A stretch of DNA of 55,328 nt, from positions 1-55,328 of the IMG/VR virus record IMGVR_UViG_3300049491_000841. One strand, 5' to 3'. How positions within the stretch are numbered: the first letter of the stretch is position 1; the number at the start of each line of letters is the position of its first letter. The DNA is from a virus. The notes beneath the pieces were generated by a model, which searched no databases, was not told the origin of the DNA, and saw nothing but the letters and a program-made list of their open reading frames with translations. Position numbers and translations under genes: made by a program. This document shows positions 1-55,328 of this stretch, one piece after another.

Positions 1-127
1 TGTCCATTTTGGACAGAAGCTTACTGGAAAAGCCAAGGATTATTGGTTCTATCAAATGCGCGTTCTTCAAACGATGGCTCATTGTTTGGAACTCGATTAT
101 CACGCTTTCATTTTCACCCAGTATGAT
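1..127. repeat. Terminal direct repeat, left copy
   Basis: Bases 1-127 are identical to 55202-55328. A reading frame stays open across the join, so this is either an assembly overlap of a circular contig (127 is a common assembler k-mer length) or short terminal redundancy. Unique genome length is then 55,201 bp. Confidence 0.97.
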
Positions 128-499
128 TCTATTTGTCTTGGAATGCTCCCTCGGATTTCGGCAGATAACAGCATTCATCGGTTTGCGTGCGGGCCTTCTC
201 CTGAGTTCGAATCAAAAATTGGATTACATCCACCTTGGTGCTTCGGATATGCGCGCTTGCAAGAATTTGTAAAAGCCGCTTACAGAGAACCGATGGAACT
301 CGAACACGGCATAATGGATCGTTGGATGCCCTGCGTTATGCAGCGCCATAAATTAAAGTATGATCCGTGCGAGTGGGCTTGGAGCGCCAATGCGATTGAT
401 ACTCCGTCTTTCGTTCTGTGCGCACGACAGGCCATCGCCAACGGGTGCCTGTTTGTGCATGGGGTCAAAAATAAACAGCAACTCGAATCAATTTTATGA
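2..499 (+). CDS. Glycosyltransferase-like protein, 3' part (gene crosses the circular join)
   Basis: Continuation of the reading frame that starts at 55059; the first in-frame ATG here (56) is internal (residue 67 of the joined protein). The fragment carries the FTQYDS motif and a Cys/Trp-rich C-terminal half. Its stop overlaps the ATG of the next gene (ATGA at 496-499), so the two are translationally coupled. No close family was recognised. Confidence 0.6.
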   Translation, partial: VHFGQKLTGKAKDYWFYQMRVLQTMAHCLELDYHAFIFTQYDSICLGMLPRISADNSIHRFACGPSPEFESKIGLHPPWCFGYARLQEFVKAAYREPMELEHGIMDRWMPCVMQRHKLKYDPCEWAWSANAIDTPSFVLCARQAIANGCLFVHGVKNKQQLESIL

Positions 500-744
500 A
501 TCGTCGCGCATTTCTGAAAGGCGGATTTTTAATTACGTCCATCAAGATTCCCATCGTCGAAAAACCAGGACCTTGGAAGCCAATGATATGTGAATCCGGG
601 TCAGATGAATATTCTTGCATCAAGAATGCGCAGGCCGAAGCCAATCGTTGCAATATCGAAGTGAGGTTCACTTTTAACTATCACCGCCATTATTGCGTTT
701 TCCCAGATTGCACATGGACAAAAACGGATGATTCATTGGCTTGA
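496..744 (+). CDS. Small protein with Tat-like signal motif
   Basis: 82 residues, start coupled by ATGA overlap to the preceding gene. The N-terminus reads MNRRAFLKGGFLITSI, which fits the twin-arginine export consensus (RRxFLK followed by a hydrophobic stretch). The remainder (residues 25-82) has four cysteines and no recognised domain. A Tat signal in a phage protein is unusual; alternatively the N-terminus is a chance basic-hydrophobic segment. The 3' end overlaps the antisense HNH gene by 12 bases. Confidence 0.5.
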   Translation: MNRRAFLKGGFLITSIKIPIVEKPGPWKPMICESGSDEYSCIKNAQAEANRCNIEVRFTFNYHRHYCVFPDCTWTKTDDSLA

Positions 745-1356
745 CTTTAATTCAGGCTGGTGTGTCGGTGGTTTGAATATTTTATCTCCTGTCCAGCCGC
801 GATTGACTCGTTCCCGTATCGTCGAGTCTCTCATTCCAAGCTGCCTTGACCACTGCGCAATCGTATGAGTTTCTCCGCGCCATTCGATCCATTTGTTTCG
901 ACGTGTGTTGTTCGATTGCTCTCCAATCGTTGACCATCGGCAATTAGCTGGGAAGTATCCTAGATTGTTATCAATGCGATCCAAGCTCAGGCCCGGCTTA
1001 TAGCTTTTGCCCATGTCTTTCAGAAATCCTGTGAAGTCCATCCATGACTCGCAAACCTTTATTCCGCGCGCGCCGTAATTGTGGAATTGCTGAGACTTTG
1101 GATTAAGGCAACGAGTTTTCATAGAGTTCCATGCGTGATAAATAGGATTATAGCCCGTACTCATGCCGTGCTTGGTGTGTGTATCTCGCTTCCAGCATCC
1201 GCACGATTTGACCCTCCCATTTCGCAATGGCCAACCTCTTACGTTTGTCTTGGTGCCGCATTCGCAAAGACATGCCCAGCCCTTTATTCGTCCGAGGTAT
1301 TCGATCACAGTTAATCTCTCGAATTTCTTACCGGTCAGGTCTTGTGAAGGTTTCAT
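733..1356 (-). CDS. HNH homing endonuclease-like protein with N-terminal zinc ribbon
   Basis: 207 residues. The N-terminal part (about 1-60) has the GKKFERLTVI block followed by CLCECG and SCGC, a four-cysteine zinc ribbon typical of free-standing phage HNH proteins. The central part has WNSMKTRCLNP, YGARGIKVCESW and LDRIDNNLGYFPANCRW, the conserved core of this HNH family. The C-terminus (about 155-207) resembles a DNA-binding repeat (WRGETHTIAQWSRQLG and RGW). It is antisense to the virion operon, between the wrap-around glycosyltransferase-like region and the capsid candidate, as expected for a selfish homing gene. Target cleavage is family inference. Confidence 0.85.
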   Translation of the reverse strand: MKPSQDLTGKKFERLTVIEYLGRIKGWACLCECGTKTNVRGWPLRNGRVKSCGCWKRDTHTKHGMSTGYNPIYHAWNSMKTRCLNPKSQQFHNYGARGIKVCESWMDFTGFLKDMGKSYKPGLSLDRIDNNLGYFPANCRWSTIGEQSNNTRRNKWIEWRGETHTIAQWSRQLGMRDSTIRERVNRGWTGDKIFKPPTHQPELKSSQ

Positions 1357-1389
1357 AAATGATTGACTTTTAACTAGAGACGGAGTAGT

Positions 1390-1605
1390 TCAAACGCAGA
1401 AAGCAGTCCCTGTTAGAAGCAGGACATAAATTTCGCCCACTGCGCGGTGACACGGATTTCGCTTCAGGCCGGACGTTTTCGATAACGTCAAAGTTGGTTC
1501 TTCAAAGGCCACAAGAACACCATTCGGAATGCGATCTGCCCAAATAGGGCACTTCCCATACTCCGGCACTTTAACAATTTGGTGCGGTGTGGCTGGCACT
1601 TCCAT
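1390..1605 (-). CDS. Hypothetical protein, possibly not expressed
   Basis: A 71-codon frame between the HNH gene and the capsid candidate, on the HNH strand. The middle (GKCPIWADRIPNG) looks protein-like and a weak purine-rich site precedes the ATG. No family recognised. It could be cargo that came with the HNH gene or a non-coding insertion scar. Confidence 0.3.
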   Translation of the reverse strand: MEVPATPHQIVKVPEYGKCPIWADRIPNGVLVAFEEPTLTLSKTSGLKRNPCHRAVGEIYVLLLTGTAFCV

Positions 1606-1638
1606 TCACTCTACACCTACAAATCGCAAATGTAAAGT

Positions 1639-2841
1639 ATGGCATGTGACCCAGTCATCGACTACCTCACGCAGGAATCGGGGCGCTATCTGGCTGACTT
1701 GATCGCCAGGCGCGTCTTTGGACAATCCCCTTGGCTAACCCTCATCCGCCGCGCTGAGTTCCCTGCCGCAATGGGCGAGACAATCTCGCGCCTGATCTAT
1801 GAGCGCATGGCTCCCGTCGTGGCGGAACCTGTCTGGCACGACATGGTTATTGAAGATGGTGCTGAAGGAGGTTTGTGCTTGCCGCCCGCCGAAACAATAG
1901 GCGTGGGATCAACCACATACAACTTCAATCTCAAGCGGCGAGTCATCAATGGACCTGACTTCTGCGCGGAAAACCTGCGCCCGAAGTTTAGCCTGATGCA
2001 GCAGCTAAACGACATCTCTGGAGTTCTGGCTGACTACATCACCATCGAATGGGAGATTCGAGATCGGCACGAGTACTTCCGCATGTGTAAGTACAAAGTC
2101 GTTCTCGATCAATGTGGAAGCTCCGCTACTTTCACAGACACAGTGGCTCAGACTTACCCGGCGGTTTGTCCTGGAGGCACTCTGGATCTCGGCACTCTCG
2201 CTTATTGGAGAATCCGGTTGTTTCGCGATGGCGCCGGACGGTCGGCGCTGATGAAGCTCAATGGCGCACCTCAGCTCACAGCCATTACTTCTGCGGAAGT
2301 TAGCGGAAATATCCTGCGGCTTAATCCTACGCTTCGTCAGGACTTGAATTACGCTTACATGGGATCGCAAATGGGATCACTCGTGCTGGCAGCCTTCGGC
2401 GTTAGCTATGCCCTCGGCGGGTTTGTTTTCATGGAAGATATGTTCCCGCGCCGTGGCGAATGCAATGGGGGTGTGTTCGCGCAAACGGCTGCATTCGAAC
2501 TCAAGAACGCGACCAAGGGGAAAAAGGCAGAAATTCGAGATGCCTGGCAGGTCGCCGGTGTCGAAGAGTCGTTTATTTTCGACCCGGAGGTTTTTGTTCA
2601 GCTCGTTCCCCGGCCTATTACAAACCCCGCTGCTCGATTCAACTTCGATCCAGTCAACTACACCGGCGACTGGGCTGCGCTAAACATCCCGGACAAGGTC
2701 TGCAACCCTCGCGGTCAAATCATCTTCCATCAGGCAATCATGGCGGCGTCATCGTCGCTTATGCACCCTGAACGAGGCGTGGCCTTCCTTCACTTGCGCT
2801 GCGACCCGCAATGCACGTTGCAGTTCTGCGGAAGCGTATAA
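1639..2841 (+). CDS. Major capsid protein candidate
   Basis: 400 residues with no signal peptide or membrane segment. On the circular map it is the first large gene after the terminase, portal, scaffold-like and glycosyltransferase genes, which is the usual place of the major head protein, and the size fits an HK97-fold capsid subunit. The N-terminus (YLADLIARRVFGQSPWLTLIRR) and the mixed alpha/beta composition are compatible. It has many cysteines (about 11), including CDPQCTLQFC at the C-terminus, suggesting inter-subunit disulfides or metal binding. The assignment rests on position and size; no signature motif was seen. Confidence 0.6.
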   Translation: MACDPVIDYLTQESGRYLADLIARRVFGQSPWLTLIRRAEFPAAMGETISRLIYERMAPVVAEPVWHDMVIEDGAEGGLCLPPAETIGVGSTTYNFNLKRRVINGPDFCAENLRPKFSLMQQLNDISGVLADYITIEWEIRDRHEYFRMCKYKVVLDQCGSSATFTDTVAQTYPAVCPGGTLDLGTLAYWRIRLFRDGAGRSALMKLNGAPQLTAITSAEVSGNILRLNPTLRQDLNYAYMGSQMGSLVLAAFGVSYALGGFVFMEDMFPRRGECNGGVFAQTAAFELKNATKGKKAEIRDAWQVAGVEESFIFDPEVFVQLVPRPITNPAARFNFDPVNYTGDWAALNIPDKVCNPRGQIIFHQAIMAASSSLMHPERGVAFLHLRCDPQCTLQFCGSV

Positions 2842-2875
2842 ACCCACCCGACAAAACGATCAACTTTTTTGACCT

Positions 2876-3298
2876 ATGCCAGAAATTAACTCGTCTCAGC
2901 CGGTCTCGGTGGGATTTGCTACCACTGACGCCACCCAAGGCACAGCCGCCACATTTGACACGTCCTTTTGGACGGACGGATGTTTCACCGTATTAGCGAC
3001 CGTTACAGCTCGTGAAACCGTAGATAGCGATGAAGGCGCCGGTTATATATTGGCCGGAACCTTCCTACGCACTTCCGGAGTCACCACTCTTCTGGGATCC
3101 GTGACTGCTGTTCACACCGCTGAATCAACTGGTGGATGGGCCGCGACAATGGATGTGGATAGCGATGGCGACAATGTTCGCGTCCGGGTCACTGGTGCTA
3201 GTTCCACAGACATTAAGTGGCTCACCAAGATGGACGTTCAGGTCAATGACTTGACGCCATACAACGCGCTGGGTAACGGCGTGACATTCCCTCCATAA
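2876..3298 (+). CDS. Virion beta-sandwich protein (decoration or fibre domain)
   Basis: 140 residues, beta-rich. The pattern ATTDAT, then a long beta region, then LLGSVTAVHTAES, GGWAATMDV, VRVRVTG and IKWLTKMDV matches a small beta-sandwich domain seen repeatedly in phage head-decoration and tail-fibre proteins. It lies 35 bases after the capsid candidate and before the collagen-like proteins, consistent with a surface decoration protein. The exact virion location is inference. Confidence 0.6.
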   Translation: MPEINSSQPVSVGFATTDATQGTAATFDTSFWTDGCFTVLATVTARETVDSDEGAGYILAGTFLRTSGVTTLLGSVTAVHTAESTGGWAATMDVDSDGDNVRVRVTGASSTDIKWLTKMDVQVNDLTPYNALGNGVTFPP

Positions 3299-3352
3299 AT
3301 CATCGCGAATTTGGGCTTGGTTGTTTCGCTCGCCAGGCCCAAATTTAACCAA

Positions 3353-3757
3353 ATGACACGCGATGTCCTGGTTGCGAATGCAGTCGCGCACGGGTTCACA
3401 GGTGTTGAAGCCACTGTTCGCGATGCGATCATTCTCGAACTGCTATGGTTTATTCAAGGAGGCACCATGACCAAGGCGCAGTTGCTTCAGGCCGCTTATA
3501 CTGACGGATTCACAGGAGTTGAACCTGTCATGCGGGATGCCTTGATTTTGGAGCTGCTCTTTCAAATCCTAAGCGGAGGCGGAGGCGGTGGGGGCGGAAA
3601 TGTTTTCGGTCTTGGTGCCAATTACGGATTCTGCGGCGCTTTTCCGAGTCAGGTGTTGATGATAAAAAACCTCGATACTGGACTGCTTAACAGGATCGAT
3701 ACCGTTGGAGCTGATCCGGTAGTTGGTCCTAAATTTGGAGATGGCTCTACCTGCTGA
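3353..3757 (+). CDS. Virion-associated protein with duplicated GFTGVE motif and shared C-terminal module
   Basis: 134 residues from the ATG at 3353, chosen because the internal repeat begins there (a TTG 14 codons upstream is possible). Two tandem units of about 38 residues share GFTGVE followed by RDA.ILELL. A seven-glycine linker follows, then a C-terminal module (YGFCGAFPSQVL to the end) homologous to the C-terminus of the next protein. Its stop overlaps the next ATG (TGATG). A surface or appendage subunit is likely; the function is unknown. Confidence 0.6.
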   Translation: MTRDVLVANAVAHGFTGVEATVRDAIILELLWFIQGGTMTKAQLLQAAYTDGFTGVEPVMRDALILELLFQILSGGGGGGGGNVFGLGANYGFCGAFPSQVLMIKNLDTGLLNRIDTVGADPVVGPKFGDGSTC

Positions 3758-5115
3758 TGAATACGCTTCCGCTATCCGCTGAATGTTGCCCTCCCTGTTG
3801 CGACACTGAGACAGTCTCAGTGCCAGGGCCGAAAGGCGATCCCGGTGCTGATTGCACTCCCTGCGAAAACGGTATTGATGCTTTCACACTGAGCGTTGAC
3901 AGCTTCGATATGCCAGGGCTGGAGGGCGACACACCTTCGATTGAAGTTCTCGATTCGCGATGGATGGTTTCAGGACAAATCGTTTATGTCGAGAGCGCCG
4001 GTTGGTTTCGAGTACTTTCCAAAGCCGATTCCACTCATGTAGTTCTTCGAAATCTTGAAACAGCAGGAGGCAGGTACGACGAGAACGCTGCTCCAGGCAC
4101 TCCCATCGCGCCAGGCCAGGCGATCTCCCCTGGAGGCTTGCAAGGCCAGGATGGCACAAATGGCACTGACGGCACAAACGGCACCAATGGGATCGACGCC
4201 TTCACGGTTACAACTGCTGACTTCACTCAACCTGACGGAACAGGAGGAACTCCGAGCGTAGTTGTCGAGGTTGCGAGCAGTCTCTGGATTGGAGTTGGTC
4301 AAATCATCTACGTTCAAGGCGGAGGCTACTACGTAGTGACTGCGCTTACAGATCCAACGCACGTCACGCTTTTGAATCTGGAGGACGGAAGCGGCGCTTA
4401 TAGCGGGAACTCCGCCCCTGGAAACACTGTAAGCGCAGGATCAAATGTAACCGCTGGAGGACTTCAAGGGCCATCTGCATCAGGAGCGGTAAATGCCTCG
4501 ACAGCTCTTCTCTCCGACGTGCAAGCCAGTGGGGATCCTTCTCAGACCCCTGCATTTGGAAGCTGGCAGACACTGGAGTTCAACACCGTGCTCGATCCTG
4601 ACAGCATGTTTGTTGTCGCTGCGGGGAACCAGTTTGAGCTTCTTCCGGGACGTTACGCAATCAGCGGATTGCTTTGCGGAGAGCAATGCCAGATGCGTAC
4701 CCGCATCCAGCGAATAGGCGATGCGACAACGGTGTTGCGAGGAATCCAAATTCACACATTCAATAATGCGGGATCGGTCGTAAGCATAAACGGATGGATA
4801 GATGCTAGCGCGGGTGATCTATTTGAATGGCAGTACTACTCGATCAACGATGGCGGTGGTGCTACAAATCTTGGTCTTCCGATGGCCACCGGCGACACTG
4901 AAATCTACAAAACTCTACAATTCACGCGCCTGTCAACTGGCCCGGCATTCATTGGAGATGTATCGGCTGAAGGCGACAACTATTGCTTCCACGGAACACC
5001 TCCCAACCAGATTCTTAAGCTTACCAACCTTTCCACCGGCTTGTTCAATCAGATCAATTCTTTTGGCATGGACGGAGTTCAAGATGTGACCTTGGATGTA
5101 GGAGGACCTTGTTAA
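3757..5115 (+). CDS. Collagen-like appendage protein with duplicated domain
   Basis: 452 residues. A short collagen-like stretch (GPKGDPGAD) is followed by a domain of about 95 residues, a second Gly-x-x run (GQDGTNGTDGTNGTNG), and a second copy of the same domain; both copies start NGIDAFT and contain GQI.YV, THV.L.NLE, APG and GGLQG. A separate beta-rich domain (about 255-405) and the 47-residue C-terminal module shared with the preceding protein follow. Collagen-like repeats form trimers in phage fibres, so a trimeric head or tail fibre is likely. Starts by TGATG coupling and ends directly before the next gene. Confidence 0.7.
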   Translation: MNTLPLSAECCPPCCDTETVSVPGPKGDPGADCTPCENGIDAFTLSVDSFDMPGLEGDTPSIEVLDSRWMVSGQIVYVESAGWFRVLSKADSTHVVLRNLETAGGRYDENAAPGTPIAPGQAISPGGLQGQDGTNGTDGTNGTNGIDAFTVTTADFTQPDGTGGTPSVVVEVASSLWIGVGQIIYVQGGGYYVVTALTDPTHVTLLNLEDGSGAYSGNSAPGNTVSAGSNVTAGGLQGPSASGAVNASTALLSDVQASGDPSQTPAFGSWQTLEFNTVLDPDSMFVVAAGNQFELLPGRYAISGLLCGEQCQMRTRIQRIGDATTVLRGIQIHTFNNAGSVVSINGWIDASAGDLFEWQYYSINDGGGATNLGLPMATGDTEIYKTLQFTRLSTGPAFIGDVSAEGDNYCFHGTPPNQILKLTNLSTGLFNQINSFGMDGVQDVTLDVGGPC

Positions 5116-7530
5116 ATGTCTGTTCGTGCCACGGCACTTTCGAGCGATGGATTCCAGGTAATTTCGAAAGGCGTCCAAAGTGGGCTTCCGCCCAACACGC
5201 TCCCTCGTGATCAACTGGCGTGGCTGGTCAATGGCACAACGCGCAACGGGTTCCCTCGCCAGCGTCCAGGCTGGTCCAAGCGCGCGCTGACCGGCGATGC
5301 CATCACGACCGGTCTCTTCCAAGGCGCAGGGATATTCAAGCACGCCAATGAGCTTGTTCTCTCTCGCGCAGGGAGAATTTACGCAATCAACCTGTCTTCT
5401 TACGTCGTTCGCGAACTCACTGATCCCGCTGATCGCAACTCGCCAATCCTTCGCCGGGCCTGGTTCTGCGAAGGAGCGGGTTTCGAATTCGTTCAGGACA
5501 ATCAGGCAAAGTGCTTGATTTACGATGGCGCAAATATGCGCCGCTCCGACCCATCGCTCTTGCAGGTCCCTACTGGTTCTTGCATGGCTTACGCCAGCGG
5601 GAGGCTTTGGGTTACGTTGCCGGGGGCGGTCACCTACGCAGGCAGCGATCTGGTCTATGGAGATAGCGGTACCGCCGCCTACGGGCGCAGGGACGCAATC
5701 ACATTTTTCAAAGAGAACGTTCTTTACAGTGGCGGAGGAGCTTTCGGAATTCCATTCGACGCGGGCGAAATCACAGCGATGGTGCCACTCGCACAAACTG
5801 ACACTTCGCTGGGTCAAGGGCCTCTTCAAGTGTTTACTACAGGAGGTGCTTTCTCGGTTAACGCGCCGTTTGACCGCGCTACCTGGGCACTGGTGACGTT
5901 TCCAGTGCAATCTGCCTCGCTTCTCGGCGCTGGATTTCTCTCCGACTGGGCAGCCAACAACGTCAACGGTGACATTTGGGGTCGAGCGGTGGACGGAGTT
6001 CGTTCGTTCCAGGTCGCCCGCCGCGATTTCGGAACTTGGGTTAACGCGCCTTTCTCACAGGAAGTAACTCGTGCCCTCGAAAACGACACTCGCGACTTTC
6101 TTGGCTGGTCTAGCGGAGCGCTTTTTGACAATCGCCGGATTCAAACCATAGCGCCTTACAGTGACTACGATAACGGCATCCTGCACCGAGGACTTGTCGT
6201 GCTCGACTTTTACCCGCTGGGAGGCATGGCTTCTCACGTCTCCGCGCCTGTTTGGGATGGTGAATGGAGCGGCCTGCCGATCCTTCAGGTGCTTGGCGCG
6301 GTCATAAACGGCCAGGAACGTTGTTTTATCATCGCTTTAGGTGCTGGCGAAGACATTCAGCTTTGGGAAATTAGTCGTGATTCAAACTATGACAACGATG
6401 GTGCAACTGATCGGCATATCTCCTGGCAAATTGAAGGCGCATCCTATAACTGGCCTGATGCAGGTTGGGGCCTTAAGCAGCTAGAGTTTGGGGATACTTG
6501 GTATGATCAACTTCAGGATGAGGTTACTTTCAGTCTTTATTTTCGGCCAGATCAAGAACCTTGCTGGCAAGAATGGCATTCGTGGAGTTCCTGCGCAGTG
6601 AATAAGACCTGCGAAAACCCGGTTGATCCTGACACCGGGTGCGCGTCGGCACCTCCAAATTTGCAACCGCAGTATCGAGTGCGACACAAGTTTCCTCAAT
6701 TAGTCAACGTCTGTAATCCAATTACCGGAAAGCCTTATCGCCGTGGATACGAGTTTCAACCCCGCCTGGCTATTCAAGGCCCATGTAGGATCAAGAAGTT
6801 CCGCCTGTGGGCCAGCGACGTTCCAGAAGAGCCGGTCGGTGGATGCCTCGATGACAGCGTGTGCAAGACGCTTGACTGTTGCCTTCCTGATCCTCTCAGC
6901 TACATGATCGAAGACTTGGGTTGCCAAGGATCTCCAAACATTGAGTCGTTTGCAGTTGATCCAGAGGAAATCAACATAGGCGATTCCGCTCTGATTTCTT
7001 GGGGTGCAATTACAAATTCCAGCTCAGCTTCTATCGATCAAGGAATTGGATCAGTCACCACCAGTCCTGGATCTGTATCCGTCAGTCCAACGGTAACGAC
7101 TACTTACACTATTTCTGTGCAATGCGGTGCTTCCATTGTAACTCGTTCTGTTACAGTTTTCGTTGATCAAGTTCCACCTCCTGTGCCACCGGTTGTTTAT
7201 GTGCCGGACGATGGCCTTCCTGCAATGTCTTGCAGTCCATCCGTATTTGAATGGCCCTGGCTTGAAACTGAACATTTTGTGCGTTATCCGAGCAGCGGAA
7301 ATCATGCAGATGATCCGAATTCGATCCTCGATCCTGATCTAATCTCTTGGTGGGCTTCTCAAGTTGAAGCGGCTTTTCTTGCGGAGATAACAACCAGCAC
7401 ATCGCACACCCTTTTTTGGCAATGGTCTGAAGCGAGTGATTCCTGGAATGCCTTCCAACTGTGGAGCACTGGATCTCACATTCACTACATAAGTCCAGGC
7501 TGGACAATCGCTGTGGCTTACTGCGAATAG
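5116..7530 (+). CDS. Large tail-tube or stopper-like virion protein with Ig-like domain
   Basis: 804 residues starting immediately after the previous stop. Residues 1-450 are beta-strand rich with repeated blade-like units (LPRDQLAWLVNGT, RPGW, FCEGAGFEFVQDN, YASGRLWV), resembling proteins of podovirus tail tubes such as T7 gp12-type or P22-type stabilising proteins. Residues 610-690 form an Ig-like domain ending in TTTYTISVQCG. A proline-rich linker and a C-terminal domain follow. Cysteines cluster around 495-560. Together with the 363-residue protein at 8934 it probably builds the tail tube; remote similarity only. Confidence 0.55.
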   Translation: MSVRATALSSDGFQVISKGVQSGLPPNTLPRDQLAWLVNGTTRNGFPRQRPGWSKRALTGDAITTGLFQGAGIFKHANELVLSRAGRIYAINLSSYVVRELTDPADRNSPILRRAWFCEGAGFEFVQDNQAKCLIYDGANMRRSDPSLLQVPTGSCMAYASGRLWVTLPGAVTYAGSDLVYGDSGTAAYGRRDAITFFKENVLYSGGGAFGIPFDAGEITAMVPLAQTDTSLGQGPLQVFTTGGAFSVNAPFDRATWALVTFPVQSASLLGAGFLSDWAANNVNGDIWGRAVDGVRSFQVARRDFGTWVNAPFSQEVTRALENDTRDFLGWSSGALFDNRRIQTIAPYSDYDNGILHRGLVVLDFYPLGGMASHVSAPVWDGEWSGLPILQVLGAVINGQERCFIIALGAGEDIQLWEISRDSNYDNDGATDRHISWQIEGASYNWPDAGWGLKQLEFGDTWYDQLQDEVTFSLYFRPDQEPCWQEWHSWSSCAVNKTCENPVDPDTGCASAPPNLQPQYRVRHKFPQLVNVCNPITGKPYRRGYEFQPRLAIQGPCRIKKFRLWASDVPEEPVGGCLDDSVCKTLDCCLPDPLSYMIEDLGCQGSPNIESFAVDPEEINIGDSALISWGAITNSSSASIDQGIGSVTTSPGSVSVSPTVTTTYTISVQCGASIVTRSVTVFVDQVPPPVPPVVYVPDDGLPAMSCSPSVFEWPWLETEHFVRYPSSGNHADDPNSILDPDLISWWASQVEAAFLAEITTSTSHTLFWQWSEASDSWNAFQLWSTGSHIHYISPGWTIAVAYCE

Positions 7531-7575
7531 TAACGCTCGACTTATTCGGTCATCTGGCGTAATGAGTAGAGCAGC

Positions 7576-8331
7576 ATGGATTTCCGATTAACCACGCCTG
7601 TTCTCGACCAAAACTGCTGGCCAGCGCTTCCTCAGAGCTTCGTCAACGAGATTTTTGGAAAAACCCGCGGTCAACTGGAAGATCTGGTTGGTGTTATTGC
7701 GAGTCAAACCACTCCATCACCTGCCGACCGCAACAAGCTCTGGGTCAAGCTCGACGGGAGCGACAATCCAATCGGAAGGTTCTTTTACGGTAACGGCGTG
7801 GCGGCATGGGTATGGCCTTACGACGACGACGCGCGAAAGTTGATCCCAGGCGAACGCAGGATCTGGCTGGGTGATCCTGCTGCCATCCCAACACTGGGCG
7901 GTGGCACCGCTGGCCCAGTTACACTTTCCACCGGACCATTCTGGGAAATTGATACGCCTTTGTTTGACGGACGTGTACCGATGGGCGTAGGAGCTATTCC
8001 TGGGGCAGTTCCGGCGCATTCGCTAACCAGTGGCGAGCAGTACGGAGAAGCCGCACACTTGCAGTTGGCCGACGAAGTTGGTCCTCATCCTCATCCGCTT
8101 GCAACTGACACGTCCTTGATGAACGCGGACGGCTCAGTCAACGTGAATAATACTGGATCAACAGGCCCAGGATTGTTCATCGGTCTCACGGGCGACTTCA
8201 CGACTCCGCTATCCGTGCAAAACAATGAGTACACCGACCCGGTTGCTGGTCAGCAAAAGATTCCAATCATTCCACCAACGGTGGGTGTTTATTTTCTGAA
8301 ACGCACGATTCGAATTTTTCTTCAAGGATGA
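7576..8331 (+). CDS. Tail collar domain protein
   Basis: 251 residues. Residues 128-180 show the tail-collar signature (FDGRVPMGVG, then GEQYGEAAHLQLADEVGPHPHPL), with the histidine pair seen in T4 gp12-like fibres where histidines bind metal. The C-terminus (IPPTVGVYFLKRTIR) matches the end of collar domains. The N-terminal 120 residues may attach it to the tail. Likely a short fibre or baseplate adhesin. The end overlaps the antisense HNH gene by 10 bases. Confidence 0.75.
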   Translation: MDFRLTTPVLDQNCWPALPQSFVNEIFGKTRGQLEDLVGVIASQTTPSPADRNKLWVKLDGSDNPIGRFFYGNGVAAWVWPYDDDARKLIPGERRIWLGDPAAIPTLGGGTAGPVTLSTGPFWEIDTPLFDGRVPMGVGAIPGAVPAHSLTSGEQYGEAAHLQLADEVGPHPHPLATDTSLMNADGSVNVNNTGSTGPGLFIGLTGDFTTPLSVQNNEYTDPVAGQQKIPIIPPTVGVYFLKRTIRIFLQG

Positions 8332-8906
8332 ACATGGTTCCATCCAATTCCATTCGCAATTCTTCTGGCGGCTGCTCGGCATATTCCAAACTTGGCAGCG
8401 AACGAAGATTTTTCCTTGTATGGAATCTTATCATATCTATCTCGGATAGCTGCTACGTCTTTTTCAGTGAGCTTAGACCTTGGGGATTCTTCACCTCTCC
8501 TGACGGTAAGGAATTTAAAACGACCTCGGCGAATGGCATCGTGCATATTCATTTTTTGAGTGCCTTCATAAAGGTGGTGAGGATTTCCGCAAAGCACATT
8601 GTCACACTTATGGCAAATGCGTGCTCCTGGTTTTATCTGTCCATAAAACGATTTCCAAATCGCCTTATGGAACGGCTGTTGCAAACCTTTGTAGCAAATC
8701 GTGGGGTAGTAACACCCTTTGTGAATTTTCGCTCCGATTATAGGCCAGCATTCATTGACGGTCTTTCTATCAATCCTTTTCCACAACCTAAAGTCTGCCG
8801 TAGCGAGCTTTTGTTTTTGTTGCGATTGTATGCCTCTACGTCCAAGTGCAAGCATGGCTTCGCGATTGAGTTTCCAGCGCAGCGTCATTCGTTCGGATTG
8901 ATTCAT
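8322..8906 (-). CDS. HNH endonuclease (HNH_3-like)
   Basis: 194 residues from the ATG at 8906; the frame stays open further upstream but would overlap the plus-strand gene at 8934. Residues about 98-130 contain HKCDNVLCGNPHHLYEGT followed by an NMHDAIRRGR block, the classical core of phage HNH_3 homing endonucleases. The C-terminal 60 residues (SKLTEKDVAAIRDRYD and ARRIANG) look like a helix-turn-helix DNA-binding tail. It sits antisense between two virion genes, a typical homing position. Confidence 0.88.
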   Translation of the reverse strand: MNQSERMTLRWKLNREAMLALGRRGIQSQQKQKLATADFRLWKRIDRKTVNECWPIIGAKIHKGCYYPTICYKGLQQPFHKAIWKSFYGQIKPGARICHKCDNVLCGNPHHLYEGTQKMNMHDAIRRGRFKFLTVRRGEESPRSKLTEKDVAAIRDRYDKIPYKEKSSFAAKFGICRAAARRIANGIGWNHVHP

Positions 8907-8933
8907 GGTTAGCCAATAACACAAACGAACAAT

Positions 8934-10025
8934 ATGCGCAACCTGGTTTTCAAAGCTGTCTCCCCCATCGTCTCCCGCGGCACTGGCATCTGCGACCGCT
9001 CCGCCCTGCTTGACATCACAAACGAGGCTCAAGAACGTTTGCTCAACCGTAAAGACGCTCCTGTCGGTGCGCTCGTCCCATATCGCTTTTGTAGCAAAGA
9101 ACACTGTCTCGTGCTTCCCCGCCAGGTCGTCGCCGTGGAAGGATACAGCGTCTGCGGAGTTCCAGGAACAGTTCTTCCTGTCTGGTACACCCACCACGCT
9201 AATGGCCCTGGCGCCGTCTGTCACTTGAGCGGCTGCGGCGGACGAGCCATCGACCAAGGCACCGTTGTCTCTTTCGAGAACGTTCACGGAAACACCGATG
9301 GCACTGGAAACTATATTCGAGTTTATGCTCAGTCCTCCACCGACGTCGGCAAGCGGATTATCCTGAAGTACTACCGCGCCGACACGCGCGCTCCGCAGTA
9401 CACCAGCTATGACGGCGCCGTGCAGGAAGGTGAGGCGATCACGTTGGTCGCTCCGCCATCCTACGCCATCACCACGAGGACTGTTATGCGCCAAGGTCTT
9501 TATGGAGCGGTGAAGGACATCACGGAGTATCCGATAAATCTCTACGAATACAACGGTCTTATCAACCTCCGTATGCTGGCGTGGTACGAACCTGGCGAGA
9601 CGATTCCGATATACCGGAAGATGTACCTTCCTGGCCTCTCAAACGTAGGTTCTTGCAACAACAACTGCGGCGAGGACTGTCCGCCACCCGACCCGGACGA
9701 AACCTGTGTGCGCGTCACCGTGGATGCCTTGGTCAAGCTTCAGCACATCCCAGTTATCCAGGACAACGACCCTCTGGTCATCGGCAATACTGCTGCGCTA
9801 AAGCTTATGGCGATGGCTATCCAGCGCGAGGAACAGGAGCGGTTCACAGAGTCTGCCGCGTTCGAGGCAAAAGCAATGGCTGAACTGGAAGGAGAACGAG
9901 CCAGCTATCTTGGCGCGTCAACTGTCATGGCCCTGCAAGTCCAGGATCGCACTACCTTTGGCGTGGCCGGAGGTGACGAATATGGTGGCTTCTACGGCGG
10001 GTCCTGGTGGGGAGGTGTCTGGTGA
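8934..10025 (+). CDS. Head-tail connector / tail tubular protein A-like
   Basis: 363 residues. The N-terminal region has DITNEAQERLL, the middle is beta-rich, and the C-terminal helical region (PLVIGNTAALKLMAMAIQREE, EAKAMAELEGER) is the part usually conserved in small tail-tube or adaptor proteins of podoviruses. The extreme C-terminus is Gly/Trp/Tyr-rich. A cysteine cluster (CNNNCGEDC, 240-250) could bind metal. Position next to the 804-residue tail-tube candidate supports the call; remote similarity only. Confidence 0.55.
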   Translation: MRNLVFKAVSPIVSRGTGICDRSALLDITNEAQERLLNRKDAPVGALVPYRFCSKEHCLVLPRQVVAVEGYSVCGVPGTVLPVWYTHHANGPGAVCHLSGCGGRAIDQGTVVSFENVHGNTDGTGNYIRVYAQSSTDVGKRIILKYYRADTRAPQYTSYDGAVQEGEAITLVAPPSYAITTRTVMRQGLYGAVKDITEYPINLYEYNGLINLRMLAWYEPGETIPIYRKMYLPGLSNVGSCNNNCGEDCPPPDPDETCVRVTVDALVKLQHIPVIQDNDPLVIGNTAALKLMAMAIQREEQERFTESAAFEAKAMAELEGERASYLGASTVMALQVQDRTTFGVAGGDEYGGFYGGSWWGGVW

Positions 10026-10038
10026 GTAAGGAGGCTTT

Positions 10039-10719
10039 ATGGGCGCAATAGGTGTAGGACTTGGTGCATTGATTTTCGGTAAAAAGGGGGCTTTTGGCTC
10101 AGTCCCAGACGTGCCTGGGCTGGATGCGATCAATCCTTCCCAGTTGCAAAAAGACACCGCCGCTGGAAATCAGGGCGTGCTGCCTCAAGCCACGGCATTG
10201 TCTCAGGCTATCAACGCCAACAATGCGACTCAATTTCGTTCATTGCTCAACATGACGGTCCCTGGAGCCTGGGACCAGGCTGTCAAAAATACCAATAGCC
10301 AGCTTAGGGGCGAAGTCTCACAGGACGTGGCTTCACAAGTGGACAATTACACCAATGCGCTGGCCTTGCAGCTTGGCGTCGGCGGAAATTCTCCGTTTAG
10401 AGTCGGACTCACCGGAGGTAAGTTCCTACAAACAAGCCAGCAGATCCAGCAGCAGGGTTTTCAAAATTTTGGCCAGCTCGCTTCCATGACTCCGAAGCAG
10501 TATGACTTCACCAATAGCTTCCTAAATCCCGCCACTCGTTACCAAATGCAAAACCAACAAAACGAGAATCAGTTCGCCAGAGATTTCACCGCCAATCAAC
10601 TTGGTGCTATGGCAAGTCCATTCGCTCGCGCCATGACTCAGGGCTTAATCCAGGACGAAAGTACTATAACCGGATTGGTTGGAACTGCGGCGGGCGCTGC
10701 GGGAGGCGGAGGCTTGTGA
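10039..10719 (+). CDS. Internal virion protein candidate
   Basis: 226 residues, preceded by a strong Shine-Dalgarno (AAGGAGG at 10027-10033). The N-terminus is hydrophobic and Gly-rich (MGAIGVGLGALIFG), the middle is Gln/Asn-rich and helical, and the C-terminus is Gly/Ala-rich. Composition and place between connector and large internal proteins resemble ejected core proteins of podoviruses. No recognised family. Confidence 0.5.
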   Translation: MGAIGVGLGALIFGKKGAFGSVPDVPGLDAINPSQLQKDTAAGNQGVLPQATALSQAINANNATQFRSLLNMTVPGAWDQAVKNTNSQLRGEVSQDVASQVDNYTNALALQLGVGGNSPFRVGLTGGKFLQTSQQIQQQGFQNFGQLASMTPKQYDFTNSFLNPATRYQMQNQQNENQFARDFTANQLGAMASPFARAMTQGLIQDESTITGLVGTAAGAAGGGGL

Positions 10720-10889
10720 CCTGCGCCAATCCGTTATGCAAGAAAGACCTTAAAAATGGAACTGCTGTTTCACTTTTCGGCCTGACGGTATGCCAAACCT
10801 GTTACTACGCTTGGCTTACGATCAATCGCGAGACGCATGATGACAAAGAACCCGCCCATTTACATCCTCTCGACTTGCAGGAAGATTGA
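10716..10889 (+). CDS. Small four-cysteine zinc-ribbon-like protein
   Basis: 57 codons starting with GTG, overlapping the preceding stop by GTGA. Cysteines lie at 3, 8, 26 and 29 (CANPLC and CQTC), the spacing of a small zinc ribbon. It overlaps the start of the glycosyltransferase-like gene by 53 bases in another frame. Short, so moderate support; the motif spacing and the coupled start are the evidence. Confidence 0.45.
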   Translation: MTCANPLCKKDLKNGTAVSLFGLTVCQTCYYAWLTINRETHDDKEPAHLHPLDLQED

Positions 10890-11586
10890 ATTGTTACGGG
10901 CTGCAACGCTTGTTTTTGATACGTTACGGATTGGATTCCCGGATTCCCAGGTTCACGTTTGGACTAACTCGCCGATGGCTGAAGCCCGCAAGGCTCTGGA
11001 AAAGTGCGCATTGCGCGCCGATTGCGAGATACGTCATATCGACACTATCCATCACAGATGGATTGAGATGTTGGTCGGAGACAATGACGAACCGTTTTGG
11101 ATTTGCGACACGGATGTCATATTTTGGAATCGCTGTGACCTATGGAACATGCAAGGGAAGTGGCTTTCCGGTTGCCTCACGCCGGGCTTCTACGACCGAT
11201 TTACTCGCTGCAAAACCATGCCGCGTCTGCATACCTCTCTGCTCTACATCGACCCGGAAAGGCTGCGTCTGCGGCTGCGGGAATGGCGTCAGGGAATCCA
11301 CTTCACTGAATTCAACCCCGCGGTAAACCTTTACTATCCTTTGACGTTGCCTCCCAATACGTTTTACGACACTTGCTCGCTGCTTTATCAAGCAGTCGGA
11401 GGAAGTGCGTTTAGCCCGGCGCAACTCGCCTGTTACGAGCACCTGCACTGCGCCACTTGGGTTGACCTGATCGAACCGACCTATCCCGGCATGAAATCCC
11501 TTCACGAGTCATTCTTTGAACGCCCCGATCTGGCCCGTGGCCTTCGCGATGTTCAATCTAAATTCTATGCCGCAAACGCAATTTGA
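10837..11586 (+). CDS. Glycosyltransferase-like protein (GT-A fold)
   Basis: 249 residues. The N-terminus PPIYILSTCRK is a nucleotide-sugar-fold first strand. Residues 86-95 (FWICDTDVIF) carry a clear DTD motif (91-93) for metal and nucleotide-sugar binding. LHTSLLYIDPERL follows, as in other GT-A enzymes with a product-recognition helix. A second ATG is one codon downstream. It could modify virion proteins or host surface glycans; the substrate cannot be told. Overlaps the next gene by about 20 bases. Confidence 0.7.
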   Translation: MMTKNPPIYILSTCRKIELLRAATLVFDTLRIGFPDSQVHVWTNSPMAEARKALEKCALRADCEIRHIDTIHHRWIEMLVGDNDEPFWICDTDVIFWNRCDLWNMQGKWLSGCLTPGFYDRFTRCKTMPRLHTSLLYIDPERLRLRLREWRQGIHFTEFNPAVNLYYPLTLPPNTFYDTCSLLYQAVGGSAFSPAQLACYEHLHCATWVDLIEPTYPGMKSLHESFFERPDLARGLRDVQSKFYAANAI

Positions 11587-12025
11587 TCCGCAGGTGGTCG
11601 AGCAGCCATCTTTGCACGAGTTCTGCCGTGAAGTCTGCCTTGGCAACTCCGATGCGATGGACTTTTGCAATTCCTGGTTCATTTACTGCCATGCCATTGA
11701 CGATCTGATCGACGATAACGAGCGCCCCAAGCCGGAGCGTCTTCTGGAAGTCTTCATCCAAGCCAACGTTCTGTTCTCCTGCGCTTTCTACGTCGCCTTT
11801 CATGTCTCCCTACAGCCCATTGTTTTGCTCATCACCAATGCCTATGCCGACAGCGTGGCCTGGGAAGCGTCTCCTGAACCTCATCGACGCGCCATCGCTG
11901 ACGTGATACGCTGTTGCGGTAACGATATGTTTTTCGCCGTAGCCATGATTTGCGGAGGTTGGAAGCACGCCCGCTCGCTCAGCCCGCGCATTCGGGAACG
12001 GTCGTGGATTTTGCAACACGAATGA
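11567..12025 (+). CDS. Helical acidic-motif protein (DDLIDD family), virion-linked
   Basis: 152 residues from the ATG at 11567 (an in-frame ATG at 11549 adds six). All-helical, with HAIDDLIDDNERP near residue 45, SVAWE near 100, and IRCCGNDMFFAVAMICGG near 118. These recur together in uncharacterised phage proteins coded next to internal virion genes. The acidic motif superficially resembles the metal-binding DDxxD of prenyl-transferring enzymes, but the protein is much shorter. Function unknown. Confidence 0.6.
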   Translation: MPQTQFDPQVVEQPSLHEFCREVCLGNSDAMDFCNSWFIYCHAIDDLIDDNERPKPERLLEVFIQANVLFSCAFYVAFHVSLQPIVLLITNAYADSVAWEASPEPHRRAIADVIRCCGNDMFFAVAMICGGWKHARSLSPRIRERSWILQHE

Positions 12026-12026
12026 T

Positions 12027-13397
12027 ATGGCACTGAATACGCAACTGATCGCCCCGATTGGAAAGGACTTTGAGTTCCCGCAAGGACAGGACAGCCTAGG
12101 CGCGTTCTTTGGTGGCGTCACCAGCGGTTACGCATCGGCACAAGCAGGTAACGAACGCCGCGCCACCGAGAAACAAATCAAGAGCGATTACACCTCAATG
12201 TTCGGGAAAGGCCCATCCCGCGACGAACTCAACGAGCAGCTCAAGTCACGAGGCATCCAGCCAGGAAATTATCTGACCGACTTCGCTCGCGGTTATCAGG
12301 GTATCCCGGCTTCACGGAAGGCTCTTGGCGATCCAATGTTCGGCCTGAATGCCGAGCATCAATCCTTGGAGAACCAGCAGCTTCAGCAAACCAACACCCT
12401 GCGCGACCAGCTCTCCAAAAACGCTGGCGACATCGTTCATCAGTTCGGAAATCTCAGCGACACTGAGTCCAGGCTAAAGTTCCTCCAAGACCATGCTGGA
12501 ATCAGCCTCACTCCTGAAGGACAACACCTGTTTAGCACCCTTACCAATATCACAGCAGGTCTGGGCAAGGTCGAAGCTGCCACTGCGCTTGGCCAGGCCA
12601 AAATTAGAGACGCCAAACATGCCGCTGACTTGATGGAATACGGTTTTCGACTTGATCAACCGGATACACGCCCGACTGCGGAGAAAAACTTTCAACTGAA
12701 CAAGGTGATTCTACCATTGGCGGATAAAATGGGAGTTCTTCCGAATGACATTCCGAGTGATTGGTTCGACGCCAGCGGCATTGCTGACTTGAGCAAGGTG
12801 ATGACTGGACTAGCCACGATGCCGAAACAAAATTTCAGTCCCGTAGATTTTACAAATATAAAACCCACGCCAATGTTGGATGACAAAGGCGATGTCATCG
12901 CTTTTGGGCTTCCAAACGGCAGAGGAGGAATTCATTACGTCACGCCGGGGCAGGGTGGCCAGGTGACGTTCGGAGTCGCACCCAACGGTCAGCGCTATGT
13001 CACGACCGGGAAAGGAATCCACCTTCTGCACGACATTGAGCATGAGGCGAAAGTTAAAGTCGCCGTGACTGGATTGAACGATGTGAATCAGCGGATTCGA
13101 GATCTCGAATCCAGTACTCGGTTGAAGCCCGAAGAACGCACCAAACGTTTGGACCCGTTGCTGAAGCAAAAATCCATTTTGGAGAGTACTCTGAAGGCTG
13201 CATTGCCGTCATCCGATCCCAGCCCAGCCATCACTCCAAGCACTGAAGTAAGTCCTGCCTTTGAAGTTCCTGTTGCTGCACCGGGAGAACCTATTTTCAA
13301 AACTCGTGACGCGGTAAAAGGGGCTTTCAACGCTGGCAAACTTTCCAAGGAAGAAGCCATCACGATTCTCAACGAACAATTCGGACTTCCAAAATGA
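12027..13397 (+). CDS. Internal virion protein candidate
   Basis: 456 residues, mostly helical and Gln/Lys/Glu-rich, starting one base after the preceding stop. The C-terminal 60 residues are a Pro/Ser-rich linker followed by a short helical segment (GAFNAGKLSKEEAITILNEQ). No enzymatic motif was seen. Order and composition, between connector proteins and the 1009-residue protein, suggest an ejected core protein. Confidence 0.5.
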   Translation: MALNTQLIAPIGKDFEFPQGQDSLGAFFGGVTSGYASAQAGNERRATEKQIKSDYTSMFGKGPSRDELNEQLKSRGIQPGNYLTDFARGYQGIPASRKALGDPMFGLNAEHQSLENQQLQQTNTLRDQLSKNAGDIVHQFGNLSDTESRLKFLQDHAGISLTPEGQHLFSTLTNITAGLGKVEAATALGQAKIRDAKHAADLMEYGFRLDQPDTRPTAEKNFQLNKVILPLADKMGVLPNDIPSDWFDASGIADLSKVMTGLATMPKQNFSPVDFTNIKPTPMLDDKGDVIAFGLPNGRGGIHYVTPGQGGQVTFGVAPNGQRYVTTGKGIHLLHDIEHEAKVKVAVTGLNDVNQRIRDLESSTRLKPEERTKRLDPLLKQKSILESTLKAALPSSDPSPAITPSTEVSPAFEVPVAAPGEPIFKTRDAVKGAFNAGKLSKEEAITILNEQFGLPK

Positions 13398-13400
13398 TCC

Positions 13401-16400
13401 GTGGCAACCGCCGAAGAGTTTTTAACCGGGAAATCGGCCACTGCCGAAGAGTTTCTTTCCGCTAAAGAACCAAGCGCGGCAGAATTTTTAGATTCCTCTC
13501 CGAATCCGGCCACAGAACAGCGCAGAGGATTTCTTTCCAGGGTGTGGTACGGGATCACTCATCCCGGAGAGATTCAATCGTCAGAGATTCCATTCACACA
13601 ACGCGAGGCGACGGCCGGTACTGCTCCTTTGCTGGGGGAGGCACCTCCAGAAATGATTCCGAGAATTGGCGAAAAAGGAACGTTCACTCGCGGCATATCT
13701 GATGTTGTTTCAGGGTTGGTTGAAGGAGTAGTTACGCCTGAAGGCCAGTTACTTGTTGGTGCCGCAACGGTACCTCCGCTCATGCCGATTGTTAGAGCGG
13801 CCACGGCTGCGATTGGCGTCAAATCCACAATGGAAGGATTCAAAGAAGGTGCCCAAGCTTTCCAGACAGGAGACAGAGAACAGGCAGGAAGGGCCGTAGG
13901 AAACCTAATCGCTGGCGGCGCTATGGTGCGAGGTTCTGTAGCTGGTATTTCAAGAACGCAAACGCCGTTGACCGAAGTTGCTGCTCGAACATCGGAGAAG
14001 GCCGCCTCTGAGGCAGTCAAAGAACCCGCTCCGAAAGCTACTGAAGAGCCGTCAGCAGGCGCACCTCAGGCGATGCGCGCCGAAACTCCAGGGCCAATCG
14101 AAGATCGCCTTGGTATCACTCCAGTTCCAGTCAATGTCATCGTCAATCACTTGCAGGGTTTGCCGTCTGTGATCGAAGGCAAGCTGCGTCAGGCCAGCGG
14201 CGAGACGATGCCAAAGACGACGATGGCCAATCGCGAGGCCGGTGAAGCTGGCGCTCGTTACGGTTCATCTCAGATTTATGGCCCATACGCAGCCAAGGCG
14301 CTGAGTAACGAAGTGCTTCCGATGGATTCGGCTATTGATCCCGTTCAGTTCGGAGCCGCTTTGACCGAACAGAACTTGAGGGGTCGTCGCGTGGCATTTC
14401 AACGCCAATCCAATGCCGAGCGTGCAGCCGGAAACATCAAAGAATCCGATCGTTTGCAAGATATGGCAAATAACGTCACGACAATGGTCGGCCAGAAAGG
14501 AGTATTCAAAGATGAGGCTGCACTTCGAGCATTCACGAATCATCCAGAAGTTCAGGCAGCAGTTGATAACCTTGCCCGGCTCTACGAGCAACGCATCGAC
14601 CCGCTGGCAGAACAGGCGGGACTTGATCCGACGCAGAAGCCAGAAGTTGGCGATTTGTTTCCGAATCAGAAAGGGTTCATCAACCTCTTTGTGCCGCAGG
14701 AAGGCGGAGTCCCATCGACAAGAACCGTCTCTGGCGTGAATCCGATTGCAACGATGAAGCGCGGCACGAAGTTTCAGCGTCAACGCACAGGAGCCAGCGA
14801 TAAATATGGGGTCAATTTCCATGACATGGTTTCCAACGCTTACAGCGGATTCTTGGAAGTGGCGCGAAAGAACGAATTCGATAAATCTCTGGTCGATTCT
14901 GGTCTTGCCGTTATTCAAGACGAACGGCCAGGACCGGATTTCACTTTCTTTCCTTACGAGCGACGGACTGTTATCGGGCTAGAGGATGGAAATCTCGCGT
15001 TCCGCAACAATATCAAAAAGAACATCTGGGTACGAAATGACATCTCCCAGGAATATTCCACGGTTTCAAATCTTTACCGTAATCCATTCAAGGAAGTATC
15101 GGCTACCCACGCAGGATCAATCCTGACGCGCTTTCAGATGCTTGGCATACTCGACGCCGCCTATCACACGCGGGCGCTCCTGAAAGGCATTGGAGAAGTT
15201 CCCATGACCGGAACGATCTCTGATCCAGTAATGAGCACGTTCTTTAGAAGCGATTTGATTCCGAAAGCGAAACGACTCATAGAAGCTGCGTTCCTTGAAC
15301 CTGCCGAACGGCAGGAAAGATTAGCTTCATTGGCTGACATCGGAGCACTGTCAGCGCATCAGCCGTATTCTTGGACGGCTCCGATCAAATCTGCTGTCCG
15401 TTTCACGGAGGAAAATGTGCGGTTAGCCTTGGACAAGATATTTACCGATCTATCTTATGATGGAAGGTTCCCAGATACCGAGACAGCCCGACGCGAATTT
15501 GTAAATCGAGGATTGCAATACAACATGCGGTTTCAAGGGCCTTTCGTCCGGGCATTGAGGCAATCCACCTTTGGTCCGTTTGTCACTGCTGGACGTGCGG
15601 GGCTTGCGCGTGGATTGCGAAGATACGTTTTGATGGACTGGGCGTCTCCAACTGACACACCATCGCGGGTCTGGGTTGCAGCTAACGTTCTTTCGAAGGC
15701 TGCCGGCACAACGCTCTTGGTCGGCTTGCTGAACCATCTCCGCACTGGTGATTTCGGAGGCAGAGAAGGCACGCCATTGGGAAATGTCGATACCGGTTTG
15801 GATGACGAAGACGGAAATCCTCTGTCAGTTCCAGTTGCCGATATGGTTGGGAACGAGATTCGCGGCGGAAAGGCAGTTGGTTTGCGCGCGGGCGTGACGG
15901 CTTACAGGCAGGGATTGGATTGGGACCAGATTTCAGAGGCGATGGTTCGAGAATCTGTGAACACAATCTTGCATCCTGGTCTTGGGCCATGGCCACAAGC
16001 AGGAGCAACCGCATTATTTGGACAGCAAATTGGACGCGGATTGCCAGAAACTCCGAAAGTTCCTCCTGGCGAAAATCAGTTGGCGTCAGATTTGAAAACG
16101 GCTGGGGAACACTTGAATCCGATTGTCGCAGGCGCCGTCGAAAAAGCGCTCGGAGTAGAATCGACCTTGAAACCGTTGGAAAGCAGCCGTGCCGCGCTGG
16201 GAGTGGTCAAGGGAATTAAATCCGAACGGTTCGAGGCTATGGACAGAATCGTCAATGGATCGCAGCTAAAAGACTTTGCCGATCAAGTTGCCAAAGATGC
16301 TCGAAAGTTGCCTATTGAAGAACGGAGAGATTTCTTACGAGATCAAAAAGACCGCGTCGACGCCTCTTTGCAACGGCAGTACCAGAACCTCATGCAACGC

Positions 16401-16430
16401 CTGCATCCATCACTTCTCAAACACGAATGA
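13401..16430 (+). CDS. Large internal virion / ejection protein candidate
   Basis: 1009 residues, GTG start four bases after the preceding stop; the largest protein of the structural operon. The N-terminus has three short repeats of the form AEEFL (residues 4-8, 15-19 and AAEFL at 26-30). A Gly/Ala/Pro-rich stretch (about 70-225) separates it from a long alpha-helical body. No transglycosylase or peptidase active site was identified. Last plus-strand virion gene before the leftward block. Confidence 0.55.
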   Translation: MATAEEFLTGKSATAEEFLSAKEPSAAEFLDSSPNPATEQRRGFLSRVWYGITHPGEIQSSEIPFTQREATAGTAPLLGEAPPEMIPRIGEKGTFTRGISDVVSGLVEGVVTPEGQLLVGAATVPPLMPIVRAATAAIGVKSTMEGFKEGAQAFQTGDREQAGRAVGNLIAGGAMVRGSVAGISRTQTPLTEVAARTSEKAASEAVKEPAPKATEEPSAGAPQAMRAETPGPIEDRLGITPVPVNVIVNHLQGLPSVIEGKLRQASGETMPKTTMANREAGEAGARYGSSQIYGPYAAKALSNEVLPMDSAIDPVQFGAALTEQNLRGRRVAFQRQSNAERAAGNIKESDRLQDMANNVTTMVGQKGVFKDEAALRAFTNHPEVQAAVDNLARLYEQRIDPLAEQAGLDPTQKPEVGDLFPNQKGFINLFVPQEGGVPSTRTVSGVNPIATMKRGTKFQRQRTGASDKYGVNFHDMVSNAYSGFLEVARKNEFDKSLVDSGLAVIQDERPGPDFTFFPYERRTVIGLEDGNLAFRNNIKKNIWVRNDISQEYSTVSNLYRNPFKEVSATHAGSILTRFQMLGILDAAYHTRALLKGIGEVPMTGTISDPVMSTFFRSDLIPKAKRLIEAAFLEPAERQERLASLADIGALSAHQPYSWTAPIKSAVRFTEENVRLALDKIFTDLSYDGRFPDTETARREFVNRGLQYNMRFQGPFVRALRQSTFGPFVTAGRAGLARGLRRYVLMDWASPTDTPSRVWVAANVLSKAAGTTLLVGLLNHLRTGDFGGREGTPLGNVDTGLDDEDGNPLSVPVADMVGNEIRGGKAVGLRAGVTAYRQGLDWDQISEAMVRESVNTILHPGLGPWPQAGATALFGQQIGRGLPETPKVPPGENQLASDLKTAGEHLNPIVAGAVEKALGVESTLKPLESSRAALGVVKGIKSERFEAMDRIVNGSQLKDFADQVAKDARKLPIEERRDFLRDQKDRVDASLQRQYQNLMQRLHPSLLKHE

Positions 16431-16442
16431 TGGGAGTGCTTG

Positions 16443-16577
16443 CTAAAGAAGATATTTCCTAATCAGTAGAACCGCAACGATTTTCACCGTTTGCGCGAAT
16501 GTGACAATCATGGAAACCGGGTCCTGCCAAAGACCATGCTTTATAGCGAACCACCAAAGTTTGAACCAACAAGTCAT
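16443..16577 (-). CDS. Small membrane-associated protein
   Basis: 44 residues from the ATG at 16577, preceded by GAGAAG. The C-terminal half (SMIVTFAQTVKIVAVLLIRK) is a possible membrane segment closed by basic residues. Last gene of the leftward block; an upstream start would overlap the next gene further. No family recognised. Confidence 0.4.
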   Translation of the reverse strand: MTCWFKLWWFAIKHGLWQDPVSMIVTFAQTVKIVAVLLIRKYLL

Positions 16578-16609
16578 AACTTCTCGCTGCGTTGTCCTCG
16601 TGTCATTAG

Positions 16610-16834
16610 TCAGATTCTTCTTGAGTATTTTTGCTTCACTTGTTGAAGTGCGATCCACTGTTCATCTCCGACGATTGGCTTTTGAGACTGCATCTTTACT
16701 TCACGTCGCATTGATTGAATCGCGAGTCGAATAATTTTTGCCCGGGCTGCATGGTATTTGAACTGTCGCTCAAGTTCTTCAATGTCTCGCTGAACATCAG
16801 AGAACGTTTTAGAGATCCACTTTTCAGCATTCAC
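16610..16834 (-). CDS. Small coiled-coil protein
   Basis: 74 residues, GTG start overlapping the upstream gene by 11 bases. Strongly helical and basic/acidic (DVQRDIEELERQFKYHAARA), likely a coiled coil. Function unknown. Confidence 0.5.
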   Translation of the reverse strand: MNAEKWISKTFSDVQRDIEELERQFKYHAARAKIIRLAIQSMRREVKMQSQKPIVGDEQWIALQQVKQKYSRRI

Positions 16835-17270
16835 ATGACAAATCGCTCATTGAAAATACGATTCCGCGACAGAACAATTCCGAGTCTTCGATCACGTCGA
16901 AGACAGCATGTGGAATATCAGTCTTGAATGACCACGAATAGGTTTCATCATCGCACCAGAGAGCTTGGATTTTCGACAGCTTTCCTTTCTTGCGCGAAAA
17001 ATAAGCTTCAAGCTCGTCATCATCAATTTGGTCCCGTTTAAGAACACCCTCCTTGTCAATCAAAAGTTCCGTTCCTTCGTAGACTCCCGTTGGACGTAAA
17101 ACTAAACCACCGACTTTATCGAAGATAGCTCCTCGTAATTCAACCAGATCGTCGGAGGAACCGAAGACCACGACAAGCCCGGCCTTACTTGCATTTTCAG
17201 CTTCCGAATCAGAAATCTCTTCTCCAATCTGGCGACCGTTAAGTTGTCGGGCGAGTTGTTCTTTAGTCAT
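16824..17270 (-). CDS. Conserved phage hypothetical protein (MTKEQLA-LNGR family)
   Basis: 148 residues from the ATG at 17270, chosen because it forms an ATGA overlap with the upstream gene. Recognisable conserved blocks: EQLARQLNGRQIGEEIS, GLVVVFGSSDDLVELRGAI, TDIPHAVFDVIED and FCRGIVFSMSDL. Proteins with this layout are widespread in phages and prophages near recombination or nuclease genes, but have no assigned activity. Confidence 0.75.
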   Translation of the reverse strand: MTKEQLARQLNGRQIGEEISDSEAENASKAGLVVVFGSSDDLVELRGAIFDKVGGLVLRPTGVYEGTELLIDKEGVLKRDQIDDDELEAYFSRKKGKLSKIQALWCDDETYSWSFKTDIPHAVFDVIEDSELFCRGIVFSMSDLSCEC

Positions 17271-17746
17271 TTCAAAATCTCCTGTTGTTTCCATGCGCCT
17301 TCCTCTTTCCACACAAGCACGAACTTGATCCAGGGATATTCCTTAGCTGCGAATAGAAGGCTCTTTCGAGCGTCGTCACGCATAAAGCCCTTGCATTCAT
17401 AGGCGGTAATCTCGAAAGCATCACTGAATGTCATATCCCACTGCGGGGCGGTCTTTACTACAATCCAATCAGGCCGATAGCGGACCCCATTGCACAGAGA
17501 AAGCGTGATAGATTCTTCGTACACTGATTCCGACTTCGAACGTGACAAAGACTTCAAATACAATCCCCAATCTCGGTGCAGCTTTGTTGCGACCTTGTGA
17601 GACTGCTTAATTCTCGATTGCTTTGATTCCGCCATGGTTCCTATCGTTCGTTCAGTACTCGTAAGGTTCTTTGGCTTTGACCAAGTTCCGTCTGAGTTCT
17701 GGACGTATCCGTCATGGTAACTATTTCGGAAGGCTGGTTCATTCAT
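17267..17746 (-). CDS. DUF1064-like nuclease
   Basis: 159 residues from the ATG at 17746; a start at 17638, preceded by AGGA, would give a family-typical 123 residues. The core LCNGVRYRPDW, then YECKGFMRDDARKSLLFAA and YPWIKFVLVW, fits DUF1064, a PD-(D/E)xK-type fold. Asp of RPDW and the ECK triad are the likely metal-binding and catalytic residues. Such proteins sit with phage recombination genes and are suspected Holliday-junction or branched-DNA nucleases. The frame stays open into the tRNA upstream, but translation from there is unlikely. Confidence 0.75.
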   Translation of the reverse strand: MNEPAFRNSYHDGYVQNSDGTWSKPKNLTSTERTIGTMAESKQSRIKQSHKVATKLHRDWGLYLKSLSRSKSESVYEESITLSLCNGVRYRPDWIVVKTAPQWDMTFSDAFEITAYECKGFMRDDARKSLLFAAKEYPWIKFVLVWKEEGAWKQQEILK

Positions 17747-17782
17747 TCTGGTTTTGTATTCATCGCAATCCTTTTGCAAAAT

Positions 17783-17853
17783 TGGAAGGGCGTGATGGAT
17801 TCGAACCATCATCTAACAGATCACGTTTGCTTTGCCGATTAAGCTAACGCCCT
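17783..17853 (-). tRNA. Atypical tRNA, probably Asn(GUU), with encoded CCA
   Basis: On the minus strand the ends form a perfect 7-bp acceptor stem (AGGGCGT / ACGCCCT), followed by a discriminator U and an encoded CCA (17785-17783). A D arm GCTT/AAGC with GG in the loop and a canonical T arm (GATGG, TTCGAAT, CCATC) are clear. The middle contains CTGTTAG, a proper anticodon loop for GUU. However, the anticodon stem is imperfect and shares bases with the T stem, so the variable loop is essentially missing; the body is only 67 nt before discriminator and CCA. Either a degenerate or an unusually minimal tRNA. Confidence 0.65.
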
Positions 17854-17859
17854 TTTGGT

Positions 17860-18057
17860 TCATTCATCGCGTCCGCAGCTAAATATTTTTTGGTTCCGTG
17901 CTCGTCCACACCACGGGCAAAACTTGAATGGTACGCCTTTGTATGGCCTGCCATGCAAACGTTCTATTATGCACATGGTTACGATTAGTTTTTCGTTTCG
18001 CGTCCATTCAGCACAGCAATCCGGTTCAGAAGGTAAAAGCTCTTGTTCGTTGTTCAT
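17860..18057 (-). CDS. Small zinc-finger protein
   Basis: 65 residues. The C-terminal FKFCPWCGRAR is a CPxCG knuckle and CCAEW lies in the N-terminal part, giving a possible zinc site. Ends one base before the start of the tRNA and begins right after the exonuclease gene stop. This small protein type is common in phage early regions; the role is unknown. Confidence 0.65.
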   Translation of the reverse strand: MNNEQELLPSEPDCCAEWTRNEKLIVTMCIIERLHGRPYKGVPFKFCPWCGRARNQKIFSCGRDE

Positions 18058-18735
18058 TTAGCTTGGCATCTCGGAAACGAAGTCCTGCTTACAGAACGGT
18101 ATGGGTTTGTTTCGCTTGGGAGGTCCGCCATTGAGTTCCTCAAGGTGTTTCATCTCGAAATCGAAGGCCATTGAGAACTCGGAAATGGCCTGCCTGATGG
18201 CAGATTGGATCTCGTGGTCACGCTGGACTTCGATCACGAGAGCCGGAAAGTGACGACGATAGCTAACGAATTTCCACGTAGAAGCGCCGGTCACGAACAT
18301 GGAACCGTGTACTTGAGCGGCATATTCCTTTGGAAGAGCGCCTTTCACTAAATATCCAACGTGTGTGTGCGGCGCGGGACACTTGATCTCGACTCCTACG
18401 TCACCGATCATACCGTCCGGTGAACACCCGCACTTTCCATCATCAGTCGTGATGAACCCGACGCGCTGAATTGATACGCCGTACTCGAGTTCATACCAAG
18501 GCTTGGCCTCGTCCTCAAGAATACTTCCCATTTCAGTGTCGAACGAGTTCACGCCAAGCATAGGAGCGCCCATCCAAGCCTCGGCCAGCTTTTTGTAGAG
18601 GTAAGTTTTGGGCATCTCTCCTTTTCTGATCTCGAACTGAGGCGTCACGAGGTTGTCGAACTCACTCGCGGTCGGAATGCCGCATCGGCGCATTCCCCAT
18701 TCCAGACTGCCTTGGGTTTCAGGATGAACAATCAT
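18058..18735 (-). CDS. YqaJ-like viral recombinase / lambda-exonuclease family nuclease
   Basis: 225 residues. Motifs in order: GIPTASEF (19-26), EMGSILEDEAKPWYE (about 68-82), CSPDGMIG (about 104-111), GVEIKCP (about 114-120) and YAAQVHGSMFVTG. These are the conserved glutamate, aspartate and E-x-K residues of the YqaJ / lambda exo fold, which digests one strand of duplex DNA to expose single strands for annealing. It is coded in the same operon as an ERF annealing protein, forming a classical two-component recombination system, with overlapping starts and stops. Confidence 0.92.
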   Translation of the reverse strand: MIVHPETQGSLEWGMRRCGIPTASEFDNLVTPQFEIRKGEMPKTYLYKKLAEAWMGAPMLGVNSFDTEMGSILEDEAKPWYELEYGVSIQRVGFITTDDGKCGCSPDGMIGDVGVEIKCPAPHTHVGYLVKGALPKEYAAQVHGSMFVTGASTWKFVSYRRHFPALVIEVQRDHEIQSAIRQAISEFSMAFDFEMKHLEELNGGPPKRNKPIPFCKQDFVSEMPS

Positions 18736-19862
18736 AAAAGTGAATCCTTGTGGAGACCTGCTTGGATCTCAATTCGTTGCAGGAAGTTTTCGAGCAACAT
18801 TGGAATGTCGATGTCGATAGACTTCAGGTGTGGAATCGGAACGTCTCGAAGAGACTTCAAATAAGCCTCTACCTTGGACTTGTCCGGGGCTTTAGCCGCC
18901 TCTCGGCGTGCTAGTTCAACGCGCTGTTTTTCTTCTGCTTCAGCCTTGGCCTTGGCCTCCAGTTCGGCGCGTGCCTTTGCAGCCTCTGCTTCAACACGCC
19001 TACGCTCCTTCTGCTCGGCTTCGAGTTTCTTCCTAGATTCCTCGGCTGCGCGATCTGCTTCGGCCTTGGCCTTGCGGCGCTCTTCAGCACGCTCAGCTTC
19101 AATGCGATCACGCTCGATCTTGGCCAGTCGTTCTGATTCGGACTTTTCTGCCGCTACCTTTTTCCGTTCCTCTTCTCGTTCTTTTTCGATCCTACGGCGT
19201 TCGAGTTCCTGTTGCTTTCTAAGTTCCTCTTCGCGCCGGACGTTCTCTTCGTGCTGAGCCTTAAGGCGTTTCAACTCCTCCGCCACACGCGCGCGCTCCA
19301 GTCGGTCGGCCTCTTCCTTGGCTTTCTTTTCCTCTTCAGCCTTTGTCGCGGCGTCGATCTTCGCCTGCCGAAGAATCTTCGAATCCTCGATCAACTTTAC
19401 GAATTGAATCTCTGTCAAATCGGATAGGTCACCTATAATCGGGTTCTCGTTGACTTCGCGCAATGAGGTCTCGCGGGAGACTTTCAGTTCTGCCTTCACC
19501 TTGGCTGCGTGACGTTCGGCAAACTGCTCAGATTCCAGCAGCCTTGATTCAAGGTCTTCGATCTTCTCTCGGATGATTCTGGCAGTTGCGTCGATCTTGC
19601 CGGTGCGAGCCTTCAGGTGCTCAACAAGACCCTTGCGAGTCTTGTCCATGTTCACGCGGGCGTCTTTGAGTTCAAGTCTTGCCAGCCTCGCCTGGGCCAT
19701 CTCCGTTTTTTGCGAGATGTCCGTGACTTTCAATGAGTCAACTTTGGATTCCCATTTTTGAAGCGTGGTTTGAAACGGTGCGAAGATGACTTCGAGCGGT
19801 TTAGCTGTGTCGAGTTTGTCCACGTCCACCGGCGCTGCCGTGAGTTCAAGTGTTTCGGTCAT
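18732..19862 (-). CDS. Long coiled-coil protein between exonuclease and annealing protein
   Basis: 376 residues. Residues about 175-325 are an almost uninterrupted Glu/Lys/Arg/Ala coiled coil (TKAEEEKKAKEEADRLERAR and similar). The N-terminal third is helical (AQARLARLELKDARVNMDKTRKG) and resembles DUF1351-type phage proteins found beside ERF/RecT genes. The C-terminal 40 residues form a separate small domain. Both ends overlap neighbours by four bases, so it is co-translated with the recombinase genes and is probably an accessory or scaffold of that system. Confidence 0.7.
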   Translation of the reverse strand: MTETLELTAAPVDVDKLDTAKPLEVIFAPFQTTLQKWESKVDSLKVTDISQKTEMAQARLARLELKDARVNMDKTRKGLVEHLKARTGKIDATARIIREKIEDLESRLLESEQFAERHAAKVKAELKVSRETSLREVNENPIIGDLSDLTEIQFVKLIEDSKILRQAKIDAATKAEEEKKAKEEADRLERARVAEELKRLKAQHEENVRREEELRKQQELERRRIEKEREEERKKVAAEKSESERLAKIERDRIEAERAEERRKAKAEADRAAEESRKKLEAEQKERRRVEAEAAKARAELEAKAKAEAEEKQRVELARREAAKAPDKSKVEAYLKSLRDVPIPHLKSIDIDIPMLLENFLQRIEIQAGLHKDSLL

Positions 19863-20587
19863 CGTCCTCTCTCTTTCTTTGATAGTTGGTCATCCAGAAT
19901 CGAGTATTTCACCGCAGGGATTTCCGCGAACGTTTTGGCTCCCGCAAACTTAAGGAAAGCCTCTTTGTTGCTGTTGGTCTCGGCCACGCGCCTTTCGAGT
20001 TCGAACGCCTGATCCTTTGTGATTGGTCCGCCTTCAAGCTTGGCGTCGTTGTCCAGATGTGAAATTACGATGTTCAAAGCCTCGGTGAGCGCAAACCTCT
20101 TCGCGTATGTGGCCGCCGATCCGTCTGCTTGACTCTCAGTGCTGCCGGGCGGGCCGGCCCCGATCCTGACGGCGAAATCATTGCTGCGCTTGTGTCCTCC
20201 GACGTGCTGAAGCGTGCAGGTTGATATGATTCTACCCTCATTGAACCGACTGGAGAAGCAGACTGTGAATCCGTGCTTCTGAAGCATGGGTCCTACCTGC
20301 TCCATGATGTCCTCGAATGGCGCGAACTTGTAACGCACTGTTCCGTCACGATTCGGGACCGGTTTGGTTGCCTGCACGTTGGGCGTTTCGGCCTGAAGCC
20401 GCACGAACGCCGCGGCGAACTGCTGCTCTGCCTGGATAGCCATCATTTTTAATTGCATGTCCAGAAGCTTGTCGAGCTTGTTCACGTCAACGGACGCATC
20501 ACTGGCGACCTTCATAATCGCGGCCATGATGTTGGATGCTTGCGGCTCGGCTATCGTAAGTTCCTGCTTAACTAGGTCCGTTGTCAT
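19859..20587 (-). CDS. erf: ERF-family single-strand DNA annealing protein
   Basis: 242 residues. The segment AAAFVRLQAETPNVQATKP followed by VRYKFAPFEDIMEQVGPMLQKHGF is the ERF signature; a Gly/Ser-rich segment (GAGPPGSTESQADGSAATYAKR) and ALTEALNI follow as expected. ERF proteins anneal complementary single strands during phage recombination and genome circularisation. It is first in a three-gene unit with the coiled-coil protein and YqaJ exonuclease (four-base overlaps). Confidence 0.93.
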   Translation of the reverse strand: MTTDLVKQELTIAEPQASNIMAAIMKVASDASVDVNKLDKLLDMQLKMMAIQAEQQFAAAFVRLQAETPNVQATKPVPNRDGTVRYKFAPFEDIMEQVGPMLQKHGFTVCFSSRFNEGRIISTCTLQHVGGHKRSNDFAVRIGAGPPGSTESQADGSAATYAKRFALTEALNIVISHLDNDAKLEGGPITKDQAFELERRVAETNSNKEAFLKFAGAKTFAEIPAVKYSILDDQLSKKERGR

Positions 20588-20796
20588 TATTTTACGCCTT
20601 CTTTATTCAGAAGTTCTATGGCCTGTAAACATGCTGCTCCGACATCTGTCTCCGTGCAGCAGAAATCCTCCCCGCTGATGCGCACTCGGATAGCGATAGA
20701 TCCATCTTGGGTTTGATGATCAATTTGCATGATCCATAGCGGCCCAGTGAATCCGGTTTTGGATCTAATTAGATGAAATGCTTCGTTGGTTGTCAT
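20587..20796 (-). CDS. Small hypothetical protein upstream of erf
   Basis: 69 residues from the ATG at 20796; an upstream TTG adds eleven. Alpha/beta composition (LWIMQIDHQTQDGSIAIRVRISG) with two adjacent cysteines. The stop shares a base with the erf start. No family recognised. Confidence 0.5.
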   Translation of the reverse strand: MTTNEAFHLIRSKTGFTGPLWIMQIDHQTQDGSIAIRVRISGEDFCCTETDVGAACLQAIELLNKEGVK

Positions 20797-20800
20797 TTTT

Positions 20801-20950
20801 TTATTTGAATGGAAAAGGAAGCAACTCAAGCCTCGTTACCGCTTTAAGATTCGCTTCAAGTTTTACGACTCTAACAGCTAATGACACGATACACGCCCCC
20901 AATATGGAAATGCTCAAAAAGACAAACCATTTCTGCTTATTAGTCATCAT
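20801..20950 (-). CDS. Small single-span membrane protein
   Basis: 49 residues: basic N-terminus MMTNKQK, then a membrane segment (WFVFLSISILGACIVSLAV), then a basic helical tail. Preceded by a strong Shine-Dalgarno in TTGAGAAGGAGATGAA, a sequence repeated before the gene at 21196. Lies in a tight operon between two other small genes. Function unknown. Confidence 0.5.
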   Translation of the reverse strand: MMTNKQKWFVFLSISILGACIVSLAVRVVKLEANLKAVTRLELLPFPFK

Positions 20951-20968
20951 TCCCAGTTCATCTCCTTC

Positions 20969-21196
20969 TCAAGTCCAGTCTATGTTTCGTTTTTTCAATT
21001 CGCGCTTTATGTTTCTGTACACTTGCTTTCCCCTTGGGGTCAGTACTAATTGACTAGCCCCGTATAATAACCCGCTTCGAAGGCAATGGCTGGACACCAG
21101 ATCAAACGCATCAAGAGCGCCGCAAGCCGCGTTAAAGAATTCACGTCCTGTTTCCAAATCGGGAGATGGATTCATGGCCTTTAGGGTTTTCTCCAA
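20969..21196 (-). CDS. Small hypothetical protein
   Basis: 75 residues from a TTG at 21196 placed five bases after AAGGAG; an ATG at 21175 is the alternative. Helical (AACGALDAFDLVSSHCL) with a basic C-terminus (YRNIKRELKKRN). The start overlaps the stop of the upstream membrane protein gene. No family recognised. Confidence 0.5.
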   Translation of the reverse strand: MEKTLKAMNPSPDLETGREFFNAACGALDAFDLVSSHCLRSGLLYGASQLVLTPRGKQVYRNIKRELKKRNIDWT

Positions 21197-21330
21197 TTCA
21201 TCTCCTTCTCAATTCCTGCGCTTACCTTCAACTCATACTGTTGCATCACCCAATCCTTCAGCGGGTTGTCGATCTCCAGGAGTAGCCACGCGGCCAGAAT
21301 CATCGTTGCTAAGTAAAAGGTGAGTTTCAT
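21181..21330 (-). CDS. Small single-span membrane protein
   Basis: 49 residues starting by ATGA overlap with the upstream gene. The N-terminus MKLTFYLATMILAAWLLLE is a membrane segment, followed by an amphipathic helix. Its last codons contain the Shine-Dalgarno of the next gene. Function unknown; one of two small membrane peptides in this stretch. Confidence 0.5.
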   Translation of the reverse strand: MKLTFYLATMILAAWLLLEIDNPLKDWVMQQYELKVSAGIEKEMNWRKP

Positions 21331-21542
21331 TTGTTTTCATTCGTTCGGAGCGGCAAACCATGAACCAGTTCCGGGAAGTACCACATATCTCCCCATAGAA
21401 CTCGCTTCTCTTGCAAGTTTTTGTCGTAAACCTCTTTCGTCACCCATTCAGGTGCGATAAACGTGATTCCGATCACCAATGCGACTATGTCCATAAAATC
21501 AAAAACAGCGGGCCATAGATCGGCATAACAAGACCAATGCAC
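21327..21542 (-). CDS. Small hypothetical protein with hydrophobic segment
   Basis: 71 residues from a GTG at 21542; an internal ATG at 21494 gives 55 residues beginning with the hydrophobic MDIVALVIGITFIAPEW. The C-terminal half is polar and Trp-rich. The stop overlaps the next start. Start choice uncertain. Confidence 0.45.
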   Translation of the reverse strand: MHWSCYADLWPAVFDFMDIVALVIGITFIAPEWVTKEVYDKNLQEKRVLWGDMWYFPELVHGLPLRTNENK

Positions 21543-21690
21543 CTGCTTCTATCCTGCACTGCCTGGCCCGCCGCTCCCCCGCGAGATCCGGCAATCACCG
21601 GCTCGAACCCGCCCCGCGCTGCGGCCGCTTGTGACAATCACAACACATAGCGCTCGCTTTGAACTGCGGAGTTGGTGTTCAGGGGAAAAT

Positions 21691-21873
21691 TCATTTCAAT
21701 AAAGGAACCTTCACTGGTCTGGCTAGGTATTTCATAACTACCGTCTTTCCGTGAAATCCAGTCAGGTTGCAGTTTTTGATTGCCTCCTCTCGAGAAGACG
21801 CCCATGCAACGCCGTGCATTTTCACGATGGCTTCTACTTGCCAAACCGATCGCTTATCAGTTTTTGATTTCAT
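21691..21873 (-). CDS. Small hypothetical protein
   Basis: 60 residues, ATG one base after the stop of the upstream gene. Reads KSKTDKRSVWQVEAIVKMHG at the start, alpha/beta pattern, basic. No family recognised. Between it and the next gene downstream lies about 150 bases of partly G+C-rich sequence with no convincing gene. Confidence 0.45.
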   Translation of the reverse strand: MKSKTDKRSVWQVEAIVKMHGVAWASSREEAIKNCNLTGFHGKTVVMKYLARPVKVPLLK

Positions 21874-21874
21874 C

Positions 21875-22105
21875 TCACTTCGATAACGCGGCTAGGAAAT
21901 TAGCCCGATTTGCGGCCTCCACCACACTCGACGTGCCTGGATCGGGGACAACAGGCCCTGCATCTTTTTCATAATATTGTGATTCCACTATGCAATTCCC
22001 CGCAAACTCCAGCAGCTTTTGGCATCGCTCAGGAGTATCTCTCCAGTGAGCGAAAAACCCAGGAGCTTCGAGCCTTATCCAAATTCTTCGATCTTTGTTA
22101 TCCAT
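21875..22105 (-). CDS. Small hypothetical protein
   Basis: 76 residues. Begins MDNKDRRIWIRLEAPGFFAH; the C-terminal half is helical (SSVVEAANRANFLAALSK). Coupled with the gene at 21873. No family recognised. Confidence 0.5.
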   Translation of the reverse strand: MDNKDRRIWIRLEAPGFFAHWRDTPERCQKLLEFAGNCIVESQYYEKDAGPVVPDPGTSSVVEAANRANFLAALSK

Positions 22106-22107
22106 GA

Positions 22108-22293
22108 CTATCCCCTTCTTATAGGCAAAGGAATGGAAATGATCGTGTATCCTTCTTTCGTTGCAATCGCGAAAAATCCGAAGTCAAATCGCGACCCAAC
22201 GGTGAATCTCTCGTGACGTGAAACCACAACACGCATGGCCATTTCATATCCAAACTCTTCTTCCGTCACCCATTGCACAACTATTGTTTTCAT
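22108..22293 (-). CDS. Small beta-rich hypothetical protein
   Basis: 61 residues from the ATG at 22293. Alternating strands (MRVVVSRHERFTVG, FDFGFFAIATKEGYTIISIP) suggest a small beta barrel. An upstream in-frame extension overlaps the next gene and is Arg/Trp/Cys-rich, so it was left out. No family recognised. Confidence 0.45.
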   Translation of the reverse strand: MKTIVVQWVTEEEFGYEMAMRVVVSRHERFTVGSRFDFGFFAIATKEGYTIISIPLPIRRG

Positions 22294-22300
22294 AGGGTTT

Positions 22301-22708
22301 TCATCGCAATAAAAACCATGCCGCTTTGACCAGCGCAGCCAGCGCCAGCACGAGTGCCATCGTCCACAGCACCGCGTCTTTCCAATCCTGCCATTGCTCT
22401 GCCCGGTCCTGCGCGCGCGCTTCTTCCATTGCGGAAAGTTCCGGAAGCCTCGGTTCAAAGCGCTCTCTGATCGTCGTCAAATCAACAAAGAACTTGTTCT
22501 CATGCCTAACGACATGACGAATCGGTGGATCAACAAATTTTCCGTGCGGGTCAATGTAAACCGGAGGATCAACTATTCGATAACCGATGCCGCGTGGCGC
22601 ATTCGGTCCGTTGATTGCATTGACTGCGCGCCTGTTGATGCGAATCCACGCGCCGTGCTCCCGCATCCATGCAGGTCTGTCCTCGTCTTGGTGGATGGAA
22701 TCTCTCAT
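22301..22708 (-). CDS. Hypothetical protein with C-terminal membrane anchor
   Basis: 135 residues. Residues 1-90 are soluble and Pro/Arg-rich (YRIVDPPVYIDPHGKFVDPP), residues 90-108 are helical, and residues 113-133 (AVLWTMALVLALAALVKAAW) form a membrane segment at the end. A tail-anchored inner-membrane protein by layout. Starts by ATGA overlap with the gene upstream. Function unknown. Confidence 0.55.
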   Translation of the reverse strand: MRDSIHQDEDRPAWMREHGAWIRINRRAVNAINGPNAPRGIGYRIVDPPVYIDPHGKFVDPPIRHVVRHENKFFVDLTTIRERFEPRLPELSAMEEARAQDRAEQWQDWKDAVLWTMALVLALAALVKAAWFLLR

Positions 22709-22911
22709 GCCACACCTTTCAGTGCTTCAGTCATTATTCTTTTGTGTTGCGCGTCCAGGTCCCGCTCAAGCAGGACTTCTGAAACCGTCGAGGGTTTGAC
22801 CTTCCGCTTTCCCGCTGGCCTTCCTTGAACCAAGGTCTCCCGCCATTCGCAAGACAGGAGAACTTCGTTCAGTAGGGTCGCATAAGTTTTCCTTTCGAGA
22901 ACGGCAGACAT
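22705..22911 (-). CDS. Small basic helical protein
   Basis: 68 residues, helical with a basic patch (QGRPAGKRKVKPSTVSEVLL). Could bind nucleic acid; no recognised fold. Coupled to the downstream gene by a four-base overlap. Confidence 0.5.
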   Translation of the reverse strand: MSAVLERKTYATLLNEVLLSCEWRETLVQGRPAGKRKVKPSTVSEVLLERDLDAQHKRIMTEALKGVA

Positions 22912-22964
22912 TCCCGGTCTGCCAGCGGGTTTGACAGGACGCCACTAAGCGACCCGTCGAAAGC

Positions 22965-23612
22965 TCAGTTGCTCGCCTCTATCTTCGCGTCTCTGGTTTC
23001 CTTCCAGGAATCGAAAATTTCCTCCGCGTTTTCGCTGAACCATTCTTGTACCTTTTGATCAATGTAGCAGTAGATTGCTGCGGCCTTCCATCCACTTGGC
23101 CATCCTTCATCATTCTTATCTCCAATACCGGCATCGTCGAATGCTTGTTCAATCTCGCTGCCGTAGAGATAAAATGTCGCATCAATTTCATGGGTGTAAA
23201 TCGGCACGCTGCCGTCGATGATCTCGTGCAATGCGCCTGAATAGTCGAGATCGTTTCCCCAGTCTGGACATTTGTCCGTATCGGGATTCTGCTCAAGATA
23301 ATTCTCAAGCTCGGTTCGCACGTCGGAAATCGCGCTGTCAACGCGCTCTTGCAACGTGTCTTCAATTTCAACGGTTCGCTTCATAGGTCTGTCAAAAACC
23401 GGCCCTCGCCCGGCTTGCGCGCGGTGGTTGCGTCGCGCGGCCCCGCTTTTCATTGCAACAATTTCAGTCACATTTATTGGCCATCCAACTTGCCCAGTTC
23501 CTATCTGGCTAACGGGCAAGCCAAATATGCCTTTGATCCTAATCCATTCCTTGCCGTGACGCATAAATCGCTCATGCCGCTTTATTTGTCCGAACCTAAT
23601 TTGTGTCGTCAT
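22965..23612 (-). CDS. Hypothetical acidic protein, possibly two fused modules
   Basis: 215 residues. Residues 1-76 are basic and beta-like (HERFMRHGKEWIRIKGI), residues 77-215 acidic and helical/mixed (EIEDTLQERVDSAISDVRTE, EGWPSGWKAAAIYCYIDQKV). The break coincides with an internal ATG at 23384, so a second shorter product of 139 residues or a fusion is possible. Transcribed from the promoter at 23647-23675. Confidence 0.55.
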   Translation of the reverse strand: MTTQIRFGQIKRHERFMRHGKEWIRIKGIFGLPVSQIGTGQVGWPINVTEIVAMKSGAARRNHRAQAGRGPVFDRPMKRTVEIEDTLQERVDSAISDVRTELENYLEQNPDTDKCPDWGNDLDYSGALHEIIDGSVPIYTHEIDATFYLYGSEIEQAFDDAGIGDKNDEGWPSGWKAAAIYCYIDQKVQEWFSENAEEIFDSWKETRDAKIEASN

Positions 23613-23646
23613 ACTTCGTTTCGGTTACTTCGCTGTCACTGCCGAT

Positions 23647-23675
23647 AATCTATCCCGAACCGCTTTGAGTGTCAA
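23647..23675 (-). promoter_or_regulatory. Leftward promoter with embedded 12-bp element
   Basis: Minus strand: TTGACA (23675-23670), 17-bp spacer containing CAAAGCGGTTCG, then TAGATT (23652-23647). The same -35, -10, spacer length and embedded 12-mer occur in the rightward promoter at 23978-24006. It serves the gene starting at 23612; the -10 box includes the stop codon of the upstream gene. Confidence 0.75.
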
Positions 23676-23916
23676 CTGTTTTGTGAAGTGTTTTCGCACC
23701 GTTGTTTGAACCAATGTTTGCAAGGGTTTTACGCTGTTTCCCCCACCTCTTGTAATATTGTTTCTCGCGTGCTGCTGTGATTTCCTCTGGGCTTGCGTGC
23801 TTCCAAAACGAGCGCGCGTGCTTCAAGTTATTGCGTGCCTTCAGCACACGCTTTGCACTCACAGTGTTGCCACCCCTCCGGCCCAAAAGTGTCGCTGCTT
23901 TTGATGTTTCGTCCAT
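23650..23916 (-). CDS. Small basic protein, possible DNA-binding
   Basis: 88 residues from the ATG at 23916. Rich in Lys/Arg and helical (SAKRVLKARNNLKHARSF, EEITAAREKQYYKRWGK). The -10 of its promoter ends only seven bases before the ATG, so the mRNA may be leaderless. As first gene of a block with repeated operator-like elements, it is a reasonable candidate for a regulator, but no helix-turn-helix is clear. Confidence 0.5.
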   Translation of the reverse strand: MDETSKAATLLGRRGGNTVSAKRVLKARNNLKHARSFWKHASPEEITAAREKQYYKRWGKQRKTLANIGSNNGAKTLHKTVDTQSGSG

Positions 23917-23923
23917 GCCATAA

Positions 23924-23953
23924 AGACTACCCAAAGCGGTTCGCAAGTGTCAA
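23924..23953 (-). promoter_or_regulatory. Leftward promoter, divergent region
   Basis: Minus strand: TTGACA (23953-23948), 18-bp spacer, TAGTCT (23929-23924), seven bases before the ATG at 23916. The spacer contains the 13-mer CCAAAGCGGTTCG in the opposite orientation (23931-23943). Confidence 0.5.
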
Positions 23954-23977
23954 GGAAGGACTGCCGGAAATAAGCGC

Positions 23978-24006
23978 TTGACATCCAAAGCGGTTCGTCA
24001 TAGATT
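23978..24006 (+). promoter_or_regulatory. Rightward promoter with embedded operator-like element
   Basis: TTGACA (23978-23983), 17-bp spacer with CCAAAGCGGTTCG (23985-23997), TAGATT (24001-24006). A second copy of the 13-mer lies 54 bp upstream at 23931-23943, about five helical turns away, as expected for a repressor or activator binding both. Confidence 0.75.
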
Positions 24007-24051
24007 GCCCGCGTTGACAGCACAAACCACTAACTAAAACACAAAAAACTT

Positions 24052-24273
24052 ATGAGCCAGCATTACAGCAATCCAGCTCGCGAGAACGAAAAAAACGCAT
24101 TGCCTGACGTGGAAATCTTCCAAGTGACAAGCGCAAACCTTGCCGAATGTTTCGACGGCCCAGGCTGGTATTGGTGGGCCTGCTTCCCAGGCTGCCTGCC
24201 AGACTCAGAACCGTTCGGCCCGTTCGCCACAAAATCTCAAGCCATTGCCGACGCTCAAGACTGCGCTGACTAA
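24052..24273 (+). CDS. Conserved small phage protein (WYWWACFPGC family)
   Basis: 73 residues. The C-terminal half GWYWWACFPGCLPDSEPFGP followed by FATKSQAIADAQ is a pattern found in small phage and plasmid proteins of unknown function. First gene of the rightward block, about 45 bases downstream of its promoter -10 and without a clear Shine-Dalgarno. Confidence 0.65.
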   Translation: MSQHYSNPARENEKNALPDVEIFQVTSANLAECFDGPGWYWWACFPGCLPDSEPFGPFATKSQAIADAQDCAD

Positions 24274-24285
24274 CTCCCTCACCCC

Positions 24286-24756
24286 ATGACTACTCAACAT
24301 AATGACAAAACCGCCAGCAATCCCCGAAAGAACTGCGAGGAGTGTGGCTGGCCTCAAGATGTTTGCTGCTGCGAATCAGTCACTCACCCTGACAACCCAA
24401 CATATGTCTGGAGGTGCGCAGAATGTGGCGGCGATCACGAACCAACCGGTGCTAGATACGATTGCATACTCCATTGGAAACGCAGAGCAATCGTCGCTGA
24501 GAATCTAGTCAACGTCGTCAAACACTATGGCCCGTTGCCGTTAGGCATCGAAAGGCCACACATCCTTGACGCGAAGAGCGCGATGGCTGCGGTCACGAGC
24601 CAGCGCGACGAACTGCTCGAAGTGTTGCAGGAAACGGTCAAATCGCTCGAATGGTCATTGATGGTAATAGAAGATATCCCAGCCGAGCGCGTTTTATCCC
24701 ATATGCTCAACCGAGCACGCGCCGCCATCGCCAAAGCAGTGACTTTCTGCCAGTAA
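24286..24756 (+). CDS. Zinc-ribbon protein with helical C-terminus
   Basis: 156 residues. Cysteine clusters CEECGWPQDVCCC (17-29) and WRCAECGGDH (42-51) suggest two zinc knuckles; residues 105-156 are helical (QRDELLEVLQETVKSLEWSL, MLNRARAAIAKA), as often seen in phage early-region proteins. Followed by two terminators. Confidence 0.6.
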   Translation: MTTQHNDKTASNPRKNCEECGWPQDVCCCESVTHPDNPTYVWRCAECGGDHEPTGARYDCILHWKRRAIVAENLVNVVKHYGPLPLGIERPHILDAKSAMAAVTSQRDELLEVLQETVKSLEWSLMVIEDIPAERVLSHMLNRARAAIAKAVTFCQ

Positions 24757-24777
24757 ACCTCATACGCTGATAACGCT

Positions 24778-24812
24778 AAGCCCGCCGCGATCCTCTCGTG
24801 CGCGGGCTTTTC
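24778..24812 (+). terminator. Rho-independent terminator
   Basis: Perfect 8-bp arms AAGCCCGC (24778-24785) and GCGGGCTT (24802-24809), followed by TTT. Lies 21 bases after the stop of the gene at 24286. Confidence 0.85.
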
Positions 24813-24894
24813 CCGTTGAAACCGGGAATCGAAAGGCAACAAAACAAACACTTTGCCCCTCGCGTGAGGTCCCACAGCGGTCCTCACAGCAGTT

Positions 24895-24923
24895 GCCCCT
24901 CGTTTCAACGTGAGGGGCTTTTT
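24895..24923 (+). terminator. Rho-independent terminator
   Basis: Arms GCCCCTC (24895-24901) and GAGGGGC (24912-24918) followed by five T. A partial copy of the left arm lies at 24874-24881. Confidence 0.85.
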
Positions 24924-25011
24924 GTTGTACAATCGCCCTAGGACGATTTGCGCCATATCCACATGCCATCCATGCCTCAAAAACCCCGCTCCGCTTGAAT
25001 AGCGCACGAAT

Positions 25012-25044
25012 TCAGCCTGTTCTCAGCCTGTTCTCAGCCTGATT
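25012..25044 (+). repeat. Three tandem 11-bp repeats upstream of terS
   Basis: TCAGCCTGTTC occurs at 25012 and 25023 exactly and at 25034 with the last three bases changed (TCAGCCTGATT). Period 11 places the copies on one face of the helix. Being just upstream of a terminase small subunit gene, they are candidates for packaging-recognition sites; this is inference. Confidence 0.8.
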
Positions 25045-25093
25045 CTTAGGTCTGTGCTGGACAATCACTTGTAGATGCTGTCCTGTAGGCTCA

Positions 25094-25552
25094 ATGCAAA
25101 TGCAAGCTCTGCCTGCTCGAAAGCGTGCTTACGCAAAGAATCGAGCTAAGGGCATGAATATGACGCAAGCTGCTCTGGCTGCGGGATATGCGCATAGTAC
25201 TGCGAAGACGGCCAGCACGCATATTGAAACCCCGGATGTCAAAGCCGTGTTCAGATCGCTCATGCAAGCGGCTCTTCCACCGAAGTCTCTGGTTGCTGTT
25301 GTCCAGGAAGGACTTATGGCTGTAGATACACGTCTTGCTAGCGTGGATGGCAAGTTCACGGATGAACGCAAGGTGCCAGACTACGCTACCAGGTTGAAGT
25401 ATCTGCAAGCTGCCGCGGAGTACGCTGGATACGTGTCAACTGAGGAAAAGCAGCAATCCAGCGTGCACGTGCTGGCCATGCTGCAATCCCAGCCTGTACT
25501 CGATCAACCATCATCACAGCCGGCCATAGACGTGCCCAGCGAGCAAAGCTGA
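25094..25552 (+). CDS. terS: Terminase small subunit candidate
   Basis: 152 residues. The N-terminal region KRAYAKNRAKGMNMTQAALA, then AGYAHSTAKTASTHIETPDV, is the helix-turn-helix layout of many small terminases. The middle (YATRLKYLQAAAEYAGYV) matches their oligomerisation helices. The C-terminal 40 residues are a flexible Gln/Pro/Ser tail. It lies 20 kb from the large subunit on this map, which is unusual but known. The protein would bind the packaging site, possibly the nearby 11-bp repeats. Confidence 0.65.
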   Translation: MQMQALPARKRAYAKNRAKGMNMTQAALAAGYAHSTAKTASTHIETPDVKAVFRSLMQAALPPKSLVAVVQEGLMAVDTRLASVDGKFTDERKVPDYATRLKYLQAAAEYAGYVSTEEKQQSSVHVLAMLQSQPVLDQPSSQPAIDVPSEQS

Positions 25553-25571
25553 TTCTAACGTAAAATACTCA

Positions 25572-25598
25572 TTTGGACCAATGTTCATGCGGTCCAAA
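25572..25598. promoter_or_regulatory. Perfect inverted repeat
   Basis: TTTGGACC (25572-25579) and GGTCCAAA (25591-25598) flank an 11-base loop, 20 bases after the terS stop. No T-run follows, so it could be an operator or an RNA stem rather than a classical terminator. Confidence 0.6.
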
Positions 25599-25748
25599 CG
25601 CATATTCACCCACGTTTCGCACAATACTGATTATGTTTAGTTGTGGGTCGAGAAGTAGTTTCCTTTTTCCTTGTCACAGCCGGATAGATGTGGGGCAGCA
25701 CCCCTTTTGACCGGGTGGACTTGTGATATGCACTCCTTGTGAAAATCA

Positions 25749-25754
25749 TATAAT
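25749..25754 (+). promoter_or_regulatory. Probable -10 box for the purine-rich genes
   Basis: A perfect TATAAT 18 bases before the ATG at 25773. No convincing -35 at 16-18 bp; CTTGTGA occurs twice upstream and may bind an activator. Confidence 0.4.
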
Positions 25755-25772
25755 TTTGGCAATCTTAAACAT

Positions 25773-25961
25773 ATGACAAAGGTTGATTTAAGGAGAGCGA
25801 TACGCAGGACAGGGATGAGCGATGACGAAGCGATGGATGCGATGCAGAGAGAGGCATGGCCGCGGGTAGTGAGTGATTTATGTGTGAGGGTTGAGGATGT
25901 GGCGATGGAGGACATAGCGAGAGCGGTGGAGTGGCTGGAGACGTATGGGGTGAGGTTTTGA
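25773..25961 (+). CDS. Small acidic protein with foreign codon use
   Basis: 62 residues (TKVDLRRAIRRTGMSDDEAM, then REAWPRVVSDLCVRVEDVAM). Coding strand is markedly G/A-rich and C-poor with AGG, GCG and GAG codons, unlike the flanking genes. Helical; no family recognised. Forms a pair with the next gene, one base apart. The composition suggests recent acquisition from another genome. Confidence 0.5.
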   Translation: MTKVDLRRAIRRTGMSDDEAMDAMQREAWPRVVSDLCVRVEDVAMEDIARAVEWLETYGVRF

Positions 25962-25962
25962 A

Positions 25963-26169
25963 ATGAGTAAGGACGAAGAATTTGCGAAGAGGATGGTGAT
26001 GATTTTTGAGATTGAGGTAGGGATGGACATGAAGGAGCGTGAGGAAGTAGAGGAGATGAATAGGATGTTGAAGGAATACGGGTGTTTTACAGGATGGGTG
26101 ATGAAGAAAGAAGAGATTGAAGAAGGCGATAGAAATGGGCAGCGTAAAGCAAGGAAACGGAGGAATTGA
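25963..26169 (+). CDS. Small charged helical protein with foreign codon use
   Basis: 68 residues, Met/Glu/Lys-rich (KEREEVEEMNRMLKEYG) with a basic C-terminus (RNGQRKARKRRN). Same purine-rich composition as its partner upstream. Its end meets the structured region at 26170. Function unknown. Confidence 0.45.
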   Translation: MSKDEEFAKRMVMIFEIEVGMDMKEREEVEEMNRMLKEYGCFTGWVMKKEEIEEGDRNGQRKARKRRN

Positions 26170-26725
26170 ATGCGGGCATGGAATTCCCAGAGATGACCTT
26201 TCCGGTTGAGCTACGTGGCACCTATGGCCAACAGACACGGTTGTCCGCGGTAGGCGGACCTCAACTGGGAACACTTACCGCAGCGCTGGTGGCTGGGCAG
26301 TAACTTTGGACCATTTGCTCGGCGTTTCGCCCGTTGTGGGGGCCACCCTTACAGGCGGTTTGGACTTGGATCGGGTTGGTACCCGAAAGCCGGTCCCCGT
26401 ACGTGGCGTGATCGTCAGCAACCTCGTGCAACACCTGCGAATTATTGAGAGGCTGGGGTTTTAACCCGGTAGCTTCAGCCCGCGGTGTGGAAAAATAAAG
26501 CCGGTGCTGGGTGAACCCAAACACCGGCTGTCGGGCGACTGGGGAGCCGATAAAACAAATAGTCGGCGCAGTGCCATAAGCCCGGAAAAATCCGTCCGGG
26601 ACGGAAAAGAATAGGCGCCGGATTTCTCCCGGCGCCTTTACTGTGTCCCTGATCGGACGTGTTTGACGGACCCCACCAACTGGGTTGTCACCGACCAGGA
26701 AACTGAAATTTATTCCGCCAAACAC
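26170..26725 (-). ncRNA. Putative large structured non-coding RNA
   Basis: About 555 bases between convergent genes, dense in strong stems: GTCCGC/GCGGAC (loop GGTAG) near 26245; TCGGGT/ACCCGA near 26375; AGCCGGTG/CACCGGCT enclosing GGGT/ACCC near 26500-26530; CCCGG/CCGGG near 26590; GGCGCCGG/CCGGCGCC near 26615-26637. A leftward promoter at 26732-26760 faces it, so minus-strand transcription is favoured. A 154-codon minus frame exists but has no recognisable domain and spans the hairpins. Size and phage context recall ornate phage RNAs such as GOLLD or ROOL, but identity to either is not shown. Confidence 0.5.
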
Positions 26726-26731
26726 ACCGGC

Positions 26732-26760
26732 AATAAATGCCGAGTGCGTTAGAACGTCAA
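26732..26760 (-). promoter_or_regulatory. Leftward promoter for the structured region
   Basis: Minus strand: TTGACG (26760-26755), 17-bp spacer, TTTATT (26737-26732). Start expected near 26725, at the edge of the hairpin-rich region. Confidence 0.5.
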
Positions 26761-26948
26761 GAACTATTTTTCACTTTTAGTTCGGAGGACATCCATGGCA
26801 CCGCTTGTACTTTGGGAATCCGAATCTTTTTCACGTCTTTGATTCGTATTCCTTTTCGGAACGGAATCCACACTTTCGAACAAGACGGTTTAGGCAATAG
26901 CTCACTCCAGTTCGTGCCGCATTTTAGACTTACGTTTTGGTTGATCAT
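26757..26948 (-). CDS. Small basic hypothetical protein
   Basis: 63 residues from the ATG at 26948, which forms an ATGA overlap with the upstream gene. Basic with two cysteines (VWIPFRKGIRIKDVKKIRIP). An upstream extension in the same frame overlaps the neighbour and was excluded. Last gene of the leftward block. Confidence 0.5.
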   Translation of the reverse strand: MINQNVSLKCGTNWSELLPKPSCSKVWIPFRKGIRIKDVKKIRIPKVQAVPWMSSELKVKNSS

Positions 26949-27178
26949 ATCTCTGAGAATCGTGACTGATTTAAGCGGTTCATAGAATAGATTATTCCTG
27001 GAGCAAGTCTGACAAGTTCCATCCCGCCAATCGGAGTTGCGCGATGAATATGATGCTCGCACAGCCATTGCAATAGATCTTCAGGATGACAGACGCATCC
27101 TTTGTCGAAATAAAATAGAGCTACGGCAGGACCATCTTCGAACCTGCATTGATATTTTTGATCTTTGTTTTCAGGCAC
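26945..27178 (-). CDS. Small phage protein (CHPEDLLQWLCEHH)
   Basis: 77 residues. The centre VCHPEDLLQWLCEHHIHRAT has a Cys/His arrangement that could bind zinc. The type is familiar from phage early regions but unassigned. Coupled to the next gene. Confidence 0.55.
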   Translation of the reverse strand: MPENKDQKYQCRFEDGPAVALFYFDKGCVCHPEDLLQWLCEHHIHRATPIGGMELVRLAPGIIYSMNRLNQSRFSEI

Positions 27179-27184
27179 TTGGTT

Positions 27185-27472
27185 TTAGTGGGGAACACGA
27201 TTCTCGATGTAGGCATCTAGTTCATTTTTCATTGGAATAAGTAATTTCTTCTCAATCTTAAGACTCTCTCGGTGCATCTTAGCCAGCGCTATTTCGTCCA
27301 ATGTGGACGTTCCTCTTTTCATCCTAGCTCTCAGGTTTTTGATTTTTTTACGCGTGGTCGCCAGTTCGATCATCAAAGGGTCGAGTTGATCGGTGATTTT
27401 CTTTTCGTTACGGAGTAGCCAATCCATCTCGGATTGATCGCAACGGAGTTTGCCGTCTTTTTTAGTGTCCAT
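27185..27472 (-). CDS. Small coiled-coil protein
   Basis: 95 residues, helical and charged throughout (LMIELATTRKKIKNLRARMK, HRESLKIEKKLL), predicted antiparallel coiled coil. Function unknown. Confidence 0.55.
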   Translation of the reverse strand: MDTKKDGKLRCDQSEMDWLLRNEKKITDQLDPLMIELATTRKKIKNLRARMKRGTSTLDEIALAKMHRESLKIEKKLLIPMKNELDAYIENRVPH

Positions 27473-27484
27473 GCTTGGTTTTAT

Positions 27485-27859
27485 TCAAATGTGGTCGTCG
27501 AATCGCTGATCATTTTCGTTCGGAGAAAATACATTCTCAATGCCAGGATAGCAGCGCATCCATCCTCCTGCATCGTCAGTAATCCAAACGCGCCCATTTT
27601 CTATATATGCCTTGGTTTCACCATCCGTTCCGCGATAGGTAACGCCATATATTTTATCCGAACTAGTCGGTGCAACGCCGCGGATGAACTCTTCGTTGGG
27701 AGGCATTGGGAACAGTTGTTCTGGCCATTCTATGAGACTATGCCATGCGCCGCAGCAACAAGGTCCAGAAGCCATATCACATCTCTGATGAGAGCCATTG
27801 AAATGTGAAATTTCAGTTGGCATCGGAATCAGCTCTGGTGGCTCTTGTTTGTTATTCAT
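27485..27859 (-). CDS. Hypothetical protein with GPCCCGAWH motif
   Basis: 124 residues. The MASGPCCCGAWH cluster (30-41) resembles the Cys-Cys-Gly-Ala-His motif of small phage proteins. Residues 70-110 are beta-rich (IYGVTYRGTDGETKAYIENG). Possible metal binding; no activity assigned. Confidence 0.5.
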   Translation of the reverse strand: MNNKQEPPELIPMPTEISHFNGSHQRCDMASGPCCCGAWHSLIEWPEQLFPMPPNEEFIRGVAPTSSDKIYGVTYRGTDGETKAYIENGRVWITDDAGGWMRCYPGIENVFSPNENDQRFDDHI

Positions 27860-27891
27860 GGATTTCTTTCTCGCCGTGCCTGACCTCTGCG

Positions 27892-28095
27892 TTAACCGCC
27901 ATACTCTACCACGTATCCGAGTTCCGAAGTTACTTTATGGCCGGTCGAACGTGCATGTTTAGCGGCTTTCCTTTGGACGGTAAGATAGTCCTGTTCACGC
28001 CAGTCGCATTGCGTGCAGTGAGCGATCCCGTGAATGAGACCTTTGCGTCTAACAATGAGATGCTGAGCCAACGATTTAGATTCGGTGTTGTTCAT
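27892..28095 (-). CDS. Small zinc-finger protein
   Basis: 67 residues. CTQCDW (27-32) and two histidines in AAKHARSTGH (44-53) form a C2H2-like arrangement; the surrounding sequence (A-x2-HA-x2-TGH-x-V) recurs in small phage and actinophage proteins. Probably nucleic-acid or protein binding. Confidence 0.6.
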   Translation of the reverse strand: MNNTESKSLAQHLIVRRKGLIHGIAHCTQCDWREQDYLTVQRKAAKHARSTGHKVTSELGYVVEYGG

Positions 28096-28153
28096 GCAGT
28101 TTGTTCCGAGCGGAGTTGTTCAAGTCTTTCTTAGGTTGTCATATCTCAAAGGG

Positions 28154-28345
28154 CTATGACAATGTGAATGGCGATTCTGGAAATCGGCATACCCCATCTT
28201 CGTTTTGGAAAATCCAACTTGGCCTATTACCTCTCTGAATGTGTTCAGCGAGGTACCAGCACTCCTCAGCGGATCGTTCTCCGTCGCGTCGGCGAAGATA
28301 CTCCCAAAGTTTGTAAGCGAGTTCGCGTGTGTTCATAACTGTCAC
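28154..28345 (-). CDS. Small hypothetical protein
   Basis: 63 residues, GTG start overlapping the upstream stop (GTGA); an ATG three codons later is the alternative. Helical (TRELAYKLWEYLRRRDGE), with Trp-rich C-terminus. No family recognised. Confidence 0.45.
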   Translation of the reverse strand: MTVMNTRELAYKLWEYLRRRDGERSAEECWYLAEHIQRGNRPSWIFQNEDGVCRFPESPFTLS

Positions 28346-28563
28346 AACAAGTCGTGCGATCCAACGCTCGTTTCACTCTCTGCGTTAGGAGGAATCCACA
28401 CTGAGCACGTGAACGTCTTTCTGGTCATTTCTGGCCCAGCCCCAGGATCATCGGTTTCGATGGCCGTCCGGTGTTCGTTCGAGCACCTTCCCCACCACTC
28501 TCCCAGCCTCCCCCAAGATTTACAGGTCTCACAGGAGGTCTTCTGTCGTTTTCCGGTTTTCAT
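28342..28563 (-). CDS. Small zinc-binding protein
   Basis: 73 residues. Cysteines in CETCKSWGRLGEWWGRC (11-27) and FTC further on resemble the CxxC-x-W-x(n)-C knuckle of phage zinc-finger proteins. Function unknown. Confidence 0.5.
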   Translation of the reverse strand: MKTGKRQKTSCETCKSWGRLGEWWGRCSNEHRTAIETDDPGAGPEMTRKTFTCSVWIPPNAESETSVGSHDLL

Positions 28564-28584
28564 GGATGCTCGTCGTATCCTGTA

Positions 28585-28809
28585 TTACTGATCTCTACAT
28601 CCCGCAATCGCGGGCTGAAGAAACCAGCTTTTATCACGACGCACGTTTGTTTCTCCAAGACGCAAACACTTGTTGTGTTTTTCAAGTGTTTCCCACGTTG
28701 TTAATCCTTCCGATACGGATCGGTGCGCCCTTTGGTAATGCGCACTGCAAAGACCGCGCGACATCGGAGAGCGTTCGCACTCTGGGTAGATACATCTTGC
28801 TTTTTTCAT
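28585..28809 (-). CDS. Small zinc-binding protein, first gene of the leftward block
   Basis: 74 residues from the ATG at 28809. The motif ARCIYPECERSPMSRGLCSA followed by HYQR is a C3H-type zinc knuckle, then TWETLEKHNK, as in many phage HNH-related or regulatory small proteins. The frame stays open upstream but would overlap the divergent gene. Transcribed from the divergent site at 28836-28847. Confidence 0.6.
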   Translation of the reverse strand: MKKARCIYPECERSPMSRGLCSAHYQRAHRSVSEGLTTWETLEKHNKCLRLGETNVRRDKSWFLQPAIAGCRDQ

Positions 28810-28835
28810 CTGCGCAACAAATTCCCACAAAGAGT

Positions 28836-28847
28836 TTGACAAGTCAA
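28836..28847. promoter_or_regulatory. Palindromic operator overlapping divergent -35 boxes
   Basis: TTGACAAGTCAA is an inverted repeat (TTGAC-AA-GTCAA) between divergent genes. It contains TTGACA reading right and TTGACT reading left (28847-28842), so one bound protein could control both directions. The matching -10 boxes are weak. Confidence 0.5.
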
Positions 28848-28870
28848 CGAAATAATGCAGAATCTTTCGC

Positions 28871-29092
28871 ATGGCAGAAATGACCTTGAAAACCAAAGTT
28901 CTAACGTGGAAACAACTGCATTGCGAATCAACTTTAGAAATGGTACGACTCGACAACTTGCTCTCTGAAATCTTCGATGAGATCGAGCGGAGAGCGGAGG
29001 GGAACATGCTAAAGACCAGCAAGCTGGAAGGATCGCATTACGCCGCGATGAAAGAAGTGCGAACCGAACTCGGAATCCCGCGCAAGCCATGA
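28871..29092 (+). CDS. Small helical hypothetical protein
   Basis: 73 residues, first rightward gene after the divergent site. Helical (MVRLDNLLSEIFDEIERRAE). Ends by ATGA overlap with the next gene. No family recognised. Confidence 0.5.
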   Translation: MAEMTLKTKVLTWKQLHCESTLEMVRLDNLLSEIFDEIERRAEGNMLKTSKLEGSHYAAMKEVRTELGIPRKP

Positions 29093-29304
29093 ATTGGATT
29101 TCTGCTGACCGAATTGAGTCTTTCCCGGAATGTCACAGCATGCCGATGAAGATAAAACGCCTCTTGATCTCGCTCGACGGCGAGTCGGAAGCTTTTCTTG
29201 GCTGGTATTTTCCTACCGCGAAGGTCTGGCGAAGGGAAGGCTCGACCAGCGATTGGCACCCTACGCATTTCATGCCACTTCCGAAACATCCAAATGTCCC
29301 ATGA
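29089..29304 (+). CDS. DUF551-like small protein
   Basis: 71 residues. Begins MNWISADRIESFPECHSMPM and ends THFMPLPKHPNVP; the terminal W/F-MPLP-x-x-P motif and short beta-rich body fit DUF551-type phage proteins. Coupled on both sides by ATGA overlaps. Confidence 0.6.
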   Translation: MNWISADRIESFPECHSMPMKIKRLLISLDGESEAFLGWYFPTAKVWRREGSTSDWHPTHFMPLPKHPNVP

Positions 29305-29579
29305 ACTTAACCTGCGAATCCTGCGGAAACTATACAATCATGAAACCTTACCAACCGAAGGCCGGAGACCAGGCATTGGCCACTCTCGGCCCGGACTACG
29401 CACCCAACGAGCGCGTGAAAGTGACCATCATGGGAGCCGACAAAATCCCAGATGCCTGGGTCTGTCGTGACGACGAAGACCGAACACTGATCGTGCGCAC
29501 CCGGAAACTCTCGGCGCTATCAGTTCCGAGAGCTAAACGTTGTTCTTTGAGCGGTGTTCTCTTGCCGTGCAACCGATAA
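29301..29579 (+). CDS. Small zinc-knuckle protein running into the first stem-loop element
   Basis: 92 residues from an ATGA-coupled start. The N-terminus CESCGNY is a zinc knuckle; the middle (QALATLGPDYAPNERVKVTI) is beta-rich. The last 16 codons are encoded by the left arm of stem-loop element 1, so the natural C-terminus may have been altered by insertion of that element. Confidence 0.5.
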   Translation: MNLTCESCGNYTIMKPYQPKAGDQALATLGPDYAPNERVKVTIMGADKIPDAWVCRDDEDRTLIVRTRKLSALSVPRAKRCSLSGVLLPCNR

Positions 29580-29698
29580 CAAGGGGCACGGGGAAAGGCA
29601 GTGAAGGTTGGTATGCAATGCTGGGACGCTGGCAATAAGCGCAACCAAATGAAGTAACTGCGAAATCAAGGGGACACCGCTCAGAGAATAGCCACAAA
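29532..29698 (+). ncRNA. Long stem-loop element 1 of 4
   Basis: Starts with the shared GCTAAACGTTGTTCTTTGA and ends with TCAGAGAATAG. Arms 29543-29557 and 29674-29688 pair over 15 bp with one G-U. The upper stem GAGCGGTGT/ACACCGCTC differs from the other copies but remains paired. The interior has CCGTGC/GCACGG and GGTTG/CAACC stems. Adjacent to element 2 with one base between. Confidence 0.75.
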
Positions 29699-29699
29699 A

Positions 29700-29840
29700 A
29701 CGTTGTTATTTGAGTGCTGCCGTCCGGTACAATGCTAGCGTTGGTTCCTTATTGCCATCGCTCTTGCAAAGTGAGAATCCGGTTTACCTGATGATACAGG
29801 ACTCAGGCGGCAGCACTCAAAGAATAGCGTGAATAAAATC
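29700..29840 (+). ncRNA. Long stem-loop element 2 of 4
   Basis: Starts ACGTTGTTATTTGAG and ends CTCAAAGAATAGCGTGAATAAAA. Arms 29706-29722 and 29808-29824 pair at 16 of 17 positions; upper stem GTGCTGCCG/CGGCAGCAC is unique to this copy and fully compensated. A 13-codon GTG-initiated frame follows (29829-29870) and stops inside element 3. Confidence 0.75.
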
Positions 29841-29865
29841 GGCCTTGGCCATTTACGAATGAAAC

Positions 29866-30010
29866 GCTAAACGTTGTTCTTTGAATCGGGCGCAGGCAAT
29901 CGCATGCTGTGTGCTGGTAGGAGCAATCCCTGATTGATGCGAAGTTCCACAGGGGCACTCTAGCGCCAGCACACAAATGCGCCCGACTCAGAGAACAGCG
30001 TGAAGAAAAT
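29866..30010 (+). ncRNA. Long stem-loop element 3 of 4, with internal pseudoknot
   Basis: Arms 29871-29894 and 29978-30001 pair at 23 of 24 positions. Inside, GTGTGCTGG (29909-29917) pairs with CCAGCACAC (29966-29974), CCCTG (29928-29932) with CAGGG (29950-29954), and ATGCGA in the resulting loop (29937-29942) can pair with TCGCAT 5' of the stem (29900-29905), giving a pseudoknot. The right arm contains the GTG of the next small gene. Confidence 0.78.
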
Positions 30011-30245
30011 CATCCCTATGACCCGACGAATCGAATCAGATGCTATCGCTCCACACAAGAAACTGCTCGGTCGAAGTCTGCCTTCTACGAAGTATGGTGC
30101 TTGGATTGTGGATCGAGTTAGCGACCAAGTTTCCGGGAGATCGCGACTCGTAACGGAGAATTTGAAGGGCGAACAATGGCTCTGGACAGAAACTCTGATC
30201 TCGATGTTTGAGGTTGTTGATAGTGACGGTGCAGTTGGCTCTTGA
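30000..30245 (+). CDS. Small hypothetical protein between stem-loop elements
   Basis: 81 residues from a GTG in the right arm of element 3 (VKKIIPMTRR); the ATG at 30018 (MTRRIESD) is an alternative. Mixed alpha/beta (KYGAWIVDRVSDQVSGRSRL). No family recognised. If the GTG is used, the long stem would sequester the start and could control translation. Confidence 0.45.
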   Translation: MKKIIPMTRRIESDAIAPHKKLLGRSLPSTKYGAWIVDRVSDQVSGRSRLVTENLKGEQWLWTETLISMFEVVDSDGAVGS

Positions 30246-30289
30246 CAAAAATCGCGCTGTGTGAGAGAAAAGAATTGTTGGTGCCAGTG

Positions 30290-30482
30290 TGAAAACTGGT
30301 TTAAGGTTAAGCGACTTTATATGAGCTTCCTGCTCAGGACGATGCCCGACTCTGGGCCATCGGGCTTCACCTTAAAGCTTTTTCACCCTGAGCAGGATTT
30401 TCCTTTACCAACCTCGTGGCCTCCTTCCGCTAATGCTGCGGCAACGGGGCTTAAAACGGCTGGCGCGGTAAACCAAGCCAGC
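30290..30482 (+). ncRNA. Pseudoknot-like structured element
   Basis: TTTAAGGT (30300-30307) pairs with ACCTTAAA (30369-30376), while TCCTGCTCAGG (30328-30338) pairs with CCTGAGCAGGA (30387-30397), crossing the first helix. GCCCGA/TCGGGC (30344-30365) forms an internal hairpin and GCTGGC/GCCAGC (30459-30482) a 3' hairpin directly before element 4. A 75-codon GTG frame (30261-30485) overlaps but has no recognisable domain. Confidence 0.5.
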
Positions 30483-30645
30483 TAAACGTTGTTCTTTGAA
30501 TCGGGGGATGGTGGAACTTGAGAATAGACACGGGGAGTCGCGCTCCCTGAGTTAAAATAGGCATAGGGCTGTTGAAGCTGAAGCTGAAATTACTCGTGCA
30601 GGTGCGAAGCCTGCTCCCCCGACTCAGAGAACAACGTGAAGAAAA
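30481..30645 (+). ncRNA. Long stem-loop element 4 of 4
   Basis: Arms 30486-30507 and 30616-30637 pair at 21 of 22 positions. Interior hairpins GGGAG/CTCCC (30533-30547) and GCAGG/CCTGC (30598-30614) have loops containing TCGC and GCGA, which could kiss. Followed by CGTGAAGAAAA as in element 3; a 29-codon GTG frame begins there. Confidence 0.75.
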
Positions 30646-30850
30646 GCGGCCCTGGCTCTTTTTGCATCATGGGCGCGCGACGGTCGGAGCGCGGGCGAGT
30701 TGTCCCTGCCGGTTCTCAATGGTGAGGTTTCCGAAGAGGCTCCGAACAAACTGCGATGACTACCGATTGTCCGAAAAGACCTGACTTTAGCAGCCGAACT
30801 CAGCAATGGGTTCGGTCTGCCCCAAGCCCGGAACCGAAAGACTCAACATT
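30646..30850 (+). other. Non-coding stretch after element 4
   Basis: No convincing gene apart from a 29-codon frame starting in element 4. Holds a CCGAAC/GTTCGG hairpin (near 30799-30822) just before the next gene. May be a leader or the end of the structured tract. Confidence 0.4.
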
Positions 30851-31057
30851 ATGAATGACTCAACTCTGATTCAAAGGCTAAGAGGATTCTATGCTGTGCC
30901 CGTGAATGATGGTGCTGGACTTCTGAATGGAGAATCCACATTTGTTCGCAGCTTTCCAGTTCCGAATATTTGCCTTGAGGCAGCAAATAGAATCGAACGT
31001 CTGGAGATCGAATTACAGGAATTGAAGGAAAACGAAAGAATCGCGTGCGAAGTATGA
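30851..31057 (+). CDS. Small hypothetical protein
   Basis: 68 residues from the ATG at 30851. The C-terminal half (CLEAANRIERLEIELQELKE) is a short coiled coil of the type common in small phage proteins. No function assigned. Confidence 0.55.
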   Translation: MNDSTLIQRLRGFYAVPVNDGAGLLNGESTFVRSFPVPNICLEAANRIERLEIELQELKENERIACEV

Positions 31058-31084
31058 GCGCTGTGAGGCCGTTAAACTAACTCT

Positions 31085-31477
31085 ATGAGTGATTGGATAT
31101 TTCTTGAGAAGCATCGTGCTACAAAAGCAACAGTCTCGGTTCCACCTCATTACACTTCGGATTCAAGCTATGGCTGCAACGGCTTATTCAGATTTGAAAT
31201 GGATGGGCACTTGATTAGATGCGTGGCCAGCGATGGGTTTGGGTGGAAGCATGTGTCAGTCAGTCTTGAGAACGAAAGAAAATGCCCGACTTGGAAGATC
31301 ATGTGCGCCGTAAAAGACCTGTTCTGGGATGAGGATCAGGTCGTGGTTCAGTTTCATCCGAAGAAGAAGGACTATGTGAACTGGCACTCATATTGCCTGC
31401 ATTTGTGGCAATGCCTGGACAAAGAATTCCCAATTCCTGAACCAATCTTAGTTGGACCAAAACGATCTCTGGAATGA
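31085..31477 (+). CDS. DUF7694-like conserved phage protein
   Basis: 130 residues. Recognisable blocks: CNGLFRFEMDG, GFGWKHVSVSLENERKCPTW, CAVKDLFWDEDQVVVQFHP, YCLHLWQCLD and ILVGPKR, matching a widespread uncharacterised phage family. Usually coded among early or middle genes. Activity unknown. Confidence 0.8.
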   Translation: MSDWIFLEKHRATKATVSVPPHYTSDSSYGCNGLFRFEMDGHLIRCVASDGFGWKHVSVSLENERKCPTWKIMCAVKDLFWDEDQVVVQFHPKKKDYVNWHSYCLHLWQCLDKEFPIPEPILVGPKRSLE

Positions 31478-31537
31478 GAGAGACTAACGTAACTATATGA
31501 ACCACGACAAGAACAGAAACAGAACCATGCAACTGAA

Positions 31538-31957
31538 ATGAGTGCACACGATCAAATCCAACTGCTGCACGCGGCCTATTGTGCCGAGACCGGATACGAA
31601 ATCAGATTTACGATGGATTTCGAACACGCCTGGTTCGACATTCACCGGCAAGGATTCACGGCTGAAGATGTTCGGCTTGTGATAAATTACCTGAGAAAAC
31701 TTTATTTTAAGCGTCCTGACATCCTTGTGCCGTCCATTCGTCTTCACCGATTGATCGGGGACACGATGCGATTTTCCGAGTTCGCGGCTGAAGCTCGTAA
31801 GATTGTTCGGACGAAGAAAGAGAACGCCTCTAAATCCAGCGTTCTGCGTACTACGGGCCGTTCTACGGAAGAGATCAAGGAAGCTGTGCCTGTGGCCAAC
31901 ATTCTGGCAAGTGAAGCGTTCCGGGAAATGGTTAAACTGAAGGAGACGTTGAAATGA
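31538..31957 (+). CDS. Replication-associated-like hypothetical protein
   Basis: 139 residues. GFTAEDVRLVINYLRKLYFK and SIRLHRLIGDTMRFSEFAAE recall helical phage proteins coded in replication regions; a helicase-loader-type role is conceivable but not shown. The last codons (KLKETLK) are also the Shine-Dalgarno of the next gene, which starts by ATGA overlap. Confidence 0.55.
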   Translation: MSAHDQIQLLHAAYCAETGYEIRFTMDFEHAWFDIHRQGFTAEDVRLVINYLRKLYFKRPDILVPSIRLHRLIGDTMRFSEFAAEARKIVRTKKENASKSSVLRTTGRSTEEIKEAVPVANILASEAFREMVKLKETLK

Positions 31958-32166
31958 TTACAATCGAAGATATTTGCAAGACGTTCAGAAAACGTGCCGA
32001 CACATGGGAACGTGAGCAAGTAGAACTTGGAAAGATCGTTGCGTATGAGATCAGGGGAATCGTAGATGTGTTCGAAGAGGAATTCGAAAACGAACGGCTC
32101 AGGAATGCTCTGGTACCTGTTCCAAAAAGAAAGGCGTTGGTCAAACTGAAGGAGACTTTGAAGTGA
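31954..32166 (+). CDS. Small charged helical protein
   Basis: 70 residues, helical (TWEREQVELGKIVAYEIRG). Ends with the same KLKETLK peptide as the preceding gene, again carrying the next gene's ribosome-binding site. Start by ATGA overlap. Confidence 0.55.
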   Translation: MITIEDICKTFRKRADTWEREQVELGKIVAYEIRGIVDVFEEEFENERLRNALVPVPKRKALVKLKETLK

Positions 32167-32414
32167 ATGCTAAAGACATAAAAGTAGGCATGATCTACTG
32201 CAACCGAGGTGCTGGGAGAACTAAAAGAACGGTGCTGGATATTGGAGAACACGTTCCAATGCCTCCTTGGTTTGGAGCTGGAGAACCTGAAAAGACAGCC
32301 GTTTTGTTTGAACAAAACGGTAAACAATGGTCATTGTGCTTGAAAAGCTTCGCATCCTGGGCCGGGGAAGAAGTCGGACGGGCGCCCCAACTGGAATTAC
32401 CGAGAATGATATGA
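32163..32414 (+). CDS. Small conserved phage protein
   Basis: 83 residues, GTG start overlapping the previous stop. Contains KVGMIYCNRGAGRTKRTVLD followed by IGEHVP, a beta-rich pattern found in small phage proteins, and a C-terminal SFASWAGEEV. Function unknown. Confidence 0.6.
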   Translation: MNAKDIKVGMIYCNRGAGRTKRTVLDIGEHVPMPPWFGAGEPEKTAVLFEQNGKQWSLCLKSFASWAGEEVGRAPQLELPRMI

Positions 32415-32725
32415 ATGATCACGATCATTGGCCAGACAATGTCAAGGCTACCCCCGGAAACTATCCGGGTCTATGGGCATCAAGGCTAGATCCAAAACAA
32501 AACAATCCGAGAGAAATCGCATTTGCTTCGATGTGGCTCGCTGAAAATGATAAAGAGTTCAGAACCAATAAGCTTGGCGCCCTTCTTGGTCGAGAACCTA
32601 CCGAAGATGAAATTCAAATATCTGCCACGATCATTCAATGGCTTGGATCAAATTGCGGCATGAATTTCTTGCATGAGGTTGCAATGAGAATTCCTGAAAT
32701 CAAAAGGGTGGTAAGGAGACCCTGA
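32411..32725 (+). CDS. Hypothetical protein
   Basis: 104 residues from the ATG at 32411 (ATGA overlap). Helical C-terminal half (EIQISATIIQWLGSNCGMNF). No family recognised. Ends in a GTAAGGAGACCC ribosome-binding stretch for the next gene. Confidence 0.5.
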   Translation: MNDHDHWPDNVKATPGNYPGLWASRLDPKQNNPREIAFASMWLAENDKEFRTNKLGALLGREPTEDEIQISATIIQWLGSNCGMNFLHEVAMRIPEIKRVVRRP

Positions 32726-32726
32726 A

Positions 32727-33065
32727 ATGACCGCTGAACAACAACGTATTCTCATCGCAGAAGCGTGTGGGTGGAAACTGAATCCTTCCAAGTCGCCACG
32801 CGATTTGCCTTGGGGTTGTGCTGCCGCGTTTCCGAATTGGGAATTTGTGCATCAGCTTCCAGATTATCTGAATGATCTTAATGCGATGAACGAAGCAGAG
32901 ACGATTCTGAACACATCCCAACTCGATCGGTATGCCGACATACTGTGCGATATTGTTGCTTCCGGAGATCCAGACCCAAACATCATTGAGTTGATTCGCC
33001 TCAGTGCGGCTCAGCGAGCCGAAGCATTCCTGCGAGCATTAAAACTGAAGGAGAAGCTGAAATGA
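32727..33065 (+). CDS. Phage ABA-sandwich (BC1872-like) protein
   Basis: 112 residues. IAEACGWK, QLPDYLNDLNAMNEAE and AAQRAEAFLRAL are the conserved blocks of the small ABA-sandwich family frequent in phages. Ends LKLKEKLK, carrying the AAGGAGA site of the next gene. Role unknown. Confidence 0.75.
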   Translation: MTAEQQRILIAEACGWKLNPSKSPRDLPWGCAAAFPNWEFVHQLPDYLNDLNAMNEAETILNTSQLDRYADILCDIVASGDPDPNIIELIRLSAAQRAEAFLRALKLKEKLK

Positions 33066-33277
33066 ATGAAATGAGCAACATTGTTCGCGTTGAGGTTTCA
33101 ATAGAAATAGCCAAAACCACGCTTGATCGGCTGTGTAAAGAAGAATCTGAACTGGAGGCTAAATTAGCGTCGATTAAAACCTCTATTGCATCTCTTCGTG
33201 AAGGAATTCAGAGATCAGAAGAGGAATACTCAATCGACTTGGATATGCGCCCATACCCACAACTGGAGGAGAAGTAG
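33062..33277 (+). CDS. Small coiled-coil protein
   Basis: 71 residues, ATGA start. Heptad-like helix (EESELEAKLASIKTSIASLR). Ends with another GGAGGAGAAG ribosome-binding stretch. Last of the tightly coupled small-gene set. Confidence 0.55.
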   Translation: MNEMSNIVRVEVSIEIAKTTLDRLCKEESELEAKLASIKTSIASLREGIQRSEEEYSIDLDMRPYPQLEEK

Positions 33278-33325
33278 AAATGAAACGATGATTGCTAATT
33301 CCTTCGAATCCTGTAGCGTGCGGGA

Positions 33326-34261
33326 ATGATCTCGCGATTTTTGCGGCGCGGCGTAGCGGCGCTGAGTCTTGCGTTTGCATTTGTCTCGGTTTTCGTGCCT
33401 ATCGCCCGCGCCGCTACTTTTGGAGTTACCGTTCCCGCACAGAACACCCTTTCCAACCGATTCTTGCCCTACGCCACCAGCGGCACCCAGCTTGGGGGAA
33501 ACTCCCCGGCCTACCGAGACAGCGCGACCGTGCTCGGTATTCCCACATTCCTAGAAGGCTACGAGACCCTCACTCCCGCGGGATCTGTCACCCTAAACTG
33601 GCTCACCGGTAGAACCAAGGGAATCACCCTAAACCAGAACACCACATTCGCTTTCTCGAACGTCCCCAGCGGATCGACAAATATCCAGACGATGATTTTG
33701 CAGGTCATTGGGGATGGGGTTTCCAGTGTCGCTTTCACCGGGGTATCCTGGCAAACTCCACAGGTTCCCGTGCCTGATTCTGGCGTCATCACACTTTACT
33801 TTTTACGTGCTCGTGCCAGCAGTTTGGTGGGTTACGTAGGATTGGGAGGAGGCTCTGGCGGTGCCTTATGGAACTCTCTCGCGGGAGTTCTTTATCCAGA
33901 CCCACAAGTGGACGAAGTTAGCATTGTCAGCGACGCAGCCTCGACCGGCTCAAATATTCTCCTAAATCTCGACACCGATAGTGGCTGGGTTGATGGTGAG
34001 AGCCTGGTTCGTGTAGCTAGCGGTGGGGTGGTAAAATTCAGAATCGACGCCGATAGTGGCTGGACCGGAACCGGCGTTAATGTACTGCTCGACAATGGCA
34101 AAGTCGGATCAGTCACCGCCGTAGGTCAGCAAGTGTTCAGCGGCTTCTATGGAGGCGGTCTGCCAACCGACACGCCTACGACCAGCGCTGCGTGGGCTTA
34201 CGACAAGGACCCGCCAAATACTTCCTACCAGTGGGATAGTGACAACTCGACATGGTACTAA
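33326..34261 (+). CDS. Signal-peptide-bearing fibre-like protein
   Basis: 311 residues. Residues 1-30 form a Sec signal peptide (basic RFLRR, hydrophobic core, cleavage after ARA). Residues 30-170 contain the pattern TLNWLTGRTKGITLNQNTTF, then FTGVSW and LYFLRARASSLVGYVG, as in tail-fibre tip domains. Residues 185-235 (PDPQVDEVSIVS, ILLNLDT) are shared with the 697-residue protein at 38582. A tail-fibre-like protein with an export signal is unusual. First of the secreted cassette. Confidence 0.7.
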   Translation: MISRFLRRGVAALSLAFAFVSVFVPIARAATFGVTVPAQNTLSNRFLPYATSGTQLGGNSPAYRDSATVLGIPTFLEGYETLTPAGSVTLNWLTGRTKGITLNQNTTFAFSNVPSGSTNIQTMILQVIGDGVSSVAFTGVSWQTPQVPVPDSGVITLYFLRARASSLVGYVGLGGGSGGALWNSLAGVLYPDPQVDEVSIVSDAASTGSNILLNLDTDSGWVDGESLVRVASGGVVKFRIDADSGWTGTGVNVLLDNGKVGSVTAVGQQVFSGFYGGGLPTDTPTTSAAWAYDKDPPNTSYQWDSDNSTWY

Positions 34262-34464
34262 TGAAAACTATTGCTGAACTCTACGGAGACAAGGCTGGCC
34301 CGGTAATGTGGAACCCGTGGAACAAAGTTGTACAGGATCATCGTGACGGCACGATTCATAAAAGAGCCACCAATAAAGTTAGAAAGTTTCTGGGACTATC
34401 TACACCTTGGACTCCATATTGCGCTGACATCGATACTCGAACTCCCGGAATTCACTTGAAATGA
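34261..34464 (+). CDS. Small hypothetical protein in the secreted cassette
   Basis: 67 residues from the ATG overlapping the previous stop (TAATG). Begins MKTIAELYGDKAGPVMWNPW; basic middle (RATNKVRKFLG). No signal peptide. ATGA overlap with the following large gene. Confidence 0.5.
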   Translation: MKTIAELYGDKAGPVMWNPWNKVVQDHRDGTIHKRATNKVRKFLGLSTPWTPYCADIDTRTPGIHLK

Positions 34465-37400
34465 AAACCCTTCTCGCATCTCTCTTTTGCCTCGCCTCAC
34501 TGACGCTCGTCGCCGCACCCGCCAACGACGACTTCGCCAATCGCATTGATCTCGTTAGTGGCGGTCAGATTTCCACGACCGGCGCTAATGTCGGTGCGAC
34601 GCACCAAGTCGGTGATCCAGTAGTTAATGGCCCGACTACAACTTCAGTTTGGTGGGCTTGGACCGCTCCGTTTAGCGGCCCCGTCACCATCAGCACGTTA
34701 GGATCGAGTTTCGATACCATGCTGGCTGTGTGCGTTGGGTCTGTAGTTACGAACCTCATAACCGGCAAGACTAACGATGATTTTCAAGGTTTTACCAGCC
34801 AGGTGAGTTTCAACTCAGTCAGTGGTGTTCATTATTCGATCATGGTAGCTGGTTACAATGGAGCTAGTGGATTGATAAATCTAAACATCATGCCAGCTAC
34901 CAGCGGCGGATGCGTTTTTTCGTTCGTTCCAGACAGCAAGGCATTCTCCTACACCGCCACTAACGGGACCATCGCTGTCACTGCCACTACTGGATGCGTA
35001 TGGTCCGCAACTGCGTTCGATTCCTGGATTCATATCACTAGCGGAAATACCGGCAGTGGTAACGGCACAGTTTCTTACTCAGTTGACGTGAATACGACTC
35101 CTGTATCCAGATTTGGAACGATAGGTCTTGCCGGATCGGTCTTTGCGGTTAATCAGTCAGGCGCTCCAGGCTGCATTTATTCACTGTCTCCGACAACTTT
35201 TAACACTGTCGCAAGTCCGATCACCAATAGTATCTCCATGACCGCCACCACCGGTTGCGCATGGACAGCTACTCCAAACGCTTCTTGGATTACAATATCC
35301 AGCGGCACCAACGGCACAGGCAATGGCACTATTACCTACGTGCTGGCGACCAACATATTGAGCAATTCTCGTTCAGGAACGATTACTGCCGCGGGACAAA
35401 CTCATACCGTGACGCAGGCTGGTAATGTGCCCTGCACATTTTCTATCTCGCCATCCACTGCGCCATTTGCTGCCAGCGGCGGCACTTCCAACATCGTTGT
35501 CAGTACTCTTAGCGGCTGCACATGGACTGCATCTAGTCCTGTCAGTTGGGTCACGTTTTCGACTACAAATGGCACTGGCAATGGTTCTGTCACTTACACA
35601 GTCGCTACAAATGTAGTTACATTGCCAAGAAGCACGATTCTTACTGTTGCCCAAAATCCATTCACGGTAACTCAGTCTTCCGCAGCCTGTTCTTATGCAC
35701 TTACTTCCTCCAGTTTTTCTGCACCGGCGATTGCTTCGTCAAGCACAGTCGGCGTGACGACCACTACTGGTTGTGGATGGACCGCTGTTTCAAACGATTC
35801 TTTCATCACAATCACCGCAGGCACTAGCGGAAGCGGTAGCGGAACAGTTAGCTTCACTGTCGCCGCTAACATCAATACAACCACCCGCAGCGGTACTATG
35901 ACCATCGGAGGTCAAACTTTCACGGTAAGCCAAGCGGCTGCCGCATGTATTTATTCAATCTCGTCAACCAGTGCTCATTTTAGCTCTGCAAGCCAACCCG
36001 GTATTATTACTGTTACGGCTGGAACTGGGTGCGCATGGACGGCAGTTGCAAATGACGTATTTATTACGATTGACAGTGGAACCCCAGGTTCTGGAAATGG
36101 TTCGGTTGGTTATACGGTATCTGCAAATTCTTCAACAAACTCGCGCATAGGCACAATTACTGTGGCGACAAAAACTTATACTGTAACTCAAGATGGAACT
36201 ACTCCGTGTGCTTATTCTATTCTACCAACCAGTTGCGCGTGCGCGGCAACATCAGGAAATGCGTCAATAGCAGTTACTGCAAATACTAATTGTGTTTGGA
36301 GTGTAACTTCTAGCGATCCTAGTTGGCTTACCTTTTCTCCGCCTTCTGGTTCTGGAAATGGAACAGTTGTTTATACTATAACTTCAAATCCATCGTCAAT
36401 TCCTCGCACAGCCACTCTCACCATTGCCGATAAAGTGTTCACCGTGAATCAATCCGGGATTGCTTGCACATTTACTGTCAGTCCGACTAGTGCTTCCTTT
36501 ACTTACGTTGGTGGCATCGGGACAGCGACAGTTACGGCAGCCGCTGGATGCGCTTGGTCCAGTATTAGTGACAGCACATGGCTTGTAATTACCGCGGGCG
36601 CAAGTGGCACCGGAAATGGCTCTGTGTCTTACACGGTATCCTCAACTACTGCTACAACAAATCGAACAGGCCGTTTGACCATCGCCGGAAAAGTTCTGAA
36701 TGTGACTCAAACTGGCGCTCCATGCACCACAAGTATTTCACCAACTAGCGCAACTATATCCGACATAGGAGGAGGTGGAATTATTTCTATTACTAAAAGT
36801 GATCAGTCCTGCACTTGGACTGCTATTACAAACCAGACTTGGATCAGTGTTTCGCCGAGTAGCGGAACTGGTAATGGTTCAATAACATTCTCGGTATTGC
36901 CGACTAATCAGCAAATTACTCGGAACGGAACGATTACTATTTCAGGCCAGGTGTTCTCGATCACTCAAACCGGCGATACCACTATTCCTGTCGTCACCAT
37001 CACCGCTCCTACTGCCAGTGCCACGATTAGCAATGTTTTCACCCTGACTGCAACTGCGACAGATGACGTAGCAGTATCGCGAGTAGATTTCTATCGAGAT
37101 GCGGCCACTTTTCTTGGATCGGTTGTTGCGTCTCCTTATGCACTTCCATTCAACACGACCAATGTCGCGAATGGATCGTACACGTTTTATATGCGTGGAT
37201 TTGACTCCGCAAACAACCAGGGAAGCTCCGCCACAAACACTGTAACCATTTCTAACTCTGCCCCCGTCACCAGCAATACATGGGTTTATGGTTACGGAGG
37301 AACTGGAACAGATATTGGAAGTGTAATCGCCATGGATGGTTCCGACAATATCTACGTAGCGGGGGTCTTTACTGGATCGGCATCGTTTGGAGGTTCTACT

Positions 37401-38585
37401 CTGACCAACGCAGGTGGAACTGATCTGTTTCTTGCCAAGTACTCCAGCGCTGGAATCCACCAATGGTCCGTGCGTTACGGGAATACCGGCAACGAAACTG
37501 TGCAAGCTATGACCTTGGACTCCACAGGAAAAATCATAATCGCTGCGCACTTCAGCGGTCTAGCCAATTTCGGTGGAACAAACTTTGTAACCACTCCATC
37601 AGGTGTGGCTATCGCAAAATACTCACCTACAGATGGCTCTCACATCTGGTCGGAAGGGTATTATGGAACGTCGTCAGTGCTATCAGCGGGAGGAATTACT
37701 ACTGATGCGGCTGACAACGTTTTAACTACAGGATATTTCCAGGGAACTATCAACCTAGGCACTACGAATATGACGAACGCCGATGGCACGGATATGTTTG
37801 TCGCGAAATATTCTACGCTGGGTGCTCCCATCTGGTCGATAACATATCCACGAAATGCTGCCGACGACATCGCACAGGATATAGTGTGCGACAGTAACAA
37901 TAATGTGTTCGTGACTGGTTATACTCTTGGTTATATTGATTTCGGAGGTGGCTATATCATCAGCGACACCGGGTCTGATGTGTTTGTTCTGAAGCTGAAT
38001 AGCTCAGCGGCATTTCAATGGGCACGCGGCTATGGAGGACCCAGAGCACAGCGCGCTTTTTCAATGGTGATAGATTACAGCGAGGACCCAACCAATGGTC
38101 GATTGATAATAGCTGGAGACTTTTATCAAGCTGCTAACATTGGTGGGATAACAATGACAGCCCCTGCTCTTTCTGCGTTTCTAATGAAGCTCAACACGAC
38201 CACTGGTGATCCATTTTGGGCGCGTAGAACCGGAGGCAACCTGGTTTCTAAAACCAGCAACATTCTCGCACTAGGACCTTCTGGAACATTTCGATTAACT
38301 GGTTCAGTAGATAATTCAACTAAAGATTTCATCACCGCCACGATTACGCCTACTGGTTCTGGTGGTGGAAGTGACATCTTTATTTCCAGCTACAACCCCG
38401 CAGGTGCTTTGAATTGGGTTCAAGGTTACGGGAGCATCAATTCTGACATTGGAAATGCTATTGCAGTTGACAGCACCGGTTATGCAACCGCCACCGGTTA
38501 TTTTGTCGGGACAGCTTCTTTTGGTGGAATTCAACTGATCAGCCAAGGTTCCCAGGATGTATTCCTTATTCGAGTCGCCCCATGA
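34461..38585 (+). CDS. Giant secreted adhesin-like protein: 8 BACON repeats, Ig-like domain and SBBP repeats
   Basis: 1374 residues. A Sec signal peptide (1-19) is followed by an N-terminal domain opening APANDDFANRID (20-145), of the pre-peptidase C-terminal type. Eight BACON-like repeats of about 86 residues follow (about 149-838), each starting with Cys, carrying GC-x-W-T/S near the middle and GNG.V.Y before an R-x-GT/A-I turn; the paired cysteines suggest disulfides outside the cytoplasm. A bacterial Ig-like domain (841-939) and SBBP-type propeller repeats (940-1374) complete it. BACON domains bind glycans or mucin-like surfaces and occur in crAss-like phages. Role in adsorption, biofilm or host surface is inference. 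Confidence 0.85.
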   Translation: MKTLLASLFCLASLTLVAAPANDDFANRIDLVSGGQISTTGANVGATHQVGDPVVNGPTTTSVWWAWTAPFSGPVTISTLGSSFDTMLAVCVGSVVTNLITGKTNDDFQGFTSQVSFNSVSGVHYSIMVAGYNGASGLINLNIMPATSGGCVFSFVPDSKAFSYTATNGTIAVTATTGCVWSATAFDSWIHITSGNTGSGNGTVSYSVDVNTTPVSRFGTIGLAGSVFAVNQSGAPGCIYSLSPTTFNTVASPITNSISMTATTGCAWTATPNASWITISSGTNGTGNGTITYVLATNILSNSRSGTITAAGQTHTVTQAGNVPCTFSISPSTAPFAASGGTSNIVVSTLSGCTWTASSPVSWVTFSTTNGTGNGSVTYTVATNVVTLPRSTILTVAQNPFTVTQSSAACSYALTSSSFSAPAIASSSTVGVTTTTGCGWTAVSNDSFITITAGTSGSGSGTVSFTVAANINTTTRSGTMTIGGQTFTVSQAAAACIYSISSTSAHFSSASQPGIITVTAGTGCAWTAVANDVFITIDSGTPGSGNGSVGYTVSANSSTNSRIGTITVATKTYTVTQDGTTPCAYSILPTSCACAATSGNASIAVTANTNCVWSVTSSDPSWLTFSPPSGSGNGTVVYTITSNPSSIPRTATLTIADKVFTVNQSGIACTFTVSPTSASFTYVGGIGTATVTAAAGCAWSSISDSTWLVITAGASGTGNGSVSYTVSSTTATTNRTGRLTIAGKVLNVTQTGAPCTTSISPTSATISDIGGGGIISITKSDQSCTWTAITNQTWISVSPSSGTGNGSITFSVLPTNQQITRNGTITISGQVFSITQTGDTTIPVVTITAPTASATISNVFTLTATATDDVAVSRVDFYRDAATFLGSVVASPYALPFNTTNVANGSYTFYMRGFDSANNQGSSATNTVTISNSAPVTSNTWVYGYGGTGTDIGSVIAMDGSDNIYVAGVFTGSASFGGSTLTNAGGTDLFLAKYSSAGIHQWSVRYGNTGNETVQAMTLDSTGKIIIAAHFSGLANFGGTNFVTTPSGVAIAKYSPTDGSHIWSEGYYGTSSVLSAGGITTDAADNVLTTGYFQGTINLGTTNMTNADGTDMFVAKYSTLGAPIWSITYPRNAADDIAQDIVCDSNNNVFVTGYTLGYIDFGGGYIISDTGSDVFVLKLNSSAAFQWARGYGGPRAQRAFSMVIDYSEDPTNGRLIIAGDFYQAANIGGITMTAPALSAFLMKLNTTTGDPFWARRTGGNLVSKTSNILALGPSGTFRLTGSVDNSTKDFITATITPTGSGGGSDIFISSYNPAGALNWVQGYGSINSDIGNAIAVDSTGYATATGYFVGTASFGGIQLISQGSQDVFLIRVAP

Positions 38586-40675
38586 AAAATTTATTTGCTT
38601 GTTTGTTGTTGCTGACTGTTTGTGCGAGAGCCGCTACGATTCCGTTCAATGGTCTTAACCCAACTCAGTTCGACACTAATGGTCTAATCGTTAAATACGT
38701 TGCCGATTTCACCAATGATGTTGGGATCATTTCACCTATCACCGCCAACACGCTGGTCACCATGACCAACCAGAACGTCTATGGCACATGGAGCACTCCG
38801 TCGAAGGTCACGTTGTTGAGTCTTGGGACAAACCAACTCGACATGACCTTGCAATCAGCGTGGCTTTTGAACAGTCCAACTAACGACGCTGCTCAAGTTG
38901 TTTTGAGTCTCAGTGCAGGAGCCTATCAGGGCCAGCACGCTTTCTTACTCTCTCAGAACGGTGGCGAAGGGTTTACATTGCCAAATCTAAGTGAACAATA
39001 CAATGTTCCAGGCGCTTTGGTGATTCTTGGTAGTGACTGGGTAGGCACGACAAACAGGGGAATCCATTTGGTTTACTCTGCGCCGGATTGGGTGCTGGAA
39101 GGAATTCCGACCGATCCTAGCGTGTCTGGCGGCGGCGGTGGTGGTGGTGGAAGTGTCGGTCCCGGAACCGTCGGAACGTTATCCAAGTTTGGACCCGCTA
39201 CTAGTTCCATAACCAACAGTCTCGTCACAGAAGATGCCACCAAGCTCAACGTGCTGGAGATACTCCACCCCAACTCCATCGCGCTCAATAACACCTACAC
39301 GTTGCTGGACGCGGACAACATCGTTCTGACCATCGGGAACGGTTTGCACGACTTGGAATCCGACGACCCGGTAGCTGCCAATCGCACATTTACTCTCGCA
39401 GACGGAACCGAAGATAACTTTGAACTATTGCTTGTTTGGCACACCAACGCAGGCGAGCTTATCAATTCCGGTAACATGATCCTCAGCACTAACTGGGTGC
39501 CGGTTAATGGCGACATGCTTCAGTTGATCTGGGATGCGGTTGGAAAATGGCGCGAGCAGTGGAGGTATCCTTCAGTCGGAGGAACGGCTACCGCTACCAA
39601 CGTGCTTTGGGCACTCGACGTGGACGCTTTGGTGCCTGATCCTGCGGTTGGATTGGTGTCGATTGTGTCAACGTTGAGCGATAACGCTACGAATGTGGTG
39701 TTGAACTTGGACACAGCCAACGCATGGACAGGCGGGAAACAGCTTTTAATGAGCAACTTAGGCACAAACTTTTTCTCCGCTTTTAATAATGGTTTGAACA
39801 CGGAGTTAGTTTTGAACGATTTGAGTTTATTTACAGCCGGTGGTAGCGCCGCTACGGAAATAACAGCTTCCACGCATCAAGTACAAAAAACTTCTGAGAT
39901 GTTCGGACAAGCTATGAACGATGATGGAACCACGTTTTTCGCATCGTGGTATATGGAATCAGCAGGTGATGGTAATTCGTTCGTGGAACTTTATTCTACG
40001 GCTGACGCCTATACTAATGAATTGGTAGCAAGGCTATCGGCGAATGGGTCGGCATCGGACTTGTCATTACTGCTGAGCTTATCTGGGAATCCACTTACCA
40101 GGCTTGATCCTCTTGTGACCAGCACCGGATCAGCCGTAGCCTACTTGTTCGACACGAGTAATGCGCTAACTACTGGTGACCTGCTAATGAGCATCGGTAA
40201 CGCCGGATCAACTCGCGCCACAATAGACTATGATGGAAACGGATTCTTCTCGGGCACTTTGTCCATTGGAAGTTTGACGAACACGTTGTTGAGATCAGCG
40301 GAAAAACTGGTTTATACAAATTCTTCCTCATCGGCCTTGTTTCAAGTCCAGAATGCTTCAGCCACTGCGTCGTTCGGATTGAACGCCGGAGGCAACACTT
40401 TTATCAACAGCAGTTCAGGGGCTATTTATCTCGGCGCTTCGTTGGTATCCTTGTCAATGCTAGCCGCTACGACCAACACTTACGACATCGGAAATAACGG
40501 CGCAAACTCCTACCGAAATCTATTTCTTGATGGAACTATTCGCACTGGAGACCCAAGCTCCGGGACACCGTTCAACTGGCAGCTTGGAGGTGAAACAGTT
40601 CCTGCTGGTGTCACCAATCTTATAGTAAAAGTTGGGACTCAGAAGTACCAAGTTATTGCTACTCCTATTCCATGA
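38582..40675 (+). CDS. Secreted tail-fibre-like protein
   Basis: 697 residues, ATGA overlap with the preceding gene. Signal peptide 1-18 (KNLFACLLLLTVCARA). A Gly-rich linker (about 182-192, GGGGGGGGS) divides an N-terminal beta domain from a fibre-like region. PDPAVGLVSIVS and NVVLNLDT near 360-380 match the 311-residue protein at 33326. The C-terminal NTYDIGNNGANSYRNLFLDG motif (about 635-655) is typical of phage tail-fibre shafts before the tip or chaperone region. No intramolecular chaperone domain was recognised. Confidence 0.7.
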   Translation: MKNLFACLLLLTVCARAATIPFNGLNPTQFDTNGLIVKYVADFTNDVGIISPITANTLVTMTNQNVYGTWSTPSKVTLLSLGTNQLDMTLQSAWLLNSPTNDAAQVVLSLSAGAYQGQHAFLLSQNGGEGFTLPNLSEQYNVPGALVILGSDWVGTTNRGIHLVYSAPDWVLEGIPTDPSVSGGGGGGGGSVGPGTVGTLSKFGPATSSITNSLVTEDATKLNVLEILHPNSIALNNTYTLLDADNIVLTIGNGLHDLESDDPVAANRTFTLADGTEDNFELLLVWHTNAGELINSGNMILSTNWVPVNGDMLQLIWDAVGKWREQWRYPSVGGTATATNVLWALDVDALVPDPAVGLVSIVSTLSDNATNVVLNLDTANAWTGGKQLLMSNLGTNFFSAFNNGLNTELVLNDLSLFTAGGSAATEITASTHQVQKTSEMFGQAMNDDGTTFFASWYMESAGDGNSFVELYSTADAYTNELVARLSANGSASDLSLLLSLSGNPLTRLDPLVTSTGSAVAYLFDTSNALTTGDLLMSIGNAGSTRATIDYDGNGFFSGTLSIGSLTNTLLRSAEKLVYTNSSSSALFQVQNASATASFGLNAGGNTFINSSSGAIYLGASLVSLSMLAATTNTYDIGNNGANSYRNLFLDGTIRTGDPSSGTPFNWQLGGETVPAGVTNLIVKVGTQKYQVIATPIP

Positions 40676-40926
40676 CCAACTGGATCCAACTCACGACCAT
40701 TTTTTTGTCGCTTACAAACCAAGCGATTGTTGGCATAGACACTAATACCTGGATGGCTGCTCAGGTCACGCAGGTTGTGACCGAGGAGCGCTCGACTTGG
40801 TTGGCGTCGTCGATTAAGAGCGTGGTGCTGACAACTAACCTTGTTCGGTTGGCGATTCCAAGGACAGCGCCACCAACTAACTCCGAACCAACCAACTACA
40901 CCAAACTGAAAGGACTGACGAAATGA
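40672..40926 (+). CDS. Small hypothetical protein (lysis-region candidate)
   Basis: 84 residues, ATGA overlap. Helical, moderately hydrophobic N-terminus (WIQLTTIFLSLTNQAIVGID). Ends KLKGLTK with a GAAAGGA ribosome-binding stretch for the next gene. No clear membrane span. Function unknown. Confidence 0.5.
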   Translation: MTNWIQLTTIFLSLTNQAIVGIDTNTWMAAQVTQVVTEERSTWLASSIKSVVLTTNLVRLAIPRTAPPTNSEPTNYTKLKGLTK

Positions 40927-41222
40927 AAAAAATACTAATCGGTATATGGGCATCCTACGGACTGTGTTGGATCGTCCTTGTTGTATTCATGGTTGTTTCG
41001 CTTAAGGCCCAGCAAGCACCTGGACCAAATCCAGGACCATCTATTTCACCGCCACAAGGAAAAACCATCTCCACTAACGCTCCGCCGATAAAACTGTTTG
41101 GTCCTGTGGTTTCCATCAAAGTTGCGCCTGGCGTCGTTGTCACAATTACAGCAGAAAACCAATTCTCCATCGGCCAAGCTCGCCAATGGCTTCGGCAGGC
41201 GTCTACGAATCCTTTGAAGTGA
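40923..41222 (+). CDS. Small membrane-anchored protein with Pro-rich linker
   Basis: 99 residues. N-terminal membrane anchor (IWASYGLCWIVLVVFMVVSL), then a proline/glycine linker (QQAPGPNPGPSISPPQG), then a beta-rich domain. Layout resembles inner-membrane spanin or other cell-envelope proteins. A lysis role is only a suggestion. Confidence 0.5.
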   Translation: MKKILIGIWASYGLCWIVLVVFMVVSLKAQQAPGPNPGPSISPPQGKTISTNAPPIKLFGPVVSIKVAPGVVVTITAENQFSIGQARQWLRQASTNPLK

Positions 41223-41239
41223 AGGGAGGTGATGTGGAC

Positions 41240-41335
41240 ATGATGATCTTATTCCTAAGCCTGACTTTCACGCTTATCCAGGTTTGTATCAATCTCGACC
41301 GGGGGCAATCGCATCCGGTAAAAAACACGCTTTAG
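41240..41335 (+). CDS. Tiny membrane peptide
   Basis: 31 residues from the ATG at 41240 after a strong GGGAGG site (41224-41229). A hydrophobic core (MMILFLSLTFTLIQVCINLD) is followed by a basic tail. Its TAG lies directly before the ATG at 41336, so it may act as a translational leader for the next gene. Confidence 0.4.
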   Translation: MMILFLSLTFTLIQVCINLDRGQSHPVKNTL

Positions 41336-43546
41336 ATGTTCTTTCGTCTTGTCATCTCAATCCTCGCAGTGTGCCTTCCAGCCAGCGCGGCCACCATTCA
41401 AGCCAATTCGCCTTCGCGCGTTGACGTTGCATCCGCGGTGGCTGTAGCGGTCACTGGCGACACGGTTAATGTGCCCGCAGGATTGGCAGTATGGACAAGC
41501 AACCTTCAAATCATTGGCAAGGGAATCACTTTGCGCGGTGCAGGCACCAACGGCACAATCATCGTGGACGAGAACCCAACCGCTCGCGTCAACCAGCCAT
41601 CCCTTTTCGACATCACTTGGCAGGGCACGAATGGCGGAATGTTCGATCTGAGCGGGTTTCAGTTTCGCGGAGGTACCAACCAGACCACGACCCTGATTAC
41701 TGGAGCGATTAGAATTGTCGCCTCCAACAACATGACCAACGATAGCGTCTGGAGGGTGCATGGCAATTTGTGGAGCAAGATATGGGGTCGCCCGATGCAG
41801 ATTCGCGCTTGGAGTGGACTGGTGGACAGCAACTACTTTGACTTGATCCAGGGACAGTCAGGGATGGCCAACGACAATCGGATCGTCGCCAGCGAGCAAG
41901 GCGACAGAGCATGGAACCGGGCAGTACCTTGGGGAACCACAAACCTTGTTTACTTTGAACACAACCAGATCATCTGTCCAGGTGGTTCGAAAGCTCTGAT
42001 CGACGGGTTTGCAGGTTCTCGTTATGTTGTTCGTTACAACAATATTCTAAACCGATCAGCGGAAAATCATGGTACTGAAAGTACTCAACGCGCTCGATCC
42101 GGTCGATCAATGGAGGTTTACGGGAACACCTTCACTCACACAGGCGGAGCATCGGGCGAATACTGCGTTCTCTTTCGAGGTGGCAGCGGTTTGGTGTTTA
42201 GCAATTCGGTTGTGGGCGCATGGCCCGGGTTCCTCAAGATGGTTTACTTTTTGTCGCTCGAATCTCACGCTCCTTGGAATGCAGCCAACGGCACGAACGT
42301 TTGGGACTTGAACGTCGCTGGGGGGCCGTTTGAAACTGGCACACACACCGGACCAGACGGCAGCGCCGATCTCGTGGACAACACGAAGACTTGGACTTCC
42401 AACCAGTGGCAGCAATACAGCGTCATTGACTACTCTCAGACTTTCACAAACGCAGGGTCAATCCAGAACTTCTCTGGATTGATCAGTGGAAACACATCCA
42501 CAACCATCACCATTGACCCGCCGCAGCCAACAATCGAGCAGTGGACGTGGAACACTGGAGACATTTATCGACTGTGGCGCGTGGACATCGGCTTGGATGC
42601 TCCTGGAAGGGGTTCAGGTGCTCTGCTATCCGGGGGAAACAGCACCACCCCGCCTACGCCCACCATCTGGCCTGGAGAGATAGATGAACCAATCCACTAC
42701 TGGGCGAACACGGGTGTTTCAACCGTGGCTTCCGGGCTTTATCCCATCGTCGCAGGCCGCGATTACACCAACTCGCCACTCGCTGGTTATGTGCCTCTGG
42801 TTGATCCACACCCGTTGGCAGGCGGAACGAACGTTCCTCCTCCGCCACCTCCCCCCACGATGCTCGCCTTCAACCAGCAGCCCACAACCGCAGTTGAAAA
42901 TACTGTCATCACACCGCCTGTGACAGTGCTCGTGCAAGACGACAACGGACAAACCGTGACGACCAGCAGTGCGGTGGTGACGATTGCGATTAGCGCCAAT
43001 CCGGCTAGTGGCCTCCTGAGTGGCACCAAGATCGTTGCAGCTTCGAGCGGCGTGGCGACTTTCGGAGACCTCTCCATCGACAACGCAGGCGTCGGTTACA
43101 CCTTGTCCGTAACTAGCCCTGGCCTGGCTGGTCGCACCAGCGCATCCTTTGACATCACCAGTGCCATTGCGCCACCGTCACAGCTAATCCTCGCCCAGCA
43201 GCCCACTGATGCCCTCACTAACGCGGTTATCTCCCCGCCCATCACGGTCAAGATCGCAGACGCCAACGGAGCGCAGACCTCCTCCACAGCCAACGTGACA
43301 GTGAGCATCGGCGCTAATCCAGGAGGAGGAAGCTTCATCCCAGGCAGCACTTTGGTTCAAGCCGCAGTCAACGGCCTAGCCACTTTCAACGATCTTGGCA
43401 TCGACAACTTCGGGACAAACTACACCCTCAACTTTGTCTCCGGGGTGCTTACCGGTACCAACAGCACCCCTTTCAATATTTACGTGACACCCCCCGTTCC
43501 GCCTGTCATCCGCAGACCTCCAGGCCCTTTGATATTGATCTTATGA
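41336..43546 (+). CDS. Secreted beta-helix protein with two tandem Ig-like domains
   Basis: 736 residues. Signal peptide 1-19 (FFRLVISILAVCLPASA). Residues 20-490 resemble a right-handed parallel beta-helix (GITLRGAGTNGTIIVDENP, MFDLSGFQFRGG, YVVRYNNILNRS), the fold of pectate-lyase-like enzymes and tailspikes. A proline run (about 500-507) precedes two homologous Ig-like domains (508-600, 617-720; QQPT..., ITPPVTV/ISPPITV). The C-terminus PPGPLILIL is shared with the next protein. A glycan-degrading or glycan-binding exported protein is plausible; no catalytic residues were identified. Confidence 0.7.
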   Translation: MFFRLVISILAVCLPASAATIQANSPSRVDVASAVAVAVTGDTVNVPAGLAVWTSNLQIIGKGITLRGAGTNGTIIVDENPTARVNQPSLFDITWQGTNGGMFDLSGFQFRGGTNQTTTLITGAIRIVASNNMTNDSVWRVHGNLWSKIWGRPMQIRAWSGLVDSNYFDLIQGQSGMANDNRIVASEQGDRAWNRAVPWGTTNLVYFEHNQIICPGGSKALIDGFAGSRYVVRYNNILNRSAENHGTESTQRARSGRSMEVYGNTFTHTGGASGEYCVLFRGGSGLVFSNSVVGAWPGFLKMVYFLSLESHAPWNAANGTNVWDLNVAGGPFETGTHTGPDGSADLVDNTKTWTSNQWQQYSVIDYSQTFTNAGSIQNFSGLISGNTSTTITIDPPQPTIEQWTWNTGDIYRLWRVDIGLDAPGRGSGALLSGGNSTTPPTPTIWPGEIDEPIHYWANTGVSTVASGLYPIVAGRDYTNSPLAGYVPLVDPHPLAGGTNVPPPPPPPTMLAFNQQPTTAVENTVITPPVTVLVQDDNGQTVTTSSAVVTIAISANPASGLLSGTKIVAASSGVATFGDLSIDNAGVGYTLSVTSPGLAGRTSASFDITSAIAPPSQLILAQQPTDALTNAVISPPITVKIADANGAQTSSTANVTVSIGANPGGGSFIPGSTLVQAAVNGLATFNDLGIDNFGTNYTLNFVSGVLTGTNSTPFNIYVTPPVPPVIRRPPGPLILIL

Positions 43547-44286
43547 GATACAAAAAACGAGATCACACAGATGCTCGAATCGCTATAGCGGTTGCCCGTT
43601 GGTATCGCAGAATAAGCGGAGAAAAGGACATCACCACTGAAGCCCTGGCTTGCCAAATGATAGGTCGAGGAAAGTCGGCGATGAACTCTTTGCGAAGAAT
43701 AGTTTACGGATTACCCATTGTTGTCCTGCTCTCATGCTCTATTGCTAGCGGTGCCACGCTCTCATTTGCTTGGGGTCAGGCTGACATAGGCACGACTGGA
43801 TATAACCTATACGGAGTCCTTGGGTCAGTCACCAACCGATTGGGATTCACCACAGGGATCGACTCCACCAACATCACTGTCAACGTCAGTCCCAACGGAA
43901 ATTGGAAGTTCCAAGCAACCGCGATCTACGGTGATGTGGGAGAATCAGCCCCCAACGCCGCCCTGACGGTGTTCGTGCAAGCTGCTCCCGCGCCTTCCGT
44001 ATTCCAGCCACTTACCACTCGTGTTGGAAGCACCTACAATGCCTCGATCTCCTGGTCCTCCGCCTTGCACGACTACTATGTCACCAACTATATTGCTCGG
44101 CTGACCAAGCAGGGTATCACTCAGACCGTGACAACGACAGCCACCAGCACCACTTTTACCGGCCTTACCGCGGGACGATACGATTTCTCGGTCGTGGGCG
44201 TCAACATGACCGGAGAAGGACTTCCCGGACTGCGCTCGTTCAACATCACCGGAGGACCTCCTGGACCTCTAAAACTGATCCAATGA
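43543..44286 (+). CDS. Secreted fibronectin-III-like protein
   Basis: 247 residues from the ATGA-coupled ATG at 43543; an internal ATG at 43681 would give 201 residues starting directly with a signal peptide (SLRRIVYGLPIVVLLSCSIA, cleaved after SGA). The mature part contains two fibronectin-III-like units (FAWGQADIGTTGYNLY, ATSTTFTGLTAGRYDFSVVG). Ends PPGPLKLIQ, like the preceding protein. If the upstream start is used, the first 46 residues form a basic cytoplasmic segment before the membrane helix. Confidence 0.6.
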   Translation: MRYKKRDHTDARIAIAVARWYRRISGEKDITTEALACQMIGRGKSAMNSLRRIVYGLPIVVLLSCSIASGATLSFAWGQADIGTTGYNLYGVLGSVTNRLGFTTGIDSTNITVNVSPNGNWKFQATAIYGDVGESAPNAALTVFVQAAPAPSVFQPLTTRVGSTYNASISWSSALHDYYVTNYIARLTKQGITQTVTTTATSTTFTGLTAGRYDFSVVGVNMTGEGLPGLRSFNITGGPPGPLKLIQ

Positions 44287-44305
44287 ACCAGGCGAAGGTA
44301 CTGCC

Positions 44306-44533
44306 ATGAAATATTGGAATAAATCTGAACCTGGATCAGATGCCATTCCGTTGCGATGTGTTTACCTCCACAAAGTGACCGGTATCTGTTTTTGCCCAGC
44401 AGACCTTACTCGCTTAAGCTTGATCGAACTCAAAAATGCAGAAGAGCGCGCGGAAGAAACGTTTGGAAAAGAAGATGTCGCCGAAGCGGTAGTAGATTGG
44501 CTAAATTCTTGGGACGTGGTATTCGTGGCTTGA
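44306..44533 (+). CDS. Small hypothetical protein
   Basis: 75 residues. N-terminal beta part with two cysteines (LRCVYLHKVTGICFCP), then an acidic helix (LKNAEERAEETFGKEDVAEA). No family recognised. Confidence 0.5.
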   Translation: MKYWNKSEPGSDAIPLRCVYLHKVTGICFCPADLTRLSLIELKNAEERAEETFGKEDVAEAVVDWLNSWDVVFVA

Positions 44534-44536
44534 AAA

Positions 44537-44737
44537 GTGGGAAGATACTGGAGAACTCTAAAGGACGCCGTGAACTATTACGTTCAGGAAGGATTTGTCG
44601 TCGGGACCGCAGAATGCAAAAAATGCGGGAACGTTTTCAAGAGCGTGCATGAACCCGGCACGCAAGATTCCGCTTTGGAGTGTCCTAAGTGCGGGGCGGA
44701 AAGTTCTGTTTTTACTGTTCTGAAACCCAACCAATGA
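44537..44737 (+). CDS. Small zinc-ribbon protein
   Basis: 66 residues, GTG start. CKKCGNVF (27-34) and CPKCGAES (49-56) form a standard CxxC...CxxC zinc ribbon. Possibly a nucleic-acid-binding or regulatory protein. Confidence 0.6.
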   Translation: MGRYWRTLKDAVNYYVQEGFVVGTAECKKCGNVFKSVHEPGTQDSALECPKCGAESSVFTVLKPNQ

Positions 44738-44748
44738 AATCCATGAAA

Positions 44749-44809
44749 ATTGCTGACGGGGTGAAAACCCCATTGCCTTTTCTCGCGCCGCTCGATACAC
44801 TTCAGCAAT
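44749..44809 (+). ncRNA. Small structured element with GNRA hairpin
   Basis: ATTGCTGA (44749-44756) pairs perfectly with TCAGCAAT (44802-44809), enclosing GGGGT-GAAA-ACCCC, a stem capped by a GNRA tetraloop. The right arm overlaps an ATG at 44808 that opens a 78-codon frame of doubtful coding value. Could be a cis-regulatory RNA; no known class recognised. Confidence 0.35.
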
Positions 44810-44952
44810 GCACGAAGCCGAACTTAGCGTGAACTTCAAGGGGAACTTAAAACATCTTCGAGAATTTCTCTGCGGACTGTTCTGCTGCTGCAATCAAACC
44901 CTGGCTGGATACGATTGGAAAATCGGGCAGCCACAACCGAAAGAAAAATCGC

Positions 44953-45279
44953 ATGGCACACTTCAACCTTCAGGTCGACACGACCCAAAAGATCAACGTT
45001 ACACTCACGAATCCCGGCGACGGTCCACCGGTGTGGGCAGTTGAATCGGGCGACTCAACTCTTCAACAAATCTCCGACCTATCCGCTGACTTTGTGTCAG
45101 CAGACGTACCTGGAGAAACGATTTATTCCGTCAAAGGAACCCGCGGCGGTGCTCTGGTCAGCGATAGCTTCACGCTGACCGTCGTTCCGGCCCCGCCTGA
45201 ACAAAGCTTTGACCCTATCTTTGGCACTCCCGTCCCAAAGAATGCCACCGCTGGCGCTGGCGCTCGCGCTAAGAAGTAA
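44953..45279 (+). CDS. Single Ig-like domain protein
   Basis: 108 residues. Beta-sandwich pattern (TLTNPGDGPPVWAVESGDST, SDSFTLTVVPAP) typical of stand-alone Ig-like domains in phage virions; the C-terminal 30 residues are an Ala/Gly/Lys tail. No signal peptide. Could decorate the capsid or a fibre. Confidence 0.6.
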   Translation: MAHFNLQVDTTQKINVTLTNPGDGPPVWAVESGDSTLQQISDLSADFVSADVPGETIYSVKGTRGGALVSDSFTLTVVPAPPEQSFDPIFGTPVPKNATAGAGARAKK

Positions 45280-45284
45280 TCATC

Positions 45285-45443
45285 GTGAACCGACCACGTT
45301 TCGATAGCATAGCGATTCCAATCGTGGTGCTATTGTGCGTGGTCGTTACTATCGTTTTCGCCTGGTGCACGGGTTGTTTTGACGAGGGCAACGCCCAACC
45401 CGTGCCTCACACACAATTCAGCCTTCGAGAACTTATATCGTAA
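45285..45443 (+). CDS. Small membrane or lipoprotein-like peptide
   Basis: 52 residues, GTG start six bases after the previous stop. Basic start, membrane segment (IAIPIVVLLCVVVTIVFAW), then CTGC, which could serve as a lipobox-like site, and a short periplasmic tail. Lies before a holin-like gene. Confidence 0.45.
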   Translation: MNRPRFDSIAIPIVVLLCVVVTIVFAWCTGCFDEGNAQPVPHTQFSLRELIS

Positions 45444-45493
45444 CATTTCTAGACCTCTGGTAGATACTCTTATGACAACAGCGATTTGCACTT

Positions 45494-45787
45494 ATGACAT
45501 TGACGGAAGGATTGCAGTTAATTGTTGCCCTGGTGAGTATCTTCGGAGGGATATTGAGCCTTGGAATAGGCATCACCAAGCACAAGCGTACCTTTATCCG
45601 AATTTCGGGCCAGTTCTTAATTTGGACCGGTTCGCTGGCCATCGCAGGTTACGCCAGCGGCGCCACCTCGCTTTATACCATGCCTTCAAAGTCCACTCCG
45701 GTAGCGCTTCCAACCGCGATTTGCTTTGTGGTAGTGGGGGCGAATCTGCTAGTGTTGTCCAACCTTAAACCCGGAACAAAATTATGA
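45494..45787 (+). CDS. Holin-like membrane protein
   Basis: 97 residues with three hydrophobic stretches (LQLIVALVSIFGGILSLGIG, about 6-25; GQFLIWTGSLAIAGYASGA, about 39-57; ALPTAICFVVVGANLLVL, about 71-89). Size and three-span layout fit class I holins. It overlaps the start of a lipoprotein gene (ATGA), as in lysis cassettes. No endolysin was found nearby, so the lysis role is tentative. Confidence 0.5.
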   Translation: MTLTEGLQLIVALVSIFGGILSLGIGITKHKRTFIRISGQFLIWTGSLAIAGYASGATSLYTMPSKSTPVALPTAICFVVVGANLLVLSNLKPGTKL

Positions 45788-45984
45788 TTCGAACCAGCGC
45801 TTCCATACTTGCCATAGTCTCTCTCTTCATTCTCACGGGTTGTATGTCCATAACCAAACTCGAAAAAGAACTCGCCAAGGACCCCGCGGCTGTTCACCTG
45901 GAAGTTCGAAGCATCTACGGGATTGTAATTCTGGACAGGAACTTTCCTTCCGATACCAATTCGGTAGTAACGCGCCATAGATAA
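45784..45984 (+). CDS. Small lipoprotein
   Basis: 66 residues. A lipoprotein signal (MIRTSASILAIVSLFILTGC) with lipobox LTGC and Cys at 20. The mature part (TKLEKELAKDPAAVHLEVRS, IYGIVILDR) matches small phage lipoproteins found near lysis and terminase genes, possibly outer-membrane spanin-like. Start coupled to the holin-like gene. Confidence 0.65.
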   Translation: MIRTSASILAIVSLFILTGCMSITKLEKELAKDPAAVHLEVRSIYGIVILDRNFPSDTNSVVTRHR

Positions 45985-45989
45985 AATCA

Positions 45990-48011
45990 GTGCCTCGCAC
46001 CAAGTTTCCTCCCACTCCCGCGCTCAAACTCCCGGAAGATCCTGTTCACATCTCTTGCAAGCCTGCCAAACCTAAAGTGCCAAAGGCGGTGCCTGTGGAG
46101 AGCCAAAAGCTTGACCCGGCTCCCGGCGAGAAGCCAAAAACTCTCCATACTTTCAAATACGGCTACCGTTCCACTATCCCGGTGCCTGAATGGACCCTGG
46201 AAGCCACGGCTTTCTGCCAAGGACGCACCCCAGCTAACGGCGGATTAGGACGCTTTCAGCACCTTTATAACTGGCTATCTCTCACCTGGCCCAAGGAAAT
46301 CCAGCCCGACCGATGGAACCCTTGGACCGAGCGTACCATTCGCGCACTTTGTTCTGATGAAGATGCCCAGATCATAGGTTCATCCCGCGTCAAGGTCACA
46401 TGCCTGACTGGAAACGCTGCCGCAAGCAAAACCCACACGGCGGGCATGTATGCCTTTTGTTATTGGGCATGTTCTCCCCACAATACCATTGTGATGATCA
46501 CATCCACGACCAAAGGTATGGTGAAGTCGCGTATTTGGCCTGTGATTCAGCACATGCACGACACAGCTCGAACGGGGGACAAAGGAGACACTCCTTGGAA
46601 GGCGTTCAACAAGGTGGACTCTCAAACCACAATCAAGTTTATCCCTCAAGGCACCGACTCCAGCAACGAAAAGAACGCGATCTTCGGCATGGCTGTGGAC
46701 CGGGGAGAGCTTCAAAAGTCCGCAGCTCGCTTGCGTGGACTTCACGACACTCGAATGCTGCTCATCATTGACGAAGCCAACGCCACTCCAGAAGCCATCT
46801 TCGAGACCATTCCAAACCAGCTCAAGGGATGCCAGAATCACGAAATCATAGTTATCGGAAATCCCATTTCGCACATGGATGCGCACGGACAAGCTTGCAC
46901 GCCCTCCGAAGGCTGGTCGATTGTTACCGAGTCCCGTCATCAATGGCGCACCAAAGGTGTTCAGAAATGGGAGCTGGCCCCCGGCACCTGCCTTCGATTC
47001 GACGGCAAGGAATCTCCCAATGTCAAGCTGGGACGGGATCAGTGGCCCTTTCTATTTACCTGCGCCGATTGGTACCGCGCCTGCGCCCCAGATAAGGAGC
47101 GTACCTTGGCCTATTGGTCGCAGTCTCGTGGCCTGTGGCCTCCTGACGGATTTTGCAACACCATCCTCAGCGAAGCCATGCTGGAGAAGTATGATCCGGT
47201 GAATGGCCTTCCGTTTCGCTGGCTCTCCCATCGTGCAGGAGTAGCTTTTTTAGACAGTGGTTTTGGCGGCGACGCATGCAAACTTGGATTCGCGGAATTT
47301 GGAGACATTGAAGGCGGTAAAACCGGCGTGCAGATTCTGGAGATCCTCGAAATTCAGTTCGATATTGCCGAAAAATCCGAAGTCATAGACTATATCATCG
47401 CTCGACGTTGCATCCAAGAGTGCAAGCGAAGAGGGATCGCTTCCAACTGCTTTGGCCTGGACCGCACCGGCACCGGTCGTGGCGTTGCCGCCATTATCTG
47501 CGCGGAATGGGCAGATGACATCGTGCAGGTTGAATATGGGTCAGTTGCCACTGAGCGTCCTTCCTCTACCGCCGATGGCCGTCCTTCGCGAGAAATCTAT
47601 TTCAACCGGGTCTGTGAGATGCACTGGAGTCTGCGCGAGTTCTTGGAAGCAGGTCAGCTTCGAGGAATTCCGATCCAAGCTCGCGTCGAGCTTTCTACCC
47701 GCGAGTACAGCATGGTCGGGCGCCGTTACAAGTTGGAATCCAAGGAGGATTACAAAAAGCGGGTCTCCACACACTCCCCCGATGACGGCGATGACGTGAC
47801 CGGCATTGTGGATGTGGTGCGTATGCGCGGCATCACTGCCCGCACTGCCAACACGGAATCCACCAACACAACATGGGAACACATGATCGAAACACAGGTT
47901 CAAGCCAGCGAGGAAGACTTGGGGCAGGAAAAGCCGTCGTTTTCCTACGCGCCTTCCGGAATCACGGATATGTTCGACAATGGCCTCGAACCTGTTGATT
48001 GGAGCGATTAA
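45990..48011 (+). CDS. terL: Terminase large subunit
   Basis: 673 residues, GTG start. The ATPase part has a Walker-A-like TGNAAASKT near residues 140-148 (the usual Gly before Lys is Ser) and Walker B LLIIDEAN near 257-264, then IVIGNP as motif III. The nuclease half shows acidic motifs FLDSGFGG, GLDRTGTGRG and DGDDVTGIVD for metal-dependent cleavage. It packages DNA into the prohead together with the portal. The N-terminal 70 residues are a Pro/Lys-rich extension. Downstream genes (48059-51615) form the packaging and portal unit. Confidence 0.9.
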   Translation: MPRTKFPPTPALKLPEDPVHISCKPAKPKVPKAVPVESQKLDPAPGEKPKTLHTFKYGYRSTIPVPEWTLEATAFCQGRTPANGGLGRFQHLYNWLSLTWPKEIQPDRWNPWTERTIRALCSDEDAQIIGSSRVKVTCLTGNAAASKTHTAGMYAFCYWACSPHNTIVMITSTTKGMVKSRIWPVIQHMHDTARTGDKGDTPWKAFNKVDSQTTIKFIPQGTDSSNEKNAIFGMAVDRGELQKSAARLRGLHDTRMLLIIDEANATPEAIFETIPNQLKGCQNHEIIVIGNPISHMDAHGQACTPSEGWSIVTESRHQWRTKGVQKWELAPGTCLRFDGKESPNVKLGRDQWPFLFTCADWYRACAPDKERTLAYWSQSRGLWPPDGFCNTILSEAMLEKYDPVNGLPFRWLSHRAGVAFLDSGFGGDACKLGFAEFGDIEGGKTGVQILEILEIQFDIAEKSEVIDYIIARRCIQECKRRGIASNCFGLDRTGTGRGVAAIICAEWADDIVQVEYGSVATERPSSTADGRPSREIYFNRVCEMHWSLREFLEAGQLRGIPIQARVELSTREYSMVGRRYKLESKEDYKKRVSTHSPDDGDDVTGIVDVVRMRGITARTANTESTNTTWEHMIETQVQASEEDLGQEKPSFSYAPSGITDMFDNGLEPVDWSD

Positions 48012-48058
48012 CACTCATTTCTGTTGCATTCAGCGCTCAAAACAGGTCAATTACAGCC

Positions 48059-48556
48059 GTGAATCAGCAGAACGAACCTGAAAAGTCGAAGTTCACGCCT
48101 GAAAACCTTCCTTCGATCACTCCCCCCGACCACGATCAGGTGGTCATAAAATATCCCAAGCAGCCTTTCGAGATTGGAAAGATCGTCGAGGATGGCAATC
48201 TCAAGCCGATCTGGGTTGATCCGAAGGATTTCATTCGCACCGGGGAGCAAAACGACCATCTGGCACACAATATCAAGTTTGGAAAACTGCAGGCTGCGAT
48301 GGAAACCGCCCGTCGCGACATTGCGGCTCGCGTTGAGGCATGGTTAGCGCGAGTCATGAAAGGAATCGCCCCTGTGACGGCCCTGGCAGATTCCGAAAAG
48401 CTTTCTGCATGGCTCCGAGATAACGACATCAATTACATTGAGGACACCAGCGTCAAAGGACTGCACAAGTTCAAGCTGCGCCGGGGTCAGGTGATAATCA
48501 GCGAATTCACCGCTGAACTTAAATTGGTCGATGCTTCGGATCATTCCACGAACTGA
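48059..48556 (+). CDS. Hypothetical protein between terminase and portal
   Basis: 165 residues from a GTG at 48059; an upstream TTG would overlap the terminase end. Two-part: a Pro-rich N-terminus (ENLPSITPPDHDQ), a beta segment (IVEDGNLKPIWVDPKDFIRT), and a helical-beta C-terminus (KLSAWLRDNDINYIED). No family recognised. Coupled to the next gene by TGATG. Confidence 0.5.
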   Translation: MNQQNEPEKSKFTPENLPSITPPDHDQVVIKYPKQPFEIGKIVEDGNLKPIWVDPKDFIRTGEQNDHLAHNIKFGKLQAAMETARRDIAARVEAWLARVMKGIAPVTALADSEKLSAWLRDNDINYIEDTSVKGLHKFKLRRGQVIISEFTAELKLVDASDHSTN

Positions 48557-49212
48557 TGTCAACTCGCCTCAACAACCCTTACGTTTCTCCCGCGGGAGGA
48601 TACTCCTACCACGTTAAGGAAACCGATCACTGGATACGCGGGAAGCCCTCGATGGATGCTCTGCGCACGGCTCTTGGATCTCATTGCCGAATTCACTCGC
48701 TTCCGCTGCCTTCAGTGGAGCAGATAGAGGAGCAGATGTGCTATGAGTTGGGCACAGCAGGCGCGAGCTGGTGTTCAGATCAACTTGGCCTGCCCGCCGA
48801 AGTAGATCCCGGTTCTCCCGACTGCGCCGGACTTACGTTCGCGTCGATCAAGCAAGGCACTATGACCCTGCTTCATGCCGCCACGGCCAAACGATGGGTT
48901 GATCGACCTGAAGCTGAACGCCGCGCCAAAGTATGCCTTGAAGGCGCACCGCAAGGAGCCTGCCCTCAGAACCGATCTGTTCCTGGGTGCAAAAGTTGCG
49001 CCATGCCTGCTATCACGGCGCTGGTGAATCGGGTTCGAGGAGACCGCCGCACCACCCTAGACGACAAACTTCATTCGTGTTGTCTGTGCGGGTGTCAGCT
49101 TTCCGCCAAGATTTGGGTGCCATTAGACATTTTGCTGGCTCATTCACCCGCGGCCCAAATTGAACGGTTCGAGACCAAAACTCCTTGGTGCTGGATGTTG
49201 GAGAAAGCTTGA
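48556..49212 (+). CDS. Cysteine-rich zinc-binding phage protein
   Basis: 218 residues. The C-terminal half has CPQNRSVPGCKSCAMPAITA, then LDDKLHSCCLCGCQLSAKIW, a multi-cysteine zinc module found in phage proteins coded beside packaging genes. The N-terminal half is alpha/beta (MDALRTALGSHCRIHSLPLP). Probable structural zinc sites; role unknown. Confidence 0.6.
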   Translation: MSTRLNNPYVSPAGGYSYHVKETDHWIRGKPSMDALRTALGSHCRIHSLPLPSVEQIEEQMCYELGTAGASWCSDQLGLPAEVDPGSPDCAGLTFASIKQGTMTLLHAATAKRWVDRPEAERRAKVCLEGAPQGACPQNRSVPGCKSCAMPAITALVNRVRGDRRTTLDDKLHSCCLCGCQLSAKIWVPLDILLAHSPAAQIERFETKTPWCWMLEKA

Positions 49213-49215
49213 TTT

Positions 49216-51615
49216 ATGGCCTATGCCCCTTTCCCGACCACTGACATCGACGCAGGCCTAAAGACGCCCTCGACTCCAGGTCGCGCTCCCAAGCTACGCC
49301 TCACTAAAGCCGAGGATGCTTACCAGATCGCAGCCACGATGGTCCGTGCCGCCATTCCACGCATCGCCAAAGGGGTGATGGTCCGTAACTTGATCGACGG
49401 CAACCCGCCGCGTTCACCATCCAGACTTCGTGCCCAGGCCCAGGATTGGCGGGCTAACTTCAATACTCTCGAAGCTCGTTCCATCGTAAGCAATGCCAAG
49501 ACGCCTTACTACGACTTGTTCAGTTCGACGATGCCGCTGGTCAATCTCGACCTGGATACCGACCGTTCAGAACGTGATAACTGGTCCGAAATCGCCGCTT
49601 ATGAATTCCACCGGTTTCTTTATGGCTATGCTTCGTTCGAACCAAACTTCTGGTCGATGCTAGACGACTTCGTGGTCTTCAACAAAGGCTTCTTTCGTTG
49701 GCCGCACCCGGTTGACCCCTACTTCAAGCGCTTGCCTTGGTGGCGTGTGATGTTCCCAAATGGCACTGGGATCGACCCCGATGAGTGGACTACTTTTGCA
49801 ATTCGTGATTATTTCACGGTCACTCGCTTGTGGGAACTATCCGGCGAAGGCAAGGCACAAGGCTGGGACGGCCAAGGTGTCGTCGGCGCCATCCGCCGCG
49901 CCCGACCGCTTTACCCTCAATCATGGCAGGCTCAAGGCATCGAAATAATCCAGCAGTTGAAAGACTGCGACATTGTGCTGTCTGCCTCGACTGAAGTCAT
50001 CAAGTGCGTGTCTATCTTCACCAAAGAGTTCGATGGAAAATGGACATGGAGCATGGTGGAGGAAGATGCCGCCATGCAGGTTGCTTACCCTGATGAGGGC
50101 AGTGAGATGGAGAAGGAGGAACCGCGTTTTCTGTTCCGGCGAGAGCGATTCTTTGACAGTGTGCGTGAGATCCTTTGCTCGTTCATCTATGAGGCTGAAG
50201 AAGGCTCCATCAATGCCTTCACGGGTTTGGGCAAATACCTCTACCAACTCCTGCGCTCCAAGGACATCATTACGATGGGACTTCTGGACGGCGTGGTCCT
50301 TCGCCAATACCCCATGCTTCAGCCTCAAGACAGTGGCTCTGCTCAGCGAGCGGCTCTGATGCAAGTTGGCGCCTGCCATATTCTTTCACCTGGCGTGAAC
50401 GTCGTTTCTTCATCACTGTTGGCCGACCTCAGCGGCTCACTCGCTGTAATGCAGCACCTTGACCAAACCGTAGAATCCAACACGGCTATTTTCAAGCCAC
50501 GCCTGGAACGCCCTCGCGGTAATCCAGGCACTGCCCGTGAAGCCGAGCTGCGCTACCAAAACGCCTCCGTCCTGGGAGAAAGCGCCGTGCGCAGGTTTTA
50601 CACCGATGGCGATAACTGGATTGAAGAGGTGTGGCGCCGCGCTGTGGCCGACCTGCCTTCCAGTAACCGTCCCGGAATCAAAGCGGCTAAAGAGTTTCAG
50701 AAGTGTTGCACGGAAAAAGGCGTGCCCTTGGAAGTTCTGCGCAAAAAGCCCTACACCTTGCATCTTGAACGCACTCTTGGCAGCGGTTCTCCTCAGGCCC
50801 GCCAGCAAGCTTTGGCCGCGCTCACGCCTATGCTTCCAGAAATGGGTCCCCGCGGACGACGGAAGTTCTTTCAGCTCACGACTTCAGCCTACGGGGGATA
50901 CCGACTTGTCGATCAACTCTGGCCTAAGGACGATCTGCTTGAATTACCCACGACGAACACTTGGATGGCTGAGCAAGAAAACGGCTATATGCGCGATGAC
51001 GGTGCTGAGCCAACCATCACAGATGGGCAGGATAGTCGGGTCCACGTCAAGTCTCACGTCATGGCTATGATCGCGGGATTGCAGGCAGCGGAACAAGGCG
51101 GTGATCCTGTGCATACGCTGACTTTCATTCCCGTGGCTCTCGCTCACACCCAAAAGCATCTCCTTCACTTGCCAAAAGAGGAACAAACTGGATGGCTGCA
51201 TCAACTCGCTAAGATCCAGCAGGCTTATCAGCAACTGGCGACTCAGTATCAGAAGGCGCAGGAACAACAGGCAAAGCTTCAGCAGCAGCAGCAGCAGCTC
51301 TCCTTCGAACAAAAACTCGCGATGTCCAAGCTGCAAGGCGAGATGGGGATAAAGCAGGAAAAGAACGCTGCGCAGATGCAGCAACGCCAGGAAGGCCATC
51401 AGCAGAAGCAAGCTTTGGCCGACGCTTCCACGAGCGCAGAGATCCAACGTCAGACCGCCGCCACGATGACCGACATAAACGTCAAGCGCGCCACCACTGC
51501 TGCCGACGTGGAAGCCAAGCGCGCTAAGACGGCTGCTGACATCGAAGCACAGCGGGTGAAATCTGAAGCTCAAGCGCACGCGATAAAGAACAAACCAAAA
51601 CCAGCGACGAAATGA
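49216..51615 (+). CDS. Portal protein
   Basis: 799 residues. Size, position after the terminase and sequence features (MVRNLIDGNPPRSPS, then DLFSSTMPLVNLDLDTDRSE, TAREAELRYQNASVL) fit podovirus-type portals, the dodecameric ring at the packaging vertex. The C-terminal 160 residues are a Gln/Lys-rich coiled coil (QYQKAQEQQAKLQQQQQQLS) ending in repeats of TTAADVEAKRAKTAADIEA type, probably the barrel or tail extension inside the head. Confidence 0.85.
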   Translation: MAYAPFPTTDIDAGLKTPSTPGRAPKLRLTKAEDAYQIAATMVRAAIPRIAKGVMVRNLIDGNPPRSPSRLRAQAQDWRANFNTLEARSIVSNAKTPYYDLFSSTMPLVNLDLDTDRSERDNWSEIAAYEFHRFLYGYASFEPNFWSMLDDFVVFNKGFFRWPHPVDPYFKRLPWWRVMFPNGTGIDPDEWTTFAIRDYFTVTRLWELSGEGKAQGWDGQGVVGAIRRARPLYPQSWQAQGIEIIQQLKDCDIVLSASTEVIKCVSIFTKEFDGKWTWSMVEEDAAMQVAYPDEGSEMEKEEPRFLFRRERFFDSVREILCSFIYEAEEGSINAFTGLGKYLYQLLRSKDIITMGLLDGVVLRQYPMLQPQDSGSAQRAALMQVGACHILSPGVNVVSSSLLADLSGSLAVMQHLDQTVESNTAIFKPRLERPRGNPGTAREAELRYQNASVLGESAVRRFYTDGDNWIEEVWRRAVADLPSSNRPGIKAAKEFQKCCTEKGVPLEVLRKKPYTLHLERTLGSGSPQARQQALAALTPMLPEMGPRGRRKFFQLTTSAYGGYRLVDQLWPKDDLLELPTTNTWMAEQENGYMRDDGAEPTITDGQDSRVHVKSHVMAMIAGLQAAEQGGDPVHTLTFIPVALAHTQKHLLHLPKEEQTGWLHQLAKIQQAYQQLATQYQKAQEQQAKLQQQQQQLSFEQKLAMSKLQGEMGIKQEKNAAQMQQRQEGHQQKQALADASTSAEIQRQTAATMTDINVKRATTAADVEAKRAKTAADIEAQRVKSEAQAHAIKNKPKPATK

Positions 51616-51731
51616 AATCTAAAAACAAGCCCAAGCGACGCCGTCCAGGAAACGTGATGACCATTCGCCCTATGCAGCGCGGACTTAAGGAGCGAAAAGG
51701 GTACACAGGCTGGAAGCACAAGGAACCATAA
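51612..51731 (+). CDS. Tiny basic protein
   Basis: 39 residues, ATGA overlap with the portal stop; strongly basic (KSKNKPKRRRPG, LKERKGYTGWKHKEP). Followed immediately by the next gene. May bind DNA or RNA, or act as a coupling leader. Confidence 0.45.
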   Translation: MKSKNKPKRRRPGNVMTIRPMQRGLKERKGYTGWKHKEP

Positions 51732-51732
51732 C

Positions 51733-52038
51733 ATGGCAGGCCGACGACCTAAAACCGCTCTCTCTCCATTCAACTCGATCACGCTCGAATTGTGGCAGCA
51801 ATCAGATCCATACGTGAAGTGGGCCAGAAGCGATCCGATGTTTTCTAACGTCCTGGCCGTGATGCAAAACGGGATGCTCGCTTTGACGGCAGAGCAGTTC
51901 ACCGGCTATCGCATGGCGGTCAACCAACTGCTCTCGTTGCGCATCCCAATGACTGAAGCTAAGCGGGGTGTGCCGGTGGATTATAGTGAACCTCCTGAAG
52001 GCTTTGGATCATTGCCCGATGAACAGGTTGAAACATGA
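51733..52038 (+). CDS. Small hypothetical protein
   Basis: 101 residues. Helical (ITLELWQQSDPYVKWARSDP, LTAEQFTGYRMAVNQLLSLR). No family recognised; sits in the portal-scaffold unit, so a head-assembly role is possible. Confidence 0.5.
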   Translation: MAGRRPKTALSPFNSITLELWQQSDPYVKWARSDPMFSNVLAVMQNGMLALTAEQFTGYRMAVNQLLSLRIPMTEAKRGVPVDYSEPPEGFGSLPDEQVET

Positions 52039-52259
52039 TCGCTGAAATCAATTCTTATCATTACTCCGTAGGCTCCACAACCTACACTTATACGATTCAA
52101 CAACTCGATGAACTTTTGATGCTGGTGCAATCGAATAGAAGCGTTGTCAAGGCGCTGTCGGTATGGTTGGAACTGCATCCATGTTCGGCGAAAGAATTGA
52201 TTGATCTATGGGGCTATCACGCCGAGAGGTTTGCTCTACAGAAAGGAATTTATGCCTGA
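52035..52259 (+). CDS. Small hypothetical protein
   Basis: 74 residues, ATGA overlap upstream. Helical C-terminal half (SNRSVVKALSVWLELHPCSA). Its end overlaps the scaffold-like gene start by eight bases. Confidence 0.45.
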   Translation: MIAEINSYHYSVGSTTYTYTIQQLDELLMLVQSNRSVVKALSVWLELHPCSAKELIDLWGYHAERFALQKGIYA

Positions 52260-53523
52260 CAATCCTAACGCCACTGCAACTGCTGCCGCTGCCGCCGCAG
52301 TTGACCCAAACAGTCCTTTGCAGCAAGCCATGCTCGCCAAGATGTCAACGGCCAGATCTTACGCCGACAACCTGAATGACGCCACGATGGGGCGTGCTCG
52401 TGCTATGCCTGGACTGGACACAGACTCGGATTTCGCCAAGGGCTTGGAAGCCGCCATCATGGCTAGACCCCCGGAACCTGGCGACGGAAGTGCCCAAGGT
52501 TTCAAGGACATTCCAGGATTGGATCAGCCATCTCAGGAACAACCCGCTCCCGTTGATCAGCCTGAGCGTAAACTCACCGATCCTCCCATCCGCCGAGCTG
52601 CTACCGTCCAAAAGCACAAGTTCAAGGAGCTAAAGACGGAACTGGCCCAAACCCGCGAACAATGGCAGGCCCGCGAGCAGGAGTTGACGCGCGAGCTAGA
52701 AACTCTGCGTGCCGCACCCAAACCTGCCGCTGTACCTGATCCCGTCATCGCCGACATCATCGCAGAGCGAGACACCCTCCGCCAGGAACTCACCGCCTAC
52801 GGTGCGGTCAAGAACCCACAGCTCGACCTCAAGCAAAAGGTCACGATTACCCAAGCAAAGAACATTGCCGGGGACAAAGGATCGCTTGTGGAAACTGTTT
52901 TGATGATGCCTCCCGGCGCCCTGCGCGATGCCAAGCTGGACGAACTCCTGGGAGAGCTTCCTGTCTCGACCGCAGCCATTGTGCGCAACGCCAACGAAAA
53001 ACTCGCTGCCATCGACTTCGACCGGCAGATCGAGGTGGAGACCGCCAAAGCGTCCGTGGGGGAGCGTGTCAAGTTTCAAGAGCAGCAAGCTCTCGCTGCC
53101 AAGGCTAACCGCGCCAGAGAATTCGACAACTTGGTCAACGAGTGGAAAGGGAGCGTTGATGCACTTGATCCAGCCAAGGACAAAGGTGCCATCGCTCGCA
53201 TCGCCCAGGCCCGTGAATGGTTTGAAGGCAAACAAATGAATGCTAAGGAACAAGCCGCACTGGCCGTACAGGCGGCGCTGGTGCCAGCATTGGTTCAAGA
53301 ATCTCAAAACCTGGAACAAGAAGTGCAGCGCCTGCGATCAGCCCTAGCTCGCTACGAAGGCTCTCTCCCCAACGGAGATACCGCTGTTGAAATGGATGGC
53401 GCGCCGTCACCGCCACGAAACTTTGAGGAGCGCCAGAGCGAATTTGAGCGCGGCTTGGCGATGGCTCAAAGAGTGCGTCAAGACCCGACATTTGCAGAGG
53501 CCAGAAGGGCCAAGATGTATTGA
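52252..53523 (+). CDS. Scaffold-like coiled-coil protein
   Basis: 423 residues from the ATG at 52252, preceded by AAAGGA. An Ala/Thr-rich start, then a Pro-rich linker and a long coiled coil (residues about 115-370, with heptads such as TELAQTREQWQAREQELTRE). The C-terminus is short and helical. Coiled coil between portal and capsid genes is the classical scaffold position; it would fill the prohead and be removed on maturation. Confidence 0.6.
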   Translation: MPDNPNATATAAAAAAVDPNSPLQQAMLAKMSTARSYADNLNDATMGRARAMPGLDTDSDFAKGLEAAIMARPPEPGDGSAQGFKDIPGLDQPSQEQPAPVDQPERKLTDPPIRRAATVQKHKFKELKTELAQTREQWQAREQELTRELETLRAAPKPAAVPDPVIADIIAERDTLRQELTAYGAVKNPQLDLKQKVTITQAKNIAGDKGSLVETVLMMPPGALRDAKLDELLGELPVSTAAIVRNANEKLAAIDFDRQIEVETAKASVGERVKFQEQQALAAKANRAREFDNLVNEWKGSVDALDPAKDKGAIARIAQAREWFEGKQMNAKEQAALAVQAALVPALVQESQNLEQEVQRLRSALARYEGSLPNGDTAVEMDGAPSPPRNFEERQSEFERGLAMAQRVRQDPTFAEARRAKMY

Positions 53524-53726
53524 TGAACACTTGCGACACTTGCAAATATTGGGACGCGCCACCTGCCCGCTACACAACTAAGCGCGGATCATGTAACCAG
53601 CCTAAGATGGGAAAACTCGACGAAGACAAAGATGTCCTTTGGGCCGGGTTCGACGACGATGGAAATCCAAACGACATCGAAACTGGGCCGAAGTTTGGCT
53701 GCATTCATCACGAACCAAAATGCTGA
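53523..53726 (+). CDS. Small zinc-binding protein
   Basis: 67 residues, TGATG start. CDTCKYWD (4-11), a middle cysteine and GCIHHEPKC at the end form a CxxC-x-W...C...C-x-x-H zinc site found in small phage proteins. Overlaps the next start by seven bases. Confidence 0.55.
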   Translation: MNTCDTCKYWDAPPARYTTKRGSCNQPKMGKLDEDKDVLWAGFDDDGNPNDIETGPKFGCIHHEPKC

Positions 53727-55057
53727 TTGTCCTGGGCTACTGCCGAAAAGACTTCCAAAAGGCCATTGATCTTCTTGAGTGGATCTCGGAACTCGGTGGA
53801 AAGCAAACCAACCATGAGTTGCTGCTCGTGGCTGCTGCCGAATTAACCGGCGACACGCTGAACAAAGTTAACTCCGCAGGGTGTCGTGCTTTTGATTCCG
53901 TTCAAACAATCAAGCCGAATGTCTCCGTTGAAGTTGGGTGGCCAGGATCGTGCAATTACCTTTTCAGAACTGCCGCGGCTTACATTTCAAGGACAGGCAA
54001 GTGGAAGTACTTCCAGTGGATGGAACCCGATTGCATCATGCTTCGTCCGGGTGCTTTTGACGATGTTGAATCTGCTTATCTTCTGTCCAAAAAGCCATTC
54101 CTTGGAAATGTAGTCCATAAGCCAGTGGATCATCTTCCTGGAAACGCCGTTTATCCGGTCAACATCGAAGCCTATAACCCGTTCATCCTGCATCCGCTAA
54201 GCGTCAACGGAAAGGAAATTGCCTGGGACTGTTGCCACCCTGAACTGAGTTTGAAATACGCCCAGCATAGCGAGCTTTTCCAGCATATATGGATCGAAGA
54301 CGGGACTGATAGACCCCAAACATTTCCAACCTTGGATAGTCTTTCTGTTATCCGAAAAGATGCGGCTTTCTTCCATCGGAACAAAGATCACACCTTGATT
54401 GACCGGTTGAGAGAACAGAGAAAACTCGCACGTCTCGAAAGCCTTTCAACTGTTTATTCCTACTATGAAGATTTGAGTCGCCCGGAAGAAATAAAGGTCA
54501 TTGATCTCTGGAGAAAGTCCTGGGAATCAAATGGCTGGCGCACTGTTCTACTTGGAGACAAAAATACTTCCGGTTATCCAGGCAAGGAATCGTTCATCGA
54601 CAAAGTTTCCAAGCTACCCTCTGTGAATCCTGAAGGATACGACTTGGCCTGTTACAAGCGCTGGATGGCGATGGCTGAAATTGGAGGATTGATGGTCGAT
54701 TACGATGTGATGAACTACGGATTTACGCCAGCCATAGCCGCGCAGCACATGGACGATTCGTCTCTGATGTTCTTCGAGGAAAAAGTTCCATGCGCGGTCC
54801 TCGCAAACAAAAACAGGTTCAAACAAGCTTGTGACTACATGGAAGACTACAAACTTAGGGTTGATGATCTTTACGCAGGGCGACCGCATGTGAGCGATAT
54901 GACCATCTTACAGCGTGCTTGGGGAAATTCCTGGCTAAAACATTGTCCAATGGTAAAGCAATTCAAGGAACCGGGTTGGGCAGAATCTTTGTTGGTTCAC
55001 TACTCAAACGGAAGTACGAACGGAGACAAAGTCTCGGCAATCAGGTTGAGAAAATGA
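53720..55057 (+). CDS. Two-domain glycosyltransferase-like protein
   Basis: 445 residues from the ATG at 53720. The N-terminal domain has WMEPDCIMLRPGAFD near residues 100-114, like the ExDxxxxRPGWLD core of phage nucleotide-sugar transferases. The C-terminal domain has CYKRWMAMAEIGGLMVDYDV near residues 310-329, resembling the GG-x-Y/M-x-D-x-D metal-binding core of capsular-polysaccharide transferases. Two fused GT-A-like units in one chain are notable. It lies directly before the wrap-around GT-like gene and next to the scaffold. Substrate unknown: virion protein, nucleotide base or host glycan. Confidence 0.7.
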   Translation: MLIVLGYCRKDFQKAIDLLEWISELGGKQTNHELLLVAAAELTGDTLNKVNSAGCRAFDSVQTIKPNVSVEVGWPGSCNYLFRTAAAYISRTGKWKYFQWMEPDCIMLRPGAFDDVESAYLLSKKPFLGNVVHKPVDHLPGNAVYPVNIEAYNPFILHPLSVNGKEIAWDCCHPELSLKYAQHSELFQHIWIEDGTDRPQTFPTLDSLSVIRKDAAFFHRNKDHTLIDRLREQRKLARLESLSTVYSYYEDLSRPEEIKVIDLWRKSWESNGWRTVLLGDKNTSGYPGKESFIDKVSKLPSVNPEGYDLACYKRWMAMAEIGGLMVDYDVMNYGFTPAIAAQHMDDSSLMFFEEKVPCAVLANKNRFKQACDYMEDYKLRVDDLYAGRPHVSDMTILQRAWGNSWLKHCPMVKQFKEPGWAESLLVHYSNGSTNGDKVSAIRLRK

Positions 55058-55058
55058 A

Positions 55059-55328
55059 GTGAGCCAGCTTCTCGTAATCTTCAACATCGACTCCGAAGAC
55101 GACATTTGCCGTTTGTTCCTTCCTTTTTGGAGGCGCTCTGGTTGTGATCTGCTTTTCTCGTCACCGCTGGATGCGCCTTCAAAGCTGGAAGGAGTAAAGC
55201 ATGTCCATTTTGGACAGAAGCTTACTGGAAAAGCCAAGGATTATTGGTTCTATCAAATGCGCGTTCTTCAAACGATGGCTCATTGTTTGGAACTCGATTA
55301 TCACGCTTTCATTTTCACCCAGTATGAT
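55059..55328 (+). CDS. Glycosyltransferase-like protein, 5' part (gene crosses the circular join)
   Basis: A GTG start at 55059 follows the stop of the preceding glycosyltransferase-like gene by one base. The frame runs open through the end of the window and continues at base 2, giving a 213-residue protein when circularised. The N-terminus (VSQLLVIFNIDSED) is a strand-rich Rossmann-like start. Residues 84-92 (FIFTQYDSI) resemble the hydrophobic strand plus acidic motif of GT-A glycosyltransferases, although the canonical DxD is reduced to YD. The position beside a clear two-domain glycosyltransferase supports a sugar-transfer or sugar-binding role, but the catalytic assignment is inference. 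Confidence 0.6.
   Translation, partial: MSQLLVIFNIDSEDDICRLFLPFWRRSGCDLLFSSPLDAPSKLEGVKHVHFGQKLTGKAKDYWFYQMRVLQTMAHCLELDYHAFIFTQYD
55202..55328. repeat. Terminal direct repeat, right copy
   Basis: Exact copy of bases 1-127. The exact length of 127 favours an assembly overlap over a biological terminal repeat, but sequence alone does not decide this. Confidence 0.97.

Follow-up and report, generated by a model that had tools for sequence, protein, structure and literature searches.

Four intercistronic stem-loops with an rRNA-operon-type boxA in their 5' arms: candidate small-RNA cassettes in a phage genome

The DNA analysed here (the window, 55,328 nucleotides) is a complete virus record, IMG/VR IMGVR_UViG_3300049491_000841, with a 127-base terminal repeat. 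Between 29.5 and 30.7 kb, amid small genes on the plus strand, it contains four intercistronic stem-loops on that same strand, called U1 (29536-29697), U2 (29699-29835), U3 (29870-30010) and U4 (30485-30645); an earlier note on this DNA had placed four such units here, and all four were found. The 3' end of an ORF extends into U1. A small plus-strand ORF of 75 amino acids without a Pfam family (30018-30245) begins 17 nt past the U3 stem and precedes an untranslated, moderately structured plus-strand stretch between this ORF and U4 (30246-30480, fold z -2.9), in which neither a boxA nor an Rfam family was found and where TTTAAGGT/ACCTTAAA might form a pseudoknot across CCTGCTCAGG/CCTGAGCAGG. 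Elsewhere in the window, the region 26450-26750 folds strongly and is apparently non-coding (sliding z of about -3 to -6, strongest on the minus strand), with a terminator-like hairpin at 26613-26637. A tRNA on the minus strand (17786-17853), missed by ARAGORN, is the window's only Rfam match at gathering level (51 bits), and a 1374-aa protein (34461-38582) combines several BACON domains with a Big_7 domain, a layout known from tail or adhesion proteins of gut and environmental phages.

A scan of 60-240 nt spans ranked U1-U4 above every other hairpin of the window, with scores of 50-58, where the next best scored 37 and the best of the shuffled windows 42. By strand-neutral ungapped scoring, U1 pairs 29539-29564 with 29667-29692 (26 bp) around a cargo of about 102 nt, U2 pairs 29700-29726 with 29804-29830 (27 bp) around about 83 nt, U3 pairs 29871-29894 with 29978-30001 (24 bp) around about 83 nt, and U4 pairs 30486-30508 with 30615-30637 (23 bp) around about 106 nt. 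The MFE z-scores against dinucleotide shuffles (200 per element) were -7.0, -6.6, -8.6 and -7.0 respectively, and not one of the 200 shuffles folded as well in any of the four cases. The arms had earlier been described as pairing over 15-24 bp; the pairing was confirmed, the stems being somewhat longer at 23-27 bp, and all four have the near-perfect duplex of at least about 20 bp taken to define an RNase III site. The flanks that were said to be shared by all four units do not extend to U2, which is without the GCTAAA flank (CAAAAACG), nor to U1, which directly abuts U2 and therefore has no CGTGAAGAAAA tail. The arm sequences are confined to these units and absent elsewhere in the 55 kb.

No close relatives of the phage were present in INPHARED or among the IMG/VR matches listed, and blastn detected no copies of U1-U4 in INPHARED. 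Whole-arm DNA patterns gave no match listed in one scan of IMG/VR and eight in another, all due to chance. Scans with TerL and DUF7694 as single proteins returned no relatives among the matches listed; an alignment search with DUF7694 reached at least 80 diverse phages, L018 being the only related one among the matches listed, and a TerL motif pattern retrieved at least 21 distant TerL relatives. A motif-blind hairpin scan of the genomes of these TerL relatives picked out a homologue in the phage G004, whose TerL is about 24% identical to that of the window phage and whose conserved proteins are about 24-37% identical. This intergenic hairpin of 132 nt (L137:8690-8821), on the minus strand, which is the gene strand, begins just past a stop codon and is non-syntenic with U1-U4. 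Its arms, 5' TGTTGTTTGAAA and 3' TCAGACAACA, contain a U-G wobble and an A-C mismatch identical to those in U3 and U4. A covariance model (CM) built from U1-U4 alone placed it at the top of its 20 kb (E 0.005, 15.1 bits, the next match having 6.6), the CM search under default filters having missed it. The interiors of U2, U4 and the G004 hairpin fold only slightly more stably than their shuffles (z -2.0, -1.3 and -1.2).

The joined arms of U1-U4 and the G004 homologue were aligned for covariation analysis. Both sides have changed in 10 of the 23 pairs, with 93% of cells paired, and the covariation score of 0.639, compared to 0.206 in shuffles, was reached by none of 500 shuffles and fell to at most 0.13 in every slid register. 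The compensatory changes noticed earlier in the upper stems of the window copies are thus real, also with G004 added. Rfam 15 gave no match to U1-U4 at the gathering cut-off and chance-level matches only in permissive mode; the Rfam families as well as attC, ToxI and pRNA, the latter three by general knowledge, were considered and dropped. The covariation, the homologue and the lack of a gathering-level match support the idea, put forward in the earlier note, of a selected RNA fold outside known classes. A 13-nt pairing between the interiors of U1 and U2 was judged too weak.

Beyond that first reading, free covariation turned out to be a property of the upper stem only, where almost all covarying pairs lie. 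In the lower stem of U1-U4 the two arms behave differently, with 1 of 15 positions variable in the 5' arm and 6 of 15 in the 3' arm. Three of the latter changes, in columns 37, 42 and 44 (G to A, C to T and A to G), fall within the paired boxA segment described below and leave the pairing intact, since each either makes use of a G-U pair or does away with one; the remaining three affect the outermost bases, where U1 differs. Given the covariation above and the constancy of the lower 5' arm, selection acts on the shape of the upper stem, through its pairing, and on the sequence of the lower 5' strand.

Ends that are conserved around a variable middle would also be expected if the units were mobile DNA hairpins, of the attC-like or miniature inverted-repeat kind, with lower arms recognised by a recombinase and captured interiors that differ. 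The non-syntenic position of the G004 copy, the overlap of U1 with an ORF 3' end and the exact duplication of another intergenic hairpin of 122 nt in the phage L093 fit such an origin, which we nevertheless consider improbable: the lower arms are in perfect register with the covarying upper stems, the proteins scanned included no recognisable integrase or transposase, and by inspection the attC boxes RYYYAAC/GTTRRRY are absent, the ends reading GCTAAACGTTG ... CAACGTGAAG. Moreover, the wobble pairs favour one RNA strand. Over all U1-U4 stems the plus strand has 11 G-U against 3 A-C (P about 0.03, the copies not being independent), and this excess points to RNA, with the plus strand as the better RNA strand.

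The constant part of the lower 5' arm, which the first reading had left unnamed, resembles the boxA of rRNA (rrn) operons. U1 (29540-29550), U3 (29874-29884) and U4 (30489-30499) have, on the plus strand, TTGTTCTTTGA, a match to the rrn boxA, and U2 has a variant with one change, TTGTTATTTGA (29703-29713); in the G004 hairpin, one change in boxA is compensated on the opposite side (C-to-G/G-to-C). The exact consensus TGTTCTTTGA occurs in the 55 kb only in U1, U3 and U4, with 0.05 occurrences expected per strand; it was read from rRNA leaders of Verrucomicrobiota and Bacteroidota. In Methylacidiphilum, the rRNA leader has TTGTTCTTTGATAAC, containing the exact phage boxA, directly after the rrn promoter, and TGTTCTTTGAAAACT is found in the 16S-23S spacer, before 23S. 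The 10-mer with at most one mismatch was found in 9 of 18 other Verrucomicrobiota leaders, compared to 1 of 18 shuffled ones, and in 11 of 14 Bacteroidota leaders. From this sequence likeness, the assignment of the lower 5' arm of U1-U4 to an rRNA-operon-type boxA is well supported. In Methylacidiphilum the boxA is followed, about 20 nt on, by the 26-bp leader-trailer processing stem round 16S, so that the phage units may be regarded as a miniature version of this arrangement, in which a boxA, a long stem, a structured RNA and a closing arm follow one another.

Among 177 hairpins from outside the window, a boxA arm was present in one, that of G004, compared to 0.44 for permuted motifs, which rules out boxA as a general feature of the long intergenic hairpins of unrelated phages (L022, L093, L084 and L064). 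Searching GTDB with a pattern of boxA paired to a distal anti-boxA gave no certain case, the matches listed being chance ones without a continuing stem, and 388 Verrucomicrobiota and 396 Bacteroidota genomes gave a handful of matches, none convincing when judged by eye. A CM search of 145 Verrucomicrobiota genomes yielded two matches with E about 0.02, which were taken as chance, since the alignment of one shows no paired arms at all and that of the other disrupts the boxA pairs. Six boxA hairpins from three phages are known so far among the matches listed, one of them obtained via the boxA pattern, and the family is small and phage-specific within what was searched.

Long intergenic hairpins of other phages were recorded along the way. 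The contig L022, which encodes a GroEL-like protein, has four of them (1260-1375, 4621-4773, 6201-6351 and 11964-12055). Those at 1260 and 4621 have common lower arms, TTGTTTATTRAAA/TTCTAGTAAATAA, and differing upper stems, as in the window; the TTGTTTATTRAAA arms loosely resemble boxA, and GGTATGCAAT, shared with L022, was judged too weak. In L093, a hairpin RNA-like intergenic element of 122 nt occurs twice with 100% identity (5951-6072 and 6467-6588), and a different long hairpin (7143-7275) adjoins the duplicated element. In L067 (5950-8170), repeated intergenic blocks of 69-92 nt alternate with paralogous RIGNYV-type genes in a cassette-like manner.

The main rival to a boxA cassette is a plain RNase III site. 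U1-U4 could be ordinary sites of the kind known from T7 early RNA, at which RNase III would cut the operon mRNA of the phage, the boxA likeness then being a coincidence or due to descent from recent duplicates and the interiors by-products. Stems of 22-28 bp are suited to RNase III, the elements occupy intergenic gaps of co-directional genes, and unrelated phages have long intergenic hairpins of comparable size that are without boxA. Such a site, however, does not need a fixed lower-arm sequence, yet the letters are kept here while the adjoining upper stem is fully exchanged, and these letters are those of the rrn boxA and recur in G004, despite conserved proteins of about 24-37% identity. We therefore regard this explanation as a minority one, though worth keeping in mind. 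The RNase III sites of T7 type known from polycistronic mRNAs of phages are likewise intercistronic and of RNase III length; U1-U4 differ from them in enclosing a structured RNA of about 80-106 nt and in having a lower arm conserved to the letter.

As to the nature of the cargo, the boxA/anti-boxA pattern scan of IMG/VR led to the phage-like contig L337, singled out among the matches listed by the continuation of its stem. At 890-1035 on the minus strand, boxA arms (TGTTCTTTGAATT / AATTCAGAGAACA) clamp a tRNA and run without spacer into its acceptor stem; the cargo scores 38.1 bits as an Rfam tRNA (cut-off 29) and has an insert of about 40 nt in the anticodon region. As this contig was fetched with the pattern, its boxA arms are there by selection, which does not apply to the tRNA and the continuing stem. 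In the window, the U4 cargo (30502-30623, plus strand) has a candidate acceptor stem CGGGGGA/TCCCCCG, a D-like arm, an insert of about 32 nt and a T arm (P 0.001), GCAGG-TGCGAAG-CCTGC (30598-30614), next to TCCCCCG, and its permissive ARAGORN score of 98.8 was reached by none of 1400 cargo shuffles. U1-U4 gave no tRNA match at default settings nor in permissive Rfam, and a tRNA signal was not found in U1, U2, U3 and G004. On sequence grounds the cargo of copy 4 thus looks tRNA-like and those of copies 1-3 do not, so that, counting L337, at least one cargo of this type has to be added to the first reading.

Hence, it might be asked whether all units are tRNA genes, or genes for tRNA-like RNAs, that have diverged and carry extended acceptor stems, serving for example as decoys against tRNA-cutting defences, with boxA as a signature of stable-RNA leaders. 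The Rfam-level tRNA with its insert in L337 and the likeness of U4 beyond all shuffles suit this explanation; the absence of a tRNA signal in the other three units and in G004, together with a U4-L337 cargo alignment no better than shuffles, makes it unlikely. Compared to phage tRNA genes, the likeness lies in the Rfam tRNA of L337 and the acceptor/T-arm layout of U4, and the differences in the acceptor being extended by boxA arms, the insert in the anticodon region and three of the four cargos not being tRNA-like.

We therefore turn to the reading of U1-U4 as boxA-headed "mini-rRNA" cassettes of RNase III length, Rho-proof in transcription and then cut out as small RNAs, to which, by analogy, we give an even chance. 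A bacterial rRNA operon likewise has a boxA and then a two-turn stem of leader and trailer enclosing a structured RNA, as checked in Methylacidiphilum; in contrast, the phage units enclose about 100 nt of RNA other than rRNA, the boxA lies inside the stem whereas it is single-stranded in rrn leaders, and the phage has four tandem or near-tandem units in an operon. In lambdoid nut sites (boxA-boxB) and in the leaders of CRISPR arrays, boxA keeps Rho off untranslated RNA, and the likeness here, from general knowledge, is that a phage or host uses boxA against Rho. Unlike lambdoid nut sites, U1-U4 are without a hairpin of boxB size bound by N protein, and the boxA, which stays single-stranded in the nut sites of lambda, is captured here by a distal 3' arm; unlike both nut sites and CRISPR leaders, there is one boxA per cargo RNA.

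Each unit would consist of a boxA at the base of the 5' arm, a stem of about 22-27 bp and a distinct structured RNA of 80-106 nt, with a 3' arm folding back to pair with the 5' side of the stem, boxA included. Behind a passing RNA polymerase the boxA would stay single-stranded over the 100-130 nt that precede synthesis of the 3' arm, and in that interval NusB-S10, with NusA/NusG, might load on it and hold Rho off this almost untranslated part of the operon of about 1.1 kb. The emerging 3' arm would then capture the boxA and complete a two-turn duplex of RNase III length, from which the cargo RNA would be excised, the flanking mRNAs thereby being separated. The fold, the covariation, the boxA identity, the arm asymmetry, the plus-strand bias and the homologues were observed directly; NusB-S10 loading, Rho escape, RNase III cleavage and a function of the cargo we infer from knowledge of rRNA operons. 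What speaks against the model is that the boxA ends up base-paired in the finished hairpin: in the full-length MFE folds of U1-U4 it is paired, and it is free only before transcription of the 3' arm. The proteins scanned included no recognisable cognate antitermination protein of the phage.

The same pairing bears on the idea that the units act as decoys for NusB-S10, a flood of boxA shutting down host rRNA synthesis. Four boxA copies packed in one array would suit such a role, but a decoy would stay single-stranded, while the boxA in the finished hairpin is unavailable, and we consider this idea very improbable.

Long intergenic hairpins of a similar kind but without boxA occur in other phages (L022, L093, L084 and L064), which means that long intercistronic stems need no boxA; such stems may be a wider phenomenon of which U1-U4 are one form. 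More tentatively, and on balance rather doubtfully, the boxA cassette could be a general phage 'boxA clamp', of rRNA-operon design and portable, which would be loaded with varied small RNAs, tRNA-like and other, and serve to express and excise them, providing Rho-proof transcription and self-timed release. If true, phages would reuse the rules by which the cell makes its rRNA, antitermination combined with stem-driven processing, for small non-coding RNAs in the middle of an operon. The question of how Rho is evaded by untranslated phage RNAs would thereby become directly testable, and the pairing of a boxA with a distal anti-boxA would serve as a search signature leading to cargo RNAs without common sequence.
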